NCBI GenBank assembly: GCA_031261005.1 | Contig: JAISKF010000013.1 | Coordinates: forward strand, 1-64,000 | Source: Enterobacteriaceae bacterium | Lineage (GTDB): Bacteria; Pseudomonadota; Gammaproteobacteria; Enterobacterales; Enterobacteriaceae | Direction: 5' to 3' | DNA: 64,000 nucleotides | Shown here: piece after piece, positions 1-64,000 of the stretch | How positions within the stretch are numbered: position 1 is the stretch's first letter | Layout of the letters: each line of letters begins with the position of its first letter | The notes under the pieces: model-generated | Told to the model about the DNA's origin: nothing | What the model saw: only the letters and a program-made list of their open reading frames with translations | The model's database searches: none | Translations under genes and position numbers: made by a program

Positions 1-195
1 ACTTTTTAAATAAGACTTATTATCATGCCACCATTTTTCTCTATCTGATTCAAGAATAGGGAAATTTTTAACAATGAGGTAATTATCACCGCTATGTACA
101 CCGATAACTTTTGTAGGTAAACATAATCTAAATCCCATATAGATACCACCAATAATGATTGCGATAAAAAATAACCATTTTATTGTGGCTTTCAT
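1..195 (-). CDS. DUF943 family protein, second copy, partial (3' end outside window)
   Basis: The window holds the first 65 codons; the rest lies beyond its left edge. The start is the ATG complementary to 193-195. The N-terminus has a short hydrophobic segment (about residues 6-25) followed by the motifs LCLPT, LIVKNFPIL and REKWW. These are nearly identical to the DUF943 gene at 323-754, so the two are tandem paralogues. DUF943 proteins are small membrane-anchored proteins often found next to T6SS PAAR effectors and are thought to act as immunity proteins; that role is inference here. The start codon overlaps the stop of the orphan DUF3289 tail by one base (TAATG), the same junction as in the intact effector-immunity pair. 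Confidence 0.8.
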   Translation of the reverse strand, partial: MKATIKWLFFIAIIIGGIYMGFRLCLPTKVIGVHSGDNYLIVKNFPILESDREKWWHDNKSYLKS

Positions 196-242
196 TAGTA
201 GTCTCCCTCTACAGTTACGGTTACATTCATATCTGTAATATC
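195..242 (-). pseudogene. Orphan C-terminal tail of a DUF3289 effector
   Basis: Reading the minus strand in the frame that stops at 195-197 gives the peptide ITDMNVTVTVEGDY followed by TAA. It matches the last residues of the intact effector at 754-1983 (ITDINVSVTIEGAY) at about 10 of 14 positions, including the end point. Upstream of this stretch similarity stops and an in-frame stop follows within a few codons, so no gene remains. The relic sits immediately before the second DUF943 gene. This is what remains when an effector C-terminus plus its immunity gene is displaced by a newer effector-immunity module. Confidence 0.75.
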
Positions 243-255
243 TTCTAGTTATATT

Positions 256-300
256 TAAACACTTCCAGCACTTACGATTATTGATTGGTGGAAGTGTTTA
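256..300 (-). terminator. Inverted repeat after the DUF943 gene, possible terminator
   Basis: A 12-bp perfect inverted repeat (TAAACACTTCCA at 256-267 and its complement at 289-300) with a 21-base loop lies just downstream of the minus-strand DUF943 gene ending at 323. No clear U-tract follows, so it may be a weak terminator or simply mark the end of the module. Confidence 0.4.
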
Positions 301-322
301 GAATTAACTATAGAAACAAAAT

Positions 323-754
323 TTATTTAAAAAAGTAAAATGTCACTTTCCCCTTACTATCTTTAGATATTTCCATTAGGATATGATCCTTTCTAACACA
401 TCGATTTTTTACGGTCATCTCATTGAAACAAAACAAATGGTCTGTACTTCCTCCGGGTAAAAACCAATCTCTGTCAGGAATTTCCTCTTCATAACCATGA
501 CCAATGTCAATTATTCTGACAAAATAAGAACCATTAGTGTCTGTTGTTGGGAAATTATATTTATTATTTAAGGAAGATTCATTTTCATTCCACCATTTTT
601 CTCTATTCGTTTTAAGAATAGGAAAATTCTTAACAATGAGTTCATTATCAAGATGCACATCAATAATTTCTGTGGGTAAACACAATCTAACTCCCATATA
701 AATTCCAGCAATAACTATTGCGATAAAAAACAACCATTTTATCTTAGCCTTCAT
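323..754 (-). CDS. DUF943 family protein, putative immunity protein
   Basis: This gene encodes 143 residues. It has a positively charged N-terminus, one hydrophobic segment (about residues 7-25) and a likely periplasmic remainder with LIVKNFPIL, REKWW and an IDIGHGYEEE segment, the pattern I associate with DUF943. Its ATG shares one base with the stop codon of the PAAR-DUF3289 gene upstream (TAATG), which implies translational coupling. By position and family it is the probable cognate immunity protein of that effector, held at the inner membrane and facing the periplasm; this is inference. Local AT content is higher than in the core genes to the right. A second, partial copy follows at the window edge. 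Confidence 0.75.
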   Translation of the reverse strand: MKAKIKWLFFIAIVIAGIYMGVRLCLPTEIIDVHLDNELIVKNFPILKTNREKWWNENESSLNNKYNFPTTDTNGSYFVRIIDIGHGYEEEIPDRDWFLPGGSTDHLFCFNEMTVKNRCVRKDHILMEISKDSKGKVTFYFFK

Positions 755-1983
755 TAGTAGGCTCCTTCAATAGTCACGCTTACATTTATATCTGTAATAA
801 ATGGTTGATAGTTATAGCCTTTCCAACGTTGTAGTACAAACCAGACTTTAAACAGGTCTAACTTACTATATAACCAGTGTTTTATATCCTCATCATCCAG
901 TCCAAAATGATCTTGTATATGATACGTTATCGTCGCAGTGAATTTATGATCCGCTATCATTAATGATTCTAATGTAATATGAGTTGCCCATGTATCATGA
1001 ACCGTAATCCCAAGTCCATTAGTTCGATCTTTTAAATTATCAAATCGAGGAAGAACACTTCCCTTTACGATCTCTGTTAACTGCTTTTTCTCCGCTTCTG
1101 GATAGAGGCTATATTGTTTATCAATTTTATCAGCAATTACTGCTTTTATTCTTTGGAGAGAGCTATCCCCTGATTTATCTTCAAGAATACGTTCTTTCAT
1201 TGCCTGATCAAGTAACGGATCACTAAACGTTGTTCCCGTATTCTCCTGCATATGCTGAATCATTTTACGCATCAGATCACTATATTTTCCATACAAAGCC
1301 GTAGGGGTAGCATCAATTCTGAACTGCTGGAATAATATTTCAGCGGTAACCGGCGATTTATATGGATTTACCCCGACATGAGGATCCAAAACCTCATCGG
1401 GATCAACGTATTTATCAGAGAATAATGTCTGATGAATCTTGACCTCATCAATACCATATTGTTTTCTTAACTGTTCCTCCGTCAAATCACCGTGTTTCAT
1501 GTCCGGTGCATTGTAATCGTCCATCTGATGCTGTGTTTCAAAAATACGATACGGAAGTTCGATTGCCTTTGGCGGTTGTTCTTTATTGGCAGCAGCCTGA
1601 TTTTTTTCATCAGTAAGACTATTTTTTTCTGCCTCTTTTGCCGGTTGTGCGGGTTCTTCTTTTAGCTGCGAACTTTGAGACATTCGCGTTGCCGCTGCTG
1701 GCGAATTAAAATAATAAGTCGCATTGAGTAATGACGGAATAAAAGATGCACGACATGGACATGTACTTCTACTGTGCAGTGTTCCTGCCATGAGTTGTCC
1801 ATGACTAATCTCGGTGGCAATACCCCCTGCGATAGTATAGACTTTCCCATCTTTTCCACACCTTACTTTGTCACCGGCTCTGGCTACGGCGGCATTGCCC
1901 ATTGAGTATTTGCTATCCCCCGATAACACCTCACCACCACATGTCGTTTTATCACCGACTCGTACATAATACCCAACGCCCAT
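754..1983 (-). CDS. PAAR-domain T6SS effector with C-terminal DUF3289 domain
   Basis: This gene encodes 409 residues. Residues 1 to about 95 form a PAAR-like domain (opening MGVGYYVRVGDKTTCGG, then short Gly-rich repeats), which sharpens the T6SS spike through VgrG. Residues about 100-150 are a linker rich in Ala, Glu, Gln and Lys. The rest fits DUF3289: MDDYNAPDMKHGDLTEEQLR near 150-175, DHFGLDD at about 358-364, and WFVLQRWKGY close to the end. DUF3289 is a predicted toxin domain whose activity I cannot state. The ATG is preceded by AAGGAAT at good spacing. The gene is coupled to the downstream DUF943 gene, and no other T6SS genes are visible here, so it looks like an orphan effector island beside kdsB. 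Confidence 0.8.
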   Translation of the reverse strand: MGVGYYVRVGDKTTCGGEVLSGDSKYSMGNAAVARAGDKVRCGKDGKVYTIAGGIATEISHGQLMAGTLHSRSTCPCRASFIPSLLNATYYFNSPAAATRMSQSSQLKEEPAQPAKEAEKNSLTDEKNQAAANKEQPPKAIELPYRIFETQHQMDDYNAPDMKHGDLTEEQLRKQYGIDEVKIHQTLFSDKYVDPDEVLDPHVGVNPYKSPVTAEILFQQFRIDATPTALYGKYSDLMRKMIQHMQENTGTTFSDPLLDQAMKERILEDKSGDSSLQRIKAVIADKIDKQYSLYPEAEKKQLTEIVKGSVLPRFDNLKDRTNGLGITVHDTWATHITLESLMIADHKFTATITYHIQDHFGLDDEDIKHWLYSKLDLFKVWFVLQRWKGYNYQPFITDINVSVTIEGAY

Positions 1984-2161
1984 ATATTATTCCTTAATGT
2001 AATTTATTTATTGATACCTTTCCCGATACCGGGAGTGATGAAACAACCCAGACACCTTTACGAGCAACTACACATAGATGTACTCGACTAATAATATAAG
2101 TTCTCGTTTGGTAAATAAAAATAAAGTTTTTCAGTCATTCTCTAATCTCATTATCCATAGA

Positions 2162-2917
2162 TCAGTATTTATGCCCCATCACTCGCCGTACATGATCTAA
2201 ATCTTCCTGTGTATCCACACCAACCGATGGCGTTTCTTTTGCGACATCAACGTGGATTTTTTCGCCGTACCACAGTACACGAAGTTGTTCCAGCATTTCG
2301 ATTTGCTCTAGCGGGCTTGGCTCCCAGCTAATGTAACGACGGATAAAACCGGCGCGGTAAGCATAGATACCGATATGACGCAGATAGAAATCACCGATCG
2401 ATTGTTGTAATGCCATAAAGCGGTTTCTATCCCAGGGAATCGCGGCTCGCGAGAAGTAAATGGCATAGCCTTTACTGTCGATCACTACTTTCACTGCATT
2501 CGGATTAAAAACTTCTTCCGCAGATGAAATCGGTACGGCTAATGTCGCCATACCAGCATCAGAATTAGCTAAATTTTCCGCGACCTGACGGACAATAACT
2601 GGTGGAATTAATGGTTCATCGCCCTGAATGTTAACGATGATTTCATCATCACTAAACTGATAGTGATCAATGACTTCTGCTAAACGTTCAGTACCGGAAT
2701 TATGATCGGGACTGGTGAGACAAACTTCACCGCCCGCCGCTTCAACAGCGGTTTTCACATCAAGATGATCGGTGGCAACAATCACACGAGACGCGCCGGA
2801 TGCTTTCGCGCGCTCCATCACATGCACTACCATCGGTTTACCGGCAATATCAGCCAGTGGTTTACCCGGTAAACGGCTTGAGGCGAAACGGGCTGGAATA
2901 ATAGCGATAAAACTCAT
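2162..2917 (-). CDS. kdsB: 3-deoxy-manno-octulosonate cytidylyltransferase
   Basis: This gene encodes 251 residues, close to the usual length of about 248. KdsB activates Kdo with CTP to CMP-Kdo in the cytoplasm, for transfer to lipid A in the LPS inner core. The N-terminal nucleotide-binding signature [15 protein letters not shown] and the motif [10 protein letters not shown] near residue 95 are intact. The gene overlaps the end of ycaR by four bases (ATGA) and ends the lpxK-ycaR-kdsB run, as in E. coli. About 180 bases without genes separate it from the T6SS effector to the left; I see no strong terminator there. Confidence 0.97.
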
Positions 2918-3096
2918 GCTGTTTTCTCATCTAAAGTAAGTTTACGTGCTTCTGTTTCCAATAAAACAGGAATACCGTCGCGGATAGAAAAAGCTAAACC
3001 ATCAACTTTACACACTAGTTCTTGGTGTTCTTTATCAAACGCTAGTTTTCCATTACAAACCGGACAGGCAATGATTTCTAGTAGACGATGATCCAT
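2914..3096 (-). CDS. ycaR: YcaR, UPF0434/Trm112-like small protein
   Basis: This gene encodes 60 residues with a CPVC motif near residue 11 and the conserved [12 protein letters not shown] segment of the UPF0434 (Trm112-like) family. Its molecular function is not established. It lies between lpxK and kdsB in the conserved enterobacterial order, and its stop codon overlaps the kdsB start (ATGA), so the two are probably co-translated. An AGAGG Shine-Dalgarno-like sequence precedes the ATG. Confidence 0.92.
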
Positions 3097-3181
3097 GTGC
3101 GACCTCTATTTATTTAAATTTTTATTGTGGGAGATAGTAGTATATTCCTCCCGAAGATTTAATGATAAAGCCAGTTGGGGA

Positions 3182-4168
3182 TTATTTATCTTGCTGAATG
3201 CGCGTTAAGATCAATGTCAGCAACGTTTGTGCGTCATCAGATGGCAGACATGCGTCAACAGGCAGATACCACCAGTTTTGTGCGGCAAAAGCGCGGCATT
3301 TTACTGCGTCTTTTTCTGTCATCAGTAAAACTTGATCAGATGTAACCAGAGAAGAAAGCGATGATGCGTTATAGGGCTGGTGATCAGCAAAAGCGTGCGT
3401 TTGTTCTGGTGTGATATTCAGGCTGGCTAATGTCTGAAAAAAGCGCGGAGGGTGTCCGATTCCTGCCATTGCGACGATGTGATTGAGTTCAGTTACCGCG
3501 CGACGTTCACCGCTAAGTAAATTAATGGCTTGCCCTGCTTGCAGTATCATGGGGATTTCATCGTTTCGGGCAAAACCACCGTTAGTGATGACGGCATCAA
3601 CGGACTTTAATCGCCCTGCCCGTTCGCGCATTGGTCCTGCCGGTAGCCACCAGCCATTACCAAAGCGACGAACACCATCGATAACAACGAGTTCCACATC
3701 ACGCTGTAACGCATAATGTTGTAAGCCATCATCGGTGATAATTACGTCTAATTGATATTGTTTGATTAACGCTTGAACTGCCGCAGAACGATTAGGAGCA
3801 ACCGCTACCGGTACGCCAGTGCGTTGAAAAATAAGTACAGGTTCATCACCTGCTATATCGGTAGTGGTGTTTTGATCCAGTATTAACGGATAGTTTGCTG
3901 ATTTGCCGCCATAACCGCGAGAAACCACACCAACTTTGATACCTTTTCGTTGTAAATTTTCCACCAGCCAAATCACAACCGGTGTTTTACCGTTCCCACC
4001 AGCGGTGAGATTACCAACGACGACCACCGGTAATGGTGCGCGCCAGGATTTCAGCAATCCGTATCGGTAGCCAAGCTGCCGAATGCCGCTAATCAAGCCA
4101 TATAACCATGATAGCGGCAGCAGCAATAAATAGAGCTTTGACTGACCAGACCAGATTCGTTCAATCAT
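3182..4168 (-). CDS. lpxK: Tetraacyldisaccharide 4'-kinase
   Basis: This gene encodes 328 residues, the normal length. LpxK phosphorylates the 4' position of the lipid A disaccharide precursor at the inner membrane, the step that produces lipid IVA. The N-terminal hydrophobic stretch (about residues 11-26) supports membrane association. The P-loop segment [13 protein letters not shown] is at about residues 51-63 and [11 protein letters not shown] near the middle carries the DDGLQH motif. The ATG overlaps the msbA stop (ATGA), so lpxK is coupled to the flippase that exports the finished lipid A, as in E. coli. Confidence 0.97.
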
Positions 4169-5910
4169 TGGCTGAATTGCATACGGTGTAACTGCGCGTA
4201 TGCACCATTATTTTGAATCAATGCAGCGTGATTACCGCGTTCGACAATGCGACCATCTTCAATCACCAAAATTTCATCAGCTTTTTCAATAGTGGAGAGG
4301 CGGTGAGCAATCACCAGTGAAGTACGGTTTTTCTGTAGTTCATCTAATGCTGCCTGAATTGCACGTTCAGATTCAGTGTCTAACGCAGACGTCGCTTCAT
4401 CGAGAATTAAAATTGGGCTATCGCGTAACAATGCACGAGCAATAGCAATACGCTGACGCTGCCCGCCGGATAACAGCACGCCGTTCTCACCGATCATAGT
4501 GTCCAGCCCGTTATCCATCTTGTTGATGAAACCCATCGCATGAGCCATCGTTGCCGCTTTTTCAATATCTTCACGGGAATACTGCTCGGTTCGTGCATAA
4601 GCAATATTATTGGCGATGGTATCGTTAAACAGATGTACGCTTTGCGACACGACCGCAACCTGATCACGCAGTGACGCGAGGGTATATTCACGGATTTCAT
4701 GACCATCAATCAGAATCTCACCCTCTTGAATATCATAAAAACGGGTTAACAAATTAGCGATAGTCGATTTACCCGAACCAGAACGTCCAACCAAAGCGAC
4801 AGTTTTACCGGCTGGGATCTTTAAGCTAATGTTTTTCAGTGCTGGCTGATCTTTCGTCGGATAAGTGAATGTCACATTATGCAGTTCAACATCACCTTTT
4901 GCCCGTTCAACATTGAGTTTGCCGTTATCTTGCTCTGGTTCCATATCCAAAATAGTAAATAAGGTCTGACATGCTGCCATACCGCGCTGGAACTGTGAGT
5001 TAACATTAGTTAATGATTTCAATGGCTTCATCAATGCAACCATTGAAGAGAACACGACAGTTATCGTACCGGCAGTCAGTGTATCCATGATGCTTGGGAA
5101 GCTGGACGCAAACAGCACCAGCGCCAATGCAGTTGAAGCGATAAGCTGAACAATCGGATCAGAAATTGCTGAGGCAGCAACCATCTTCATGCCCTGCTGA
5201 CGCATGCGGTTACTGACTTTATTAAAGCGGGTAGTTTCCACGTCCTGACCGCCGAACAGTAGCACTTCTTTATGCCCTTTCAGCATTTGCTCTGCGCTGG
5301 CAGTCACCTGCCCCATCGTATTCTGCATATTTTTACTGATATTACGGAAACGTTTAGAGACAAAGCGGATAACAAAAGAAACAATCGGAGCCAGCACCAC
5401 CAAAATCATTGATAGCTGCCAACTGTTATAAAACATGATAGAAAACAGCGCTAATATGTATGCGCCCTCTCTAATTACCGTAATCAATGCACCGGAAGAG
5501 GAAGAGGCGACCTGTTCAGAATCATAGGTGATACGAGACAGCAATGTACCCGTTGACTGCTGATCAAAGAAAGAAACCGGCATATTCATCATGTGACCAA
5601 ACAGACGGCGGCGGATTGTCATCACTACTTTGCCGGAAACCCATGACAGGCAATAAGTAGACACATAGCTGGTTATACCGCGCATCACCATTAGCCCTAG
5701 AACAACTAATGGCATCCAAACTAATACATCACTGCCAGTTTTACCAAAGCCATCATCGAGTAATGGTTTCAGCAATGAGAGCATCATCGCATCAGTGCCA
5801 GCATTAAAAACCAGAGCGATTGCCGAAACAATCAAACCAAGACGAAATGGTTTAATTAATGGCCACAATCGGCGAAATGTTTCCCACGTAGAGAGATCTT
5901 TATCGTTCAA
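4165..5910 (-). CDS. msbA: Lipid A export ATP-binding/permease protein MsbA
   Basis: This gene encodes 581 residues, the standard length of this half-size ABC exporter. It flips core-lipid A across the inner membrane, driven by ATP. The N-terminal half has six hydrophobic segments. The C-terminal half has Walker A (GRSGSGKST), the ABC signature [16 protein letters not shown] and Walker [13 protein letters not shown]. The reading frame begins at a TTG codon ([15 protein letters not shown] follows, matching E. coli after its Met-His). There is no in-frame ATG between that codon and the preceding stop, so a non-ATG start is likely. The gene overlaps lpxK by four bases. Confidence 0.97.
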
Positions 5911-5971
5911 AATTAAGTTACCAACATTATGCGATTATGCGAAATAGCGCGTTATTCTACTCATTATAGGG

Positions 5972-8272
5972 CTAAGAGCCAAACCACTGATGATACCAGC
6001 GCGGCATAAAATGCTCTCGCAGAGTAAAAAGTTTATAATTATCTTTATAAAACAATATACTGGACTGACCTGTTTCAGAAGTAGAGATCCATTCTATCCC
6101 AGAGTCTTTATATCGTTGTACTATCTTTTTAGCGGGAAGATGCCACGGATTATAACGCGCTGCTGATGTCAGTGTGAATTTCGGGCTAACAGTCTGTATA
6201 AACAATGAGCTTGATGACGTTTTGCTGCCATGATGCGGCGTTTGCATAATATCACTCTGCAATTTCTCACCATACATTCTGATCATCGTTAATTCCTGCG
6301 CCTTTTCTAAATCACCGGTCAGCAAAACACTGTGTTGCCCGTCGCTGATGCGAATCACACAACTGTCAGGATTATACGCTCGTTCTACTCTGTCCAGAGG
6401 CCACAGCACCGTAAACGTTAAGCTGCGCCATTGCCAGTTATCTCCTTGTTTGCAGCTATCTCCTTGCCCTATTGTCGAACTTCGCAACCAAATATCAGGA
6501 AAGGCTTTTTGTAGATCTTTGACGCCGCCGATATGATCCATATCCTGATGACTAAGAATAATGCCCTCCAGATTTAATTGATGCCAACGCAAGAATGGCA
6601 GAATTTCTCGTTCTGCCATCGAACCATCACGCCAGCGATTACCTGTATCGTAGAGGATTACCTGATTACCTTGCCGGATTGCAACTGCTAAGCCGTGTCC
6701 GACATCAAGCATATCGATGCGCCAGTTCTCTGTATTCTTCTGCCAAAGAGGAGCTAAAACCAGCAAAAGCGCTATCCACGGCGTAAATAAACCGCAGTGC
6801 CATAACGATAACCGCCAGCAGATAACCAGCAGCCAACCACTAAAACTTAACCATATCATTTGTGAGGGAATTGCTGACCAGCCATACTGCAATTTCTCCA
6901 GTAAAAACATTACAAAAATTAATGACTGATCAGTGATCCACCAAAAGAGTGGAGATACCGCAGGCAACCAGCTAAAAATCGAACCAAATAAAATTGCCGG
7001 AACACTGATAAATGACACTATTGGTACGGCTACCAGATTGCTGAATAACGCTGTCCAGCTTATACCGTGAAAAATCAAACACTGCATGGGAATTAATAAA
7101 ATCATCATGGCAATCTGTAAATGCAGCCAACGAGCAAAACTGCGGAATCGAGGAGCAATCCAACGCGGTAACGGAACCCATTGAAACCAGAAAATTAATC
7201 CGGCAACGGCTAAACAAGAAAGCCACAAGCTGTCTGATAAAACCATTAGCGGATCTAAAATCAGTAAAATCGCCACAATTCGCAACCAGACTTGCCAGGC
7301 TGTCCAGTTAACACCATACCAGTGCAATAAAATCCAAAATGATAATGCCAAAAATGCGCGTAATGCAGGCGGATTCATACCGGATAACCAGACATATATC
7401 GCGGCAATCAGCCAGCTTACGAGTAACGGAAAACGCGGTTCAAGATATTTAACGGGGAAAAAATACTGCAAGCCTCTGGCGACGAACCAGCCAAATAGCG
7501 CTGCAAGCGAAATATGCAGCCCTGAAATTGCCATTAAATGCGCGGTTCCTGTTTGCAGAAAAATTTGCCGCCGCTCTTGTTCCATCATTCCGCGCTCACC
7601 AAATGCCAGCGCCAGAATAATGTCTTGCGTTGCTTTTTGCGTAATTTGATGAGTAATGCGGCTTATCACTCGCTGGCGCAAACTTTGTGATGAATCAACA
7701 AGTGCGATGGACTTTACTTGTCCAGTTAACGGTTGATGGTTCGCCATTGCCCAGCGCTGCCGATCAAATCCGCCTTGATTTAGTCGGCTATGCACTGCGC
7801 GAAATTGAATATTTCCCTGCCATCTTTGCCCTGCAAACATAGTTGAAGCTATTTGTTGCTGTGCGGCGGGAAAATAGAGCGGTAATTGAAACTGTTCGCT
7901 GAATGATAGATGTTGTCCATTAATTGCCTGTATTTGGAACAGAACACCGCGACTTCCTTCCGCATTGATATTGGCACTCAGCACTTGCCCCTGAATATAT
8001 GCAGATTGCCCTGAATAATACTCAGCTTTTTGACTTAGTTGATCAGCACAAATACTTCCCCAGAGAAAACTTAGTAAAAGAATGGAAAGTAATTTAGCAG
8101 AATTAAGACCGGATAAAGCCAGTAGCAAAGCAACTACGGCTAGTAACCACCAAATTAATGGCGTTGGTAACGCTGGGATAAATAATAGCGGCAATATTCC
8201 GCTAATCACTGCCATAGCAATAAGATCAGGCGACAAACTTGAATGAAAAGTTAAACGTTGAGTTGCAGGCAA
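5972..8272 (-). CDS. ycaI: ComEC/Rec2-type DNA internalization protein (YcaI)
   Basis: This gene encodes up to 766 residues. It has a very hydrophobic N-terminal and central competence domain with many membrane segments, including the signature GTAHLMAISGLHIS. The C-terminal domain is metallo-beta-lactamase-like, with LDVGHGLA, SHQDMDHIGG, LTGDLE and HHGS, and the protein ends RWYHQWFGS, as E. coli YcaI nearly does. The family forms the inner-membrane channel for single-stranded DNA in naturally transformable bacteria; whether this organism is competent is not known. The frame opens with TTG at 8270-8272; an in-frame ATG at 8213-8215 is an alternative start. It lies upstream of msbA, as in E. 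coli. Confidence 0.92.
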   Translation of the reverse strand: MPATQRLTFHSSLSPDLIAMAVISGILPLLFIPALPTPLIWWLLAVVALLLALSGLNSAKLLSILLLSFLWGSICADQLSQKAEYYSGQSAYIQGQVLSANINAEGSRGVLFQIQAINGQHLSFSEQFQLPLYFPAAQQQIASTMFAGQRWQGNIQFRAVHSRLNQGGFDRQRWAMANHQPLTGQVKSIALVDSSQSLRQRVISRITHQITQKATQDIILALAFGERGMMEQERRQIFLQTGTAHLMAISGLHISLAALFGWFVARGLQYFFPVKYLEPRFPLLVSWLIAAIYVWLSGMNPPALRAFLALSFWILLHWYGVNWTAWQVWLRIVAILLILDPLMVLSDSLWLSCLAVAGLIFWFQWVPLPRWIAPRFRSFARWLHLQIAMMILLIPMQCLIFHGISWTALFSNLVAVPIVSFISVPAILFGSIFSWLPAVSPLFWWITDQSLIFVMFLLEKLQYGWSAIPSQMIWLSFSGWLLVICWRLSLWHCGLFTPWIALLLVLAPLWQKNTENWRIDMLDVGHGLAVAIRQGNQVILYDTGNRWRDGSMAEREILPFLRWHQLNLEGIILSHQDMDHIGGVKDLQKAFPDIWLRSSTIGQGDSCKQGDNWQWRSLTFTVLWPLDRVERAYNPDSCVIRISDGQHSVLLTGDLEKAQELTMIRMYGEKLQSDIMQTPHHGSKTSSSSLFIQTVSPKFTLTSAARYNPWHLPAKKIVQRYKDSGIEWISTSETGQSSILFYKDNYKLFTLREHFMPRWYHQWFGS

Positions 8273-8496
8273 ATTGAGAATTCCTGAATACTAAATAATA
8301 GATAGTTAACGGATCACCGCTATTCAGGTTTCGTTGTAAAAAATGAGGAGAGATCACGCTAGTGATAAATCATAAATTCCACTGTTAATTAACAGTTATT
8401 CTGCTGACTTGTAGAATTATGACTTTTTTATTGTGAGGTAACTCGAAACATTGCTGTTACTTTAAAAACTTGGAGGCGTTTAAAAGTTCAGGTCAT

Positions 8497-8528
8497 AAAA
8501 AACCCAGAACGATTACCGTTCCGGGTTT
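8497..8528 (-). terminator. Rho-independent terminator downstream of ihfB
   Basis: On the minus strand a stem of about 10 bp (AACCCGGAAC paired with GTTCTGGGTT, one G-U pair) with a 7-base loop is followed by six Ts. It lies about 60 bases after the ihfB stop. The rest of the 316-base gap between ycaI and ihfB shows no gene; it should hold the ycaI-msbA-lpxK promoter. Confidence 0.9.
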
Positions 8529-8588
8529 CATTATTTATGTTTAATTACTATCAAGATTACGTTAAAACAAACCTTAATAAACAACTAA

Positions 8589-8873
8589 TTAAACATTAAT
8601 ATTCGCACGATCTCGCAATTCTTTGCCTGGTTTGAAGTGCGGAACATATTTGCTTTCCAGATCCACTTTCTCGCCAGTTTTCGGATTACGACCGATACGC
8701 GGGGCTCGGTAGTGAAGAGAAAAACTGCCAAACCCACGGATCTCAATACGTTCGCCACCGGCTAAAGTTACCGCCATATGTTCCAGCATCTCTTTCACTG
8801 CATCTTCAATAACTTTCGTTGGTAAGTGCGTGTGTCTGCTAGCGAGTCTTTCTATAAGTTCAGACTTGGTCAT
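8589..8873 (-). CDS. ihfB: Integration host factor subunit beta
   Basis: This gene encodes 94 residues, the typical length. IHF-beta pairs with IHF-alpha to bend DNA sharply in replication, recombination and transcription. The DNA-binding arm [13 protein letters not shown] and the core [11 protein letters not shown] are intact, with the conserved arm proline. The gene follows rpsA on the same strand with a 57-base gap, as in E. coli, and is followed by a strong terminator. The ATG is preceded by TTGGAGGAACG, a good ribosome-binding site. Confidence 0.98.
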
Positions 8874-8930
8874 CGTTCCTCCAAGCTTATCAGCTCAACT
8901 ACCAAAGGGGCAGTAAACCGCCCCTCGCCA

Positions 8931-10616
8931 TTATTCGCCTTTAGCTGCTTTAAATGCTTCAGCCATAGCGTTAGAGAATCCACCATCTTCTTGTTTGCTG
9001 CTGTTATTGTTGTTAACAGTTGCAACGGCTTCTTTCTCATCAGCTTCATCCTTAGCACGTACAGACAGGCTGATTACACGGTTTTTACGATCAACACCAG
9101 TGTATTTAGCTTCAACTTCATCGCCTACGCTCAGAACAGTTGTTGCGTCTTCAACACGGTCACGGCTTGCATCAGATGCGCGCAGGTAACCATCAACACC
9201 ACCTGCTAATTCAACTGTAGCACCTTTTGCGTCAACAGCAGTAACCTTACCTTTAACAATAGCACCTTTCTTGTTGTTAGCCAGATAGTTGTTAAATGGA
9301 TCTTCTGCTAATTGTTTAACGCCTAAAGAGATACGTTCGCGTTCTGCATCAACTTGCAATACAACAGCGGCAATTTCGTCACCTTTCTTATAGTCACGAA
9401 CTGCTTCTTCGCCTGGAACATTCCAAGAGATGTCAGACAAGTGAACCAGACCATCAATGCCGCCGTCTAAGCCGATGAAGATACCGAAGTCAGTGATTGA
9501 CTTGATCTTACCTTCAACGCGCTCGCCCTTGTTATGGGTTTCAGCGAATTGCTGCCACGGATTAACTTTACACTGTTTCAGACCTAAGGAGATACGACGG
9601 CGTTCTTCGTCAATATCCAGAACCATAACTTCAACAACATCGCCCACGTTAACAACTTTAGATGGGTGAATGTTTTTGTTAGTCCAGTCCATTTCTGAAA
9701 CGTGAACCAGACCTTCAACGCCTTCTTCGATTTCTACGAAGCAGCCGTAATCAGTCAGGTTAGTTACGCGACCAGTTAAACGAGTACCTTCTGGGTAACG
9801 TTTAGCGATAGCAACCCAAGGATCTTCGCCTAATTGTTTCAGACCTAATGAAACACGGGTACGATCACGGTCGAACTTAAGAACTTTAACGGTAATTTCG
9901 TCGCCAACATTAACGATTTCACTTGGGTGTTTAACACGTTTCCAAGCCATATCAGTAATGTGTAACAGACCGTCAACACCGCCCAAATCAACGAATGCAC
10001 CGTAGTCAGTAAGGTTCTTAACGATACCTTTAACTTCCATGCCTTCTTGCAGATTTTCTAGCAGTTGATCACGTTCTGCGCTGTTTTCAGATTCGATTAC
10101 AGCACGGCGAGAAACAACGACGTTGTTACGTTTTTGGTCAAGTTTGATAACCTTAAACTCAAGCTCTTTGCCCTCTAAATGCAGCGTGTCACGGACAGGA
10201 CGAACGTCAACCAGTGAACCTGGTAAGAACGCACGAATGCCGTTAAGCTCAACGGTAAATCCACCTTTGACCTTGCCATTGATAACACCAATAACAGTTG
10301 CAGCTTCTTCCGAAGCTTTTTCCAGAGTGATCCAAGCCTCATGACGCTTAGCTTTTTCACGAGAAAGCAGAGTTTCACCGAAGCCATCTTCGATAGCGTC
10401 TAGTGCAACGTCAACTTCATCACCAACCTGGATTTCCAGTTCGCCCTGAGCGTTTTTGAACTGTTCTACCGGGATTGCAGATTCTGATTTCAGACCTGCG
10501 TCTACCAGAACAACATCTTTATCAATAGCGACAACAACGCCGCGTACAATTGAACCCGGACGGGTTTCAATTTCTTTCAGGGATTCTTCAAAGAGTTGAG
10601 CAAAAGATTCAGTCAT
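8931..10616 (-). CDS. rpsA: 30S ribosomal protein S1
   Basis: The protein is 561 residues when started at the ATG that gives [13 protein letters not shown], the E. coli-like N-terminus; an upstream in-frame extension to 10685 is probably untranslated leader. S1 binds mRNA and helps start translation on the 30S subunit. Six S1/OB-fold repeats cover roughly residues 20-520, with recurring signatures such as [39 protein letters not shown] and [20 protein letters not shown]. The acidic, Asn-rich C-terminus is typical. A terminator separates it from cmk, so the long leader (10617-10719) probably carries its own promoter and autoregulatory region. Confidence 0.98.
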
Positions 10617-10719
10617 GTTGTTAATCTTCAGGATTCTTAAATTTAACGTCCATCTGACATCCAGTTCGATGGGGTTGTTATACATACCCTACTTACATCC
10701 ATGCAGCAGAGTTATTCAC

Positions 10720-10753
10720 AAAAAGTCTACTGTTTAAAAATTAAACAGTAGAC
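10720..10753 (-). terminator. Rho-independent terminator between cmk and rpsA
   Basis: A 13-bp perfect inverted repeat (GTCTACTGTTTAA at 10725-10737 and its complement at 10741-10753) with a 3-base loop is followed on the minus strand by five Ts. It begins six bases after the cmk stop codon and should largely separate cmk transcription from rpsA. Confidence 0.9.
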
Positions 10754-10758
10754 ATGAA

Positions 10759-11436
10759 TTATTTTAGCACATCGTTCACATAAGCTAATGCGTATTTAAT
10801 CACTTCATCTACCGTCATATCGGTAGAATCCAACATCAACGCGCCTGCTGCCGGTACGAGTGGTGCCACCGCCCGATTACGATCACGGAAGTCCCGCTCC
10901 TGTATCTCGGACAAAAGACGTTCAAATTTAACACACTGCCCTTTTTCCTGCAACTGTAGCATGCGTCTTCTGGCGCGTTCTTCGGCACTGGCATCAAGAA
11001 AGATTTTTACTGGTGCATCAGGAAACACGATCGTTCCCATATCACGCCCATCAGCAATCAATCCCGGTAGCTCTCTAAAAGCACGCTGGCGGCGCAATAA
11101 CGCTTCGCGCACGCGAGGAAAAGCCGCAACCAGAGAAGCGGCTTTTCCTACGGTTTCATTGCGGATCTCATTAGTTACCGTTTCGCCCTCTAAAATCACT
11201 TGCAGTTCATCTTGCCGGGTGACAAAACGTACATTTAAGTGCATGGCTAACGGTATCAGCGCTTCTTCTGAATTTAAATCAACATGATGATGTAATGCAG
11301 CCAGAGCTAAAACGCGATAAATAGCCCCTGAATCCAGCAGATGCCAGCCTAGCTTTTCCGCCAACGCCTGACAAAGCGTGCCTTTACCTACGCCGCTTGG
11401 ACCGTCCACAGTGATTACCGGCACAACTGCTGCCAT
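10759..11436 (-). CDS. cmk: Cytidylate kinase
   Basis: This is a 225-residue protein. It phosphorylates CMP and dCMP with ATP and so recycles cytidine nucleotides. The P-loop [13 protein letters not shown] at the N-terminus, LLDSGAIYR and [11 protein letters not shown] are intact. I place the start at 11436 ([15 protein letters not shown]), which has AAGGAG eight bases upstream and matches the E. coli N-terminus; an in-frame extension to 11466 is possible but less likely. It lies between aroA and rpsA, as in E. coli, but is bounded by terminators on both sides. Confidence 0.97.
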
Positions 11437-11527
11437 AGCAAGCTCCTTAACTTCGAGAATACGCAAAAAAAGTTGCGGCTGATTATACGCATCATCGCCG
11501 TGAACTGACAGTTTAAGTTACAGCAAT

Positions 11528-11573
11528 AAAAGCGGAGCAGCACTGTTGATAATTATCTACAATGCTGCTCCGC
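11528..11573 (-). terminator. Terminator downstream of aroA
   Basis: An 11-bp perfect GC-rich stem (GCGGAGCAGCA at 11532-11542 with its complement at 11563-11573) extends by three more pairs after one mismatch. On the minus strand it is followed by TTTTATTG. It starts 12 bases after the aroA stop and probably ends the serC-racemase-aroA transcript. Confidence 0.85.
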
Positions 11574-11584
11574 AAACGGAATTG

Positions 11585-12874
11585 TTACGATGCAAACTGG
11601 CTTAGACGGACAAACTGCGTAAAGTAATCAGGAAAAGTTTTGGCTGTACATTTTGGATCAAGAATTGTTACCGGTGTGTCCGATAACGCAACCAGTGAGA
11701 AACACATCGCCATACGGTGATCGTTATAGGTCTCGATCTCGGCGTGTTTCAATTTAGCGGGCGGAACGATGCGGATATAATCCTCGCCCTCTTCAACTTC
11801 GGCACCGACTTTACGTAATTCCGTCGCCATAGCCGTTAAGCGATCGGTTTCTTTTACGCGCCAGTTATAAATATTACGAATGCAAGTTTCGCCTTTGGCA
11901 AACAGCGCAGTAGTGGCAATCGTCATGGCAGCATCAGGGATATGATTCATATCCATATCAATGCCGCTCAAATCACCGCGCTGACATTCGATAAAATCGC
12001 CGCCCCAGAGAATCTTCGCTCCCATAGCTTCCAGCACATCAGCAAAACGAATATCCCCCTGAACACTGTTTTTACCGATGCCCGTCACACGCACGCTGCC
12101 GCCTTTAATCGCTGCGGCAGCAAGAAAATAAGAGGCAGAAGAAGCATCGCCTTCAACTAAATAGTGTTCGGTTGCCTGATATTGCTGCTGACCTTTAATA
12201 TGGAAAATCTGATAGTTATCGTGAGTGACTTGCACACCAAAATCACGCATCATGTGTAACGTAATATCGATATAAGGTTTAGATACCAAATCGCCTTTTA
12301 TCGTGATATGTGTATCTTGCGCGGCTAGCGGCGCAGTCATTAATAAAGCTGTTAAAAACTGGCTGGAAACTGAGCCGTCCACCGCAATCTCTCCGCCTTG
12401 AAAACCGCCGCGCAAGCGTAACGGCGGATAATTTTTCTGCTCAAGATAATCAATTTTCGCGCCGCCCTGACGCAACGAATCAACCAGATGACCAATCGGG
12501 CGCTCTTTCATGCGCGGTTCGCCCGTCAGGATAATATCGCCCTGCCCTAAACTTAGTGCCGCCGCTAACGGGCGCATTGCCGTACCGGCATTACCTAAAA
12601 AGATCTCCAGCGCACTATTGGCTTTTAACGCACCGCCGATACCATGAATTTCACAAATAGTATGGCAATCAGAAAGTTGATAATGGATACCTAACGCTTT
12701 CAGCGCACTAAGCATGTGACGTACATCATCACTATCCAGCAAATTGGTTAACCGAGTTTTTCCTTTCGCCATTGCAGCTAACAGCAAAGCTCGATTGGAA
12801 ACACTTTTTGAGCCGGGTAAATTAATTGTGCCGTCAAATTTTGCAATAGGTTGTAACGTTAAGGATTCCAGCAT
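11585..12874 (-). CDS. aroA: 3-phosphoshikimate 1-carboxyvinyltransferase (EPSP synthase)
   Basis: This gene encodes 429 residues. AroA joins phosphoenolpyruvate to shikimate-3-phosphate in the chorismate pathway for aromatic amino acids. The active-site segment [13 protein letters not shown] has the class I (glyphosate-sensitive type) glycine and proline, followed by [29 protein letters not shown] near residue 21 binds the phosphates. In E. coli aroA is directly downstream of serC. Here an extra racemase-family gene separates them, all on the same strand, so the mixed-function operon is kept but interrupted. Confidence 0.98.
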
Positions 12875-12954
12875 GAATACGTGTTCTCTTTATATCGATA
12901 ATTTGATGTGATAATAAATATGTTTGCTAATACTTTGGTTATTTCGGATTTTCG

Positions 12955-13650
12955 TTAAGATCTCAATGAAATTTCTGCTGCCTGAACAGCATGGATTTCA
13001 GCGGTATCATAAAGCGGAATATTCGCATCTTCGGCGCTAACCAGCAGACCAATCTCCGTACAGCCGAGAATAATACCTTCCGCGCCGTTATCCGCCAACT
13101 GCTGCATAATGCGACTAAATTCTTGGCGCGATTGCGGTTCAATCTTGCCCAGACACAATTCTTGATAAATCACGCGATGGACAATCTCGCGATCCGCTTC
13201 ATCAGGGATAATCACATTGATGCCATGATGCTGGCTTAATCGTCCTTTATAAAAATCCTGTTCCATTGTGAAACGAGTACCCAGCAAACCGACAGTTTGC
13301 AAGCCATCATGACGAATAATATCCGCCGTCGCATCAGCAATATGACACAGAGGAATAGCCACGGATTGCGCGACCTGATCATAAACTTTGTGCATCGTAT
13401 TGGTACAGATCACCAAAAAATCTGCACCGGCAGCTTCAAGACTTTTAGCCGCTTGCGCCAGCAACGCACCGGCAGCAAGCCAGTTTCCTTGATGCTGTAA
13501 TTGCTCCACTTCCTGAAAATCGACACTATACAACACCACTTTAGCCGAATGCAGCCCGCCCAAACGCTGTTTAATAGTTTCATTTATATGGCGATAATAC
13601 GGAATCGTCGATTCCCAGCTCATACCGCCAATCAATCCAATGATTTTCAT
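12955..13650 (-). CDS. Aspartate/glutamate racemase family protein
   Basis: This is a 231-residue protein when started at MKIIGLIGGMSWEST, which has an AGGA ribosome-binding site; an in-frame extension to 13734 is less likely. Both catalytic cysteines of the family are visible, in VICTNTMHK (about residue 86) and LGCTEIGLL (about residue 198), and the N-terminal GLIGGMSWEST is typical of the YgeA-like branch. Such enzymes racemise or epimerise amino acids without cofactor; the substrate cannot be read from sequence. The gene sits between serC and aroA on the same strand, with gaps of 80 and 149 bases. This is not the E. coli arrangement and suggests later insertion. Confidence 0.88.
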   Translation of the reverse strand: MKIIGLIGGMSWESTIPYYRHINETIKQRLGGLHSAKVVLYSVDFQEVEQLQHQGNWLAAGALLAQAAKSLEAAGADFLVICTNTMHKVYDQVAQSVAIPLCHIADATADIIRHDGLQTVGLLGTRFTMEQDFYKGRLSQHHGINVIIPDEADREIVHRVIYQELCLGKIEPQSRQEFSRIMQQLADNGAEGIILGCTEIGLLVSAEDANIPLYDTAEIHAVQAAEISLRS

Positions 13651-13799
13651 CGATGTCGTCCTTTCGGTTATTTGTGGAGTGATATTATGAGAAAATAATC
13701 TTTGATAAAAAATCGAGTTAGACACCCCGTCCATCGATAATATTGATCACCGACGGACGGAATGAGAGGAATAATTAAGCCTAAAAAAGAGAATAATTA

Positions 13800-14885
13800 T
13801 CAACCATGACGACGCTCAAAATCAGCCATAAATGCTGTTAATGCCTGTACACCAGCCAACGGCATGGCGTTATAGATAGAAGCACGCATTCCGCCTAAAA
13901 CACGATGACCTTTCAGCGCATGTAAACCCGCCGCTTTAGACTCTTCGAGGAAGACTTTATCCAGCTCGCTATCAGCTAATTGGAATGGCACATTCATCAG
14001 CGAACGGTTAGCAATCGCCACGCCGTTACGATAAAAATCGCTGCTATCAATAAAGCTATACAGATGCGCCGCTTTCTCTTCATTGCGACGCGCCATTTCG
14101 GTCAAACCGCCTTGCGCTTTCAGCCATTTAAAGACTAAGCCAGATAAATACCAGGCAAACGTCGGCGGAGTATTAAACATCGAATCGCACTCATTCAATA
14201 CGGTGTAATCCAGAATTGATGGGGTTTCTTTGCGTGCTTTGCCTAACAAATCTTCACGCACAATCACTACGGTAATGCCCGCAGGACCGATATTCTTCTG
14301 CGCGCCAGCATAAATCGCACCATAACGGCTCACATCAATCGGACGCGATAAAATCGTAGAAGATAAATCAGCAACCACTATTTTATCGCCAAAATCTGGC
14401 TGCTCATCAATGGCAATACCATCAATGGTTTCATTCGGGCAAAAATGGACATAAGCGGATTTATCATTCAGCACCCACTCTTTCATTGGTTTTGTAGCGG
14501 TTAAGCCATCAATTTTAGTTTTAATATCAAAGATATTTGGCGTGCAATATTTTTCAGCTTCCAGTACGGCACTATGCGCCCAATAACCGCCATCAATATA
14601 ATCAGCCTGATTATTTGTACCCAAAAGATTTAAAGGGATCGCCGCAAATTGCGCGCGTGCGCCGCCATGAGAAAACAACACTTTGTAGTTATCAGGGATT
14701 TTCATCAGATCACGCAGATCTTGTTCAGCCTCATCAGCAACCTGAATAAACTCTTTACTGCGGTGGCTAATTTCCATAACCGAAGTACCCAGCCCTTGCC
14801 AGTCACAAAGTTCTTGTTCTGCCTGACGTAACACTTCTACCGGTAACATCGCTGGTCCCGCACTAAAATTAAATACCTGTGCCAT
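13800..14885 (-). CDS. serC: Phosphoserine aminotransferase
   Basis: This gene encodes 361 residues, the usual length. SerC is a PLP enzyme that makes phosphoserine from phosphohydroxypyruvate and glutamate in serine synthesis, and it also acts in pyridoxal-phosphate synthesis. The PLP lysine is in [12 protein letters not shown], and the N-terminal [15 protein letters not shown] is the family signature. It is the first gene of the serC-racemase-aroA run. A large intergenic space with a repeat unit lies upstream, so its promoter should be within about 14886-15060. Confidence 0.98.
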
Positions 14886-15065
14886 TTGTTTTCACCGCCC
14901 TGATTAAAGATTACTTAAAAACGAGTGTATTGGTTTTATCATTCGCTTAATGATGCTGCAATGCTTATATACATTAGTTTCGTTTAAAATTTTTTCACCA
15001 AATTTTTCACTACAGTTAGCGCACTCAATAAGGTAAAAAAATGGGGTGCTTGGTTTGTATTATAT

Positions 15066-15279
15066 TCCGTACCCGCGGGCGACAAGTTGTCGCCTCTGCA
15101 AATTCATTCTTTATTATCAATAAATTATTACTATACCTACCCTAAATTTAGGCTATTTAATCTAAATTTTGGCTAAGACATTATATTATTACGATAAATT
15201 TCAATTAATTATGTTATTTTTCGTAGGGCGGCAGATTGCCGCCCTAAAAATTATTATTTATTATCAATAAATTAACCTA
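15066..15279 (+). repeat. Intergenic double-hairpin repeat, cluster A
   Basis: There are two GC-rich hairpins, GGGCGACAAGTTGTCGCC at about 15077-15094 and GGGCGGCAGATTGCCGCCC at about 15226-15244, each followed by TTATTATCAATAAATTA. Between them is the conserved AT-rich arm (GGCTAAGACATTATATTATT, then CGATAAATTTCAA). The same elements recur in clusters B to G. The cluster fills most of the 434-base gap between serC and ansB. Orientation is given by the AT arm preceding the GGCGGC hairpin; it is opposite to cluster B on the other side of ansB. No open reading frame is present. Confidence 0.85.
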
Positions 15280-15319
15280 TGATTTTCACCATTTCCTTAT
15301 CCAAATCTGAGGTTAACGA

Positions 15320-16372
15320 TTAGTATTTATTAAAGATCTTCTGAATCTCAACTGGATCTTGTGTTTTGATTAATGCCAATTGCAGCAATACCCGCGATTT
15401 TTGCGGATTCAACGTACCTGATGCTACAAAGCCGTACTTTTCATCATCAACTTCGGCATCTTGTGTGGTTGCCCCAGTAGGCACACGGGAAGAACGTACA
15501 ACAGCTACGCCTTGTTTCCTCGCCTCCACCAGCGCATCAAAAATACTGTTATACAGATTGCCGTTACCAACACCAGCACTGACGATCCCTTTTGCGCCCT
15601 CAGCAACTAAGGCTTTAACTGGTGCTGCTGAAGCATTGGCATAGCTGTAAACAATATCCACTTTTGGCAATGCGGTGATTTTACTCACATCAAAAATATC
15701 TTGCGGCTCATGCAAACGTGTTGGCATACGTTGGTAATCTACTTTACCGTTATGGATATAACCTAACGTCCCGTAGTTAACACTTTGGAAAGTATGTAAA
15801 CCGGTAGTATTGGTTTTTGTGACATCACGACCGCCCAGCACGGAATCATTCATCGCCACCAGTACGCCGCGACCTGATGAGTTTTTATCCGAAGCAACAA
15901 CCACTGCATTATAAAGATTAAACGGACCATCAGCGCTCATGGCAGTTGCCGGACGCATTGCACCAACCATCACCACTGGTTTACTGCAATTAATCGTTAA
16001 ATTCAGGAAATATGCTGTTTCTTCCATTGTGTCAGTACCGTGCGTAATCACGAAACCATCGGTAGAAGAACAGCGCTCGTTAATGGTTTTAGCTAATTTT
16101 AGCCAAACTTCATCATTCATATCCTGTGAACCGATATTAACGATCTGTTCGCCTTTAATATCAGCAATATTTTTTAACTGTGGAATGGCATCAACCAGAT
16201 GCTCCACACCAAACTGACCTGCGACATAATTAGATTGAGTTTCAGAAACACCACCGCCAGCGATAGTGCCACCGGTTGCCAGTACAGTAATCGTTGGTAA
16301 TTTATCGGCAAAAGCGGGAGCGGTAAGACAACACATCAAAACAGCAAGAGCAGACTTCTTAAAGACTGACAT
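15320..16372 (-). CDS. ansB: Type II L-asparaginase, periplasmic
   Basis: This is a 350-residue protein when started at MSVFKKSALAVLMCC (AGGAGA ribosome-binding site). A signal peptide of about 22 residues ends at AFA before DKLPTITV. The catalytic threonines are in LATGGTIAGGG (first) and VITHGTDTMEETAYFL (second), the type II asparaginase signatures. It hydrolyses asparagine to aspartate and ammonia in the periplasm. In enteric bacteria ansB is induced anaerobically (FNR, CRP); I found no convincing site here. It lies between serC and ycaO, where E. coli has ycaP, and is flanked by inverted copies of the intergenic repeat. Confidence 0.95.
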   Translation of the reverse strand: MSVFKKSALAVLMCCLTAPAFADKLPTITVLATGGTIAGGGVSETQSNYVAGQFGVEHLVDAIPQLKNIADIKGEQIVNIGSQDMNDEVWLKLAKTINERCSSTDGFVITHGTDTMEETAYFLNLTINCSKPVVMVGAMRPATAMSADGPFNLYNAVVVASDKNSSGRGVLVAMNDSVLGGRDVTKTNTTGLHTFQSVNYGTLGYIHNGKVDYQRMPTRLHEPQDIFDVSKITALPKVDIVYSYANASAAPVKALVAEGAKGIVSAGVGNGNLYNSIFDALVEARKQGVAVVRSSRVPTGATTQDAEVDDEKYGFVASGTLNPQKSRVLLQLALIKTQDPVEIQKIFNKY

Positions 16373-16672
16373 ACTTAAATCTCCTGTCGAGGTTATTCTT
16401 AAAAAGGAAACTACCTGAATTATTAATGAGTTTGGGATAACAAGATTTATGTGTCGAAACACAACTCAGCATAATATAAGCAAATACATCATGACTGACA
16501 TATATCTGTAACCCAATTGAGTTAGCATAACAGCAATATACTAAACCAGCTTATAATAAACTCATTAAATTGATTCGGCTGGCTTTTATGAACTAAATTT
16601 TCATAAAGCATTTGATTTTCAATATAAAATTGATTGATTTTTATAGAGCAGCAATCTGTCACCTGTTGACTT

Positions 16673-16776
16673 CACGATGGTTTAGCGGGCGGTAGATTGC
16701 CGCTTCTAAGTAAAAATCATATAATTATTTGAAATTTATCGTAATAATATAATTTCTTATCCGAAGTTCAGGTTAA
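16673..16776 (-). repeat. Intergenic double-hairpin repeat, cluster B (half unit)
   Basis: One degenerate hairpin (GGGCGGTAGATTGCCGCTTC) is followed by the AT arm read in the opposite sense to cluster A: ATAATTATTTGAAATTTATC, then TTATCCGAAGTTCAGGTTAA. The spacer ACGATGGTTTAGCGGGCGG resembles that of cluster E. It lies in the 417-base gap between ansB and ycaO, which holds no other gene and must contain both divergent promoters. The cluster ends 14 bases before the ycaO start. Confidence 0.8.
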
Positions 16777-16789
16777 TCAGGCAGGAATA

Positions 16790-18571
16790 ATGCAAAAAAA
16801 CACCCTACAAAATACAACGACGCAAACATTTATCCCCGGTAAAGATGCAGCGCTGGAAGACTCCATCGCTAATTTTCAACAAAAACTGACACAATTAGGA
16901 TTCAATATTGAAGAAGCCTCATGGCTTAATCCGATCCCTAATGTCTGGTCAGTGCATATCCGCGATAAAGATTGCCCGTTGTGTTTTACCAATGGCAAAG
17001 GTGCGACCAAAAAAGCGGCTTTAGCGTCTGCGTTAGGTGAATATTTCGAGCGTTTATCGACTAATTACTTCTTTGCTGACTTCTATTTAGGCAAAACCAT
17101 TGCCGAAAGTGAATTTGTGCATTATCCCAATGAAAAATGGTTTCCTGTTCCTGCGGATAACCGCTTACCGGCAGGTATTTTAGATGAGCATTTGCATCGT
17201 TTTTACGATCCCGACCAAACACTGACAGGCAGAGATCTGATCGATTTACAGTCCGGTAATGGCGAACGCGGTATTTGCAGCTTACCGTTTGTGCGTCAGT
17301 CAGATCTGGCAACTGTTTATATCCCGATGAATATTATCGGTAATCTGTACGTATCTAACGGCATGTCTGCCGGTAATAACTGTAATGAAGCGCGAGTTCA
17401 GGCGTTGTCAGAAATTTTTGAGCGCTATGTAAAAAATCGCATTATTGCTGAAGCGATCAGCCTGCCAGAGATCCCAACAGACGTGATTAAACGTTATCCG
17501 GCAATCATGGAAGCAATAGCAACACTGGAAACAGAGGGTTTTCCGATTTTTGCTTATGATGCTTCACTTGGCGGTCAATATCCGGTGATCTCAGTGGTGT
17601 TGTTTAATCCGGCAAACGGAACTTGTTTCGCTTCTTTTGGCGCACACCCTGATTTCGGAGTAGCACTGGAACGCACCGTAACTGAACTGCTGCAAGGTCG
17701 TAGTCTGAAAGATCTCGATGTATTCAATGCACCTACGTTTGATAATCAAGAAGTGGCGGAATATACCAATTTAGAAACGCATTTTATTGATTCCAGCGGT
17801 TTAATTTCTTGGGATCTGTTTAAACAGCACGTAGATTATCCGTTTGTCGATTGGGATTTCAGCGGCACTTCCGAGCAAGAATTTACCACGCTGATGCAAA
17901 TCTTCCATAAGCAGCAAATTGAAGTGTATATCGCGGATTACCAGCATTTAGGCGTTGATGCCTGCCGTATCCTCGCGCCGGGAATGTCTGATATTTATCC
18001 GGTAGAAGATTTGTTGCTGGCAAATAACAATATGGGGCAACATCTGCGTACAACTATTCTTAGCCTGCCAACCAGCCAATGGCAGCCTGATGCTTATCTG
18101 GCGTTAATTGAGCTGTTGGATCAAGAAGGCTTAGATGACTTTATCCGTATTCGGGAGTTATTAGGTATCGCTTCCGGCTCAAATAATGTCTGGAGCAGTT
18201 TGCGTGTTGGTGAGTTGAAATCAATGCTGGCGCTGGCAGGCGGCGATCTCGATCAAGCGCTGCTTTGGGTTGAGTGGACACAAGAATTCAATGCGTCACT
18301 GTTTAATGAACAACGCCGTAATTACTATCGCTGCTTACAAACTTTATTGCTGATGAAGCTCAATGCAGAAGATCGTGATCCCGCACAGTTTAATCCGGCA
18401 TTTATCCGCATGTATGGCGCAGAAACCGTGGCAACAGTGTGGCGCAATATTAGCGGAGAACAGCGTTTTCACGGGCTATTTGCCATTGATGAAGAGTTAA
18501 CCGAACTGAGCGCGCATCAATCTTTATTAGGTGCTTATAATAAATTGCAGGCGGCAAAGCGTCTGGTTTAA
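16790..18571 (+). CDS. ycaO: YcaO, ATP-dependent cyclodehydratase-family protein
   Basis: This gene encodes 593 residues (E. coli protein about 586). YcaO-fold enzymes activate amide backbones with ATP. E. coli YcaO is linked to beta-methylthiolation of ribosomal protein S12, and its exact reaction is unsettled. The N-terminal two-thirds contains the YcaO domain, with TNGKGATKKAALASALGEYFERL (nucleotide-binding region, residues about 67-90) and CNEARVQALSEIFERYVK. The C-terminal part is helical and TPR-like. No peptide substrate or dehydrogenase genes are adjacent, which fits a housekeeping YcaO rather than a natural-product cluster. It precedes focA, as in E. coli. Confidence 0.95.
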   Translation: MQKNTLQNTTTQTFIPGKDAALEDSIANFQQKLTQLGFNIEEASWLNPIPNVWSVHIRDKDCPLCFTNGKGATKKAALASALGEYFERLSTNYFFADFYLGKTIAESEFVHYPNEKWFPVPADNRLPAGILDEHLHRFYDPDQTLTGRDLIDLQSGNGERGICSLPFVRQSDLATVYIPMNIIGNLYVSNGMSAGNNCNEARVQALSEIFERYVKNRIIAEAISLPEIPTDVIKRYPAIMEAIATLETEGFPIFAYDASLGGQYPVISVVLFNPANGTCFASFGAHPDFGVALERTVTELLQGRSLKDLDVFNAPTFDNQEVAEYTNLETHFIDSSGLISWDLFKQHVDYPFVDWDFSGTSEQEFTTLMQIFHKQQIEVYIADYQHLGVDACRILAPGMSDIYPVEDLLLANNNMGQHLRTTILSLPTSQWQPDAYLALIELLDQEGLDDFIRIRELLGIASGSNNVWSSLRVGELKSMLALAGGDLDQALLWVEWTQEFNASLFNEQRRNYYRCLQTLLLMKLNAEDRDPAQFNPAFIRMYGAETVATVWRNISGEQRFHGLFAIDEELTELSAHQSLLGAYNKLQAAKRLV

Positions 18572-18583
18572 TTAAGCACTAAA

Positions 18584-18620
18584 TAACAAAACTCTTTATA
18601 AAACATAGAGAGTTTTGTTA
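18584..18620. terminator. Inverted repeat after ycaO, possible terminator
   Basis: A 12-bp perfect inverted repeat (TAACAAAACTCT and its complement) with a 13-base loop begins 13 bases after the ycaO stop. No long U-tract follows in either direction, so termination strength is uncertain. It probably insulates ycaO from the focA promoter region. Confidence 0.5.
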
Positions 18621-18859
18621 GCTTACGCATTAAAAGTAAAATAAAAGAAATTAATGTTAAATTTTAGTAAATTAATAATATAAGCATGATGGTACTAAAT
18701 ACATTATTTATAATTTATTAACAGTTTTAAATATAATTTCAACCGTAACTTAAAATTAGAGTGTAAATTTTAAAATTTTTTTTATTTATATATATCATAG
18801 CGTTAATAGTGAAATCACCACAATTCCTGCGTTTTCTTTACAGTTTTATTTTACGCCCC

Positions 18860-18901
18860 ATGATCACTTTCAATTTTTCCAGTATACTACGGCGCTAATA
18901 T
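18860..18901 (+). promoter_or_regulatory. Possible FNR-dependent promoter of focA-pflB
   Basis: ATGATCACTTTCAA at 18860-18873 matches the FNR consensus TTGAT-N4-ATCAA at 8 of 10 positions, with symmetrical mismatches. TAATAT at 18896-18901 fits a -10 box. This places the site at about -41.5 from the implied start near 18908, the class II FNR position. The rest of the 376-base ycaO-focA gap is AT-rich with no gene. In E. coli focA-pfl is activated by FNR and ArcA; the site here is inference from the motif. Confidence 0.4.
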
Positions 18902-18947
18902 CACTCAGCAATTTAGTCTTTATATTAGACACACGAGATTATATTCA

Positions 18948-19799
18948 GTGAACACAGATAATCCCATTGCAGTTTTATCCCCTGCGGCAATGACTCAAGT
19001 TGCCGAAAATTCGGGAATATATAAAGCCACAAAACGTCCGATCATCACTTTCTGTTCAGCTATTTTAGCTGGCGCATTTATCTCCATCGCTTTCGTCTTC
19101 TATATTACCGCAACAACCGGCACCACTAACGTACCTTTCGGTATGGCTAAATTTTTGGGCGGCGTTTGCTTCTCATTAGGTCTGATGTTAGTTGTCGCCT
19201 GCGGTACAGACTTGTTTACTTCAACTATACTGACGTGTATCCCTAAGGCAACAAATCGCATTACTTGGGGGCAAATGTTCTTTAACTGGATCAATGTATA
19301 CTTTGGTAATTTAGTCGGTGCATTGTCCTTTGTTGCTATCATCTTTTTAGCAGGTCAAATGACTGCGGCTAATGGCTTATGGGGACTGAATGTATTGCAA
19401 ACGGCGAACCATAAACTGCATCACACTTTTGTTGAAGCTGTGGCGCTGGGTGCATTAGCCAATATCATGGTTTGTTTAGCGGTGTGGATGAGTTATGCAG
19501 GTCGCAGTTTGACAGACAAAATGTTTGTCATGATCCTGCCGGTAGCGATGTTCGTTGCCAGCGGTTTTGAGCATAGTATCGCTAATATGTTTATGATTCC
19601 TATGGGGATCGTAATTAAGAATTTTGCCTCTCCTGAGTTCTGGCAAATGATCAGTATGACACCTGAGCAATTTCCAAGTCTGACAGTAAGCAATTTTATT
19701 TCTGACAACCTGATTCCCGTGACTATCGGCAATATTATCGGCGGGTTGATGGTAGGTATGCCCTTCTGGGTGATGTATTTACGTGGCGGGAAGCACTAA
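18948..19799 (+). CDS. focA: Formate channel FocA
   Basis: This gene encodes 283 residues, the usual length for the formate/nitrite transporter family. It is an inner-membrane pentameric channel moving formate out of and into the cell during mixed-acid fermentation. Six hydrophobic segments are visible. GFEHSIANMFMIPMGI contains the conserved pore histidine, and the N-terminal PAAMTQVAENSGIYKATK is the mobile segment that interacts with pyruvate formate-lyase in E. coli. The start is GTG at 18948. The stop is 62 bases before pflB, so the two are co-transcribed, as is usual. Confidence 0.97.
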   Translation: MNTDNPIAVLSPAAMTQVAENSGIYKATKRPIITFCSAILAGAFISIAFVFYITATTGTTNVPFGMAKFLGGVCFSLGLMLVVACGTDLFTSTILTCIPKATNRITWGQMFFNWINVYFGNLVGALSFVAIIFLAGQMTAANGLWGLNVLQTANHKLHHTFVEAVALGALANIMVCLAVWMSYAGRSLTDKMFVMILPVAMFVASGFEHSIANMFMIPMGIVIKNFASPEFWQMISMTPEQFPSLTVSNFISDNLIPVTIGNIIGGLMVGMPFWVMYLRGGKH

Positions 19800-19861
19800 G
19801 CCTGACGCTTCTTGTAATCAAAAACTTAACGCAATTTCCTTATTAACAAGGTAGGTAAAAA

Positions 19862-22132
19862 ATGGCTGAACTTAATAAAGCATGGGAAGGATTTAAAGGC
19901 GGCGACTGGCAGAATCAAGTTAACGTCCGTGACTTCATCCAGAAAAACTATACCCCTTATGAAGGTGACGAATCTTTCTTATCTGGTGCCACTGCTGCAA
20001 CAACCAAACTTTGGGACGCAGTAATGGAAGGCATCAAAATCGAAAACAGTACTCATGCGCCTGTTGATTTTGATACCGATGTTGTTTCAACTATCGTCTC
20101 TCACGATGCTGGTTACATTAATAAAGATCTGGAAACTATCGTTGGTTTACAGACTGATGCGCCATTAAAACGTGCTATCGTTCCATTCGGCGGCATTAAA
20201 ATGGTTGAAGGTTCATGTAAAGTTTATGGTCGTGAACTGGATCCATCACTGAAAAAAATCTTCACTGAATATCGTAAAACTCACAATCAGGGCGTTTTCG
20301 ATGTTTACACTAAAGACATTCTGAACTGCCGTAAATCAGGTATCCTGACTGGTCTGCCAGATGCGTATGGTCGCGGTCGTATCATCGGTGACTACCGTCG
20401 TATCGCTGTTTATGGTATCGATTACCTGATGGCTGATAAATTCGCTCAATTCAACTCTCTGCAAGAAAGATTGGAAAACGGCGAAGATTTAGAAATGACT
20501 ATCCAACTGCGCGAAGAAATTGCTGAACAGCATCGTGCATTAGGTCAAATCAAACAAATGGCTGCAAAATATGGTTGTGATATTTCTGCACCAGCAACCA
20601 ACGCACGTGAAGCCGTTCAGTGGACTTACTTCGGTTACTTAGCTGCTGTTAAATCTCAAAACGGCGCTGCAATGTCATTCGGTCGTGTATCAACATTCCT
20701 TGATATTTACATCGAACGCGACATGAAGAAAGGTATCCTGACTGAACAACAAGCTCAGGAACTGATCGACCATTTAGTAATGAAACTGCGTATGGTTCGT
20801 TTCCTGCGTACTCCTGAATATGATGAACTGTTCTCTGGCGACCCAATTTGGGCAACAGAATCTCTGGGCGGTATGGGTGTTGACGGTCGTACTCTGGTTT
20901 CTAAAAACAGCTTCCGTTTCCTGAATACGCTGTACACAATGGGACCATCTCCAGAACCAAACATCACTATTCTGTGGTCAGAACAACTGCCAACAGCATT
21001 CAAAAAATATGCTGCTAAAGTTTCTATCGATACTTCATCTGTACAGTATGAAAACGATGACCTGATGCGTCCTGATTTCAACAATGATGACTACGCTATT
21101 GCTTGTTGCGTAAGCCCAATGATTGTTGGTAAACAAATGCAGTTCTTCGGTGCACGTGCAAACTTAGCGAAAACCATGCTTTACGCAATCAACGGCGGCG
21201 TGGACGAAAAGCTGAAAATGCAGGTTGGTCCGAAAGAAGCTCCAATGATGGACGAAGTTCTGGAATTCGATAGTGTCATGGCTCGTTTAGATCACTTCAT
21301 GGACTGGTTAGCTAAACAGTACGTGACAGCGCTGAACATTATTCACTATATGCACGACAAATACAGCTACGAAGCCTCTCTGATGGCGCTGCATGACCGT
21401 GACGTTATCCGTACTATGGCTTGTGGTATCGCTGGTTTGTCTGTTGCTGCTGACTCCCTGTCTGCAATCAAATACGCTAAAGTTTCAACAATCCGTGATG
21501 AAGACGGTTTAGCGGTTGACTTCAAGATCGAAGGTGAATATCCACAGTTCGGTAACAATGATGCTCGCGTTGATGACATCGCTTGTGATCTGGTAGAACG
21601 TTTCATGAAGAAAATTCAGAAACTACGTACCTATCGCCACGCTATTCCAACTCAATCAGTGCTGACCATTACTTCTAACGTTGTATATGGTAAGAAAACA
21701 GGTAATACCCCTGATGGTCGTCGCGCTGGCACACCATTCGGACCAGGTGCTAACCCAATGCACGGTCGTGACCAGAAAGGTGCTGTTGCCTCTCTGACTT
21801 CTGTTGCTAAACTGCCGTTTGCTTACGCAAAAGATGGTATCTCTTATACTTTCTCTATCGTGCCAAATGCGCTGGGTAAAGACGACGATGTTCGTAAAGC
21901 GAACCTTGCTGGTCTGATGGACGGTTACTTCCACCACGAATCTAACATCGAAGGTGGTCAACACCTGAACGTTAACGTCATGAACCGCGAAATGCTGTTA
22001 GACGCTATGGAAAATCCTGAAAAATATCCTCAGTTGACTATCCGTGTATCTGGCTATGCAGTGCGTTTCAATTCACTGACTAAAGAACAGCAACAAGACG
22101 TTATTACCCGTACATTTACTAAAACTATGTAA
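19862..22132 (+). CDS. pflB: Formate acetyltransferase (pyruvate formate-lyase)
   Basis: This gene encodes 756 residues (E. coli 760). It is a glycyl-radical enzyme converting pyruvate and CoA to acetyl-CoA and formate under anaerobic conditions. The catalytic cysteine pair is in IACCVSPM and the radical glycine is in RVSGYAVRF near the C-terminus, both intact. The ribosome-binding site AAGGTAGG is strong, and codon use looks like that of a highly expressed gene. It is followed by a good terminator at 22178-22208. The activase pflA is downstream but separated by an intergenic repeat cluster. Confidence 0.99.
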
Positions 22133-22177
22133 TGTCGCGTTAGTAACATTCTGATCTCTGTTTTAAGATACTAAATC

Positions 22178-22208
22178 AAAGGCTTCGCATTCTGTGTGAA
22201 GCCTTTTT
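22178..22208 (+). terminator. Rho-independent terminator after pflB
   Basis: The stem AAAGGCTTCGCA pairs with TGTGAAGCCTTT (one G-U pair) around a 5-base loop and runs into five Ts, 45 bases after the pflB stop. It should separate focA-pflB transcription from pflA. Confidence 0.9.
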
Positions 22209-22311
22209 CATAACAGGCATTTCTGCCTGAACGATTATCACCACTTTGCCGAAAATCTTTCCTACAATGTAATAAACCTCAGGATTGGATAAGAAAATAG
22301 TAAAAGCAGTA

Positions 22312-22505
22312 TATTAATTTATTAATAATGAAGAATAATTAGTATGGGCAATAACCTGTCGCCCGCTGGCACGGAATATAATTATTTAACAACGGGTGAT
22401 TTTTGTGAGATTTCGGGCGGCAGGTTGCCGCCCCTACGTAAAATCATATAATCATTTGAAATTTATCGAAATAATATAACTTCTTATCCAAAATTCAGAT
22501 TAATA
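22312..22505 (-). repeat. Intergenic double-hairpin repeat, cluster C
   Basis: This is a full unit in the orientation opposite to cluster D. It has a degenerate hairpin GGGCAATAACCTGTCGCCC, a spacer of about 55 bases, then GGGCGGCAGGTTGCCGCCCC, then the AT arm ATAATCATTTGAAATTTATC and a terminal TTATCCAAAATTCAGATTAA. The spacer (GCTGGCACGGAATATAATTA on the plus strand) is the complement of the cluster D spacer with few changes. It lies between the pflB terminator and pflA. Confidence 0.88.
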
Positions 22506-22607
22506 ATTTGAGGGTTTTAGGCAAAGTCATACGTTAATCTGATAAACTCACACTATGATTAGCCAGAACAAGTATTTAGGCGTTAGTCGTCAATTTGGGA
22601 GTAAGCA

Positions 22608-23348
22608 ATGTCAATAACTGGTCGAATTCACTCTTTTGAATCTTGTGGTACGGTCGATGGTCCGGGGATTCGTTTTATTGTTTTCTTTCAGGGTTGCCTG
22701 ATGCGCTGCCTTTACTGCCATAACCGCGATACTTGGGATACTCACGGCGGTAAAGAAGTGACAGTTGATGATTTGATGAAAGAGATCGTCACTTATCGCC
22801 ACTTTATGAATGCGTCCGGCGGCGGTGTTACGGCGTCCGGCGGTGAAGCAATCTTGCAGGCAGAATTCGTGCGTGACTGGTTTCGCGCCTGTAAAGCGGA
22901 AGGAATTCATACCTGTCTGGATACTAACGGTTTTGTCCGCCGCTATGATGCCGTTATTGATGAACTACTGAACGTGACCGATCTGGTGATGCTCGACCTC
23001 AAACAACTGGACGATAATATTCACAAAAATCTGGTTGGCGTTTCTAATCACCGTACCCTTGAATTTGCGCGCCACTTAGCGAAACGCGGGCAGAAAACAT
23101 GGATTCGCTATGTCGTTGTACCTGGCTGGTCTGATGATGACAACTCAACACGTATGCTTGGTGAATTCACTCAGAATATGACTAACATTGAGAAAATCGA
23201 ACTACTGCCATACCACGAATTGGGCAAACATAAATGGATTGCGATGGGTGAAAAATACGGTCTGGAGGGCGTCCACCCACCGAAAAAAGAGACAATGGAC
23301 AGAATTAAATCCATTCTTGAAGAGTACGGGCATAAAGTTATGTATTAA
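22608..23348 (+). CDS. pflA: Pyruvate formate-lyase 1-activating enzyme
   Basis: This gene encodes 246 residues, as in E. coli. It is a radical SAM enzyme that installs the glycyl radical on PflB. The cluster-binding motif [16 protein letters not shown] (Cys-x3-Cys-x2-Cys at about residues 30-37) is intact, with [11 protein letters not shown] as the SAM-binding glycine motif. The gene is flanked on both sides by inverted copies of the intergenic repeat, the only such arrangement around a single core metabolic gene here besides ansB. Gaps to pflB (475 bases) and to the repeat imply its own promoter. Confidence 0.98.
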
Positions 23349-23370
23349 TACCCAGTAATTAATTTTTCAT

Positions 23371-23640
23371 TCGGGCGACAGGTTGTCGCCCCTACAATTC
23401 ATTCTTTATTATCAATAAATTATTAGCACCCTCACCCTAAATTCAGGCTATTTAGTCTGAGCTTCGGATAAGAAGTTGTATTATTTCGATAAATTTCAAA
23501 TAATTATGTGATTTTGCGTAGGGGCGGCAACCTGCCGCCCGAAATCTCGCAAACATCACCCGTTGTTAAACAATGATATTCCGTGCCAGCGGGCGACAGG
23601 TTGTCGCCCCTACAATTCATTGATAATAAAGAATGAATTA
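23371..23640 (+). repeat. Intergenic double-hairpin repeat, cluster D
   Basis: This is the clearest copy. There are three hairpins: GGGCGACAGGTTGTCGCCCC near 23374, GGGGCGGCAACCTGCCGCCC near 23521 and GGGCGACAGGTTGTCGCCCC near 23591. The AT arm (CTTCGGATAAGAAGTTGTAT, then CGATAAATTTCAAATAATTA) precedes the second, and a spacer of about 50 bases separates the second from the third. It fills the whole convergent gap between pflA and the napF-like gene. Its hairpins could also serve as a bidirectional terminator, but no U-tracts follow. Confidence 0.9.
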
Positions 23641-23643
23641 TCA

Positions 23644-24195
23644 CTACACTCTAAGCTCGATATTCCCGTGATAACAAGCCAGTTTGCATTTTCCGCAACC
23701 ATTACATTTAACCGCATCAAATAACACCTGATTACTCGCATCAAACGCAATCGCTTGTTGCGGGCAGTTCATCACACACAAGCGGCAATCAGAGTCTATC
23801 CGCCCTAAACAATTTATGCTGATAACCGGTTTTAAACCGGTATCGAACGAAACATGACCATCCAAAGCGTTGCACTCACAGACATCAGTACATTGGCGGC
23901 AAAAGTCGCAGTCAGCGTACTCAATATCAACTTGTGCTTTAGCATCAACAACGGTAATCAAACCGTAAGGACAAACGGCTGCACAGCGACCGCAACCATC
24001 ACATAATGCAAGAAACAGCGATTCTGTTATCGCCTGCGGCGGTCGCCCTACTTTACGCGCTAAATCTTGCTGTTCGATACTCGTTTGCGCTTGCTGTCCT
24101 GCTTTTAAGAAACCACGAAACAATCCGCGACGGCTCACTGAATGATGAGTCAGCCATGCTTTATAATATTTTTCGTCTCGATTATCAGCGGTCAT
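23644..24195 (-). CDS. napF: NapF-like ferredoxin-type protein
   Basis: This gene encodes 183 residues with four cysteine motifs for [4Fe-4S] clusters: CDGCGRCAAVCP, CDFCRQCTDVCE, CRLCVMNCP and CNGCGKCKLAC. The N-terminal SVSRRGLFRGF resembles NapF, a cytoplasmic protein that helps mature or feed electrons to molybdoenzymes. It is the last gene of a dmsABCD-napF run, 16 bases after dmsD, so a role in DMSO-reductase maturation is likelier here than in nitrate reductase. No nap genes are in view. The exact name is therefore uncertain, though the ferredoxin type is clear. Confidence 0.8.
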   Translation of the reverse strand: MTADNRDEKYYKAWLTHHSVSRRGLFRGFLKAGQQAQTSIEQQDLARKVGRPPQAITESLFLALCDGCGRCAAVCPYGLITVVDAKAQVDIEYADCDFCRQCTDVCECNALDGHVSFDTGLKPVISINCLGRIDSDCRLCVMNCPQQAIAFDASNQVLFDAVKCNGCGKCKLACYHGNIELRV

Positions 24196-24211
24196 GAGAT
24201 AAATATCGCCA

Positions 24212-24859
24212 TCAGAAAAATAGCGCTTTGCGTACCACGATAGGGTTTAATCGCTGCTGCCAGTCGTTCAACGTGATGCGCGTTAATTGCGCTATACCTC
24301 GATAGAATGGGTGTCTGGCATTCTCTTCCAGTAATGCTAAGAAACGCCCGCTCCATGTCAATAAGTGATCGCTTAACAACGTAACTATTTGCTCTGACTG
24401 ATTTTCTGCCAACCATGCCGCTAACATGAGCAATAAACCGATATGATCTTCAGGTTCGCGCTGTGACTGCTGATGCTGTATCTCAATACCTAATAAGGAT
24501 TGCCACTGGCGTAGCTCTAATGTGGAGTCACCAAATACAACACTTTCATGATCGAGATAAACCGAACCCCACGGCGGCGCTGGTAGCGCATCAGGACCAA
24601 TAAACAAACGCTGAAATTCTTCTGACAGCAGCAAACGATTCTCTGGCATTAGTCCGGCGCGAATCAGCGCTGCTGCCTGCTGAATTTCAGCTATCGATCC
24701 ACAGGGCCATTCATCTGCCCAACTTTCATTATCTAACAGTTCAAGAATCGGCGTAACTTGCGGCTGATCCGGTGAGTAATACAGCAAAGCACCCAGAATC
24801 TTGCCGGTCAGTGAAATATCATCAATATCAGCCAGACTTGGCATAGTAAGAGAAGACAT
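24212..24859 (-). CDS. dmsD: Tat proofreading chaperone DmsD
   Basis: This gene encodes 215 residues of the TorD/DmsD family. It binds the twin-arginine signal peptide of the DmsA catalytic subunit until the cofactor is loaded. The family motif EPEDHIGLLL and the segment LPAPPWGSVYLDHESVVFGD closely match E. coli DmsD. In E. coli dmsD lies in the separate ynf operon. Here it follows dmsABC directly, a sensible grouping of chaperone and client. A hairpin lies between dmsC and dmsD. Confidence 0.93.
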   Translation of the reverse strand: MSSLTMPSLADIDDISLTGKILGALLYYSPDQPQVTPILELLDNESWADEWPCGSIAEIQQAAALIRAGLMPENRLLLSEEFQRLFIGPDALPAPPWGSVYLDHESVVFGDSTLELRQWQSLLGIEIQHQQSQREPEDHIGLLLMLAAWLAENQSEQIVTLLSDHLLTWSGRFLALLEENARHPFYRGIAQLTRITLNDWQQRLNPIVVRKALFF

Positions 24860-24904
24860 AAAAACTCTTTATTTGCGGGAGAATAGTAAAAGCGAATGAA
24901 GATA

Positions 24905-24928
24905 AGCGGCAGCCAACTAACTGCCGCT
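24905..24928 (-). other. Hairpin between dmsC and dmsD
   Basis: AGCGGCAG and CTGCCGCT form an 8-bp GC-rich stem with an 8-base loop in the 81-base gap. On the minus strand it is followed by TATCTTCATT, not a true U-tract, so it may lower read-through or stabilise the dmsABC message rather than fully terminate it. Confidence 0.5.
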
Positions 24929-24940
24929 CGTTATTAATGA

Positions 24941-25795
24941 TTATCCGCCGTAAGTGACACCAACGGTCATGTGCAAATTATAGAAAACAGCACGACCGAT
25001 AATTTCACCAATCACCACAAGCACAAAACCGAGTACCAACGCTGGCGTTCCTGCTTGCTTGCCGCGCAGTATCGGGACAATCCACAGCCCCAAACCGAGA
25101 GCAACAAAAATCAGACGCAGCGCCATCAGTTGCCCATAATTTGGCAACAATGCGGTAGCTGAAATAACAGAACTATGCAGACTCGCCAACTCACTGCTCT
25201 GCATCAGCCCTGAACAAGCGCTAATAACCAAAGCAATCATACTGATCGCTGCCAGCCCTTTTCCGCTACAGTGACAACTGCCATTTTTCAACAGATAACC
25301 CAGCAATGAGCCGCCGATTATCATCGTCAGGAAGAAGTTCAGTGTAGTGTAACCGTTATGCCACGTCGGAACAGTGTCAATCTGGTAGACGCGGCACATC
25401 GTATAGACAAAAACGATACCTGCCAGTACACCGATCACCAGCCACAGTTTACCTAGTGCCTGCGGCATTTTGCCGAGTATGGCAATCAGCCAGTAAATCC
25501 CGCCGATCGCAAAAAATGCTGATCCCGCAGCAATTTCATTACTCAAGCCAGATTCACCAACGCGCGTTAATGAATTAAGCGCCCGCTCCATTGTTCCTAA
25601 GTGCATTGCTGATGCCAGAAATGCAATCCCCATCAATAGCCAAATAACAAACATGCCTTTGAGGATTGACTTACTCTGTAGCTCGTTGGTTTTACTACAC
25701 AATAAAGCTAATGCCAGAACGATAAATCCGCCCACCGCACACTGCCCTAAAACAGTAAATAGCATCAACGGCCATTCATGCCATTCCAGTTCCAT
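24941..25795 (-). CDS. dmsC: Anaerobic dimethyl sulfoxide reductase membrane anchor subunit
   Basis: This is a 284-residue protein when started at MELEWHEWPLMLFTVLGQ, which has the strong site AAGGAGG; the frame extends to 25858 but overlaps dmsB. It has eight or so hydrophobic segments and is the DmsC/HybB-type anchor that oxidises menaquinol and passes electrons to DmsB. The spacing to the dmsB stop is one base (TGATATG), so translation is coupled. The length matches the E. coli subunit (287). Confidence 0.95.
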   Translation of the reverse strand: MELEWHEWPLMLFTVLGQCAVGGFIVLALALLCSKTNELQSKSILKGMFVIWLLMGIAFLASAMHLGTMERALNSLTRVGESGLSNEIAAGSAFFAIGGIYWLIAILGKMPQALGKLWLVIGVLAGIVFVYTMCRVYQIDTVPTWHNGYTTLNFFLTMIIGGSLLGYLLKNGSCHCSGKGLAAISMIALVISACSGLMQSSELASLHSSVISATALLPNYGQLMALRLIFVALGLGLWIVPILRGKQAGTPALVLGFVLVVIGEIIGRAVFYNLHMTVGVTYGG

Positions 25796-25796
25796 A

Positions 25797-26417
25797 TCAA
25801 ACCTCCTTCGGATTGGATAAATGACCGGTAGTGTCGCCAACTGGACGGCTACAGGCATTTGGTTTTACGACAAGATTCGGCTTAGTATATTTCGCTGCCG
25901 GAAGCGGTGCGATTTCTGCCAGCGTGCCATATTTCGCACGCAGTTCATCAATCGGCGCAAAGTCCAATGCACGTAACGGGCAAGATTCCACGCAAATCGG
26001 CTTCTTGCCTTCGTTAATTACTCGATCATGACAGCCATCACACTTAGTCATGTGACCTTTGGCAGCATTGTATTGCGGCGCGCCATACGGGCAAGCCATG
26101 TGACAATAACGGCAACCTATACACACCTCTTCATTCACCAGCACAAAACCATCTTCGCCTTTGTGCATCGCGCCGCTTGGACAAACTTTGACGCATGCGG
26201 GATCATCACAGTGGTTACAAGAGATGGAGAGATAATAGGCAAATACATTCTGATGCCAAACATCGCCATCTTGCTGCCAGTCGCCGCCTGCATATTCATA
26301 AATACGGCGGAAACTGACATCCGGCGTTAAATTTTTATAGTCTTTGCAGGCGAGTTCGCAGGTTTTGCAGCCCGTGCAACGACTTGAATCAATATAAAAA
26401 CCATACTGCGTTGTCAT
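25797..26417 (-). CDS. dmsB: Anaerobic DMSO reductase iron-sulfur subunit
   Basis: This gene encodes 206 residues (E. coli 205). It is an electron-transfer subunit with four [4Fe-4S] clusters, shown by CTGCKTCELACKDYKN, CNHCDDPACVKVCP, CIGCRYCHMACPYG and CDGCHDRV with CVESCP. The protein lies on the periplasmic face with DmsA, carried by the Tat signal of DmsA. It is ten bases downstream of dmsA and one base upstream of dmsC. Confidence 0.97.
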   Translation of the reverse strand: MTTQYGFYIDSSRCTGCKTCELACKDYKNLTPDVSFRRIYEYAGGDWQQDGDVWHQNVFAYYLSISCNHCDDPACVKVCPSGAMHKGEDGFVLVNEEVCIGCRYCHMACPYGAPQYNAAKGHMTKCDGCHDRVINEGKKPICVESCPLRALDFAPIDELRAKYGTLAEIAPLPAAKYTKPNLVVKPNACSRPVGDTTGHLSNPKEV

Positions 26418-26427
26418 TGACTGCTCC

Positions 26428-28878
26428 TTATGCTTTTACAACCTGAACAAGGTTAGAGTGAGATGGATTACCTTTCGCCAACGGCGATGGTCGTTGAGTG
26501 GTCAGCACATTAATACTGCCGCCATGATCAACACCTTTCGCATCTGGTGAATACCAAGCCCCCTCCCCCAGCGCCACAACACCCGGCATCATGCGCGGCG
26601 TGACTTTAGCGTTAATCTGCACTTCGCCGCGATCATTATAAATACGCACCAGATCGCCGTGTTTAATGCCGCGCTCTTGGGCGTCAATCGGGTTGATCCA
26701 CATTTCCTGCCGACAAGCCGCTTTCAGCACATCGACATTGCCATAGGTGGAGTGAGTACGAGATTTATAATGGAATCCGCTCAATTGCAGCGGGAATTGC
26801 TGCCGTTTAGGATCAGCATAACTTTCAAAACCTGCGCTATAAATTGGCAATGGATCGATAACATCGTCCGCCGCTAACTGCCAGGTTTTAGCGATTTCAG
26901 CCAGTTGAGAAGAGTAAATTTCAATTTTCCCCGACGGTGTAGTCAGTGGATTCGCCTGCGGATCTTGGCGGAATTTTTTATAAGCAACATGATGCCCGTC
27001 AGGATCTAGCTGTTTATAAATTCCCTGCTGGCGGAACTCTTCAAAAGATGGCAAGCCGGGTATCGCTTGCTGTGATTGCTGATACAAATGGCGCAACCAC
27101 TCTTCCTGCGTGCGCCCTTCGGTGAACTGCTGCTCAACACCCATGCGTTTTGCCAGTTCAGAGGTGATGTCGTAAATATTTTTGCAATCAAAGTAAGGTT
27201 TGATCGCCTGATCAGCAAAAATCACATACGCCATATTGCCGCTAAAAGCATCAAGGGCAAAATCCATCTGCTCGGCAGCGGTGCAATCTGGCAGCAAAAT
27301 ATCAGCATATTTCGCTGATGAAGTCATGTGGTTATCAATCACCACAATCATTTCACACTGCTTATCGTCCTGAAGAATTTCATGTGTCCGATTGATCTCA
27401 GAATGCTGGTTAATCAGGCAATTACTGGCGTAATTCCAGATCATTTTGATCGGCACATCTAACTTATCTTTGCCGCGCACGCCATCGCGTGTCGCCGTCA
27501 TTTCAGTGGCACGAACAATGGCGTCCGTCCATAAAAACATTGAGATGCTGGTCGTTATTGGATTTTTCAGTGTCGGCATACGCACAAACGGCAACTTGTA
27601 AGTCCCTTCGCGTGCGCCGCTATTACCGCCGTTAATCCCCACGTTGCCGGTCAAAATAGACAACATGGCAATGGCACGGGAAGTCAGTTCACCATTGGAG
27701 TGACGTTGAGGTCCCCAGCCTTGACAAATATAGGCAGGTTTAATAGTGCCAATATCACGCGCCAGTTTAATAATGGTCGGGACAGGAATACCGGTAATTG
27801 ATGACGCCCATTCAGGTGTTTTTTCTGTACCATCAGCGCCTTGCCCTAAAATATAGGCTTTATAATGGCTGTTTTCTGGCGCACCGTCTGGCAGTGTTTT
27901 TTCATCGTAGCCAACGCAGTAACGATCAAGGAAGTCCTGATCTACTAAATTTTCACTAATCAGGACATGAGCTAATCCGGCGACTAATGCAGCATCAGTT
28001 CCCGGACGGATCGGCAGCCACTCATCTTCACGTCCGGCACCGGTATCGGTATAACGCGGATCGACGATAACCATGCGCGCATCAGATTTCTGTAACGCCT
28101 GTTCGACAAAATAAGTGACACCGCCGCCGCTCATGCGGGTTTCCGCAGGATTATTACCGAACATCACTACCAGTTTACTGTTTTCGATGTCAGACGGGCT
28201 ATTACCATCACCCCAACCGCCGTAGGTGTAATTCAGTCCCGCAGCAATTTGCGCGGTACTGTAATCACCATAATGATTGAGATAACCGCCGCAGCAGTTC
28301 ATCAAGCGAGCAATTAATGTCGTTCCCGGCGGCCAGGAGCGGGTAATTGTGCCGCCCAACGTACCCGTACCGTAATTCAGATAAATCGCTTCGTTGCCGT
28401 ACTGCTTGATAATCCCTTTCATGCTGTCGGCGATAGTATCGAACGCTTCTTCCCATGTGATGGGCTTAAATTTACCTTCGCCGCGTTTACCAACGCGCTT
28501 CATCGGGTATTTTAAGCGATCAGGGTTATAAATTCGGCGGCGCATGGAACGACCGCGTAAACATGCTCTTACCTGATGTTGCTGCTGATAAAGATCATCA
28601 CCGGTGTTATCTGTTTCAACGTATTTGATCTCACCATTCACTACGTGCATTCGCAGCGGGCAACGGCTGCCGCAGTTGACTGTGCAGGCGCTCCAGACCA
28701 GCTTTTCTTCTTGTGAAGCCGGTGGCGGAGTTTGTTTAGTGCCCTGTGCTTTTGCATTGCTAAAGGGTAAAGAAATGCCGCCTGCGGCTACGCTCAAACC
28801 ACCAATAACGCTGGTTTGTACGAACTTACGACGGCTCACCGGTATCGCTGCCGGATTTTTCTGATCGTCAAGGCTCAT
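26428..28878 (-). CDS. dmsA: Anaerobic DMSO reductase catalytic subunit (molybdoenzyme)
   Basis: This gene encodes 816 residues (E. coli 814). It reduces DMSO and related S- or N-oxides with electrons from menaquinol, using bis-MGD molybdenum. The N-terminus has a Tat signal (SRRKFVQT, then a hydrophobic stretch ending near NAKAQG). CTVNCGSRCPLRMHV starts the [4Fe-4S] site, and the serine in GDYSTAQIAAG is the probable molybdenum ligand. It heads the dmsABC operon next to serS, as in E. coli. Substrate range cannot be read from sequence. Confidence 0.96.
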   Translation of the reverse strand: MSLDDQKNPAAIPVSRRKFVQTSVIGGLSVAAGGISLPFSNAKAQGTKQTPPPASQEEKLVWSACTVNCGSRCPLRMHVVNGEIKYVETDNTGDDLYQQQHQVRACLRGRSMRRRIYNPDRLKYPMKRVGKRGEGKFKPITWEEAFDTIADSMKGIIKQYGNEAIYLNYGTGTLGGTITRSWPPGTTLIARLMNCCGGYLNHYGDYSTAQIAAGLNYTYGGWGDGNSPSDIENSKLVVMFGNNPAETRMSGGGVTYFVEQALQKSDARMVIVDPRYTDTGAGREDEWLPIRPGTDAALVAGLAHVLISENLVDQDFLDRYCVGYDEKTLPDGAPENSHYKAYILGQGADGTEKTPEWASSITGIPVPTIIKLARDIGTIKPAYICQGWGPQRHSNGELTSRAIAMLSILTGNVGINGGNSGAREGTYKLPFVRMPTLKNPITTSISMFLWTDAIVRATEMTATRDGVRGKDKLDVPIKMIWNYASNCLINQHSEINRTHEILQDDKQCEMIVVIDNHMTSSAKYADILLPDCTAAEQMDFALDAFSGNMAYVIFADQAIKPYFDCKNIYDITSELAKRMGVEQQFTEGRTQEEWLRHLYQQSQQAIPGLPSFEEFRQQGIYKQLDPDGHHVAYKKFRQDPQANPLTTPSGKIEIYSSQLAEIAKTWQLAADDVIDPLPIYSAGFESYADPKRQQFPLQLSGFHYKSRTHSTYGNVDVLKAACRQEMWINPIDAQERGIKHGDLVRIYNDRGEVQINAKVTPRMMPGVVALGEGAWYSPDAKGVDHGGSINVLTTQRPSPLAKGNPSHSNLVQVVKA

Positions 28879-29513
28879 AAATCACCTGTTTTTATAGTTA
28901 GACTATACCCAGAATATCAAGCACTATCGGGTATACAGATTTAGTTAAATTGCTTCTTTCTGAAAGTTAAAATATAAATGAATAGTTAAAAATAATGAGT
29001 ATCAATAACTATTAGATCGGATTAAATAAGATGTCAGTTATTATAGAAAAAATACTATGTCCGTTCAGCTTATTTGAACCTCCCTATTTATCTTCACCAT
29101 ACTACTAAATAACACAATATTAATATTGCGCTCTGTCAAAGATATAAAAATTAATCGCTATAATATAAAATATATAACGATTGGGATAATGAACAGATAT
29201 TTCATTTATTTATCAATATATTATCAATCAATACGCCATATTCCCGCCCTATATAATAAGAATGATTTTTATTATCACTAATGGGTTTAAATAACAGATC
29301 GTTTAATGAAAGTTAATTACCGAAATAAATAACTTTCATCATGGTAAATCTAATCTATTTTTCGATGGGTAAATAATTATATAACGAAATAAAATAGTTC
29401 AATATTAAATAGTGCATATAACGTATTAATATAAAACAGAGTACATTAAATTAACGATATTTTATCAATTCTGATATAGCCAAACGTTTTCAAAATAGCG
29501 GGATAACATCGAC
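28879..29513. other. AT-rich region between dmsA and serS, no gene seen
   Basis: About 635 bases of very AT-rich sequence with no plausible reading frame. It must hold the dmsA promoter, read leftwards. TATAGT with TTGATATTC just upstream of dmsA offers a partial FNR-like half-site, but the spacing does not fit, so I make no binding-site call. No repeat unit of the A-G family is present. Confidence 0.6.
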
Positions 29514-29542
29514 AAAAAAGGCTCTGCATAACAGAGCCTTTT
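29514..29542 (-). terminator. Rho-independent terminator after serS
   Basis: On the minus strand GGCTCTG, a 5-base loop and CAGAGCC are followed by six Ts, 26 bases after the serS stop. The complementary side also has four Ts, so it could act in both directions. Confidence 0.92.
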
Positions 29543-29568
29543 AAAATCAACTAAAAATAAATTGCATA

Positions 29569-30888
<1,320 letters not shown>

Positions 30889-30963
30889 TCAATATTCATG
30901 TCAGCCGAGAAATTTACAGCCTGACATACTGTTTTCGCTGGTTACATTACCGCAACCAAAAGT

Positions 30964-32307
30964 TTAACGGTAGCGTTTTGTCGCGCTATTTTGATCCTGA
31001 TCTGCCAACCAATTTAGCTTTTCGGCGATTTTTGTTTCTAAGCCGCGCGGCTCTGGAAAATAGTAACGCTGACCTGCCATTTCAGGCGGAAAGTAACTTT
31101 CTCCTGCCGCATAAGCGTTAGGTTCATCATGGGCATAACGATACTCTGCGCCCAGTCCCATCTCTTTCATCAACTTCGTTGGTGCATTGCGTAAATGCTC
31201 CGGTACATCAAAATCTACCCCGTGTTGTGCGTCATTCATTGCCGCTTTAAACGCTTTATAGACAGCGTTACTTTTCGGCGCACAAGCTAAATAGACAATT
31301 GCCTGCGCTATCGCCCTTTCACCCTCAGCGGGACCAACGCGCGTAAAGCAATCCCAAGCAGCAATAGCAACTTGCATACCTCGCGGATCGGCATTACCGA
31401 CATCTTCGGAAGCAATAGCCAGTAAACGGCGCGCAACATATAAAGGATCACCGCCAGCGCTGATAATTCTGGCATACCAATACAGCGCGGCATCAGGCGC
31501 GGAACCGCGCACTGATTTATGCAGCGCCGAGATAAGATCGTAATAACGATCGCCTTTGTTATCAAAGCGCGCACTGCGTTCACCGGAGATCTCTTTTAAT
31601 AATTCCGGCGTCAATACTCGCTGACTATCGGCAGATATTTCTGCCATATCCGCCATCATTTCCAGACTGTTGAGCGCGCGGCGGGCATCACCGTTCACCA
31701 GTTCCGCTAACATGCGGCGAGTATCATCTGGTAAAACAATATGTTCCGCACCATAGCCGCGCTCTTTATCATTCATCGCTTGCAGCAGCACTTGCTCAAT
31801 ATCAGCACTGTCTAATGATTTCAGCAAATACACTCTGGCACGAGATAACAATGCCGAGTTTAGTTCAAAAGAGGGGTTTTCCGTTGTCGCACCGATAAAG
31901 GTAATCGTGCCATCTTCTATATGTGGTAAAAACGCATCTTGCTGGCTTTTATTGAAGCGATGAACTTCGTCCACAAACAGGATCGTTCGTCTGCCAGCAT
32001 CACGATTATTACGCGCGCGTTCAATCGCTTCCCGAATTTCTTTAATCCCGGATGTTACCGCAGAGATCCGTTCAACATCGGCATTACCATAATGACCGAT
32101 AATCTCTGCCAGTGTGGTTTTCCCTGTTCCCGGCGGTCCCCACAGGATCATCGAGTGCAAATGACCAGCTTCAATGGCTCGCGGCAGTGGTTTTCCGGCA
32201 GAAAGCAAATGACGCTGACCGATATATTCAGCCAGCGTGCGCGGACGCATTCGCGCCGCTAATGGTTGGAATTCATTCTGAGAGAAATCGAGTGAAAGAG
32301 TGCTCAC
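30964..32307 (-). CDS. rarA: Replication-associated recombination protein A (MgsA family AAA+ ATPase)
   Basis: This gene encodes 447 residues. It is a clamp-loader-like AAA+ ATPase acting at stalled replication forks. Walker [17 protein letters not shown] (about residues 54-69), Walker [16 protein letters not shown], sensor [10 protein letters not shown] and the tetramerisation C-terminus are intact. The start is GTG, as in E. coli. The stop of lolA is ten bases upstream, making a lolA-rarA operon. Confidence 0.97.
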
Positions 32308-32317
32308 GCATACCTCA

Positions 32318-32926
32318 CTAGCGTTGATCGTCTACAGTCACACCTTTTGGCGGTGTAAAAGAAAACTGTGAGGCATCAATCGCGCCAGTTTGCTGACTTT
32401 TCAGCGCATAACTACTGCGTTGCCCGTCAGATTCAACCGCGATAAAACCCGCGATAGTGCCGTCGGATTTCACGTTGATGGTAAACGCTTTCAGATTCCC
32501 TTTTGCTGCTTTTGGCGTTAACTGAAACTCATCACCTTTCTGCTGGATATTGTATTTATTCCAGTCATCGGGGCTATTGCGAGTAATCAGCATAAAAGGC
32601 GTATCGCCGGTAACGCTGTCTAACCAAGTTGCGGTCGCTTGCTCAACAAATGGATTGAAAAACCACAAAGTTTTGCCGTCAGACACCAGAATACTTTCAT
32701 CTGGTGAAGTCATGTGCCAGCGAAACAAATTCGGACGCTTAACCCACAACTCACCCTCACCTTGCTGTATTGCTGCGCCGCCAGCATCAGTAACGGTTTG
32801 AGAGAAACTGGCATGGAAGCTATTCACCTTATTCAGACGATTTTGTAAGTCGGAACGCGCATCAGCAAATACCGCTGATGACACTAAACCGCATATCAGG
32901 CAACAGGCGATAAGTAGTTTCTTCAT
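32318..32926 (-). CDS. lolA: Outer membrane lipoprotein carrier protein LolA
   Basis: This is a 202-residue protein from [21 protein letters not shown]. The signal peptide is cleaved before [10 protein letters not shown], at about residue 22. LolA shuttles lipoproteins from LolCDE across the periplasm to LolB. The start at 32926 has a GGAG site; an in-frame extension to 32947 is less likely. It is preceded by the ftsK terminator and followed closely by rarA, in the standard order. Confidence 0.96.
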
Positions 32927-32966
32927 TGTTACAATTACTCCAATCAATTATGGGAAACGTCAGATT

Positions 32967-32995
32967 AATAAAATCCCCTCCGCAGGAGGGGATTT
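32967..32995 (-). terminator. Rho-independent terminator after ftsK
   Basis: An 11-bp stem (AAATCCCCTCC with its complement) around a 3-base loop at 32971-32995 is followed on the minus strand by TTTTATT. It lies between the ftsK stop and lolA. Confidence 0.92.
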
Positions 32996-33131
32996 ATCAG
33001 CGGAGTAAATTCTATTCCTATCCGCAAGTCTGATTAACTCTACTTTACAAATACTTTAAAAACGCTATTCGTACCATATTTCAAGTTGCAGGTTTGTTGA
33101 CTGATCTCGAAAGCTATTGGATATAGATCCG

Positions 33132-36100
33132 TTAATCAAACTGTGATCGCGCCAAAATTTCACGAGTACCATTATGCCCTGTCGGGCTAACGATGCCTTG
33201 CGCTTCCATCTGATCAATAATGCGCGCTGCACGGTTATAACCAATGCGGAACTGACGCTGAATACCGGAAATCGACGGTTTTTTCTTTTCAATCACAAAC
33301 GCTACTGCCTGATCAAATAATGGATCTAACTCTTCACCGGATTCTAGTCCAAAGCCGCCCTCACCATCTTCCGATGATGCTGTAATGCTATCGATATACT
33401 GCGGACGCCCGCGCGCTTTCCAGTCCTGAACCACGGCATGGACTTCCTGATCACGGACAAATGCACCGTGTACACGTACAGGCATTGAGGAATTTGGCGG
33501 CAGATACAACATATCACCCATTCCCAATAACGATTCAGCTCCGCTTTGATCGAGGATTGTTCGCGAGTCAATTTTACTGGAAACAGTAAATGCCATACGG
33601 GTAGGAATATTCGCTTTAATTAAGCCAGTGATCACGTCAACAGACGGACGTTGCGTTGCCAGAACTAAGTGAATTCCTGCCGCTCGCGCTTTTTGTGCCA
33701 AACGCGCAATTAGCTCTTCAACTTTCTTGCCGACCGCCATCATCAGATCGGCGAATTCATCAACCAATACGACAATATAAGGTAATTTTTCTAGCATTGG
33801 AGCGGAAACGTCCATGCTTTCACTTGGCTTCCAGAATGGATCAGGAACCGGACGACCTAGATTTTCCGCTTCCTGTACTCGGTCGTTATAACCCGCCAAA
33901 TTTCTTACGCCCAACGCTGACATCAGTTTATAACGACGTTCCATTTCACCGACACACCAACGCAGCGCATTTGCTGCATCTTTCATATCCGTTACCACTT
34001 CGGTCAACAAATGCGGAATCCCTTCATATACAGATAATTCCAGCATTTTCGGGTCAATCATGATAAAGCGCACGTCTTCTGGTTTTGCTTTATACAGCAT
34101 ACTCAGAATCATGGCATTTACCCCAACCGATTTACCGGAACCGGTAGTCCCTGCCACCAGCAGATGAGGCATTTTTGACAGATCAGCAACAATAGGCTGA
34201 CCAGAAATATCTTTCCCTAATACCACGGTCAATGGTGATTCTGCATGACTAAATTCAGGACTGCTGAGAACTTCACGCATATAAACCATCTGGCGATGTT
34301 CATTTGGCAGTTCAATACCGACATACGGTTTACCCGGAATAACCTCAACGACACGCACTGCGGTGACAGACAAAGAACGTGCTAAATCTCTTTCCAGACT
34401 AGAAATACTGGCTGCTTTTACGCCAGGTGCTAATTCCAGTTCAAAACGAGTAATCACCGGACCTGACAGAATATCCACTACGCGAGCTTTAACTCGGAAT
34501 TCAGCCAAACGCTGCTCAAGCAAACGCGCCGTTGCTTCCAGTGCATCATAATCAATAGGAATCTGGCTGGCTGGCGGTGAAGCCAACAAATCCAGCGATG
34601 GCAATGGTGTTGTTGGTTTTTCCAGTGGACGTTCATTACGCATCAGGAATGGGTGAATTAAGCCGTCCATTGATGGTGATGCTGACTGTGATTGCTGTTG
34701 CGGCGGTATTTGTGATGGTACAAAAGTAGAATTTTGTACTGTACTCGTCGGCACTATTGGCTGTTGTACGGGCGCTGCTACGGGTTGTTGTACTGGTTGC
34801 TGCATCGGTTGATGATAAATATTTTGCGCCGTAGCTGCCGTTGGCGCTACCGCATTGATATTACCCAAAGGCACTTCATCATTATTGGTGATGCTTACAT
34901 CTTGAGATGGCAAGGTGAACATCGGCTCAACTGAACGGCGATTATAATCATCTGAGTATTGTTCATCGTCATCTCTCGCCGAAACACCAGATAAAGGATT
35001 ATTCGCTATTCCCTCATCAAAATTATTGGTGTTATCTAATTGATAATCTTCGCCATAACGCTGACGCTGCTCATCAGCAAATGCTTTGCTCAACGTCGCT
35101 TGCTGCATGGCATCAACATCATCATCGCTGGTTGCTGGCGCAAGTGAATTTGTTGATGCGGCTGACATCATCGCATTGGAATGTTGCTGATTTGAATGCT
35201 GTTGAGCGCGCGCCAGACGTTCGCGCTCACGCTGTTCTGCTTCTCGATGTGATGGCAGTTTAATGCCATACGATGCTAATTCACGGCGAGTTGGAATCCG
35301 CACCGGATTAGGTCGCGGCAATTCAGGTCCAATCCCCTGTTTCACTTGCGGCTGCATACCACTCACAACTGGTGTGAACAGCATACCCGGCGCTGTTGGT
35401 TCAATAACCGGTTCGATAGGTGCAGGCGTGAGTGTTGATGCGGCGGCGGCAACCGTTGCGCTGGATAACGCATTAAACGCATCTGATACGCTATCGATTG
35501 CAGGGGGATTTACTCCAACAACGGTATCATTTGGCATCGCCGCACTAAGATTACCTAAAGTCGGTGTAACAACCGCTGGTTCATGATGGATTTGATCATG
35601 TTGAGCAGGCAGTTCAATCGCAGGAAAATGCTCGTTTTGTACCTGATGATCAACATTAAATACCGGTTCTGGCTCTTTAATTTCTACTGCTGGTTTGATG
35701 TCAACCGGCGCAGGACGTTGGAAAGTAAATGCTGGCGTACTAAATGCTGGTTCACTTGGTGCATCAGTCTCATTACTCACAACATCATTATCAGCAGGTA
35801 GCGGTTGATCACTCATCGCCGCAGTAAACGAAAATTCCTGCTGTAGCTCATTTTTGCAGTTAATAGCAGGCTCTTGTTCTTCATCAACGGCTGATTTGAC
35901 CTCGTTGTTAGCATCAGACGCATCGAGCAATACATCATCTAACGCAGCATAATTAGCAGGATCATCATGCTGATCAGGTTCAACATGAACAGCATCAAAA
36001 TCAGATTGCTTACGAGTACGATTGGTGGCAAACGTCAAACCGCCCATGACAAAAGCACCGATCTTTTCTGCAATTGTCAGCCAGGACCAACCAGTAAAAA

Positions 36101-36629
36101 GCGTCAAACCAACCGCCCAAACGCACAAAAGCACCAGCGTTTCACCCACGCCATTGAAATAAGGTAACAATGCGCTATTCAGCAAACTACCGAGTACACC
36201 GCCAGAAGCGAAGTAATACCAGTCATCAATACTGATAGCAAAAAGACCGCAGGCAGAGAGAATCAGAGCCAACATGCCGATAAAACGGAGTGATAACGAA
36301 AAGAAGTCTACTGGCTTATGTTCACGTTCATAGCGGTACAACATCCAGCACTGAAAAATGATCAGCGGCGGTACGCCATACGCCAGTACACCAAAAATGA
36401 AGAGTAATGTGTCGGCTAACCAGGCTCCGGCTTCACCGCCAATATTGTGAATTGGCTCCTGCCAGGCGGTTTGTGACCAGCTAGGATCGGCAGGATTAAA
36501 ACTAACCAATGCCACCATCATAAAAATGGCAAAAATAACCACCACCAGTAAACCAGCTTCAAAAAGCCGCTGACGGCTACTTAATGGACTTAACTTAGGT
36601 TCTTTGTCTTCTATATATTCCTGGCTCAA
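33132..36629 (-). CDS. ftsK: DNA translocase FtsK
   Basis: This gene encodes 1165 residues, shorter than E. coli (1329) because of the linker. It pumps chromosome termini through the septum, activates XerCD recombination at dif and takes part in the divisome. The N-terminal domain has four membrane segments within residues 25-205. A long Gln/Pro/Ala-rich linker (about 210-690) precedes the motor, with Walker [16 protein letters not shown] near residue 833 and [10 protein letters not shown]. The C-terminal gamma winged helix ([17 protein letters not shown]) reads KOPS. The start is TTG, as in E. coli. Confidence 0.97.
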
Positions 36630-36767
36630 GAAAGGCTCTCCAGGTTAGGGTAGCTATCCATAAACGGCAGCACATGAAACAACAGCGCCGGGAAACCCAG
36701 CGCTGAAACTGTATGAATACACAGGAGTGTAACGGAAGTTAACAGGTTTTGCACCTGCTTCGATGAA

Positions 36768-37262
36768 TTATCGCGTTTTGATAACTAAGTGATTACTTTG
36801 TTTGACTTCTTCCATTACTACATAAGTGCGAGTGTCATTAACACCCGGTAAACGTAACAATGTTTCACCTAATAATTTTCTGTAAGCAGACATGTCTGAT
36901 ACACGGGTTTTAAGAAGATAGTCAAAATCACCAGAAACTAAGTGACATTCCTGAATTTCATCTAATTTTTGTACTGCGGTATTGAACTGTTCAAAAACAT
37001 CAGCAGCACCGCGATTTAATGTGATTTCTACAAAAACCAGCAGTGAAGCATCTAAATAATGAGGATTCAATAACGCAGTATATCCTTGTATGAATTTCTG
37101 TCTTTCCAGACGACGAACACGTTCTAAACATGGCGTAGGAGATAAACCGACACGCTTTGATAGTTCAACGTTCGAAATTCTGCCGTCTATCTGCAATTCA
37201 TTCAAAATATTGCGGTCAATACGATCAAGATCTTTACTGGGGCGTTTTTTATTGTCTACCAT
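36768..37262 (-). CDS. lrp: Leucine-responsive regulatory protein
   Basis: This is a 164-residue protein from MVDNKKRPSKDLDRIDRN, almost identical to E. coli Lrp. It is a global regulator of amino-acid metabolism and transport. The helix-turn-helix (NVELSKRVGLSPTPCLERV, residues about 32-50) and the RAM ligand-binding domain are intact. A second ATG one codon upstream (37263-37265) could also be used; I follow the E. coli start. It is upstream of ftsK on the same strand and divergent from trxB. Confidence 0.98.
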   Translation of the reverse strand: MVDNKKRPSKDLDRIDRNILNELQIDGRISNVELSKRVGLSPTPCLERVRRLERQKFIQGYTALLNPHYLDASLLVFVEITLNRGAADVFEQFNTAVQKLDEIQECHLVSGDFDYLLKTRVSDMSAYRKLLGETLLRLPGVNDTRTYVVMEEVKQSNHLVIKTR

Positions 37263-37265
37263 CAT

Positions 37266-38794
<1,529 letters not shown>

Positions 38795-38966
38795 TCAATA
38801 GATTAATCTATTGATAATAAATAATAATTCTTAGGGGCGGCAAACTTCCGCCCGTTAATTTCACCGTGGTTTAGCGGGCGACAGTTGCCGCCCTACGAGA
38901 AAATATCATAATCATTTGAAATTTATCGTAAAAATACAACTTCTCATCCGAAGTTCAGGTTAATTA
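38795..38966 (-). repeat. Intergenic double-hairpin repeat, cluster E
   Basis: The unit begins directly after the trxB stop codon with a 20-base palindrome (TCAATAGATT and its complement). It continues through hairpin GGGGCGGCAAACTTCCGCCC, spacer GTTAATTTCACCGTGGTTTA, hairpin GGGCGACAGTTGCCGCCC and the AT arm, and ends TTCTCATCCGAAGTTCAGGT. Orientation is the same as clusters B, C and F. The hairpins are partly eroded (single mismatches), so this looks like an older copy. With the trxB terminator it fills the 378-base trxB-cydD gap. Confidence 0.87.
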
Positions 38967-39068
38967 CCTAAACTAAAACCTTTCAAGATGACGGTATAAT
39001 CAAATACCAACTATTCAAATACCAATAAATAGCTATTGTGTCATGTCAAAGTGTGACACACCATAACG

Positions 39069-39096
39069 AGGCGGCGCATAGCCGCCTTATTCTTTT
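39069..39096 (+). terminator. Rho-independent terminator before cydD
   Basis: The stem AGGCGGC / GCCGCCT with loop GCATA is followed by TATTCTTTT. It lies on the far side of repeat E from trxB, which suggests that the repeat inserted between trxB and its original terminator. Confidence 0.85.
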
Positions 39097-39172
39097 GTGG
39101 TATCCTAATCCCTAATGTTAATAATTTGATAATCAGCCCCCCGTCCACATTTATGTCTAAATTATGTCTAAT

Positions 39173-40942
39173 ATGAACAAAACCAGACAGCGCGAATTAA
39201 CTTATTGGCTAAAATCGCAAGGCGCACCTGCCAAGCGATGGCTGCGATTATCCACGCTATTGGGGCTATTAAGCGGATTATTAATTATTGGTCAGGCTTG
39301 GTTACTGGCAACAATTCTTCATGAATTGATTATTAAACAGCTTCCTCGCAGTGAACTTCTGCATTATTTTTTGTTAATAATTGTTACCGTTATTTTACGT
39401 GCCCTACTCGTCTGGCTAAGAGAGCGTGTTGGATTTATTTACGGTGCAGCTATCCGCCAGCGCATTCGCCAGCAGGTTCTTAATCGTCTTGAACAATTAG
39501 GTCCTGCATGGATTCAGGGCAAACCTACCGGAAGCTGGGCGACAATGATCCTTGAACAAGTCGAGGATATGCAAGAATTCTACTCGCGTTACCAGCCGCA
39601 AATGATGCTGGCAGCGATAATTCCGCTCTTAATTCTTGCGGCTGTTTTTCCTATCAACTGGGCGGCGGGGCTGATTTTATTTGTTACTGCGCCGTTGATC
39701 CCGCTATTTATGGCATTAGTCGGTATCGGTGCTGCCGATGCTAATCGCCGCAATTTTATTGCCTTAGCTCGCCTTAGCGGTAACTTCCTTGATCGCTTAA
39801 AAGGGCTGGATACCTTGCGGTTATTTCATCGCGGCGCAGCAGAAACCGAACAAATCCGGCTGGCATCAGAAGATTTCCGCGCCAGAACGATGGACGTTCT
39901 CAAACTGGCGTTTCTTTCTTCTGCGGTTTTAGAGTTTTTTGCGTCGGTTTCTATTGCAGTAGCGGCGGTTTATTTTGGCTTCTCTTATCTCGGCGAGCTG
40001 AATTTTGGTTCTTATGGCATGCCCGTCACTCTGTTTGCCGGTTTTCTGGTGTTAATTTTGGCACCGGAATTTTTCCAGCCATTACGTGATCTCGGCACGT
40101 ATTATCATGCAAAAGCACAAGCCATCGGTGCGGCTGAATCGTTGCAAACATTTTTAGAATCCGAGCCAAATCAATCAAACGGGCAAGATTTATATCAACT
40201 TCCCGCGTGCGACAACCTGACTATTCAGGCGACAAATCTCATTATTTTGTCTCCCGATGGAAAAATGCTGGCAGGTCCGCTGAATTTTGTTTTATCACCG
40301 AATCAAAGAATTGCAATTATCGGGCATAGCGGCGCAGGCAAAAGCTCACTGCTCAATTTGTTGCTGGGATTTCTGCCCTATCAAGGCTCAATTACCATTA
40401 ATGGCATTGAACTAAATACACTACAGCCGGAATCATGGCGTAAACAACTCAGTTGGATAGGGCAAAATCCGCATCTTCCCGCATCAACGATACGCGGTAA
40501 TATTTTGTTATCTGATCCGCAAGCCTCAGAACAAGCGCTACAGCAAGCGATCAAGCGCGCCTGTGTCGATGAATTTCTGCCGCTGCTGCCAAATGGACTA
40601 GAAACAGTTATCGGTGACCATGCCGCCAGACTATCTGTAGGGCAAGCGCAGCGCATTGCAGTTGCCAGAGCGTTGTTATCTCCCTGCCATTTACTGCTGC
40701 TCGATGAACCTACCGCCAGTTTAGATGCCAACAGTGAGCGTCTGGTGATGAATACATTAAAAAAAGCCGCAATGAACCAGACTACCTTGCTGGTTACGCA
40801 TCGGCTGGAAAATCTCGACGAATACGATCAAATCTGGGTGATGGAACATGGCAATATCGTGCAACAAGGTGATTTTGCCACACTCAGCCAATCGTCAGGG
40901 CAATTTGCTGTACTAATGGCAAACCGGAATGCGGAGGTTTAA
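39173..40942 (+). CDS. cydD: ABC exporter CydD (cysteine/glutathione; cytochrome bd assembly)
   Basis: This is a 589-residue protein from MNKTRQRELTYWLKSQG, matching the E. coli start; an ATG three codons upstream (39164) is also open, and neither has a clear ribosome-binding site. It is half of the heterodimeric CydDC exporter of glutathione and cysteine needed for periplasmic redox balance and cytochrome bd. It has an N-terminal six-helix membrane domain, Walker A GHSGAGKSSLLNLLLGF (about residue 385), a degenerate signature LSVGQAQRIAVARALL and Walker B LLLLDEPTASLD. It is coupled to cydC. Confidence 0.96.
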   Translation: MNKTRQRELTYWLKSQGAPAKRWLRLSTLLGLLSGLLIIGQAWLLATILHELIIKQLPRSELLHYFLLIIVTVILRALLVWLRERVGFIYGAAIRQRIRQQVLNRLEQLGPAWIQGKPTGSWATMILEQVEDMQEFYSRYQPQMMLAAIIPLLILAAVFPINWAAGLILFVTAPLIPLFMALVGIGAADANRRNFIALARLSGNFLDRLKGLDTLRLFHRGAAETEQIRLASEDFRARTMDVLKLAFLSSAVLEFFASVSIAVAAVYFGFSYLGELNFGSYGMPVTLFAGFLVLILAPEFFQPLRDLGTYYHAKAQAIGAAESLQTFLESEPNQSNGQDLYQLPACDNLTIQATNLIILSPDGKMLAGPLNFVLSPNQRIAIIGHSGAGKSSLLNLLLGFLPYQGSITINGIELNTLQPESWRKQLSWIGQNPHLPASTIRGNILLSDPQASEQALQQAIKRACVDEFLPLLPNGLETVIGDHAARLSVGQAQRIAVARALLSPCHLLLLDEPTASLDANSERLVMNTLKKAAMNQTTLLVTHRLENLDEYDQIWVMEHGNIVQQGDFATLSQSSGQFAVLMANRNAEV

Positions 40943-40944
40943 AC

Positions 40945-42663
40945 ATGAAAACATTACTTCCCTTTTTAGCCCTGTATCGTCGTCATTGGTTCCGCCTGAC
41001 GCTGGGAATTGTGCTGGCAATCGTCACGATTCTTTCCAGTATCGGTTTATTGACACTATCTGGCTGGTTTCTCGCCGCGTCGGCACTTGCCGGACTCGCA
41101 GAGATACTAACCTTTAACTACATGCTGCCTGCGGCTGGCGTGCGCGGTTCTGCGATTATCCGTACTGCGGGGCGTTATGCAGAGCGTTTAGTGAGTCATG
41201 ACGCAACATTCCGCGTTCTTTCTCATTTACGTACATTCACTTTCCAAAAATTGATGCCGCTTTCTCCAGGCGGTATTACCCGTTTCCGTCAGGCGGAATT
41301 ACTTAACCGTTTAGTAGCTGATGTGGAAACGCTCGATCATCTCTATCTGCGGCTGATCTCTCCATTAGTGAGCGCTATTGTTGTCATCATTGTCGTCACT
41401 TTTGGTCTGAGCTGGCTGGATAGCACATTGGCATTGACACTCGGTGCCATTATGTTGCTGCTGCTATTGACGATCCCCGCGGTTTTTTATCGTGCTGGCA
41501 AACCCATTGGCGCAGATCTCACCGCTTTACGCAGTGATTATCGAGGGCAATTAACTTTATGGTTACAAGGGCAAGCGGAACTGGCAATTTTTGGTGCGCT
41601 GTCATCATTTCGCCGCCAACTTGATCTCATTGAATTACGCTGGCTGGAGCGACAAAAGCAGCAAGCTGCACTAAGCGGCGCATCACAAGCATTAATGATT
41701 CTGGCTTCCGGTCTGACGTTTATCCTGATGCTTTGGTTAGCCGCAGCCGGTGTTGGCGATAATCCGCAACCCGCTGCGTTTATTGCGCTGTTTGTGTTTA
41801 TCTCACTGGCAGCGTTTGAAGCGTTAGCACCGGTGGCTGGTGCATTTCAACATTTAGGGCAAGTGATAGCGTCAGCCGAACGCGTAAATCAATTGATTGA
41901 GCAACAGCCGCAAGTCACATTCCCTACACAGAAAGTAGCTGTGCTGCCTGAAGCTGCACTCTCAATAAATGACATCAGTTTTACCTATGATGAACAGCCT
42001 TTTCCGGTGATTAAAAATCTTAGTTTACAGATCGCTAACGGTGAGCATATTGCTTTACTGGGGCGTACTGGCTGCGGGAAATCCACGCTACTGCAATTGA
42101 TAACCCGCGCATGGGACCCACAGCAAGGAAACATCACGCTCAATGATCAACTAATTACCAGCTACGATGAAACTACATTACGCAATATGATGGTCGTCGT
42201 AACACAACGCGTACATATTTTTAGTGCTACGCTGCGCGACAATCTGCTGCTGGCTGCTCCGCAAGCTAGCGATGACGAGCTGGCATCAGTATTAAACCAA
42301 GTCGGGCTATCTGCTTTATTAGTACAAAATGGGCTAAATACGTGGATCGGTGAGGGAGGACGGCAAATCTCCGGCGGTGAACAACGGCGCATTGGTCTGG
42401 CGAGAGCGCTATTACATAAAGCTCCGCTAATTTTACTTGATGAACCGACCGAAGGTCTCGATGCCGATACGGAAAATCAGATTCTTAATTTACTGAAACA
42501 ACATTGCCAGCATAAAACCGTAGTGTTGATCACTCACCGCTTATCTGGTCTGGATAATATGGACAAAATTTACGTGATGGACGCCGGAGAAATCCTTGAG
42601 CAAGGAACACATCAGGAATTGCTGACGCTGCAAGGGCAGTATTATCGGTTTTATCAGCAATAA
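40945..42663 (+). CDS. cydC: ABC exporter CydC (cysteine/glutathione; cytochrome bd assembly)
   Basis: This gene encodes 572 residues (E. coli 573), the partner of CydD. The membrane domain is followed by Walker A GRTGCGKSTLLQLI, signature ISGGEQRRIGLARALL and Walker B LILLDEPTEGLD. The ATG is two bases after the cydD stop, with GCGGAGG as ribosome-binding site. In E. coli aat and infA follow. Here the next gene is pepD, so conserved order ends at this point. Confidence 0.97.
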   Translation: MKTLLPFLALYRRHWFRLTLGIVLAIVTILSSIGLLTLSGWFLAASALAGLAEILTFNYMLPAAGVRGSAIIRTAGRYAERLVSHDATFRVLSHLRTFTFQKLMPLSPGGITRFRQAELLNRLVADVETLDHLYLRLISPLVSAIVVIIVVTFGLSWLDSTLALTLGAIMLLLLLTIPAVFYRAGKPIGADLTALRSDYRGQLTLWLQGQAELAIFGALSSFRRQLDLIELRWLERQKQQAALSGASQALMILASGLTFILMLWLAAAGVGDNPQPAAFIALFVFISLAAFEALAPVAGAFQHLGQVIASAERVNQLIEQQPQVTFPTQKVAVLPEAALSINDISFTYDEQPFPVIKNLSLQIANGEHIALLGRTGCGKSTLLQLITRAWDPQQGNITLNDQLITSYDETTLRNMMVVVTQRVHIFSATLRDNLLLAAPQASDDELASVLNQVGLSALLVQNGLNTWIGEGGRQISGGEQRRIGLARALLHKAPLILLDEPTEGLDADTENQILNLLKQHCQHKTVVLITHRLSGLDNMDKIYVMDAGEILEQGTHQELLTLQGQYYRFYQQ

Positions 42664-42957
42664 GTGAATAGCAGTGCTCACAGGTCGTTATTCTGCGCGA
42701 AGTCGTAGAGTGACATACTTGATTAAACTACATGATAATAATATCAATTTTTATCCTGATTTCAGGTTGATTCACATTTTTACACCAATAAGCTGACATG
42801 CAAAATGTGTGAGCAATTCACATAATTCAGATCCCCTGTCCCACTCTTTCAGTGTTATTATTTAGCGGTTTATCATCGTTGATGATCCTATTTTCTTCAC
42901 AACCGAACTGCAATCTGGTTGCTGATCCCATGCAAAGATTGTTAAAGGAGACTTACC

Positions 42958-44418
42958 GTGTCTGACTTAGCTCAACTTTCACCGCAGCATCTATGGCAAC
43001 ACTTCGCAAAAATTTGCTCAATTCCCCACCCGTCGAAACATGAAGAAGCCTTAGCTCAGGCTATTTTGAGCTGGGCAAAAGAAAAAAATCTTTATGCTGA
43101 ACGCGATGCTGTCGGCAATATTCTGATCCGTAAACCTGCAACTGCCGGTATGGAAAACCGTAAATCCGTTGTTTTGCAGGCACATTTGGATATGGTTCCG
43201 CAAAAAAATGCCGACACCGAACACGATTTTACTAAAGATCCTATCCAGACTTATGTCGATGGTCAGTGGCTAAAAGCGCGCGGCACAACATTAGGTGCAG
43301 ATAACGGCATCGGTATGGCATCTGCACTGGCGGTGTTATCTGACGAAAGCCTGTCTCACGGTCCAATCGAAGTATTACTCACCATGACCGAAGAAACCGG
43401 TATGGCGGGCGCTTTTGGTTTACAGCCGAACTGGTTACAGAGTGAGATTCTGATCAATACTGACTCCGAAACCGAAGGCGAAATCTATATGGGTTGTGCT
43501 GGCGGCGTTGACTGCATCACTACTTTGCCGCTCACTCGTGAAGCAATTCCTGCGGGCTATCAAACATTTAAAATTTCGTTGCAAGGCTTAAAAGGCGGGC
43601 ATTCCGGCGGTGATATTCATCTTGGCTTAGGCAATGCTAACAAGTTAATGGCGCGTTTCCTGTTTGCTCACGCTCAGCAACTTCAAGCGCGTGTTCTCTC
43701 CTTTAACGGCGGAACATTACGTAATGCTATCCCGCGCGAAGCGACGGTTACTTTGAGTGTACCTGCGGCAAATGTAGAGCAACTAAAAAAAATCAGTGCG
43801 GATTTTCTTACTCTGATTACCCATGAACTGACGGCTGTTGAAAAAAATATGACGCTGCTGGTTGAGCCATGCGAATGCAGCTTGCTGGCATTGAGCGCAG
43901 ATAGCCAGTCTCGTTTGATTGGTTTAGTTAATGCCAGCCCGAACGGTGTCATCAGAATGAGTGATTCGGTAAAAGGCGTAGTCGAAACTTCACTGAACGT
44001 AGGTGTCGTTACGACAGAGCAAGACAGCGTACAAGTTTTGTATCTGATTCGTTCATTGATCGACAGCGGCAAACAATATGTAGTTGAAGTGCTGACATCT
44101 TTAGGTGAACTGGCTGGCGCGCAAGTAGTGGCAAAAGGCGGTTATCCGGGCTGGCAGCCAAATCCTGAATCACCAGTGATGAATCTGGTCAGTGAAAGCT
44201 ATAAAAAACTGTTTGATACCACACCTCATGTCATGGTGATCCACGCAGGTCTGGAATGCGGGCTGTTTAAACACCCGTATCCTGATATGGATATGGTCTC
44301 TATTGGACCAACTATCACCGGTGCACATTCCCCTGACGAACAAGTCCACATCGCCAGCGTTGGTCGCTACTGGCAATTGTTGACTCAAGTGTTGAAATCT
44401 ATTCCAGAGCGCAGCTAG
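42958..44418 (+). CDS. pepD: Aminoacyl-histidine dipeptidase (peptidase D)
   Basis: This gene encodes 486 residues. It is an M20-family zinc dipeptidase that cleaves Xaa-His and other dipeptides in the cytoplasm. The metal-site motifs VLQAHLDMVPQK, TTLGADNGIGMA, MTEETGM and NTDSETEGEI are in order, with HSPDEQVH near the end. The start is GTG at 42958, with AAAGGAG upstream and an N-terminus like that of E. coli PepD. A strong inverted repeat follows the stop, between it and a convergent gene. Confidence 0.97.
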   Translation: MSDLAQLSPQHLWQHFAKICSIPHPSKHEEALAQAILSWAKEKNLYAERDAVGNILIRKPATAGMENRKSVVLQAHLDMVPQKNADTEHDFTKDPIQTYVDGQWLKARGTTLGADNGIGMASALAVLSDESLSHGPIEVLLTMTEETGMAGAFGLQPNWLQSEILINTDSETEGEIYMGCAGGVDCITTLPLTREAIPAGYQTFKISLQGLKGGHSGGDIHLGLGNANKLMARFLFAHAQQLQARVLSFNGGTLRNAIPREATVTLSVPAANVEQLKKISADFLTLITHELTAVEKNMTLLVEPCECSLLALSADSQSRLIGLVNASPNGVIRMSDSVKGVVETSLNVGVVTTEQDSVQVLYLIRSLIDSGKQYVVEVLTSLGELAGAQVVAKGGYPGWQPNPESPVMNLVSESYKKLFDTTPHVMVIHAGLECGLFKHPYPDMDMVSIGPTITGAHSPDEQVHIASVGRYWQLLTQVLKSIPERS

Positions 44419-44442
44419 TTGATTGTTTAATTTTAATTAACT

Positions 44443-44480
44443 AACCAGAAACGGCGGGGAAATTCCCGCTGTTTCTGGTT
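44443..44480. terminator. Bidirectional terminator between pepD and the TPR gene
   Basis: A 16-bp stem (AACCAGAAACGGCGGG with CCCGCTGTTTCTGGTT, one G-U pair) and a 6-base loop lie 24 bases after the pepD stop and 27 bases beyond the end of the convergent gene. U-tracts are short on both sides, but the stem is very stable. Confidence 0.75.
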
Positions 44481-44507
44481 CTGCAATAAATAAAAACAGT
44501 AATACGA

Positions 44508-45824
44508 TTACGCTAACATTACCGAAAGCGTGCCATTTTCAATAGCTTTAATCATAAAGTTAGGAATTGATAGCCGCCATGATTTGCCAGTCACAGGAAA
44601 ATCATAAATCAGATCCGGCTTTCCTTGCTCGCGGAAGATGATTTTCTGCCGAGTTCCCGTTTGCTGCGAGGTCTCACCGCCAATCATCTGATAGCTGGCA
44701 TTACTGCCAACATGGAAATGCGCTTTATCCCAACTTAACGGCGGGTGTATCGGGAATGGTCGCGCATCATGGAAGCCGAAAAGTTCGTCATGACACAGCA
44801 CACTATTTCGCAATGTAGGCCAAATCATCTTCCGTAAAAAATATTGGTCAACATAACGCGCAGGTCCATCGTAGGTTTGCATATACAGTTTCATTAACTC
44901 GGCAACTGGCGGGAAAATACCCTGACAACCACCCCATAATCCGGCAAGGATAAGCTCGGTATGCGTAAAATAATCACGCATAGTATGAAACCATTTATCG
45001 CTGGCAAGCCATTCATCAACGGCTGCCGCATCACGTTCTGACAGCAAAGCATCGCAATCACGGAGCATAAACCGGCTAACAGATTTATCGTCCATCACCA
45101 AAAAACGCCACATCACAGGCGGGATATTAATCGAAGAGCTATTAACGGCAGTATCGGTTGCCGACATATCCACCACTTGTGCACCAGCCGCTTTCAGGCG
45201 TGACACCACATGATCCGGTACGGAATTATCCAGATAAAACCGGCAAGTCCAGCCGGGATAAAGTTTTGGCGCAAGCTGGGCATTCATCACCCCTGCTTCG
45301 CAATAACGCGGGAACGCGCCAAATAAACTAAACGCGATAATATTTTGTTCCGGACGTGAAACATCAAAAGCAGGCGGTGCGCTATCAGGAATTTGCCATT
45401 GCTGACCGGTAGAAAATTTCACATCAGCTTCAGTTAACGATTGATAACCATAACGACGCACATCTTCATCTCTTCCCAACCAACCACAAACTTCTGTCAA
45501 ACCGTCCAGCCAGGTGGTATTAGTTATCTGATTTTTTAATTCATCAGGTAACTGATAGATTTTTAAATATGTCTGGCGGGAAGATTCATACTCACCGCAA
45601 CGCATCTGACACAGAGCCAGATCGCAAAGTAATGAAAAATTTGTTGGATTTAATTTGATGGCAAGCTGAACAGCCTGCAACGCTTCCTTGTAATTACTGG
45701 CAGCGATTGCCGCAGCAAAACGTTGATGTGCCTGATAAAATAACGCCTCAGTATCATTACTACGATGACCCTGTTTTACCGGCTTCCTCTTCGCTTTACG
45801 ATCTTTAGGTTTCTTATTCACCAT
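44508..45824 (-). CDS. TPR protein with glycosyltransferase-like domain, function unknown
   Basis: This is a 438-residue protein when started at MVNKKPKDRKAKRKPVKQ, which has AAGGAG ten bases upstream; an upstream ATG at 45875 has a weaker site. After a very basic N-terminus come TPR-like helices (residues about 25-105, with SNYKEALQAVQLAIKLNPTN). A larger domain follows, with IIAFSLFGAFPRYCEAGVMN, LYPGWTCRFYLDN and a possible DCD sequence in FMLRDCDALLSERD. That order of elements resembles GT-A glycosyltransferases with a DxD motif, but no donor or acceptor can be named. No sugar-biosynthesis genes are adjacent. I do not recognise a named family. Confidence 0.7.
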   Translation of the reverse strand: MVNKKPKDRKAKRKPVKQGHRSNDTEALFYQAHQRFAAAIAASNYKEALQAVQLAIKLNPTNFSLLCDLALCQMRCGEYESSRQTYLKIYQLPDELKNQITNTTWLDGLTEVCGWLGRDEDVRRYGYQSLTEADVKFSTGQQWQIPDSAPPAFDVSRPEQNIIAFSLFGAFPRYCEAGVMNAQLAPKLYPGWTCRFYLDNSVPDHVVSRLKAAGAQVVDMSATDTAVNSSSINIPPVMWRFLVMDDKSVSRFMLRDCDALLSERDAAAVDEWLASDKWFHTMRDYFTHTELILAGLWGGCQGIFPPVAELMKLYMQTYDGPARYVDQYFLRKMIWPTLRNSVLCHDELFGFHDARPFPIHPPLSWDKAHFHVGSNASYQMIGGETSQQTGTRQKIIFREQGKPDLIYDFPVTGKSWRLSIPNFMIKAIENGTLSVMLA

Positions 45825-45914
45825 TGCCAATAAACTCCTTATCCTTAATAGCTGATCCTGTAGATGACGAAACATTTATGCCTATCTGTTTGATTAACAG
45901 TCTATCACAATAAT

Positions 45915-46374
45915 TTGTTGGGGCGGCAACCTACCGCCCGTATTAACAACGCGGAGGGTTCACGGGCGACAGGTTGTCTCCCCTAGGGGAAATGACATAA
46001 TTATTTAAGATTTATTGTAAAAATATAGTTTTTTATCCGAAGTATAACCACAGGGTTAAATAATAAATTAATCTATTGATAATAAAGAATAATTCGTAGG
46101 GGCGGCAGGTTGTCGCCCCTACGGGAAATGACATAATTATTTGAGATTTATTGTAAAAATATAGTTTCTTATCCGAAGTATAACCACGGGGTTAAATAAT
46201 AAATTAATCTATTGATAATAAAGAATAATTCGTAGGGGCGGCAACCTGCCGCCCGCATTAACAACGAGGTGGGTTCACGGGCGACAAATTGTCGCCCCTA
46301 CGGGAAATGACATAATCATTTGAAATTTATTGCAAATAATATAACTTCTTATCTGAATTTCAGGTTAATTAAAC
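45915..46374 (-). repeat. Intergenic double-hairpin repeat, cluster F (three tandem units)
   Basis: Three tandem units in one orientation, with internal spacings of about 141 and 180 bases. The outer two have paired hairpins with spacer GTATTAACAACGCGGAGGGT or its variant. The middle unit has a single hybrid hairpin, GGGGCGGCAGGTTGTCGCCC, which looks like a deletion between the two hairpins. Each ends in the AT arm and TTATCCGAAGTATAACCAC or a variant. The last terminus abuts the dinB stop codon. It fills the 544-base gap between the TPR gene and dinB. Confidence 0.9.
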
Positions 46375-47424
46375 AAATAACGGTAGTTGTTTTTCGAGCT
46401 GCGGATCAATCAATGTCACATGCAGCCCCACCAGCCGAACACCACGATTTTGGCGGCGCTCTTGCCAGATTTTCTCCGCGACCAGCAGCAGATCATCATG
46501 ATCAAGTTTCTGCCAGACATGTTCTTGTGTTGTTAACTGAAAATCATCAAATTTTAATTTCACACCTTGCCGCGCAATACGTAAATCGGGGCGAACTTTT
46601 GTTAAGCGCCGTTCCAATTCTGGATATAACCGTTCAACCACACTCAGGCAGCTTTGCCAGTCGTGAATATCCTCAGATAATGTAGTTTCAACACCAACAG
46701 ATTTTCGCTGCCGATCGCTGCAAATTTCTCGATTATCAATGCCGTTACAGCGCTCATAAAGAGTTCGTCCAAATTTACCAAAGCGATGCAGTAACGTAGC
46801 CAGATCGTAATTTTGTACATCTTTACAAGTGTGCAGCCCTAGTTCAGCTAATTTCTTGCCCGTCACCGCACCAACACCAGAGATTTTAGTTAGCGGTAAA
46901 TGAGCTAAAAACGCATCTATGCGTTCTGGCGCGATCACAAACTGACCATTGGGTTTATTCATATCAGAGGCAATCTTGGCAAGAAATTTAATCGGCGCGA
47001 CACCCGCAGAAGCCGTCAGTTTTAATTCCTGATAAATAGCGGCTCGAATATCCTGCGCGATCAACGTTGCTGATCCATTAAATTTTGGGCAATCTGTAAC
47101 GTCCAGATAGGCTTCATCAAGCGAAAGCGGCTCGATAATTGAGGTATAGCGCTGAAAAATAGCGTGGATTTGACGGGAAATATCTTTATAAACATCCATT
47201 CTGCCCGACAATATTTTCAGATTAGGGCAAAGTTTAATCGCTTGCGAGATCGGCATCGCGCTATGCACACCATAACGACGCGCAATATAGTTGGCTGTGC
47301 TAACCACACCGCGATGCTCTCTGCGACCACCGACAACAATAGGAATATTCGCCAGACTCGGATTGTCACGCATTTCCACCGCAGCATAAAAACAATCCAT
47401 GTCGATATGTATGATTTTACGCAC
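46369..47424 (-). CDS. dinB: DNA polymerase IV
   Basis: This gene encodes 351 residues, as in E. coli. It is a Y-family translesion polymerase of the SOS response. IHIDMDCFYAAVEMRDNP carries one catalytic aspartate and EPLSLDEAYLDVTD the catalytic Asp-Glu pair. The C-terminal QLPLFV is a clean beta-clamp binding motif. The start is GTG, as in E. coli, with GAGGGT upstream. A perfect LexA box lies 22 bases before the start codon. The stop codon touches repeat cluster F. Confidence 0.98.
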   Translation of the reverse strand: MRKIIHIDMDCFYAAVEMRDNPSLANIPIVVGGRREHRGVVSTANYIARRYGVHSAMPISQAIKLCPNLKILSGRMDVYKDISRQIHAIFQRYTSIIEPLSLDEAYLDVTDCPKFNGSATLIAQDIRAAIYQELKLTASAGVAPIKFLAKIASDMNKPNGQFVIAPERIDAFLAHLPLTKISGVGAVTGKKLAELGLHTCKDVQNYDLATLLHRFGKFGRTLYERCNGIDNREICSDRQRKSVGVETTLSEDIHDWQSCLSVVERLYPELERRLTKVRPDLRIARQGVKLKFDDFQLTTQEHVWQKLDHDDLLLVAEKIWQERRQNRGVRLVGLHVTLIDPQLEKQLPLFV

Positions 47425-47446
47425 GTCATACCCTCACCACATTAAA

Positions 47447-47462
47447 CTGTATAAATATACAG
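47447..47462 (-). promoter_or_regulatory. LexA box of dinB
   Basis: CTGTATAAATATACAG matches the LexA consensus CTGT-N8-ACAG perfectly and is palindromic, extended on both sides by TTAAA/TTTAA. It lies 22 bases upstream of the dinB start codon, so SOS control of dinB is conserved. Confidence 0.92.
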
Positions 47463-47502
47463 TTTAACGTAATCTTACTCAAGAGAAATGACTTTTTATA
47501 GA

Positions 47503-48549
47503 TCAGGGTGTTACTATTTTACTCTGAAATGCGGAGGAGTAATGTTCAACAAAACCGCTATCTGATTTGGTAATCATCATTACGGGAATATTGAGTTTTT
47601 CCGCTAACACCATTCCCTCCTCCAGACCTAATACACCCAGCGCAGTGGATAACCCGTCAGCAGTCATACAAGATGGGCTAAGTACCGTGATAGAAACAAT
47701 ATTGTTGGTGATAGGTCTGCCGGTTCGCGGATCAATAGTATGGGAATAGCGCACGCCATTAACTTCAAAATAGTTACGATAATCGCCGGAGGTCGCAACG
47801 GACATATCACCCGCCGCAATCACCGCTTGTACCGATTGATCAATACCTGTGGCGGGCTTTTCAATCGCAATTCGCCACACCTGATTATGTTCATTTGTGC
47901 CTTTAGTTCTCACTTCACCGCCAATATCCACCAGATAATTCTGAATACCGACAGATTGCAAATACTCCGCCACGACATCGACTCCGTAACCTTTGGCAAT
48001 AGCAGAAAGATCGAGATACAACTCAGGGATTAATTTCACCAGAGCATTACCGTCAATCTTGAGCTTATCCATGCCCACCCACGTTTTACGTTTATTTAAC
48101 TCTTGCTCATCAGGAAGCTGATCTTGATGGGCTTCTGGTCCAAAGCCCCATAAATTAACCAATGGTCCGACAGTAATATCCAGCGTTCCGTGACTGAGTT
48201 GATTAATACGAAACGATTCATTGATGACTTTTATTATTGCCGGTGAAACAGTGAACGGCTGATTAACGGCTCGGCTCTGGTTAAAGCGACTTAATTCAGA
48301 ATCGGGGCGATAGGTGGACATCTGGTTATTCACTTGCTCCAGCAATACATCGATCTGTTTTTGTAACGCTGCTTTCGATGGTGCATCTGATGGTACGATA
48401 TATTTTATCGAATAATAAGTTCCCATTGTCTGCCCATTAATTACCATTTGTTTTGGCTGACAAGCGCTAATCAATAGCATACTGATGAAAACTAATAATG
48501 ACATCAATATATTAGATGATTTTCTCAAGATAATTACCTTACTATACAT
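47503..48549 (-). CDS. apbE: FAD:protein FMN transferase (lipoprotein)
   Basis: This gene encodes 348 residues. ApbE transfers FMN to a threonine of target proteins, such as Nqr and Rnf subunits, on the periplasmic side. The N-terminal signal ends in the lipobox LISAC (Cys about 30), so it is a lipoprotein. MGTYYSIKY, LDLSAIAKGYGVD and YSHTIDPRTGRP are the family motifs, the last two forming the FAD and metal site. In E. coli apbE lies elsewhere. Here it stands alone between dinB and yafK, with no nqr, rnf or other flavinylated target in view. Confidence 0.94.
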   Translation of the reverse strand: MYSKVIILRKSSNILMSLLVFISMLLISACQPKQMVINGQTMGTYYSIKYIVPSDAPSKAALQKQIDVLLEQVNNQMSTYRPDSELSRFNQSRAVNQPFTVSPAIIKVINESFRINQLSHGTLDITVGPLVNLWGFGPEAHQDQLPDEQELNKRKTWVGMDKLKIDGNALVKLIPELYLDLSAIAKGYGVDVVAEYLQSVGIQNYLVDIGGEVRTKGTNEHNQVWRIAIEKPATGIDQSVQAVIAAGDMSVATSGDYRNYFEVNGVRYSHTIDPRTGRPITNNIVSITVLSPSCMTADGLSTALGVLGLEEGMVLAEKLNIPVMMITKSDSGFVEHYSSAFQSKIVTP

Positions 48550-48786
48550 AAACTTACACCAGCATAAAATGCTTGTTTCCGATAAAAATCATTACTCTTT
48601 TTTTATTTTCTGGCATACACTACAACACTGCGAATTGATATTGAATACAATAAACATTAATTTGCCAGTTATAGCATTATCTGTTTTTAAAAGAGCGTTC
48701 GCTGTTTTTAAAAGAACATGTTTTTTTAAACCAACATATTTCTAAGAAAGATGTTTCATCAAAAATATTGCACAACAGGAAGAAAA

Positions 48787-49527
48787 ATGAGCAAATCGTT
48801 CATCATGCTCACCGCATTATTACTCGCACCAATGGCATTTTATTTAAATGCCCAACCTACTGAATCTCAGGTAATAACACAACCGCCTGTTTTATCACAG
48901 GAGAAACAGCGGTTACTCGGCTTGCCCGTTTATATCCGTATTCTTAAAGAAGAAAAAAAATTAGAGTTATTTGTCGAAAATAACGGCGAATATAAATTAG
49001 CGCAGACTTACCCTATCTGTAACTATTCTGGTGGATTAGGTCCGAAACGTTATCAGGGCGATTTCAAAAGCCCTGAGGGTTTCTATCAGGTTACGATGAA
49101 GAGTTTGAATCCTAACAGCAAATTTTACCGCTCATTTAATCTTGGCTATCCGAATCAATTCGATCAAGAACATGGTTTTACCGGTAAAAACTTGATGGTA
49201 CACGGTGATTGTATTTCAGAGGGCTGCTATGCGATGACTGACCAGCAAATTGGTGAAATTTATCAATTCATCGAATATGCGTTGATTAATGGTCAGCCGC
49301 AGATAGACGTTAATATTTTTCCATTCCGTATGACTAATGAAAATCTACAGCGCTATCACCATTCGGTGCATTACGATTTTTGGCGGCAATTAAAAGCAGG
49401 TTATGACTTTTTTGAGAAAACCCATCAGGCACCAAATATGGCGGTGGTTAACGGGCGTTATAATTTAGCACCGCAGAGTATGCTGGCAAATAATCAGAAA
49501 AAAACCAGTAACCCATTCGCTCATTAA
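48787..49527 (+). CDS. yafK: L,D-transpeptidase-family protein YafK (DpaA)
   Basis: This is a 246-residue protein from MSKSFIMLTALLLAPMAFY with an N-terminal signal; an in-frame extension to 48751 is less likely, as AGGAAG precedes 48787. The YkuD/L,D-transpeptidase catalytic motif HGDCISEGCYAMTD (Cys about 150) is intact. In E. coli YafK (DpaA) detaches Braun lipoprotein from peptidoglycan, a periplasmic role that is the likeliest one here. It is transcribed away from apbE. Repeat cluster G begins directly after its stop. Confidence 0.92.
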   Translation: MSKSFIMLTALLLAPMAFYLNAQPTESQVITQPPVLSQEKQRLLGLPVYIRILKEEKKLELFVENNGEYKLAQTYPICNYSGGLGPKRYQGDFKSPEGFYQVTMKSLNPNSKFYRSFNLGYPNQFDQEHGFTGKNLMVHGDCISEGCYAMTDQQIGEIYQFIEYALINGQPQIDVNIFPFRMTNENLQRYHHSVHYDFWRQLKAGYDFFEKTHQAPNMAVVNGRYNLAPQSMLANNQKKTSNPFAH

Positions 49528-49870
49528 TTATTTAGATAAGAAACTATATTTTTACAATAAATTTCAAATAATTATGTCATTTCCTCTAGGGGCGACAATC
49601 TGTCGCCCGTGAACCCGCCGTGTTGTTAATGCGGGCGGCAGATTGCCGCCCCTACAAATTATTCTTTATTATCAATAGATTAATTTATTATTTAACCCTG
49701 TGGTTATACTTCGGATAAGAAACTATATTTTTACCATAAATTTCAAATGATTATGTCATTTTCCGTAGGGGCGACAATCTGTCGCCCGTGAACCCACCGC
49801 GTTGTTAATGCGGGCGGCAGATTGCCTGCCCCTACAAATTATTCTTTATTATCAATAGATTAATTTATTT
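49528..49870 (+). repeat. Intergenic double-hairpin repeat, cluster G (two tandem units)
   Basis: Two direct units of about 170 bases, each with TAAGAAACTATATTTTTAC, the AT arm, hairpin GGGGCGACAATCTGTCGCCC, spacer GTGAACCCGCCGTGTTGTTA (or CACCGC variant), hairpin GGGCGGCAGATTGCCGCCCC and TTATCAATAGATTAATTTAT. The second unit has a one-base insertion in its last hairpin (GCCTGCCC). Orientation is opposite to cluster F. The cluster fills the entire yafK-yafJ gap from stop codon to stop codon. Confidence 0.92.
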
Positions 49871-50638
49871 TTACAATACCCGTTCACCTAAATGAAACAG
49901 AGCGAATTCTCCCGTTGGGATTTTTTGCCACTGTTCGTTTCCTGTCAGTGGTTTAGTAGCAATCAAAGTAACAACATCGTTTGGTGTCGTTTCTTTCTGG
50001 AAATCAATTTCTACATCTTCGTCCAGCAATGTTGCTTTACCAAACGGCGCACGGCGCGTGAGCCAATATAAATTAGTCGCGCAGTATGCCATCACATAAT
50101 CGCCGTCAGAAAGGATCATATTAAAAGAACCTTTTTTAGCGACCTGATCGGCACAAGTGGCAATAAATTTAAACACCGCCTGCCAGTTAGACGGACGGCG
50201 TTTATAACGCTGTTTCAGTTGCCCCATGATCCAGCAAAAAGCGTATTCGCTGTCGGTTTCACCAACGGGCTGGAAATCCGCACTCTTTAAGCTGTGATAG
50301 CCAGTCAATTGCCCATTATGAGCAAATGTCCAGTTGCGTCCCCAAAGCTCGCGGATAAACGGGTGAGTATTTTCTAACGCTACCGCACCGCGATTAGCCT
50401 GACGAATATGGGAAATCACCGCACACGATTTGATGGGGTAATCCTGAACCAGTTTAGCAATCGGTGAATTATAACTTGGTAATGGATCGCGAAATGTTCG
50501 GCAGCCTTTCCCTTCATAGAAAGTAATGCCCCAACCGTCTTTATGTGGTCCCGTGCGTCCGCCGCGCTGCATCAGTCCGGTAAAACTGAAACAAATATCG
50601 GTCGGCACATTGGCACTCATTCCAAGTAATTCACACAT
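49871..50638 (-). CDS. yafJ: Class II glutamine amidotransferase-like protein YafJ
   Basis: This is a 255-residue protein from MCELLGMSANVPTDICFSF, as in E. coli. Removal of the initiator Met would expose Cys2, the nucleophile of class II (Ntn) amidotransferases. The reading frame opens six codons earlier, but that start would bury the cysteine. HIRQANRG, NTHPF and AHNGQLTGYHS are conserved substrate-pocket motifs. The physiological substrate is not established. It is 47 bases downstream of gmhA on the same strand. Confidence 0.95.
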   Translation of the reverse strand: MCELLGMSANVPTDICFSFTGLMQRGGRTGPHKDGWGITFYEGKGCRTFRDPLPSYNSPIAKLVQDYPIKSCAVISHIRQANRGAVALENTHPFIRELWGRNWTFAHNGQLTGYHSLKSADFQPVGETDSEYAFCWIMGQLKQRYKRRPSNWQAVFKFIATCADQVAKKGSFNMILSDGDYVMAYCATNLYWLTRRAPFGKATLLDEDVEIDFQKETTPNDVVTLIATKPLTGNEQWQKIPTGEFALFHLGERVL

Positions 50639-50685
50639 TTCGCGCTCCGCAACCACTCAACTCACGACATAACCATCAATTCAAA

Positions 50686-51264
50686 CTACTTTGCCATCTC
50701 TTTTTCAACTAACAACATCAGGATATGAATCACTTTAATATGCACTTCCTGAATGCGATCGGCATAACCGAAATGCGGTACACGAATTTCCACATCCGCT
50801 AATCCGTTCATTTTTCCGCCGTCTTTTCCCGTTAACGCGATCACTTTCATGCCTTTTGCTCGCGCGGTTTCGATCGCTTTTAAGATGTTGGCTGAATTAC
50901 CGGAAGTGGATAAACCAAACAGAACATCGCCCTTGCGACCTATGGCTTCCAGATAGCGTGAGAATACATAGTCATAACCAAAATCATTGCTAACACAAGA
51001 AATGTGGCTGGGATCAGAAATCGCAATCGCCGGATAAGCCGGACGATTTTCACGATAGCGCCCTGTCAACTCTTCCGCAAAGTGCATAGCGTCACAGTGA
51101 GAGCCGCCATTACCGCAGGAAAGCACTTTACCGCCGGATTTAAATGAATCCGCCAGCAATAATGCCGCCCGCTGTACCGCTGCAATATTGGCGTCATCAC
51201 TAAGGAATTTCTGCAATACCTGAGCAGCTTCATTTAATTCACTGCGGATTAAGTCTTGATACAT
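50686..51264 (-). CDS. gmhA: Sedoheptulose-7-phosphate isomerase
   Basis: This gene encodes 192 residues, as in E. coli (also called lpcA). It converts sedoheptulose-7-phosphate to D-glycero-D-manno-heptose-7-phosphate, the first step of ADP-heptose synthesis for the LPS core. The SIS-domain motifs [18 protein letters not shown] and [11 protein letters not shown] are intact. It is followed by yafJ in the usual order. In E. coli fadE lies on the other side; here there is a short unknown membrane gene instead. Confidence 0.97.
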
Positions 51265-51354
51265 GAAAACCCTCTTTACTGATAAATTTTAATAACTCAT
51301 TAAAAGCTAGTTTAGCGGATAGCGACTTTAATGAATAGCAGCGCAAATGGTTAG

Positions 51355-51951
51355 CTAGATCGATTTGTTCTGACCATATAACCGAGTTAATTGCTGCCGA
51401 TTCACCGCCCAAACTAAAGGTAATAAAAGGAGAGAAGAGACCAACGCCGCCGCCAGCGCCATAATCCACAATGTAGCGCAAATACAGCGTAAATTATGCG
51501 ACCAGTCAGAGAGATAACTGAGGATCATTAGCCCTGTCGTCACCAAAGCAGCACAGACGCGAATAATATAAAATATATCCAGTCGGGCATTATTTACTGC
51601 CATATCCACCGCGCCATAAATCATTATCAGATACAACATCACACAGATAATGCTCAGTAAATAACTTGCTCGCTCCCGACCAAGTTGAAACTGACACGTT
51701 ACGTCCATTAGCGCCTGACGATGCTCCCCCGCCATAAAAGGATCAACCCAACCGCTGCGCGCGCCTTGAAAAAACAGCACTTTCTTACCGCATTTTATCA
51801 CTGCTGAACTTGCGCCCTCACGCGCAACTATTGTGCCGCTTTTCTTCCATATCAACTCTAAATCGGGGATACATTCAGAAAGTGCCTGAAAAAAACGACT
51901 GACAAACTCAGCATCAAACTTCTTTTTAAAAATAAATTTTAAGAACCACAT
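51355..51951 (-). CDS. Hypothetical inner-membrane protein
   Basis: This is a 198-residue protein of unknown family when started at the ATG with AAGG upstream; the frame also opens at a TTG, 18 bases earlier. A soluble N-terminal part (residues 1 to about 90, with IPDLELIWKKSGTIVAREGA) precedes three strong hydrophobic helices near 98-116, 130-148 and 160-185. The C-terminus is short and polar. I recognise no motif. It lies between gmhA and mltD on the same strand and could be a membrane regulator or small transporter-like protein; nothing in sequence decides this. Confidence 0.7.
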   Translation of the reverse strand: MWFLKFIFKKKFDAEFVSRFFQALSECIPDLELIWKKSGTIVAREGASSAVIKCGKKVLFFQGARSGWVDPFMAGEHRQALMDVTCQFQLGRERASYLLSIICVMLYLIMIYGAVDMAVNNARLDIFYIIRVCAALVTTGLMILSYLSDWSHNLRCICATLWIMALAAALVSSLLLLPLVWAVNRQQLTRLYGQNKSI

Positions 51952-52067
51952 AGTGACCTTAGATTTCAAGCAAGGATCGGCAAATATTGTTATTAAGACT
52001 GATTAGCGAGGTGATGTAAAAAGAAATATAAGAAAAGAAAAAAGAAAGATGAAATACGAATCAGAGA

Positions 52068-52100
52068 AACGCGAAACCATGTTAATTATGGTTTCGCGTT
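52068..52100 (-). terminator. Terminator after mltD
   Basis: A 13-bp perfect stem (AACGCGAAACCAT and its complement) with a 7-base loop begins six bases after the mltD stop. On the minus strand it is followed by TCTCTG and further T-rich sequence. Confidence 0.8.
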
Positions 52101-52105
52101 AATGA

Positions 52106-53662
52106 TTAGCGTTTATATAACGTCAGCGTATCGCCTGGTTTCAGGCTATGTAACTTGGCAAGTTTAGCGTTCCATTTCAGCACATCACTAATATCCACAT
52201 TATGACGTTTCGCGATATTGGCGATCGTATCGCCTTTGCGGACGCGATAAGTAATGCTGCTTTTGCTGTTCTTGCTGCTTTTATTACCGGCACTTGTATT
52301 GCTGGCAATTTGCAGAGTTTGACCGACTTTTAGCTTGCTATTTTTAGTTAATGTATTCCATTTTTGAATATCGCTTACTTTGACGTTATTACGTTTAGCG
52401 ATCGATGCAAGGGTATCGCTGGCACGAACGGTATATTTAGTTGCCGTATTTTTAACACCAGAACTGCTATTACCAGCTTGTGCCATTTGCGTTTGCTGAG
52501 TAGAAAGCTGGGCAAGATATTCACTGGATAACGGTAAAGTGATGGTTTGCCCCGCAACAATCGGTGCTGTCATCGCGTTGGCTTGTTGAATAGATTGCAC
52601 GCTGATACCGTAACGCCGCGCTAAAATCTCAACAGTTTCACCCTGAACAACGCGATGCTGCCCCCAATTCACCAAATTAGTTTCACCGCGGTTAAGCGAT
52701 GCTTCAAGTTTCTTGGCATTATTAATCGGCAGCGTAATGGTATGCGGACCATTTGGCGCAGTAACATTATATTTGTAACCAGCGTTGTAAGTTTTTAGCT
52801 TCTGTAACGGAATATCCGCCATTTTTGCCGCTTGTGTCAGTTCGATTTGCTGACCCACTTCAATACGGGTTAACGCATGATTAAGATTGCTGTTCGGTAA
52901 ATACAAACCATAACGATTGCTATTTTTAACCATATCGCTAAGTGCCAGTAATTTAGGAACATACTGCATGGTTTCGGTCGGCAAATCTAACGACCAATAA
53001 TCGATTGGACGACCTTTAGCAATATTGTTATCAATCGCACGCTGGATACAACCTTCTCCGCAATTATAAGCGGCAATAGTTAACAGCCAGTCACCGCCAA
53101 ACATACCGTAGAGACGCTCCAGTATATCGAGTGCTGCGGTGGTAGATTCAGTCACATCGCGGCGACCGTCATACCATTGATCTTGTCTGAGACCAGCATT
53201 GCTTCCGGTAGTTGGAATAATCTGCCAAAGTCCGGCAGCGGCAGCAGACGAAGTGGCATTGGGATCAAACGAACTCTCTACAATCGGCAGCAATGCCAGC
53301 TCCATTGGCAATTTACGTTCTTTAATCTGGCTGATAATCCAGTACATATATGGTTCAGCACGTACTGTCACCGTTTGCAGATAATTCTTTTTATTGAAGT
53401 AGAACTCTTTTTGTTCTCGGACGCGGTTATTTTCCGGAATCTGCATGTTCAGCTCGTCACTGACCGCTAACCACAGATTTTTCTCACTTTGACCATCTTC
53501 ATCAATAAGCCAATTAAGATTTGTTCGTGAATTGCGAGCAAAGTAATCAAACGCTGGCGAGAGACTTTGCTTACTGACGTGATGCGATGTTTTTGTTGTA
53601 GTTGTGGTTGATTGACACCCTGCGAGTAACACCGTGGCGAACAAGAATACTTTTATCTTCAT
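52106..53662 (-). CDS. mltD: Membrane-bound lytic murein transglycosylase D
   Basis: This is a 518-residue lipoprotein from MKIKVFLFATVLLAGCQS (lipobox LLAGC); the longer frame to 53737 adds no plausible signal. It cleaves peptidoglycan glycan strands. The family 1E catalytic domain is at about residues 85-260, with LPIVESSFDPNATSSAAAAG (catalytic Glu) and AYNCGEG. Three LysM repeats are visible in the C-terminal half (HRVVQGETVEILARRYG, TKYTVRASDTLASIAKR and ITYRVRKGDTIANIAKR). E. coli MltD is shorter (452 residues) with fewer repeats. It is adjacent to gloB, as in E. coli. Confidence 0.96.
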   Translation of the reverse strand: MKIKVFLFATVLLAGCQSTTTTTKTSHHVSKQSLSPAFDYFARNSRTNLNWLIDEDGQSEKNLWLAVSDELNMQIPENNRVREQKEFYFNKKNYLQTVTVRAEPYMYWIISQIKERKLPMELALLPIVESSFDPNATSSAAAAGLWQIIPTTGSNAGLRQDQWYDGRRDVTESTTAALDILERLYGMFGGDWLLTIAAYNCGEGCIQRAIDNNIAKGRPIDYWSLDLPTETMQYVPKLLALSDMVKNSNRYGLYLPNSNLNHALTRIEVGQQIELTQAAKMADIPLQKLKTYNAGYKYNVTAPNGPHTITLPINNAKKLEASLNRGETNLVNWGQHRVVQGETVEILARRYGISVQSIQQANAMTAPIVAGQTITLPLSSEYLAQLSTQQTQMAQAGNSSSGVKNTATKYTVRASDTLASIAKRNNVKVSDIQKWNTLTKNSKLKVGQTLQIASNTSAGNKSSKNSKSSITYRVRKGDTIANIAKRHNVDISDVLKWNAKLAKLHSLKPGDTLTLYKR

Positions 53663-53736
53663 AGTTATTAATTTTATTTTTTGATTAAAACTCAACCAAT
53701 AATACGTTGACGGACAAGATAACTCAACTAAAAGCA

Positions 53737-54507
53737 TTAATAGTTATCTTTCATGGCTCTTAAACGAGCAAAAATCTGCCAGATCTCTATAGTTGGATCT
53801 ATTATGCCTAACTTTCTTTGTAGATCAATTTGTTGGCATCGCAGGAAAAGATTAATTTTTCTCTCAAATTGTAACTCAGTTGGCACGGAGGCTTGATTTT
53901 CTGCCCGTAATTGCTCAACTTGTTTCTTATATGTTTCAATTTCGGAATCTTCTGGTAAAACAAAGTTAGCGAAACGTAAATTTGACAATGTATATTCGTG
54001 AGCACAACACACTTTTGTCTCATCAGGCAACGCAGCTAACTTCTCAAGAGAGTGATACATTTGTTCAGGCGTACCTTCAAAAATACGTCCGCAGCCAGCA
54101 GAAAAAAGTGTATCGCCGCAAAATAAGTGAGGCGCGCAATAAAAAGCAACGTGTCCAAGCGTGTGACCGGGAACGTCAATCACTGAAAAATTCATTCCTG
54201 CGGCTGTAATAGTATCACCTTGTTTAACAATAAATTGTGCGCCTTTACTACGAGTTTCTTCCGGACCGTACACGCTTAATGCAGGATAACGTTTTACTAA
54301 TTCCGCCACACCGCCAGTGTGATCGTGATGGTGATGCGTTAATAAGATAGCGTCAGGAATTAATTGTTGTTGTGTCAGCGCCGCAATAACCGGCTGCACT
54401 TCACCGGGATCGACAATCACAGTTGTTTGCTTATCGGCACTGAGCAACCAAATGTAATTGTCCTGAAGTGCCGGAATATTGCTAAGATACATGTGGCTAA
54501 AAGACAT
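53737..54507 (-). CDS. gloB: Hydroxyacylglutathione hydrolase (glyoxalase II)
   Basis: This is a 256-residue protein. It hydrolyses S-lactoylglutathione to lactate and glutathione in methylglyoxal detoxification. The metallo-beta-lactamase motif [11 protein letters not shown] and [13 protein letters not shown] are intact. I place the start at 54507 ([15 protein letters not shown]), which has AGGGGA six bases upstream; the longer frame to 54552 lacks support. It is divergent from yafS with about 80 bases between them, as in E. coli. Confidence 0.96.
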
Positions 54508-54586
54508 CGTGATCCCCTGATTTTCCAATTTATTACAAGATACATGTCTCATACCAATGTGTCTTGATTAGAAGAGATAATAATTG

Positions 54587-55309
54587 ATGAGAGCCGCTCA
54601 TACAGAAAAGATAATTTCATCACCAGTTTCCTGGGATTCATTATCTCACGGGAATTGTTATCGTATAGCGCTGGAACAGCAATTAGAACCCTGGTGGCAA
54701 AAATTATTCGGTTTCCATCTGCTCAAACTGGGTAGTCTCAGCGCACAAATTAATAGCGAAAAATGCCAGATTTCCCACCATATCCGCGTTGCGCCATGCG
54801 GGACAAATATCGATGTTTACGCTGATAGTTTGCAACTGCCTTTTCTTGATAAAACACTCGATGCCTGCTTATTAGCTAATACACTGGCATATTCAGAAGA
54901 TCCGCATCGCATTTTACGTGAAGTTGATCGCGTACTAATTGATGATGGCTGGTTGATTATCAGCGGTTTTAACCCATTTAGCTTAGCCGGAATCGGCAAA
55001 CTCATACCGATCATCAGGAAACGTCCCCCTTATGATTGCCGCATGTTCACCCGCATGAGAATGGTTGACTGGCTTAGTTTGCTGAATTATGAAGTTTTAT
55101 GTCATGTACAATTTCAGAACAACCCAAAAAACGCCCAAAACGATGGCTGTTTAAATTTGCATCTTCCTGTTTTAGGCTGCCAAACGCTCATTGTTGCCCG
55201 TAAACGCACGATCCCGCTAACGCTGAATCCGCTCTCTGCGTTTAAACAACGAGTTAAGATGAGATCTGATACAGTTGGAGCAACGAAAAATATGCCTGAT
55301 GGCGATTAG
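54587..55309 (+). CDS. yafS: SAM-dependent methyltransferase YafS
   Basis: This gene encodes 240 residues. It is a class I methyltransferase-like protein with the post-motif segment [20 protein letters not shown] and [20 protein letters not shown]. The glycine-rich motif I is degenerate, so SAM binding is probable but not certain, and no substrate is known. The start is the ATG at 54587 (a TTG one codon upstream is also open). It ends four bases inside the convergent rnhA, the usual yafS-rnhA arrangement. Confidence 0.9.
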
Positions 55310-55773
55310 GCTTCTGGCTTATAACCTGTATCGGTAAGTGTTGGATTTTCAGCAGCCGTTTTCGCTAACACATCGCAGCGTTCATTCTCTTCATGACCGG
55401 CATGACCTTTTACCCAATGCCATTCCACCTGATGGCGAGTAATCGCTTCATCAAGACGCAGCCAAAGATCGACATTTTTTACCGGCTTTTTATCCGCTGT
55501 TTTCCAGCCGCGCTTTTTCCAGTTATGAATCCAGCTCATAATACCTTGCCGTACATATTGGCTATCGGTACTCAGAGAAACCTGACAGGACGCAGTAAGC
55601 GATTCCAATGCCGTGATCGCCGCCAATAATTCCATGCGATTATTCGTAGTGAGAAAGTATCCCGCACTGAGGGTTTTCTCATGCTGTTTATAGCGTAAAA
55701 TAGCACCATAGCCGCCAGGTCCGGGATTCCCCAAACACGAGCCATCGGTGAATATCTCTACCTGCTTCAACAT
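55306..55773 (-). CDS. rnhA: Ribonuclease HI
   Basis: This is a 155-residue protein from [20 protein letters not shown], nearly identical to E. coli RNase HI. It degrades RNA in RNA-DNA hybrids. The catalytic residues are in IFTDGSC (Asp10), RMELLAAI (Glu48), [11 protein letters not shown] (Asp70) and ERCDVLAK (Asp134), all present. It is convergent with yafS and divergent from dnaQ, 47 bases between starts, as in E. coli. A longer frame to 55830 would overlap dnaQ. Confidence 0.98.
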
Positions 55774-55820
55774 ATCTGGTAGACTCATCATAAAGTTGAA
55801 AACATTAAGTCTGACACAAA

Positions 55821-56585
55821 ATGGAATCAATAAGCACTGAAATTACACGACAAATTGTTCTCGATACCGAAACCACCGGTATGAATATGGTTGGCGTTCA
55901 TTATGAAGGGCATCGTATTATCGAGATTGGTGCGGTCGAAGTGGTAAATCGCCGCCTGACCGGACGACATTTCCATGTCTATGTCAAACCTGACCGGCTG
56001 GTTGATCCAGAGGCTTACGCGGTACATGGTATCAGCGACGAGTTTCTGGCAGATAAACCGACCTTTGCTGACATCGCCGATGACTTTTTTCAGTTTATCG
56101 ACGGCGCTGAATTAGTTATCCACAACGCATCGTTTGACGTGGGCTTTATGGACTACGAGTTCCAGAAGTTACGCAGCGATTATCCGAAAGTTGAATCATT
56201 TTGTAGCGTCACTGACTCTTTGACGATGGCGCGGAAGATGTTTCCCGGAAAACGCAATAACTTAGATGCGCTGTGTACCCGACTGGATATTGATAACAGC
56301 CGCAGAACATTGCACGGTGCGTTACTCGATGCCGAAATATTAGCCGAAGTCTATCTGACCATGACCGGCGGACAGACATCGCTCTCATTTTCTATCGAGG
56401 GTGATTCCGCAGCACAAACGCGCGGAGCAGAAGTCCAACGCATTGTTCGGGCAAAAACTGCTTTGAAAGTGGTTTATGCCACCGATGAAGAAGTTATTGA
56501 TCACGAAAAACGTCTGGATCTTGTCCTCAAAAAAGGCGGAAGCTGTTTATGGCGCTTACCTGCTGATGGTGAAACGATAAATTAA
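55821..56585 (+). CDS. dnaQ: DNA polymerase III epsilon subunit (proofreading exonuclease)
   Basis: This gene encodes 254 residues (E. coli 243). It is the 3'-5' exonuclease of the replicative polymerase. The DEDDh motifs are intact: VLDTETTGM (Exo I), [14 protein letters not shown] (Exo II) and [14 protein letters not shown] (Exo III, His and Asp). The linker about residues 185-210 and the C-terminal polymerase-binding tail ending [15 protein letters not shown] are present; the last few residues extend beyond E. coli. tRNA-Asp follows on the same strand. Confidence 0.97.
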
Positions 56586-56735
56586 TTATTTTTATAGTAA
56601 AATTTATATAGTTAGCTGAATTTCTGTGCAAATGATTTTGTTCTGATAAATTTTCATTGACTCATTATGCGCGGGACTTTACTATCTCACTCGCTTTGTA
56701 ACAAAAGCGAAGCAAAAAGTAGTAAGAAAGAAAAT

Positions 56736-56812
56736 GGAGCGGTAGTTCAGTTGGTTAGAATACCTGCCTGTCACGCAGGGGGTCGCGGGTTCGAGTCCCG
56801 TCCGTTCCGCCA
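56736..56812 (+). tRNA. aspV: tRNA-Asp (anticodon GTC)
   Basis: A 77-base cloverleaf with GGAGCGG acceptor stem, GTC anticodon at 56770-56772, TTCGAGT T-loop and encoded CCA end. It is nearly identical to E. coli tRNA-Asp, and the position after dnaQ is that of aspV. The region to the right is accessory, as is common at this tRNA. I saw no second copy of its 3' end in the window to mark an attachment site. Confidence 0.98.
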
Positions 56813-56849
56813 ATTCTTGTTATATTAAGATATATTCTCGAATTAATAG

Positions 56850-56880
56850 CCGCAAAGTCTCAACGACTTGCGGTTTTTTT
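56850..56880 (+). terminator. Rho-independent terminator after tRNA-Asp
   Basis: CCGCAAAGTC and GACTTGCGG pair (one bulged A) around a 5-base loop and are followed by eight Ts. It lies 37 bases after the tRNA. The 250 bases beyond it up to the rhs relic hold nothing I can name. Confidence 0.9.
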
Positions 56881-57135
56881 TCGTCTTTAGATTTTCTCTG
56901 CTGTATTGGTGCAATCAGAGATAATGAGTGTACTGTTCTGAACAGTGAAATTTCGGAACACTTATTTTGAGTTGTTTACAGATAAAATATATTTCACTCT
57001 CTCGTATTGCCGCCCTCTATTCTCTGTAAAAACTGAGCGTTAGGTCAATGTTAAGAAACCAGAATGGCTATCGTAATTCGTCCCCTTTTCACTGTTGAAA
57101 TTCAAAAAGCGAAACCGTCCTCTAAATCTGGTTGT

Positions 57136-57358
57136 CATCAAAATACTGTCCCTGAAGTCGCAGAGGTTGTTTTACTTTTATTTCGTCCAGTCGGTCTGCC
57201 CGACCAAAGGCGAAGTAGTGCGCGCTCCAGACGATTTCACCCTCAGCATCATATAACCGCAGCGGCATACCATTCGGGTCGTTCTGATAAAAATAGTAAC
57301 CGCTCTCTTCCGGAGGAGCCGGACTGCTGATGCCCTATTGTTTGCACTGTAATACTAA
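57136..57358 (-). pseudogene. Decayed rhs core fragment
   Basis: Read on the minus strand this encodes a segment matching the intact Rhs protein near its core end: APPEESGYYFYQNDPNGMPL, then ADRLDEIKVKQPLRLQGQYF. An in-frame TAG (57335-57337) replaces a glutamine codon after LQCKQ, and the frame stops again after FDDNQI. Similarity ends before the core's DPxGL motif, so no toxin tail remains. Base identity with the same part of the intact gene (58720-58940) is high. The fragment lies downstream of the present toxin-immunity pair, as displaced rhs tails typically do. The plus-strand frame across it is only a shadow. Confidence 0.85.
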
Positions 57359-57533
57359 CGTTTTGACAGTATTAAGTTTATTAGAAGTTTTAGATTTTAA
57401 TATCAGATAATTGATTATCAACATCAATGAACAAGAAATGTTATATTAATTTATTTGACCAATTTTAATACATAAATCGCCTGTCTCCGTCATTCAATTA
57501 ATTAACTAAAAGACAGGCTTGGCTATATAAAAA

Positions 57534-58151
57534 TCATGCTGTTTGAATAAAAAAGAAACCTATATCATTATTATCTTCGATTTTTTTCTTCAAAAACATA
57601 TATCCTATTGAATCTGAAAGCCCCAAAATACCATTGTTTTTAGAAGATAAATCAGATGAATATAACTGACCAACAAACATATACTCTTTCATTAGCTTTT
57701 CATACCCAACTAACCCATTCGGAATATCATTAGATATAAAGGAAAAAGCAGGGAAATCGCTATCTTCTAAATTTCGTTGAGATAATGTAATTTTTTTTTC
57801 GCTTACCCTCACCCCACCTTCCTTATAACTATCTTTATTACCAATAGTTATTCTTGTATAACCTTTACATATATAATTAAACTCTACATCATCACCAGTA
57901 AAAACTATATCATCTATAAAATAGCGACTTTCATTGTAGGTAGAAAAAATAGATACAATATGATTTGGTGGTAAACCTAAAGAACTAATAAATTTATTTA
58001 GCACATTTGTTTCAATTGAGAATAATAAGGTAAGTTCTTCACCTAAAGGGTTTTTGGGCCATGCCCCCTCGATATAAGCTCCTCCCCCAAACTTAATGCT
58101 GCCTGTTTCATTATCCACATTAGTCGGTTTTAACTGATATACTTCTTTCAT
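57534..58151 (-). CDS. Putative Rhs immunity protein (DUF1963/YwqG-like)
   Basis: This is a 205-residue protein when started at MKEVYQLKPTNVDNETG, whose ATG overlaps the rhs stop (ATGA) and has AGGAG at good spacing; the longer frame to 58175 is less likely. There is no signal peptide or membrane helix, so it acts in the cytoplasm if it is the cognate immunity protein. The N-terminal SIKFGGGAYIEGAWPKN and LTLLFSIETN weakly recall the DUF1963 (YwqG) pattern of KFGG and WPK followed by a hydrophobic strand. It is clearly more AT-rich than the rhs core, typical of exchangeable modules. The assignment rests mainly on position. Confidence 0.7.
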   Translation of the reverse strand: MKEVYQLKPTNVDNETGSIKFGGGAYIEGAWPKNPLGEELTLLFSIETNVLNKFISSLGLPPNHIVSIFSTYNESRYFIDDIVFTGDDVEFNYICKGYTRITIGNKDSYKEGGVRVSEKKITLSQRNLEDSDFPAFSFISNDIPNGLVGYEKLMKEYMFVGQLYSSDLSSKNNGILGLSDSIGYMFLKKKIEDNNDIGFFFIQTA

Positions 58152-61100
58152 ACTTGTTCTTCTCCTTTCTCGCATCCCTTCAATTTATTATAGAAACTCT
58201 TAGCCGCTGTTCGAAGTGGATAAATCTTAGATTCGGGAACCCCAGCTCGTCTCATCGCTTCTGTTGTTATATCTAATTCATCATCAATTGTTGATGAAAA
58301 CTCATTGCGTCCTAGTCCTCTTTCTTCTCTAATTTTTCCTTCATGATAATGAACGCCACCAATACCTCTTGAATCTTTTTCTGGTCCACGAGTATGGTGA
58401 TCAAGATCTAATGCTATAGCAGGATTTCCAGATAAACGAGTATCATTTGCCAACCCTTCTTGCCTCAAATATTCATGTCTTATTAATTCATGTGATTGAA
58501 GACCATCGCCGACATGTTCTCCACCATTCTGACTTCCATAAGTGCCTACATCAAAAAGTGAAGCTAATCCTAAAGGATCTGCCCAACTGAATGTATTCGG
58601 CGCATACTGATAAGGATTAATCCCCCCAACCAACCCAATCGGATCCTGACAAACAAACACCCCCGTGCGCGGATCATAATACCGATGTCGGTTGTAGTGT
58701 AAACCACTCTCTTCATCAAAATATTGTCCCTGAAGTCGCAGCGGTTGTTTTACTTTTATTTCATCTAATCGGTCTGCCCGACCAAATGCGGTGTAGTGCG
58801 CGCTCCAGGCGATTTCGCCTTGTGCGTCATATAACCGCAGCGGCATACCATTCGGGTCGTTCTGATAAAAATAGTAACCGCTCTCTTCCGGCGGTGCCAG
58901 ACTGCCAATGCCCTGCTGTTTGCACTGTAGCACCAGTGGTTCAAAGGTGTTCAGATAATAGACAAAGAAGCGGCTGTCCAGTTTGGCATTCGTCCCTGTT
59001 GCCAGCGGTGAGAAGCTGACTTCTGCCGTCAGGGCATCGCCGTCCCAGATAAAATAGGTAATCTTCTCTACCTGATCGCGCCGGTTAATGCAGGTTTTGC
59101 GGATCCGCCGCCTTAACGCATCATAGTGATACTGATAACGTTCGCCCCGCTCTCCGGTACGATAAAATCCGCTCAGGCACTCATTTTCGTCCCATTCCAG
59201 ACGATCGCTTCGTTCACCGTCTTCGCGTACAATCAACTGCCCCGCCTGATTCAGGCGATAGTGCATGCCGTCGTTAAACGTCAGTTCTCGCTGACCTTCC
59301 GGATCCTCTGTTTCGACAAACCGATCGCCGTTCGCGTTATACACATAATCGTGGATCTCTCCCATCGGATTACTGTGACGGGTTATCTGCCCCAGTACGT
59401 CGTAGAAGTAACGGTCGGTGCCTCCGCGGCTGTCACTACGCATCACCAGATTACCCGATACATCATAGTGATAATCAATGGTATCGCTGTGAATGTTGCC
59501 GCTGCGATGCAAACTCTGGCGTTTCAGTTGCCCTGTTTTGGTGTATTCAAAGGTCGAAGTTACGGCTTCGCTCTGTTTCTGGCGGGTCAGGCGACCAATT
59601 TCATCAAAATCAAATTCGACTGGCGCATGGTCATCCACCTGCTGGCGGATAAGTTGCCCCAGTTCGTTATATTCAAAGCGCAGCGCTTGTTTAAACGCCG
59701 TTTCTTCTGTCTGGATCTGATGCTGCAACTGATGATGCTGTTCCGTTAACTGACCGGACAGGTTATAGCGGTATTCCAGACGGGCAGTCACCTCTTGCTG
59801 TTGCTGACTTTCCAGTATTAATGCGCCAACCTGATTATATTTTCGCGTCACTTCACAATGCAGGTTCTTCGCCAGCGTGAGCTGACCCCGTTTGTTATAG
59901 GCGTAGGTTTCTGCTTTTTCCGGCTGTCCGTGCGGCGTTTTACTGACAATACGCCCCATTCGGTCACAGGTCACTGCCAGTAACTGACCTAACGGGTTAA
60001 GGCTTTGGGTTAAATAACCCGCTTCATCATAATGATAGGTCCGCGCTTTTCCCCAATAATCGCGCTCTTCAATCAGGCGTCCGACCGCATCGCGTTTTAA
60101 CTGCCAGTGTTCACCGCGCTGATTGGTCACGCCGGTCAGTTGTTCTTCGGTATTGTAGTGATATTGCAGGGTATTACCGTCCGGCAGCGTCTGCTGTGAC
60201 AGCCGTCCCTGACCAAAATAGGCAAATTTAGTCACTTTTTTACCGCGATCGCGGTATTCAATCAGGTTATCTTCATGATCGTAACGGCAACTGATAAACT
60301 CGCCGTCTTCTAACTGGCATGAGATCAACCGCCCTTTTTTATCATACTGATAGCGGGTTTCATCGCCGTTAGCCAACCGGCGTGTTTGCAAATGACCCAA
60401 ACGGTCAAACTGAAAATCCGTGGCTCGTCCGGCAATATCCCGAAGCTGGCGAATAAAGCCTAATTCATCATACGTCAGTGCGGTCTGTTGCTGCCCGCTA
60501 TGGACTTCAACCAGTTGTCCCAGTACATCGTAGCGATACCGGCTTTCCTGACCCAGCGGGGTTTTCTGGCTAATCAGGTTGCCTTTGTCATTCCATTGCT
60601 GCTGCCAGCGCTGGTTTTCAGCATCAACAATTTCAGTCGGTTTATTTCGCTCATCGTAGCGAATACGGATACCGCTTCCGTCAGGGTAACGGCGGCTGAC
60701 GATATTTGCCCGCGGGTCATATTCCCATTCGGTTTTGTTACCGCACGGATCAATTTCCGATATTCCCCGTTGTTGTCCATCGTACTGATAGGATTTAACC
60801 CCGCCTAACGGGTCGATGCGAACTAAAGGAAGTTGTCGTTCGTCATATTGCAGAATGGTGGTATGACCGAGCGAGTCGGTAATTAACGTCTCCTGACGCT
60901 CAGGGTGATAGACAAACGTGTAATCAAACAGTCCGTGATCACCCCAGGCATGATGCACCCGCTGAACCTGATCTTCATGCAGGGTATAGGCATAGTAAAA
61001 CGATAAACCGTTGCGGTCGGTATGGCGCACCATCTGGTGATTATCAATATATTCAAAATCATATGGCTGTTGATGGCTATCCAGAACGGATACCATATCG

Positions 61101-62584
61101 CCATGATGATCCTGCCGGTATCCCGCCAGCAGTACGCCGGTATTATCGGCGGCACTGTCATATAGCACCAGATCGGTTAAATACCGCCCGTCATGATGGC
61201 AGGCAATCCGGCGTCCGGTATCGCCCTCAAGACAATATTCAACCACCTGCTGGAGATGCTGCTGTGTGTTCCGTTCAAAACGCCAGCCGTTACCGTTCAG
61301 GTCTTCCATTCGGCTAAACCAGAGGGGGAGCAGTTCACCGTCTTCGAGCTGTTCTGCCCGATGCTGCCAGTCAACCGGTAGTGGAAAATGGTACTCGATA
61401 CCCTCTCGGGTTCTTAAAATCAGTTCATTATTCAAACGGTAGAGGGCATGCCCTTGCTGCCAGTCCAGACGGTGATGTTCCCAGCCCTCATAGACAGGAA
61501 GCATTTCAAACGCGGTTTTATGATCGGGAAACTGCGCGATTGCCCCTAAAATGCCCTCTGTGACCACCAGAGAGAGATGAATATCCGCCGGTGTTAACCA
61601 GATATGGCCAATTGCCCCGTCATAAGCCTGATGCCCGGAGTAATAGCGCTCCCAACTCAGTGGAAAGCGACCATCTACGGCAAAATCATGTTGCTGAACA
61701 ATAACTTCACCGGTAATTGAATGCACGGGTTCCGCGTCAAAAACGGTACATTTAATAAAACCTGACGGAAATTTTTTAAACAGTGCTTTAGCCAGTTTGG
61801 AACCGCGAAATGCCTTAAACAGTGCCAGCGCTATCGCCAGAAAATTGAGTGTCGGCGGTCCGCCGACCAGAACCGGACGACCAACCGGAATGGGGAGCGT
61901 GACTGCCGTCGGTAATGAAAATTCGGTTCGTTCCGTATGAGCGCCATTCTTCTTGCCCGGCGACATACCCACAACCCAGCAGCTTAACGATGGCAGTGCC
62001 AGATAGGAGAAAGGATCACCGTTAACAATCACGGTTTTACTTCCCATGAACGCTTCCGCATCACAGGACGGGAGATCTTGTACGTAACTGATACCCAGCG
62101 GGAAATGTAACCCCGGAATATGACGTGAATTCGTTCCTACCGTAGCACGCATCAGGTTATTGACCAGTACCGGTCGGTCAGAACCGCCGCCCTGCCCGAC
62201 ACCGGCACCTAACGCCTCTTTTTCTGAGTTCACCGCGCCCAGCGCGGATTTAACCATCGGGTTGTCCTGTACGGCTTCACTGTTCCATATTTTGCCGCCA
62301 ACCTGCCCTGCTGCGGCTTTAAAATCCTTGTTTTTGATGGCATTAGCCAGCGCCAGCGCTTCCTGCGCCAGTCCTGCCTTTTCCATGATGTCTGCAGGCA
62401 CATTCTCCTGAACGAAATTCATCACCAGTGAACCTACAAAGGCTTTAGCCCCGTTGACCAGTTCACGGAAATCCAGAACAACACCCACATGCGGGTGAGG
62501 AATGGGCACTGTTGCAGGTACGCTCACCGTATGAACATCCACCCCGACAACAGGGGATAAGTGCGTTGATGCCAGTACACTCAT
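58148..62584 (-). CDS. Rhs-family polymorphic toxin with PAAR-like N-terminus
   Basis: This gene encodes 1478 residues. Residues 1-270 include a PAAR-like region (STHLSPVVGVDVHTVSVPA and SKTVIVNGDPFSYLALPSLS), the T6SS spike tip. From about 290 to 1340 there are many YD repeats (such as YRYDVLGQLVEV) forming the Rhs cocoon. The core ends with PNTFSWADPLGL. The last 138 residues are the variable toxin, with HELIRHEYL, DLDHHTRGPEKDSRG and GGVHYHE; these histidines would fit a metal-dependent nuclease, but I cannot name the family. The tail is AT-rich compared with the core. The gene is coupled by ATGA overlaps to both neighbours. Confidence 0.92.
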   Translation of the reverse strand: MSVLASTHLSPVVGVDVHTVSVPATVPIPHPHVGVVLDFRELVNGAKAFVGSLVMNFVQENVPADIMEKAGLAQEALALANAIKNKDFKAAAGQVGGKIWNSEAVQDNPMVKSALGAVNSEKEALGAGVGQGGGSDRPVLVNNLMRATVGTNSRHIPGLHFPLGISYVQDLPSCDAEAFMGSKTVIVNGDPFSYLALPSLSCWVVGMSPGKKNGAHTERTEFSLPTAVTLPIPVGRPVLVGGPPTLNFLAIALALFKAFRGSKLAKALFKKFPSGFIKCTVFDAEPVHSITGEVIVQQHDFAVDGRFPLSWERYYSGHQAYDGAIGHIWLTPADIHLSLVVTEGILGAIAQFPDHKTAFEMLPVYEGWEHHRLDWQQGHALYRLNNELILRTREGIEYHFPLPVDWQHRAEQLEDGELLPLWFSRMEDLNGNGWRFERNTQQHLQQVVEYCLEGDTGRRIACHHDGRYLTDLVLYDSAADNTGVLLAGYRQDHHGDMVSVLDSHQQPYDFEYIDNHQMVRHTDRNGLSFYYAYTLHEDQVQRVHHAWGDHGLFDYTFVYHPERQETLITDSLGHTTILQYDERQLPLVRIDPLGGVKSYQYDGQQRGISEIDPCGNKTEWEYDPRANIVSRRYPDGSGIRIRYDERNKPTEIVDAENQRWQQQWNDKGNLISQKTPLGQESRYRYDVLGQLVEVHSGQQQTALTYDELGFIRQLRDIAGRATDFQFDRLGHLQTRRLANGDETRYQYDKKGRLISCQLEDGEFISCRYDHEDNLIEYRDRGKKVTKFAYFGQGRLSQQTLPDGNTLQYHYNTEEQLTGVTNQRGEHWQLKRDAVGRLIEERDYWGKARTYHYDEAGYLTQSLNPLGQLLAVTCDRMGRIVSKTPHGQPEKAETYAYNKRGQLTLAKNLHCEVTRKYNQVGALILESQQQQEVTARLEYRYNLSGQLTEQHHQLQHQIQTEETAFKQALRFEYNELGQLIRQQVDDHAPVEFDFDEIGRLTRQKQSEAVTSTFEYTKTGQLKRQSLHRSGNIHSDTIDYHYDVSGNLVMRSDSRGGTDRYFYDVLGQITRHSNPMGEIHDYVYNANGDRFVETEDPEGQRELTFNDGMHYRLNQAGQLIVREDGERSDRLEWDENECLSGFYRTGERGERYQYHYDALRRRIRKTCINRRDQVEKITYFIWDGDALTAEVSFSPLATGTNAKLDSRFFVYYLNTFEPLVLQCKQQGIGSLAPPEESGYYFYQNDPNGMPLRLYDAQGEIAWSAHYTAFGRADRLDEIKVKQPLRLQGQYFDEESGLHYNRHRYYDPRTGVFVCQDPIGLVGGINPYQYAPNTFSWADPLGLASLFDVGTYGSQNGGEHVGDGLQSHELIRHEYLRQEGLANDTRLSGNPAIALDLDHHTRGPEKDSRGIGGVHYHEGKIREERGLGRNEFSSTIDDELDITTEAMRRAGVPESKIYPLRTAAKSFYNKLKGCEKGEEQV

Positions 62585-63906
62585 ACTCGCTTCTCCTCCT
62601 GAGATGATGTCAGCGGATCAACGCGGACAAACTGCTCCCAGTCGTCCCCATACAATGCAGCGAACTTCTCGTGCATTTCGCCGTAGCGCCAGTCGGTCAG
62701 TCCAATTCGTTTATAAAGCCAGTGGGTTAACATCGGCAGTGAACTCTGTTTACGCAGCTCTGGCTCCATATTGAGTCCGGCATCAACCCCGTCAAAGGCG
62801 GCACTGAGTGCATTGGCGGGGCTTTTAGCCTTATCCCAGCATTCCGCGCGCATTCTGTCGGCTTCCACCGTCAAAATATAATCGGTATCCGCTAATGAGA
62901 ATTCAGGTATCCGATCGTAATAACGGGCTGCCATGTCATACTCTTTATTCATGTAATACACGCTGCAAATGCCGAAAAGGGCATTAACAATTAGTTTATT
63001 ACCAGCAGGGTGTCCCTCTTCTTTTGCCTGCTCCGCCGATGCCAGTGCGTCACCATAAGCCTGTAAAGAGCGCGGTTTATCCTGCCATTTCAAATACACT
63101 GCGCCGCCTATCAGATGAACCACCACGCTCTGATCAAACCATCGGGCATTATTACTGATGGCTAGTGCCGCTTTGGACAGATTTTCCAACCGCTGAGGAT
63201 CGTTATTTTTTAATGTCTCCGTCAGCTCCACAAAAAGACGGCGGAATTTTCCGCTATCCCCGCGTTCATTCGATTCGGCAATCATTTCTCTGGGGACGTT
63301 TTCACAATGGTACTGACCTTTTACTTGATAAACGCGCTGAGGGAAGTTGTCAGATAATTGAGTAAAGAGGTCTGTTTCCTGGGTGTACACCACAAAACGA
63401 ATACGTTCAGATGCCCAGTCACCTGACAGCGTTTCGGTTAATAGCTCATCTAACCAGGATTCTGTCTTGCTGAGGCTGTTCAAATTACCCGGAGAAAACA
63501 CCCATAAAAAACCGGGGAAAATATCAGGATGGTGCTGCATAAGGCTATCGGCTATCTGCAACAAATATTGTGTTTCTGTCGTCCCGCTTTCTTGTTCTGG
63601 TGCTAGCCAGTCAGCGGTGATCCCCTGCGCCAAAGAGCCATCACGCCGCTGGTCATAAAAATTAATAATATTCTGTACTATCGCAGCGGCATACTTATCG
63701 CCGGAGATAAAATCATCAGTAAACTGCATGGTGCAGCACCCATTTTCTTTCTGAACTTGAAAATAGGTGTTAAGCAAATAGAGATCGTCCTCATTCGCCT
63801 GCCAGTAGAGCAACTTTGCCTGTGGTTGCTCCGCAAATGCCAAAGCATCTTCATGAGCCAGCATAAAGCGACGTTCCACCGGATTTGAAGGCTGCCAATT
63901 ATCCAT
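62581..63906 (-). CDS. Unknown protein encoded upstream of rhs, possible T6SS cargo factor
   Basis: This gene encodes 441 residues, cytoplasmic by composition. The N-terminal half (about 1-200) has no motif I recognise. The C-terminal part (about 225-390) is helical with TPR-like periodicity (for example YLKWQDKPRSLQAYGDALAS and YYMNKEYDMAARYYDRIP). Its stop overlaps the rhs start (ATGA) and AAGGGAT precedes its own ATG, so it is part of the effector operon. Many PAAR-Rhs effectors need a small EagR-type chaperone, and none is present. This larger protein may fill a loading role, which is inference from position only. Confidence 0.75.
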   Translation of the reverse strand: MDNWQPSNPVERRFMLAHEDALAFAEQPQAKLLYWQANEDDLYLLNTYFQVQKENGCCTMQFTDDFISGDKYAAAIVQNIINFYDQRRDGSLAQGITADWLAPEQESGTTETQYLLQIADSLMQHHPDIFPGFLWVFSPGNLNSLSKTESWLDELLTETLSGDWASERIRFVVYTQETDLFTQLSDNFPQRVYQVKGQYHCENVPREMIAESNERGDSGKFRRLFVELTETLKNNDPQRLENLSKAALAISNNARWFDQSVVVHLIGGAVYLKWQDKPRSLQAYGDALASAEQAKEEGHPAGNKLIVNALFGICSVYYMNKEYDMAARYYDRIPEFSLADTDYILTVEADRMRAECWDKAKSPANALSAAFDGVDAGLNMEPELRKQSSLPMLTHWLYKRIGLTDWRYGEMHEKFAALYGDDWEQFVRVDPLTSSQEEKRV

Positions 63907-63970
63907 TGTTCGATCCCTTCTTATTATTTTTGTCTGGTTTATTTCTGTCTGGCTGATGACCCGTCACCCG

Positions 63971-64000
63971 TTATGGATTCAGTTTCACTACAGCACCCTC
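63971..64000 (-). CDS. Possible 3' end of an upstream gene (partial)
   Basis: Nine codons and a TAA stop read into the window from the right edge on the minus strand (EGAVVKLNP). A VgrG gene is the usual neighbour upstream of a rhs operon of this layout, but the visible part is far too short to say. The 64 bases to the next ATG contain the ribosome-binding site of the following gene. Confidence 0.3.
   Translation of the reverse strand, partial: EGAVVKLNP

Follow-up and report, generated by a model that had tools for sequence, protein, structure and literature searches.

The 138-residue tail of an Rhs protein and the 205-residue protein encoded beside it very probably constitute a toxin-immunity pair. 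Both are encoded in a stretch of 64,000 nucleotides from an Enterobacteriaceae genome (GenBank assembly GCA_031261005.1, contig JAISKF010000013.1, positions 1–64,000; hereafter, the window). The arrangement is a known kind of weapon (Rhs toxin with immunity gene), and the tail represents a family that is unnamed in the libraries searched. We propose that the tail would act as the toxic C-terminal domain of an Rhs effector delivered by type VI secretion, with its neighbor as the immunity protein.

Organization of the Rhs locus

Scans of the Rhs protein against Pfam and NCBIfam placed Rhs/YD repeats and the Rhs-associated core ahead of the tail and gave no match to a PAAR domain (Table 1). The tail begins immediately past the DPXG(18)DPXG signature of the core, which is used as a marker for where Rhs toxin domains start (PMC5727410). 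All three motifs that the initial annotation had pointed out (HELIRHEYL, DLDHHTRG, and GGVHYHE) are indeed present in the 1478-aa reading frame, in which DLDHHTRG corresponds to tail residues 53–60. The partner gene starts at an ATG at position 58151 that overlaps the Rhs stop codon (TGA) as ATGA, with AAGGAG upstream of the start. An alternative 213-aa reading from position 58175 has a poorer start context and is less likely.

Table 1 Features of the Rhs locus, in coordinates of the window
Feature	Coordinates	Strand	Basis
1478-aa Rhs effector gene; its product comprises DUF6531, RHS/YD repeats, an Rhs-associated core ending at residue 1340, and the tail	58148..62584	-	ORF, Pfam and NCBIfam scans
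DPIG-(18 residues)-DPLG motif closing the Rhs core	58568..58645	-	read in sequence
Predicted toxin tail, 138 residues and stop, starting at residue 1341	58148..58564	-	ORF, alignment
HELIRHEYL, tail residues 25–33; H25, E26, R29, H30 conserved	58466..58492	-	alignment
NPAIALDLDHHTRG; N47, P48, D53, H57 invariant	58385..58426	-	alignment
GGVHYHE, tail residues 69–75; H72, H74, E75 invariant	58340..58360	-	alignment
Gene for the 205-aa DUF1963-like partner (likely immunity protein)	57534..58151	-	ORF, profile, linkage
Rhs-core remnant, 217 bp, 90.3% identical to 58713–58929, same orientation	57135..57351	-	sequence comparison
441-aa protein between the Rhs and VgrG-like genes; only weak TPR matches	62581..63906	-	ORF, Pfam scan

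The G+C content drops from 50.9% in the core to 39.1% in the tail and 30.6% in the partner gene, and an Rhs-core remnant is located behind the partner gene, as would be expected if a new tail and partner had displaced an older pair. Based on the DPXG(18)DPXG junction, this compositional drop, and the remnant, the tail and partner appear to be an exchanged toxin/immunity cassette. Each of the two has one match in the genome.

Distribution of the tail and identity of its partner

Relatives of the tail share 43–70% identity and were found in Gamma- and Betaproteobacteria and on one Bacteroidota plasmid (Tenacibaculum finnmarkense). Snodgrassella alvi App4-8 and Gilliamella sp. N-G2 carry almost identical modules with 70% identity to the tail, and an IMG/VR contig (L011) shows 68%. 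Further relatives occur in Proteus mirabilis H63, Variovorax paradoxus, Pseudoduganella ginsengisoli, and four genomes of the Pseudoduganella family (L013–L016). Tail identity at this level in other genera suggests that the motifs are conserved beyond chance. The family is nonetheless sparse: with the query's own genome or the genome at the center of each set included, the tail was matched in 2 of 99 relatives (the second a fragment), 1 of 369 members of the class, 3 of 398 members of the phylum (one fragment, one chance match), 6 of 392 members of the Pseudoduganella family (one ambiguous), and, at E ≤0.1, 4 of 295 members of the Gilliamella order (one fragment, two chance matches). No match to the tail was found in E. 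coli genomes (DNA query) or in phages.

At all loci with an uninterrupted tail (12/12, window included), the partner lies directly downstream of it; this set contains one tail without its first third (L015) and the nearly identical Snodgrassella and Gilliamella modules, and it leaves out the Moraxella pieces (split by transposase genes) and the second Proteus record. A partner profile detected exactly one copy, next to the tail, in each of the eight genomes or records searched; the majority of these had themselves contributed rows to the profile. The coupled neighbor, suggested initially as a possible immunity partner, is thus likely to be one in view of this strict linkage. Five additional matches (L004, L012, L018, L021, and L042) repeat loci already counted, and two others (L009 and L022), which hold the tail end with a truncated partner, are apparently one genome reached twice. 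A 39-residue match (L017; E 8.6e-4) was kept outside the locus count. Judging from their ORFs, L010, L019 (resolvase), and L024 (peptidase-like) are chance matches, and L023 (E 0.03), for which no corresponding reading frame was found, was excluded.

Several of these records hold structures of their own. On Moraxella osloensis plasmid p1 (L008), the tail matches lie in three pieces with transposase genes between them (IS66-type among them), and a partner-like gene is found at 5108–5587. A Roseateles sp. XES5 plasmid carries a partner-like gene (L025:467–1063); the 1,100 bases inspected around this gene contain no tail, and it may be an orphan immunity gene. On the Tenacibaculum finnmarkense plasmid (L007), several kinds of tail (EHHH, GIY-YIG, window-type, and AHH-like) are attached to short pieces of Rhs core, in most cases with a small gene behind them, and this array reads as a plasmid-borne store of toxin cassettes. 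Two PLSDB records of about 4.08 Mb labelled as Proteus mirabilis plasmids (L005, NZ_OL790811.1; NZ_OL790812.1) look like chromosomes, judging by that size.

The partner resembles DUF1963 proteins: six of seven partner sequences match the Pfam profile at E ≤1 (best 3.8e-8), and the Tenacibaculum copy carries a DUF1963 annotation. The window copy, with 13.6 bits, stays below the profile cut-off of 23. DUF1963 (YwqG) is part of the TYPP superfamily, which is characterized by a GGxP motif and a highly conserved Q (PMC4275035). The GG is invariant in all seven partner rows, but the P is not kept (no P two residues on); a Q occupies the same column in the six full-length rows, its identity with the TYPP residue being assumed. 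Because GG and Q are kept and the P is not, we call the partner DUF1963-like only, apparently a divergent protein that is not filed as a member of the family. In 2014, a chaperone-like function was proposed for DUF1963 proteins (PMC4275035), and passages of that article on the superfamily do not present them as immunity proteins. The eukaryotic branch of the superfamily (TSR4/PDCD2) serves ribosome biogenesis. In the available text of the large polymorphic-toxin survey (PMC3482391), the term DUF1963 occurs zero times and YwqG is also absent. Immunity is a testable role for some DUF1963-like proteins.

Conserved core and candidate activities of the tail

Eleven aligned rows share an invariant set of residues (G37, A39, R43, N47, P48, I50, L52, D53, H57, H72, H74, E75, F89, R105, and G108), and H25, E26, R29, and H30 are present in each of the 10 rows that extend this far, giving the pattern HE..RH, NP.I.LD...H, H.HE. 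Because the most divergent row (L016) has Thr at H56, the core comprises H57 and H.HE, not an HH pair; the loop between H57 and H72 is missing in the same row. In all 36 pairs of nine tails, pN is lower than pS (pS near saturation), suggesting that the tail is under purifying selection. The partner has a higher dN than the toxin in 21 of 21 shared pairs, with synonymous sites near saturation.

Searches with the tail or its relatives against Pfam, NCBIfam, PADLOC, and PDB sequences returned nothing beyond weak, mutually inconsistent matches, in line with the initial annotation, which could not match the tail to a named toxin family with confidence. The histidines, combined with E26, D53, and E75, point to a possible metal site. 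We therefore regard metal-dependent nuclease activity, held with moderate confidence, as the most likely function; the tail would cut nucleic acids at a site formed by H25/E26/H30, N47...D53...H57, and H72-x-H74-E75. The initial annotation had read the motifs as a pattern suited to such an enzyme, and this holds insofar as the histidines form the conserved core; searches by profile, by sequence, and by fold matched the tail to no nuclease.

A narrower form of this reading, whose probability is contained in that of the metal-dependent nuclease, is that the tail is specifically an HNH/EndoVII (His-Me finger) enzyme like the AHH, SHH, and GHH clades. This is possible but rather doubtful. A-H25-E26 would be the general-base motif, N47 the structural Asn, and H57/H72 the metal ligands; HE, N47, H57, and H72 are conserved in the tail, and these roles for them are putative. 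The spacing of the tail motifs was compared with what we take to be the spacing in these clades. Conserved histidines and an asparagine are found in both, and the order HE - N - (x9) - H - H broadly resembles the motif lists of the AHH, SHH, GHH, and EHHH clades (PMC3482391). However, the tail has no Pfam match, and a three-sequence AHH profile scored 11.3 against it, less than the best of 30 column shuffles, which reached 23.1. A search for the AHH family over 60 genomes was silent everywhere, controls included, and is hence uninformative.

One similarity in favor of the HNH/EndoVII reading involves unnamed toxins with a GDGL..HHMP pattern (Streptomyces HINT, Bacillus LXG, and IMG/VR contigs), a group found by a motif search. 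Its members have no Pfam family (no convincing match in a Pfam search) and are presumed HNH enzymes. Comparison of whole profiles gave P 2.8e-5 and a score of 35.1, above all 200 column shuffles (maximum 22.5) and the reversed profile (11.9), whereas six unrelated Rhs tails scored 12.1–21.2; against the two Bacillus members alone, the link falls to P 0.028. With both profiles divided at the histidine, the entire signal resided in residues 4–25 (P 5.9e-8; 0/100 shuffles as good), within an entry segment of the form G-T-Y-G-S-L ... V-G-D-G-L-x-x-H, and nothing was left after H25 (29/100 shuffles as good). The similarity is thus confined to residues 4–25 and gives no sign of a shared catalytic domain, which counts against the HNH/EndoVII reading; a shared entry segment or junction is the likely explanation. 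GDGL..HHMP tails are common to HINT-type Streptomyces and LXG-type Bacillus toxins (L032, L034–L036, and L038–L041, with L040 and L041 near-copies of L039; mutual profile P 5.4e-12), and the pattern was not found in 145 genomes. For the Bacillus members, YokI of phage SPbeta was considered but dropped after a search of the phage collection with their tail returned nothing.

The initial annotation had also named structure prediction and a fold search for HNH/EndoVII or RNase folds as a check, and these yielded two low-confidence models and no fold match above noise. AlphaFold with four alignment rows gave a mean pLDDT of 56 and with seven rows (three of them HHMP toxins) a mean of 64; both models are all-helical, with H25–L33 inside a helix and no beta-hairpin, and would speak weakly against HNH. 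Because confidence is low to middling, the site is not checkable in three dimensions. The best VIA matches are unrelated helical proteins and were set aside as noise: the first model hit a designed homopentamer with bound zinc (Z 4.1, rmsd 3.6, 71 aligned) and the second a ribonucleotide reductase (Z 5.6, rmsd 5.3, 101 aligned). The best Foldseek hits (E 1.3 in PDB, 0.31 in BFVD) were likewise taken as noise.

Three readings outside the metal-dependent nucleases were weighed. A toxin with the same delivery and immunity but another target (e.g., a nucleotide, NAD, or a protein) would accord with a tail that has no assigned fold or family, and other Rhs tails are NADases or ADP-ribosyltransferases; this is unlikely, given that positive evidence is absent and the His/Glu/Asp-rich core has no matches to such families. 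Still less probable is a metal-independent RNase, acting for example on tRNA, with two histidines as acid and base. Several tail histidines are invariant and several toxin families have two catalytic histidines and no metal (PMC3482391), but conservation of E26, D53, and E75 alongside the histidines would be more in keeping with metal ligation. That the tail is decayed or silent in the window genome is very improbable: Rhs cassettes often persist as orphans and the locus adjoins a core remnant, yet the 1478-aa frame is open with all conserved residues kept, the partner is intact with a good ribosome-binding site, and secretion genes are adjacent. Within the preferred metal-dependent nuclease reading, a bolder version would have the tail found a new family of helical enzymes whose site consists of His, Glu, and Asp; exchange of cassettes would have carried it through Proteobacteria and Bacteroidota, and an immunity protein derived from DUF1963/TYPP would neutralize it. 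We consider this scenario speculative and improbable as a whole.

Delivery and comparison with known Rhs systems

Genes for VgrG-like and Hcp-like proteins and a series of T6SS-type ORFs adjoin the Rhs locus (L029, C54:62500–82400, past the window end). By sequence reading, this stretch encodes Hcp, TssB, C, E, F, G, J, K, L, FHA, and ClpV types, including a second TssF-like ORF; neither TssA nor TssM was seen in it. TssC (C54:69746–71167) is the sole T6SS gene confirmed by profile, and the genome has three TssC genes. The 441-aa ORF, which belongs to no family, overlaps the Rhs start by four bases and may encode an uncharacterized Rhs/VgrG adaptor. We infer type VI delivery of the Rhs protein from this gene context. 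The Rhs shell would carry the tail and load onto the neighboring VgrG spike, and the effector would be injected into a competing bacterium, where the tail, released after DPXG(18)DPXG, would be active in the cytoplasm; kin would be protected by the DUF1963-like protein binding the tail.

The closest known counterparts are the T6SS-associated Rhs cassettes of bee-gut Snodgrassella and Gilliamella (PMC5727410), which share the Rhs core, the DPXG(18)DPXG junction, an exchangeable tail, an immunity gene directly downstream, and orphan core pieces. Not only do S. alvi App4-8 and Gilliamella sp. N-G2 hold relatives of the window tail, but App4-8 is a strain used in that study, whose passages on these cassettes neither name nor test this tail. 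Among the matches listed in the open-licence literature, supplementary tables apart, no description of the tail or of DUF1963 immunity proteins was recognized. Rhs tails without a family are common, and the finding is therefore useful rather than astonishing; of the toxins in S. alvi wkB2, five were similar to known domains and 11 were not (PMC5727410). A recognizable tail family with a constant partner allows unannotated Rhs tails and orphan partners to be named together. Elsewhere in the window, the start of a 409-aa ORF (754–1983, reverse strand) reads by eye like a PAAR-repeat protein and could be a second T6SS effector.
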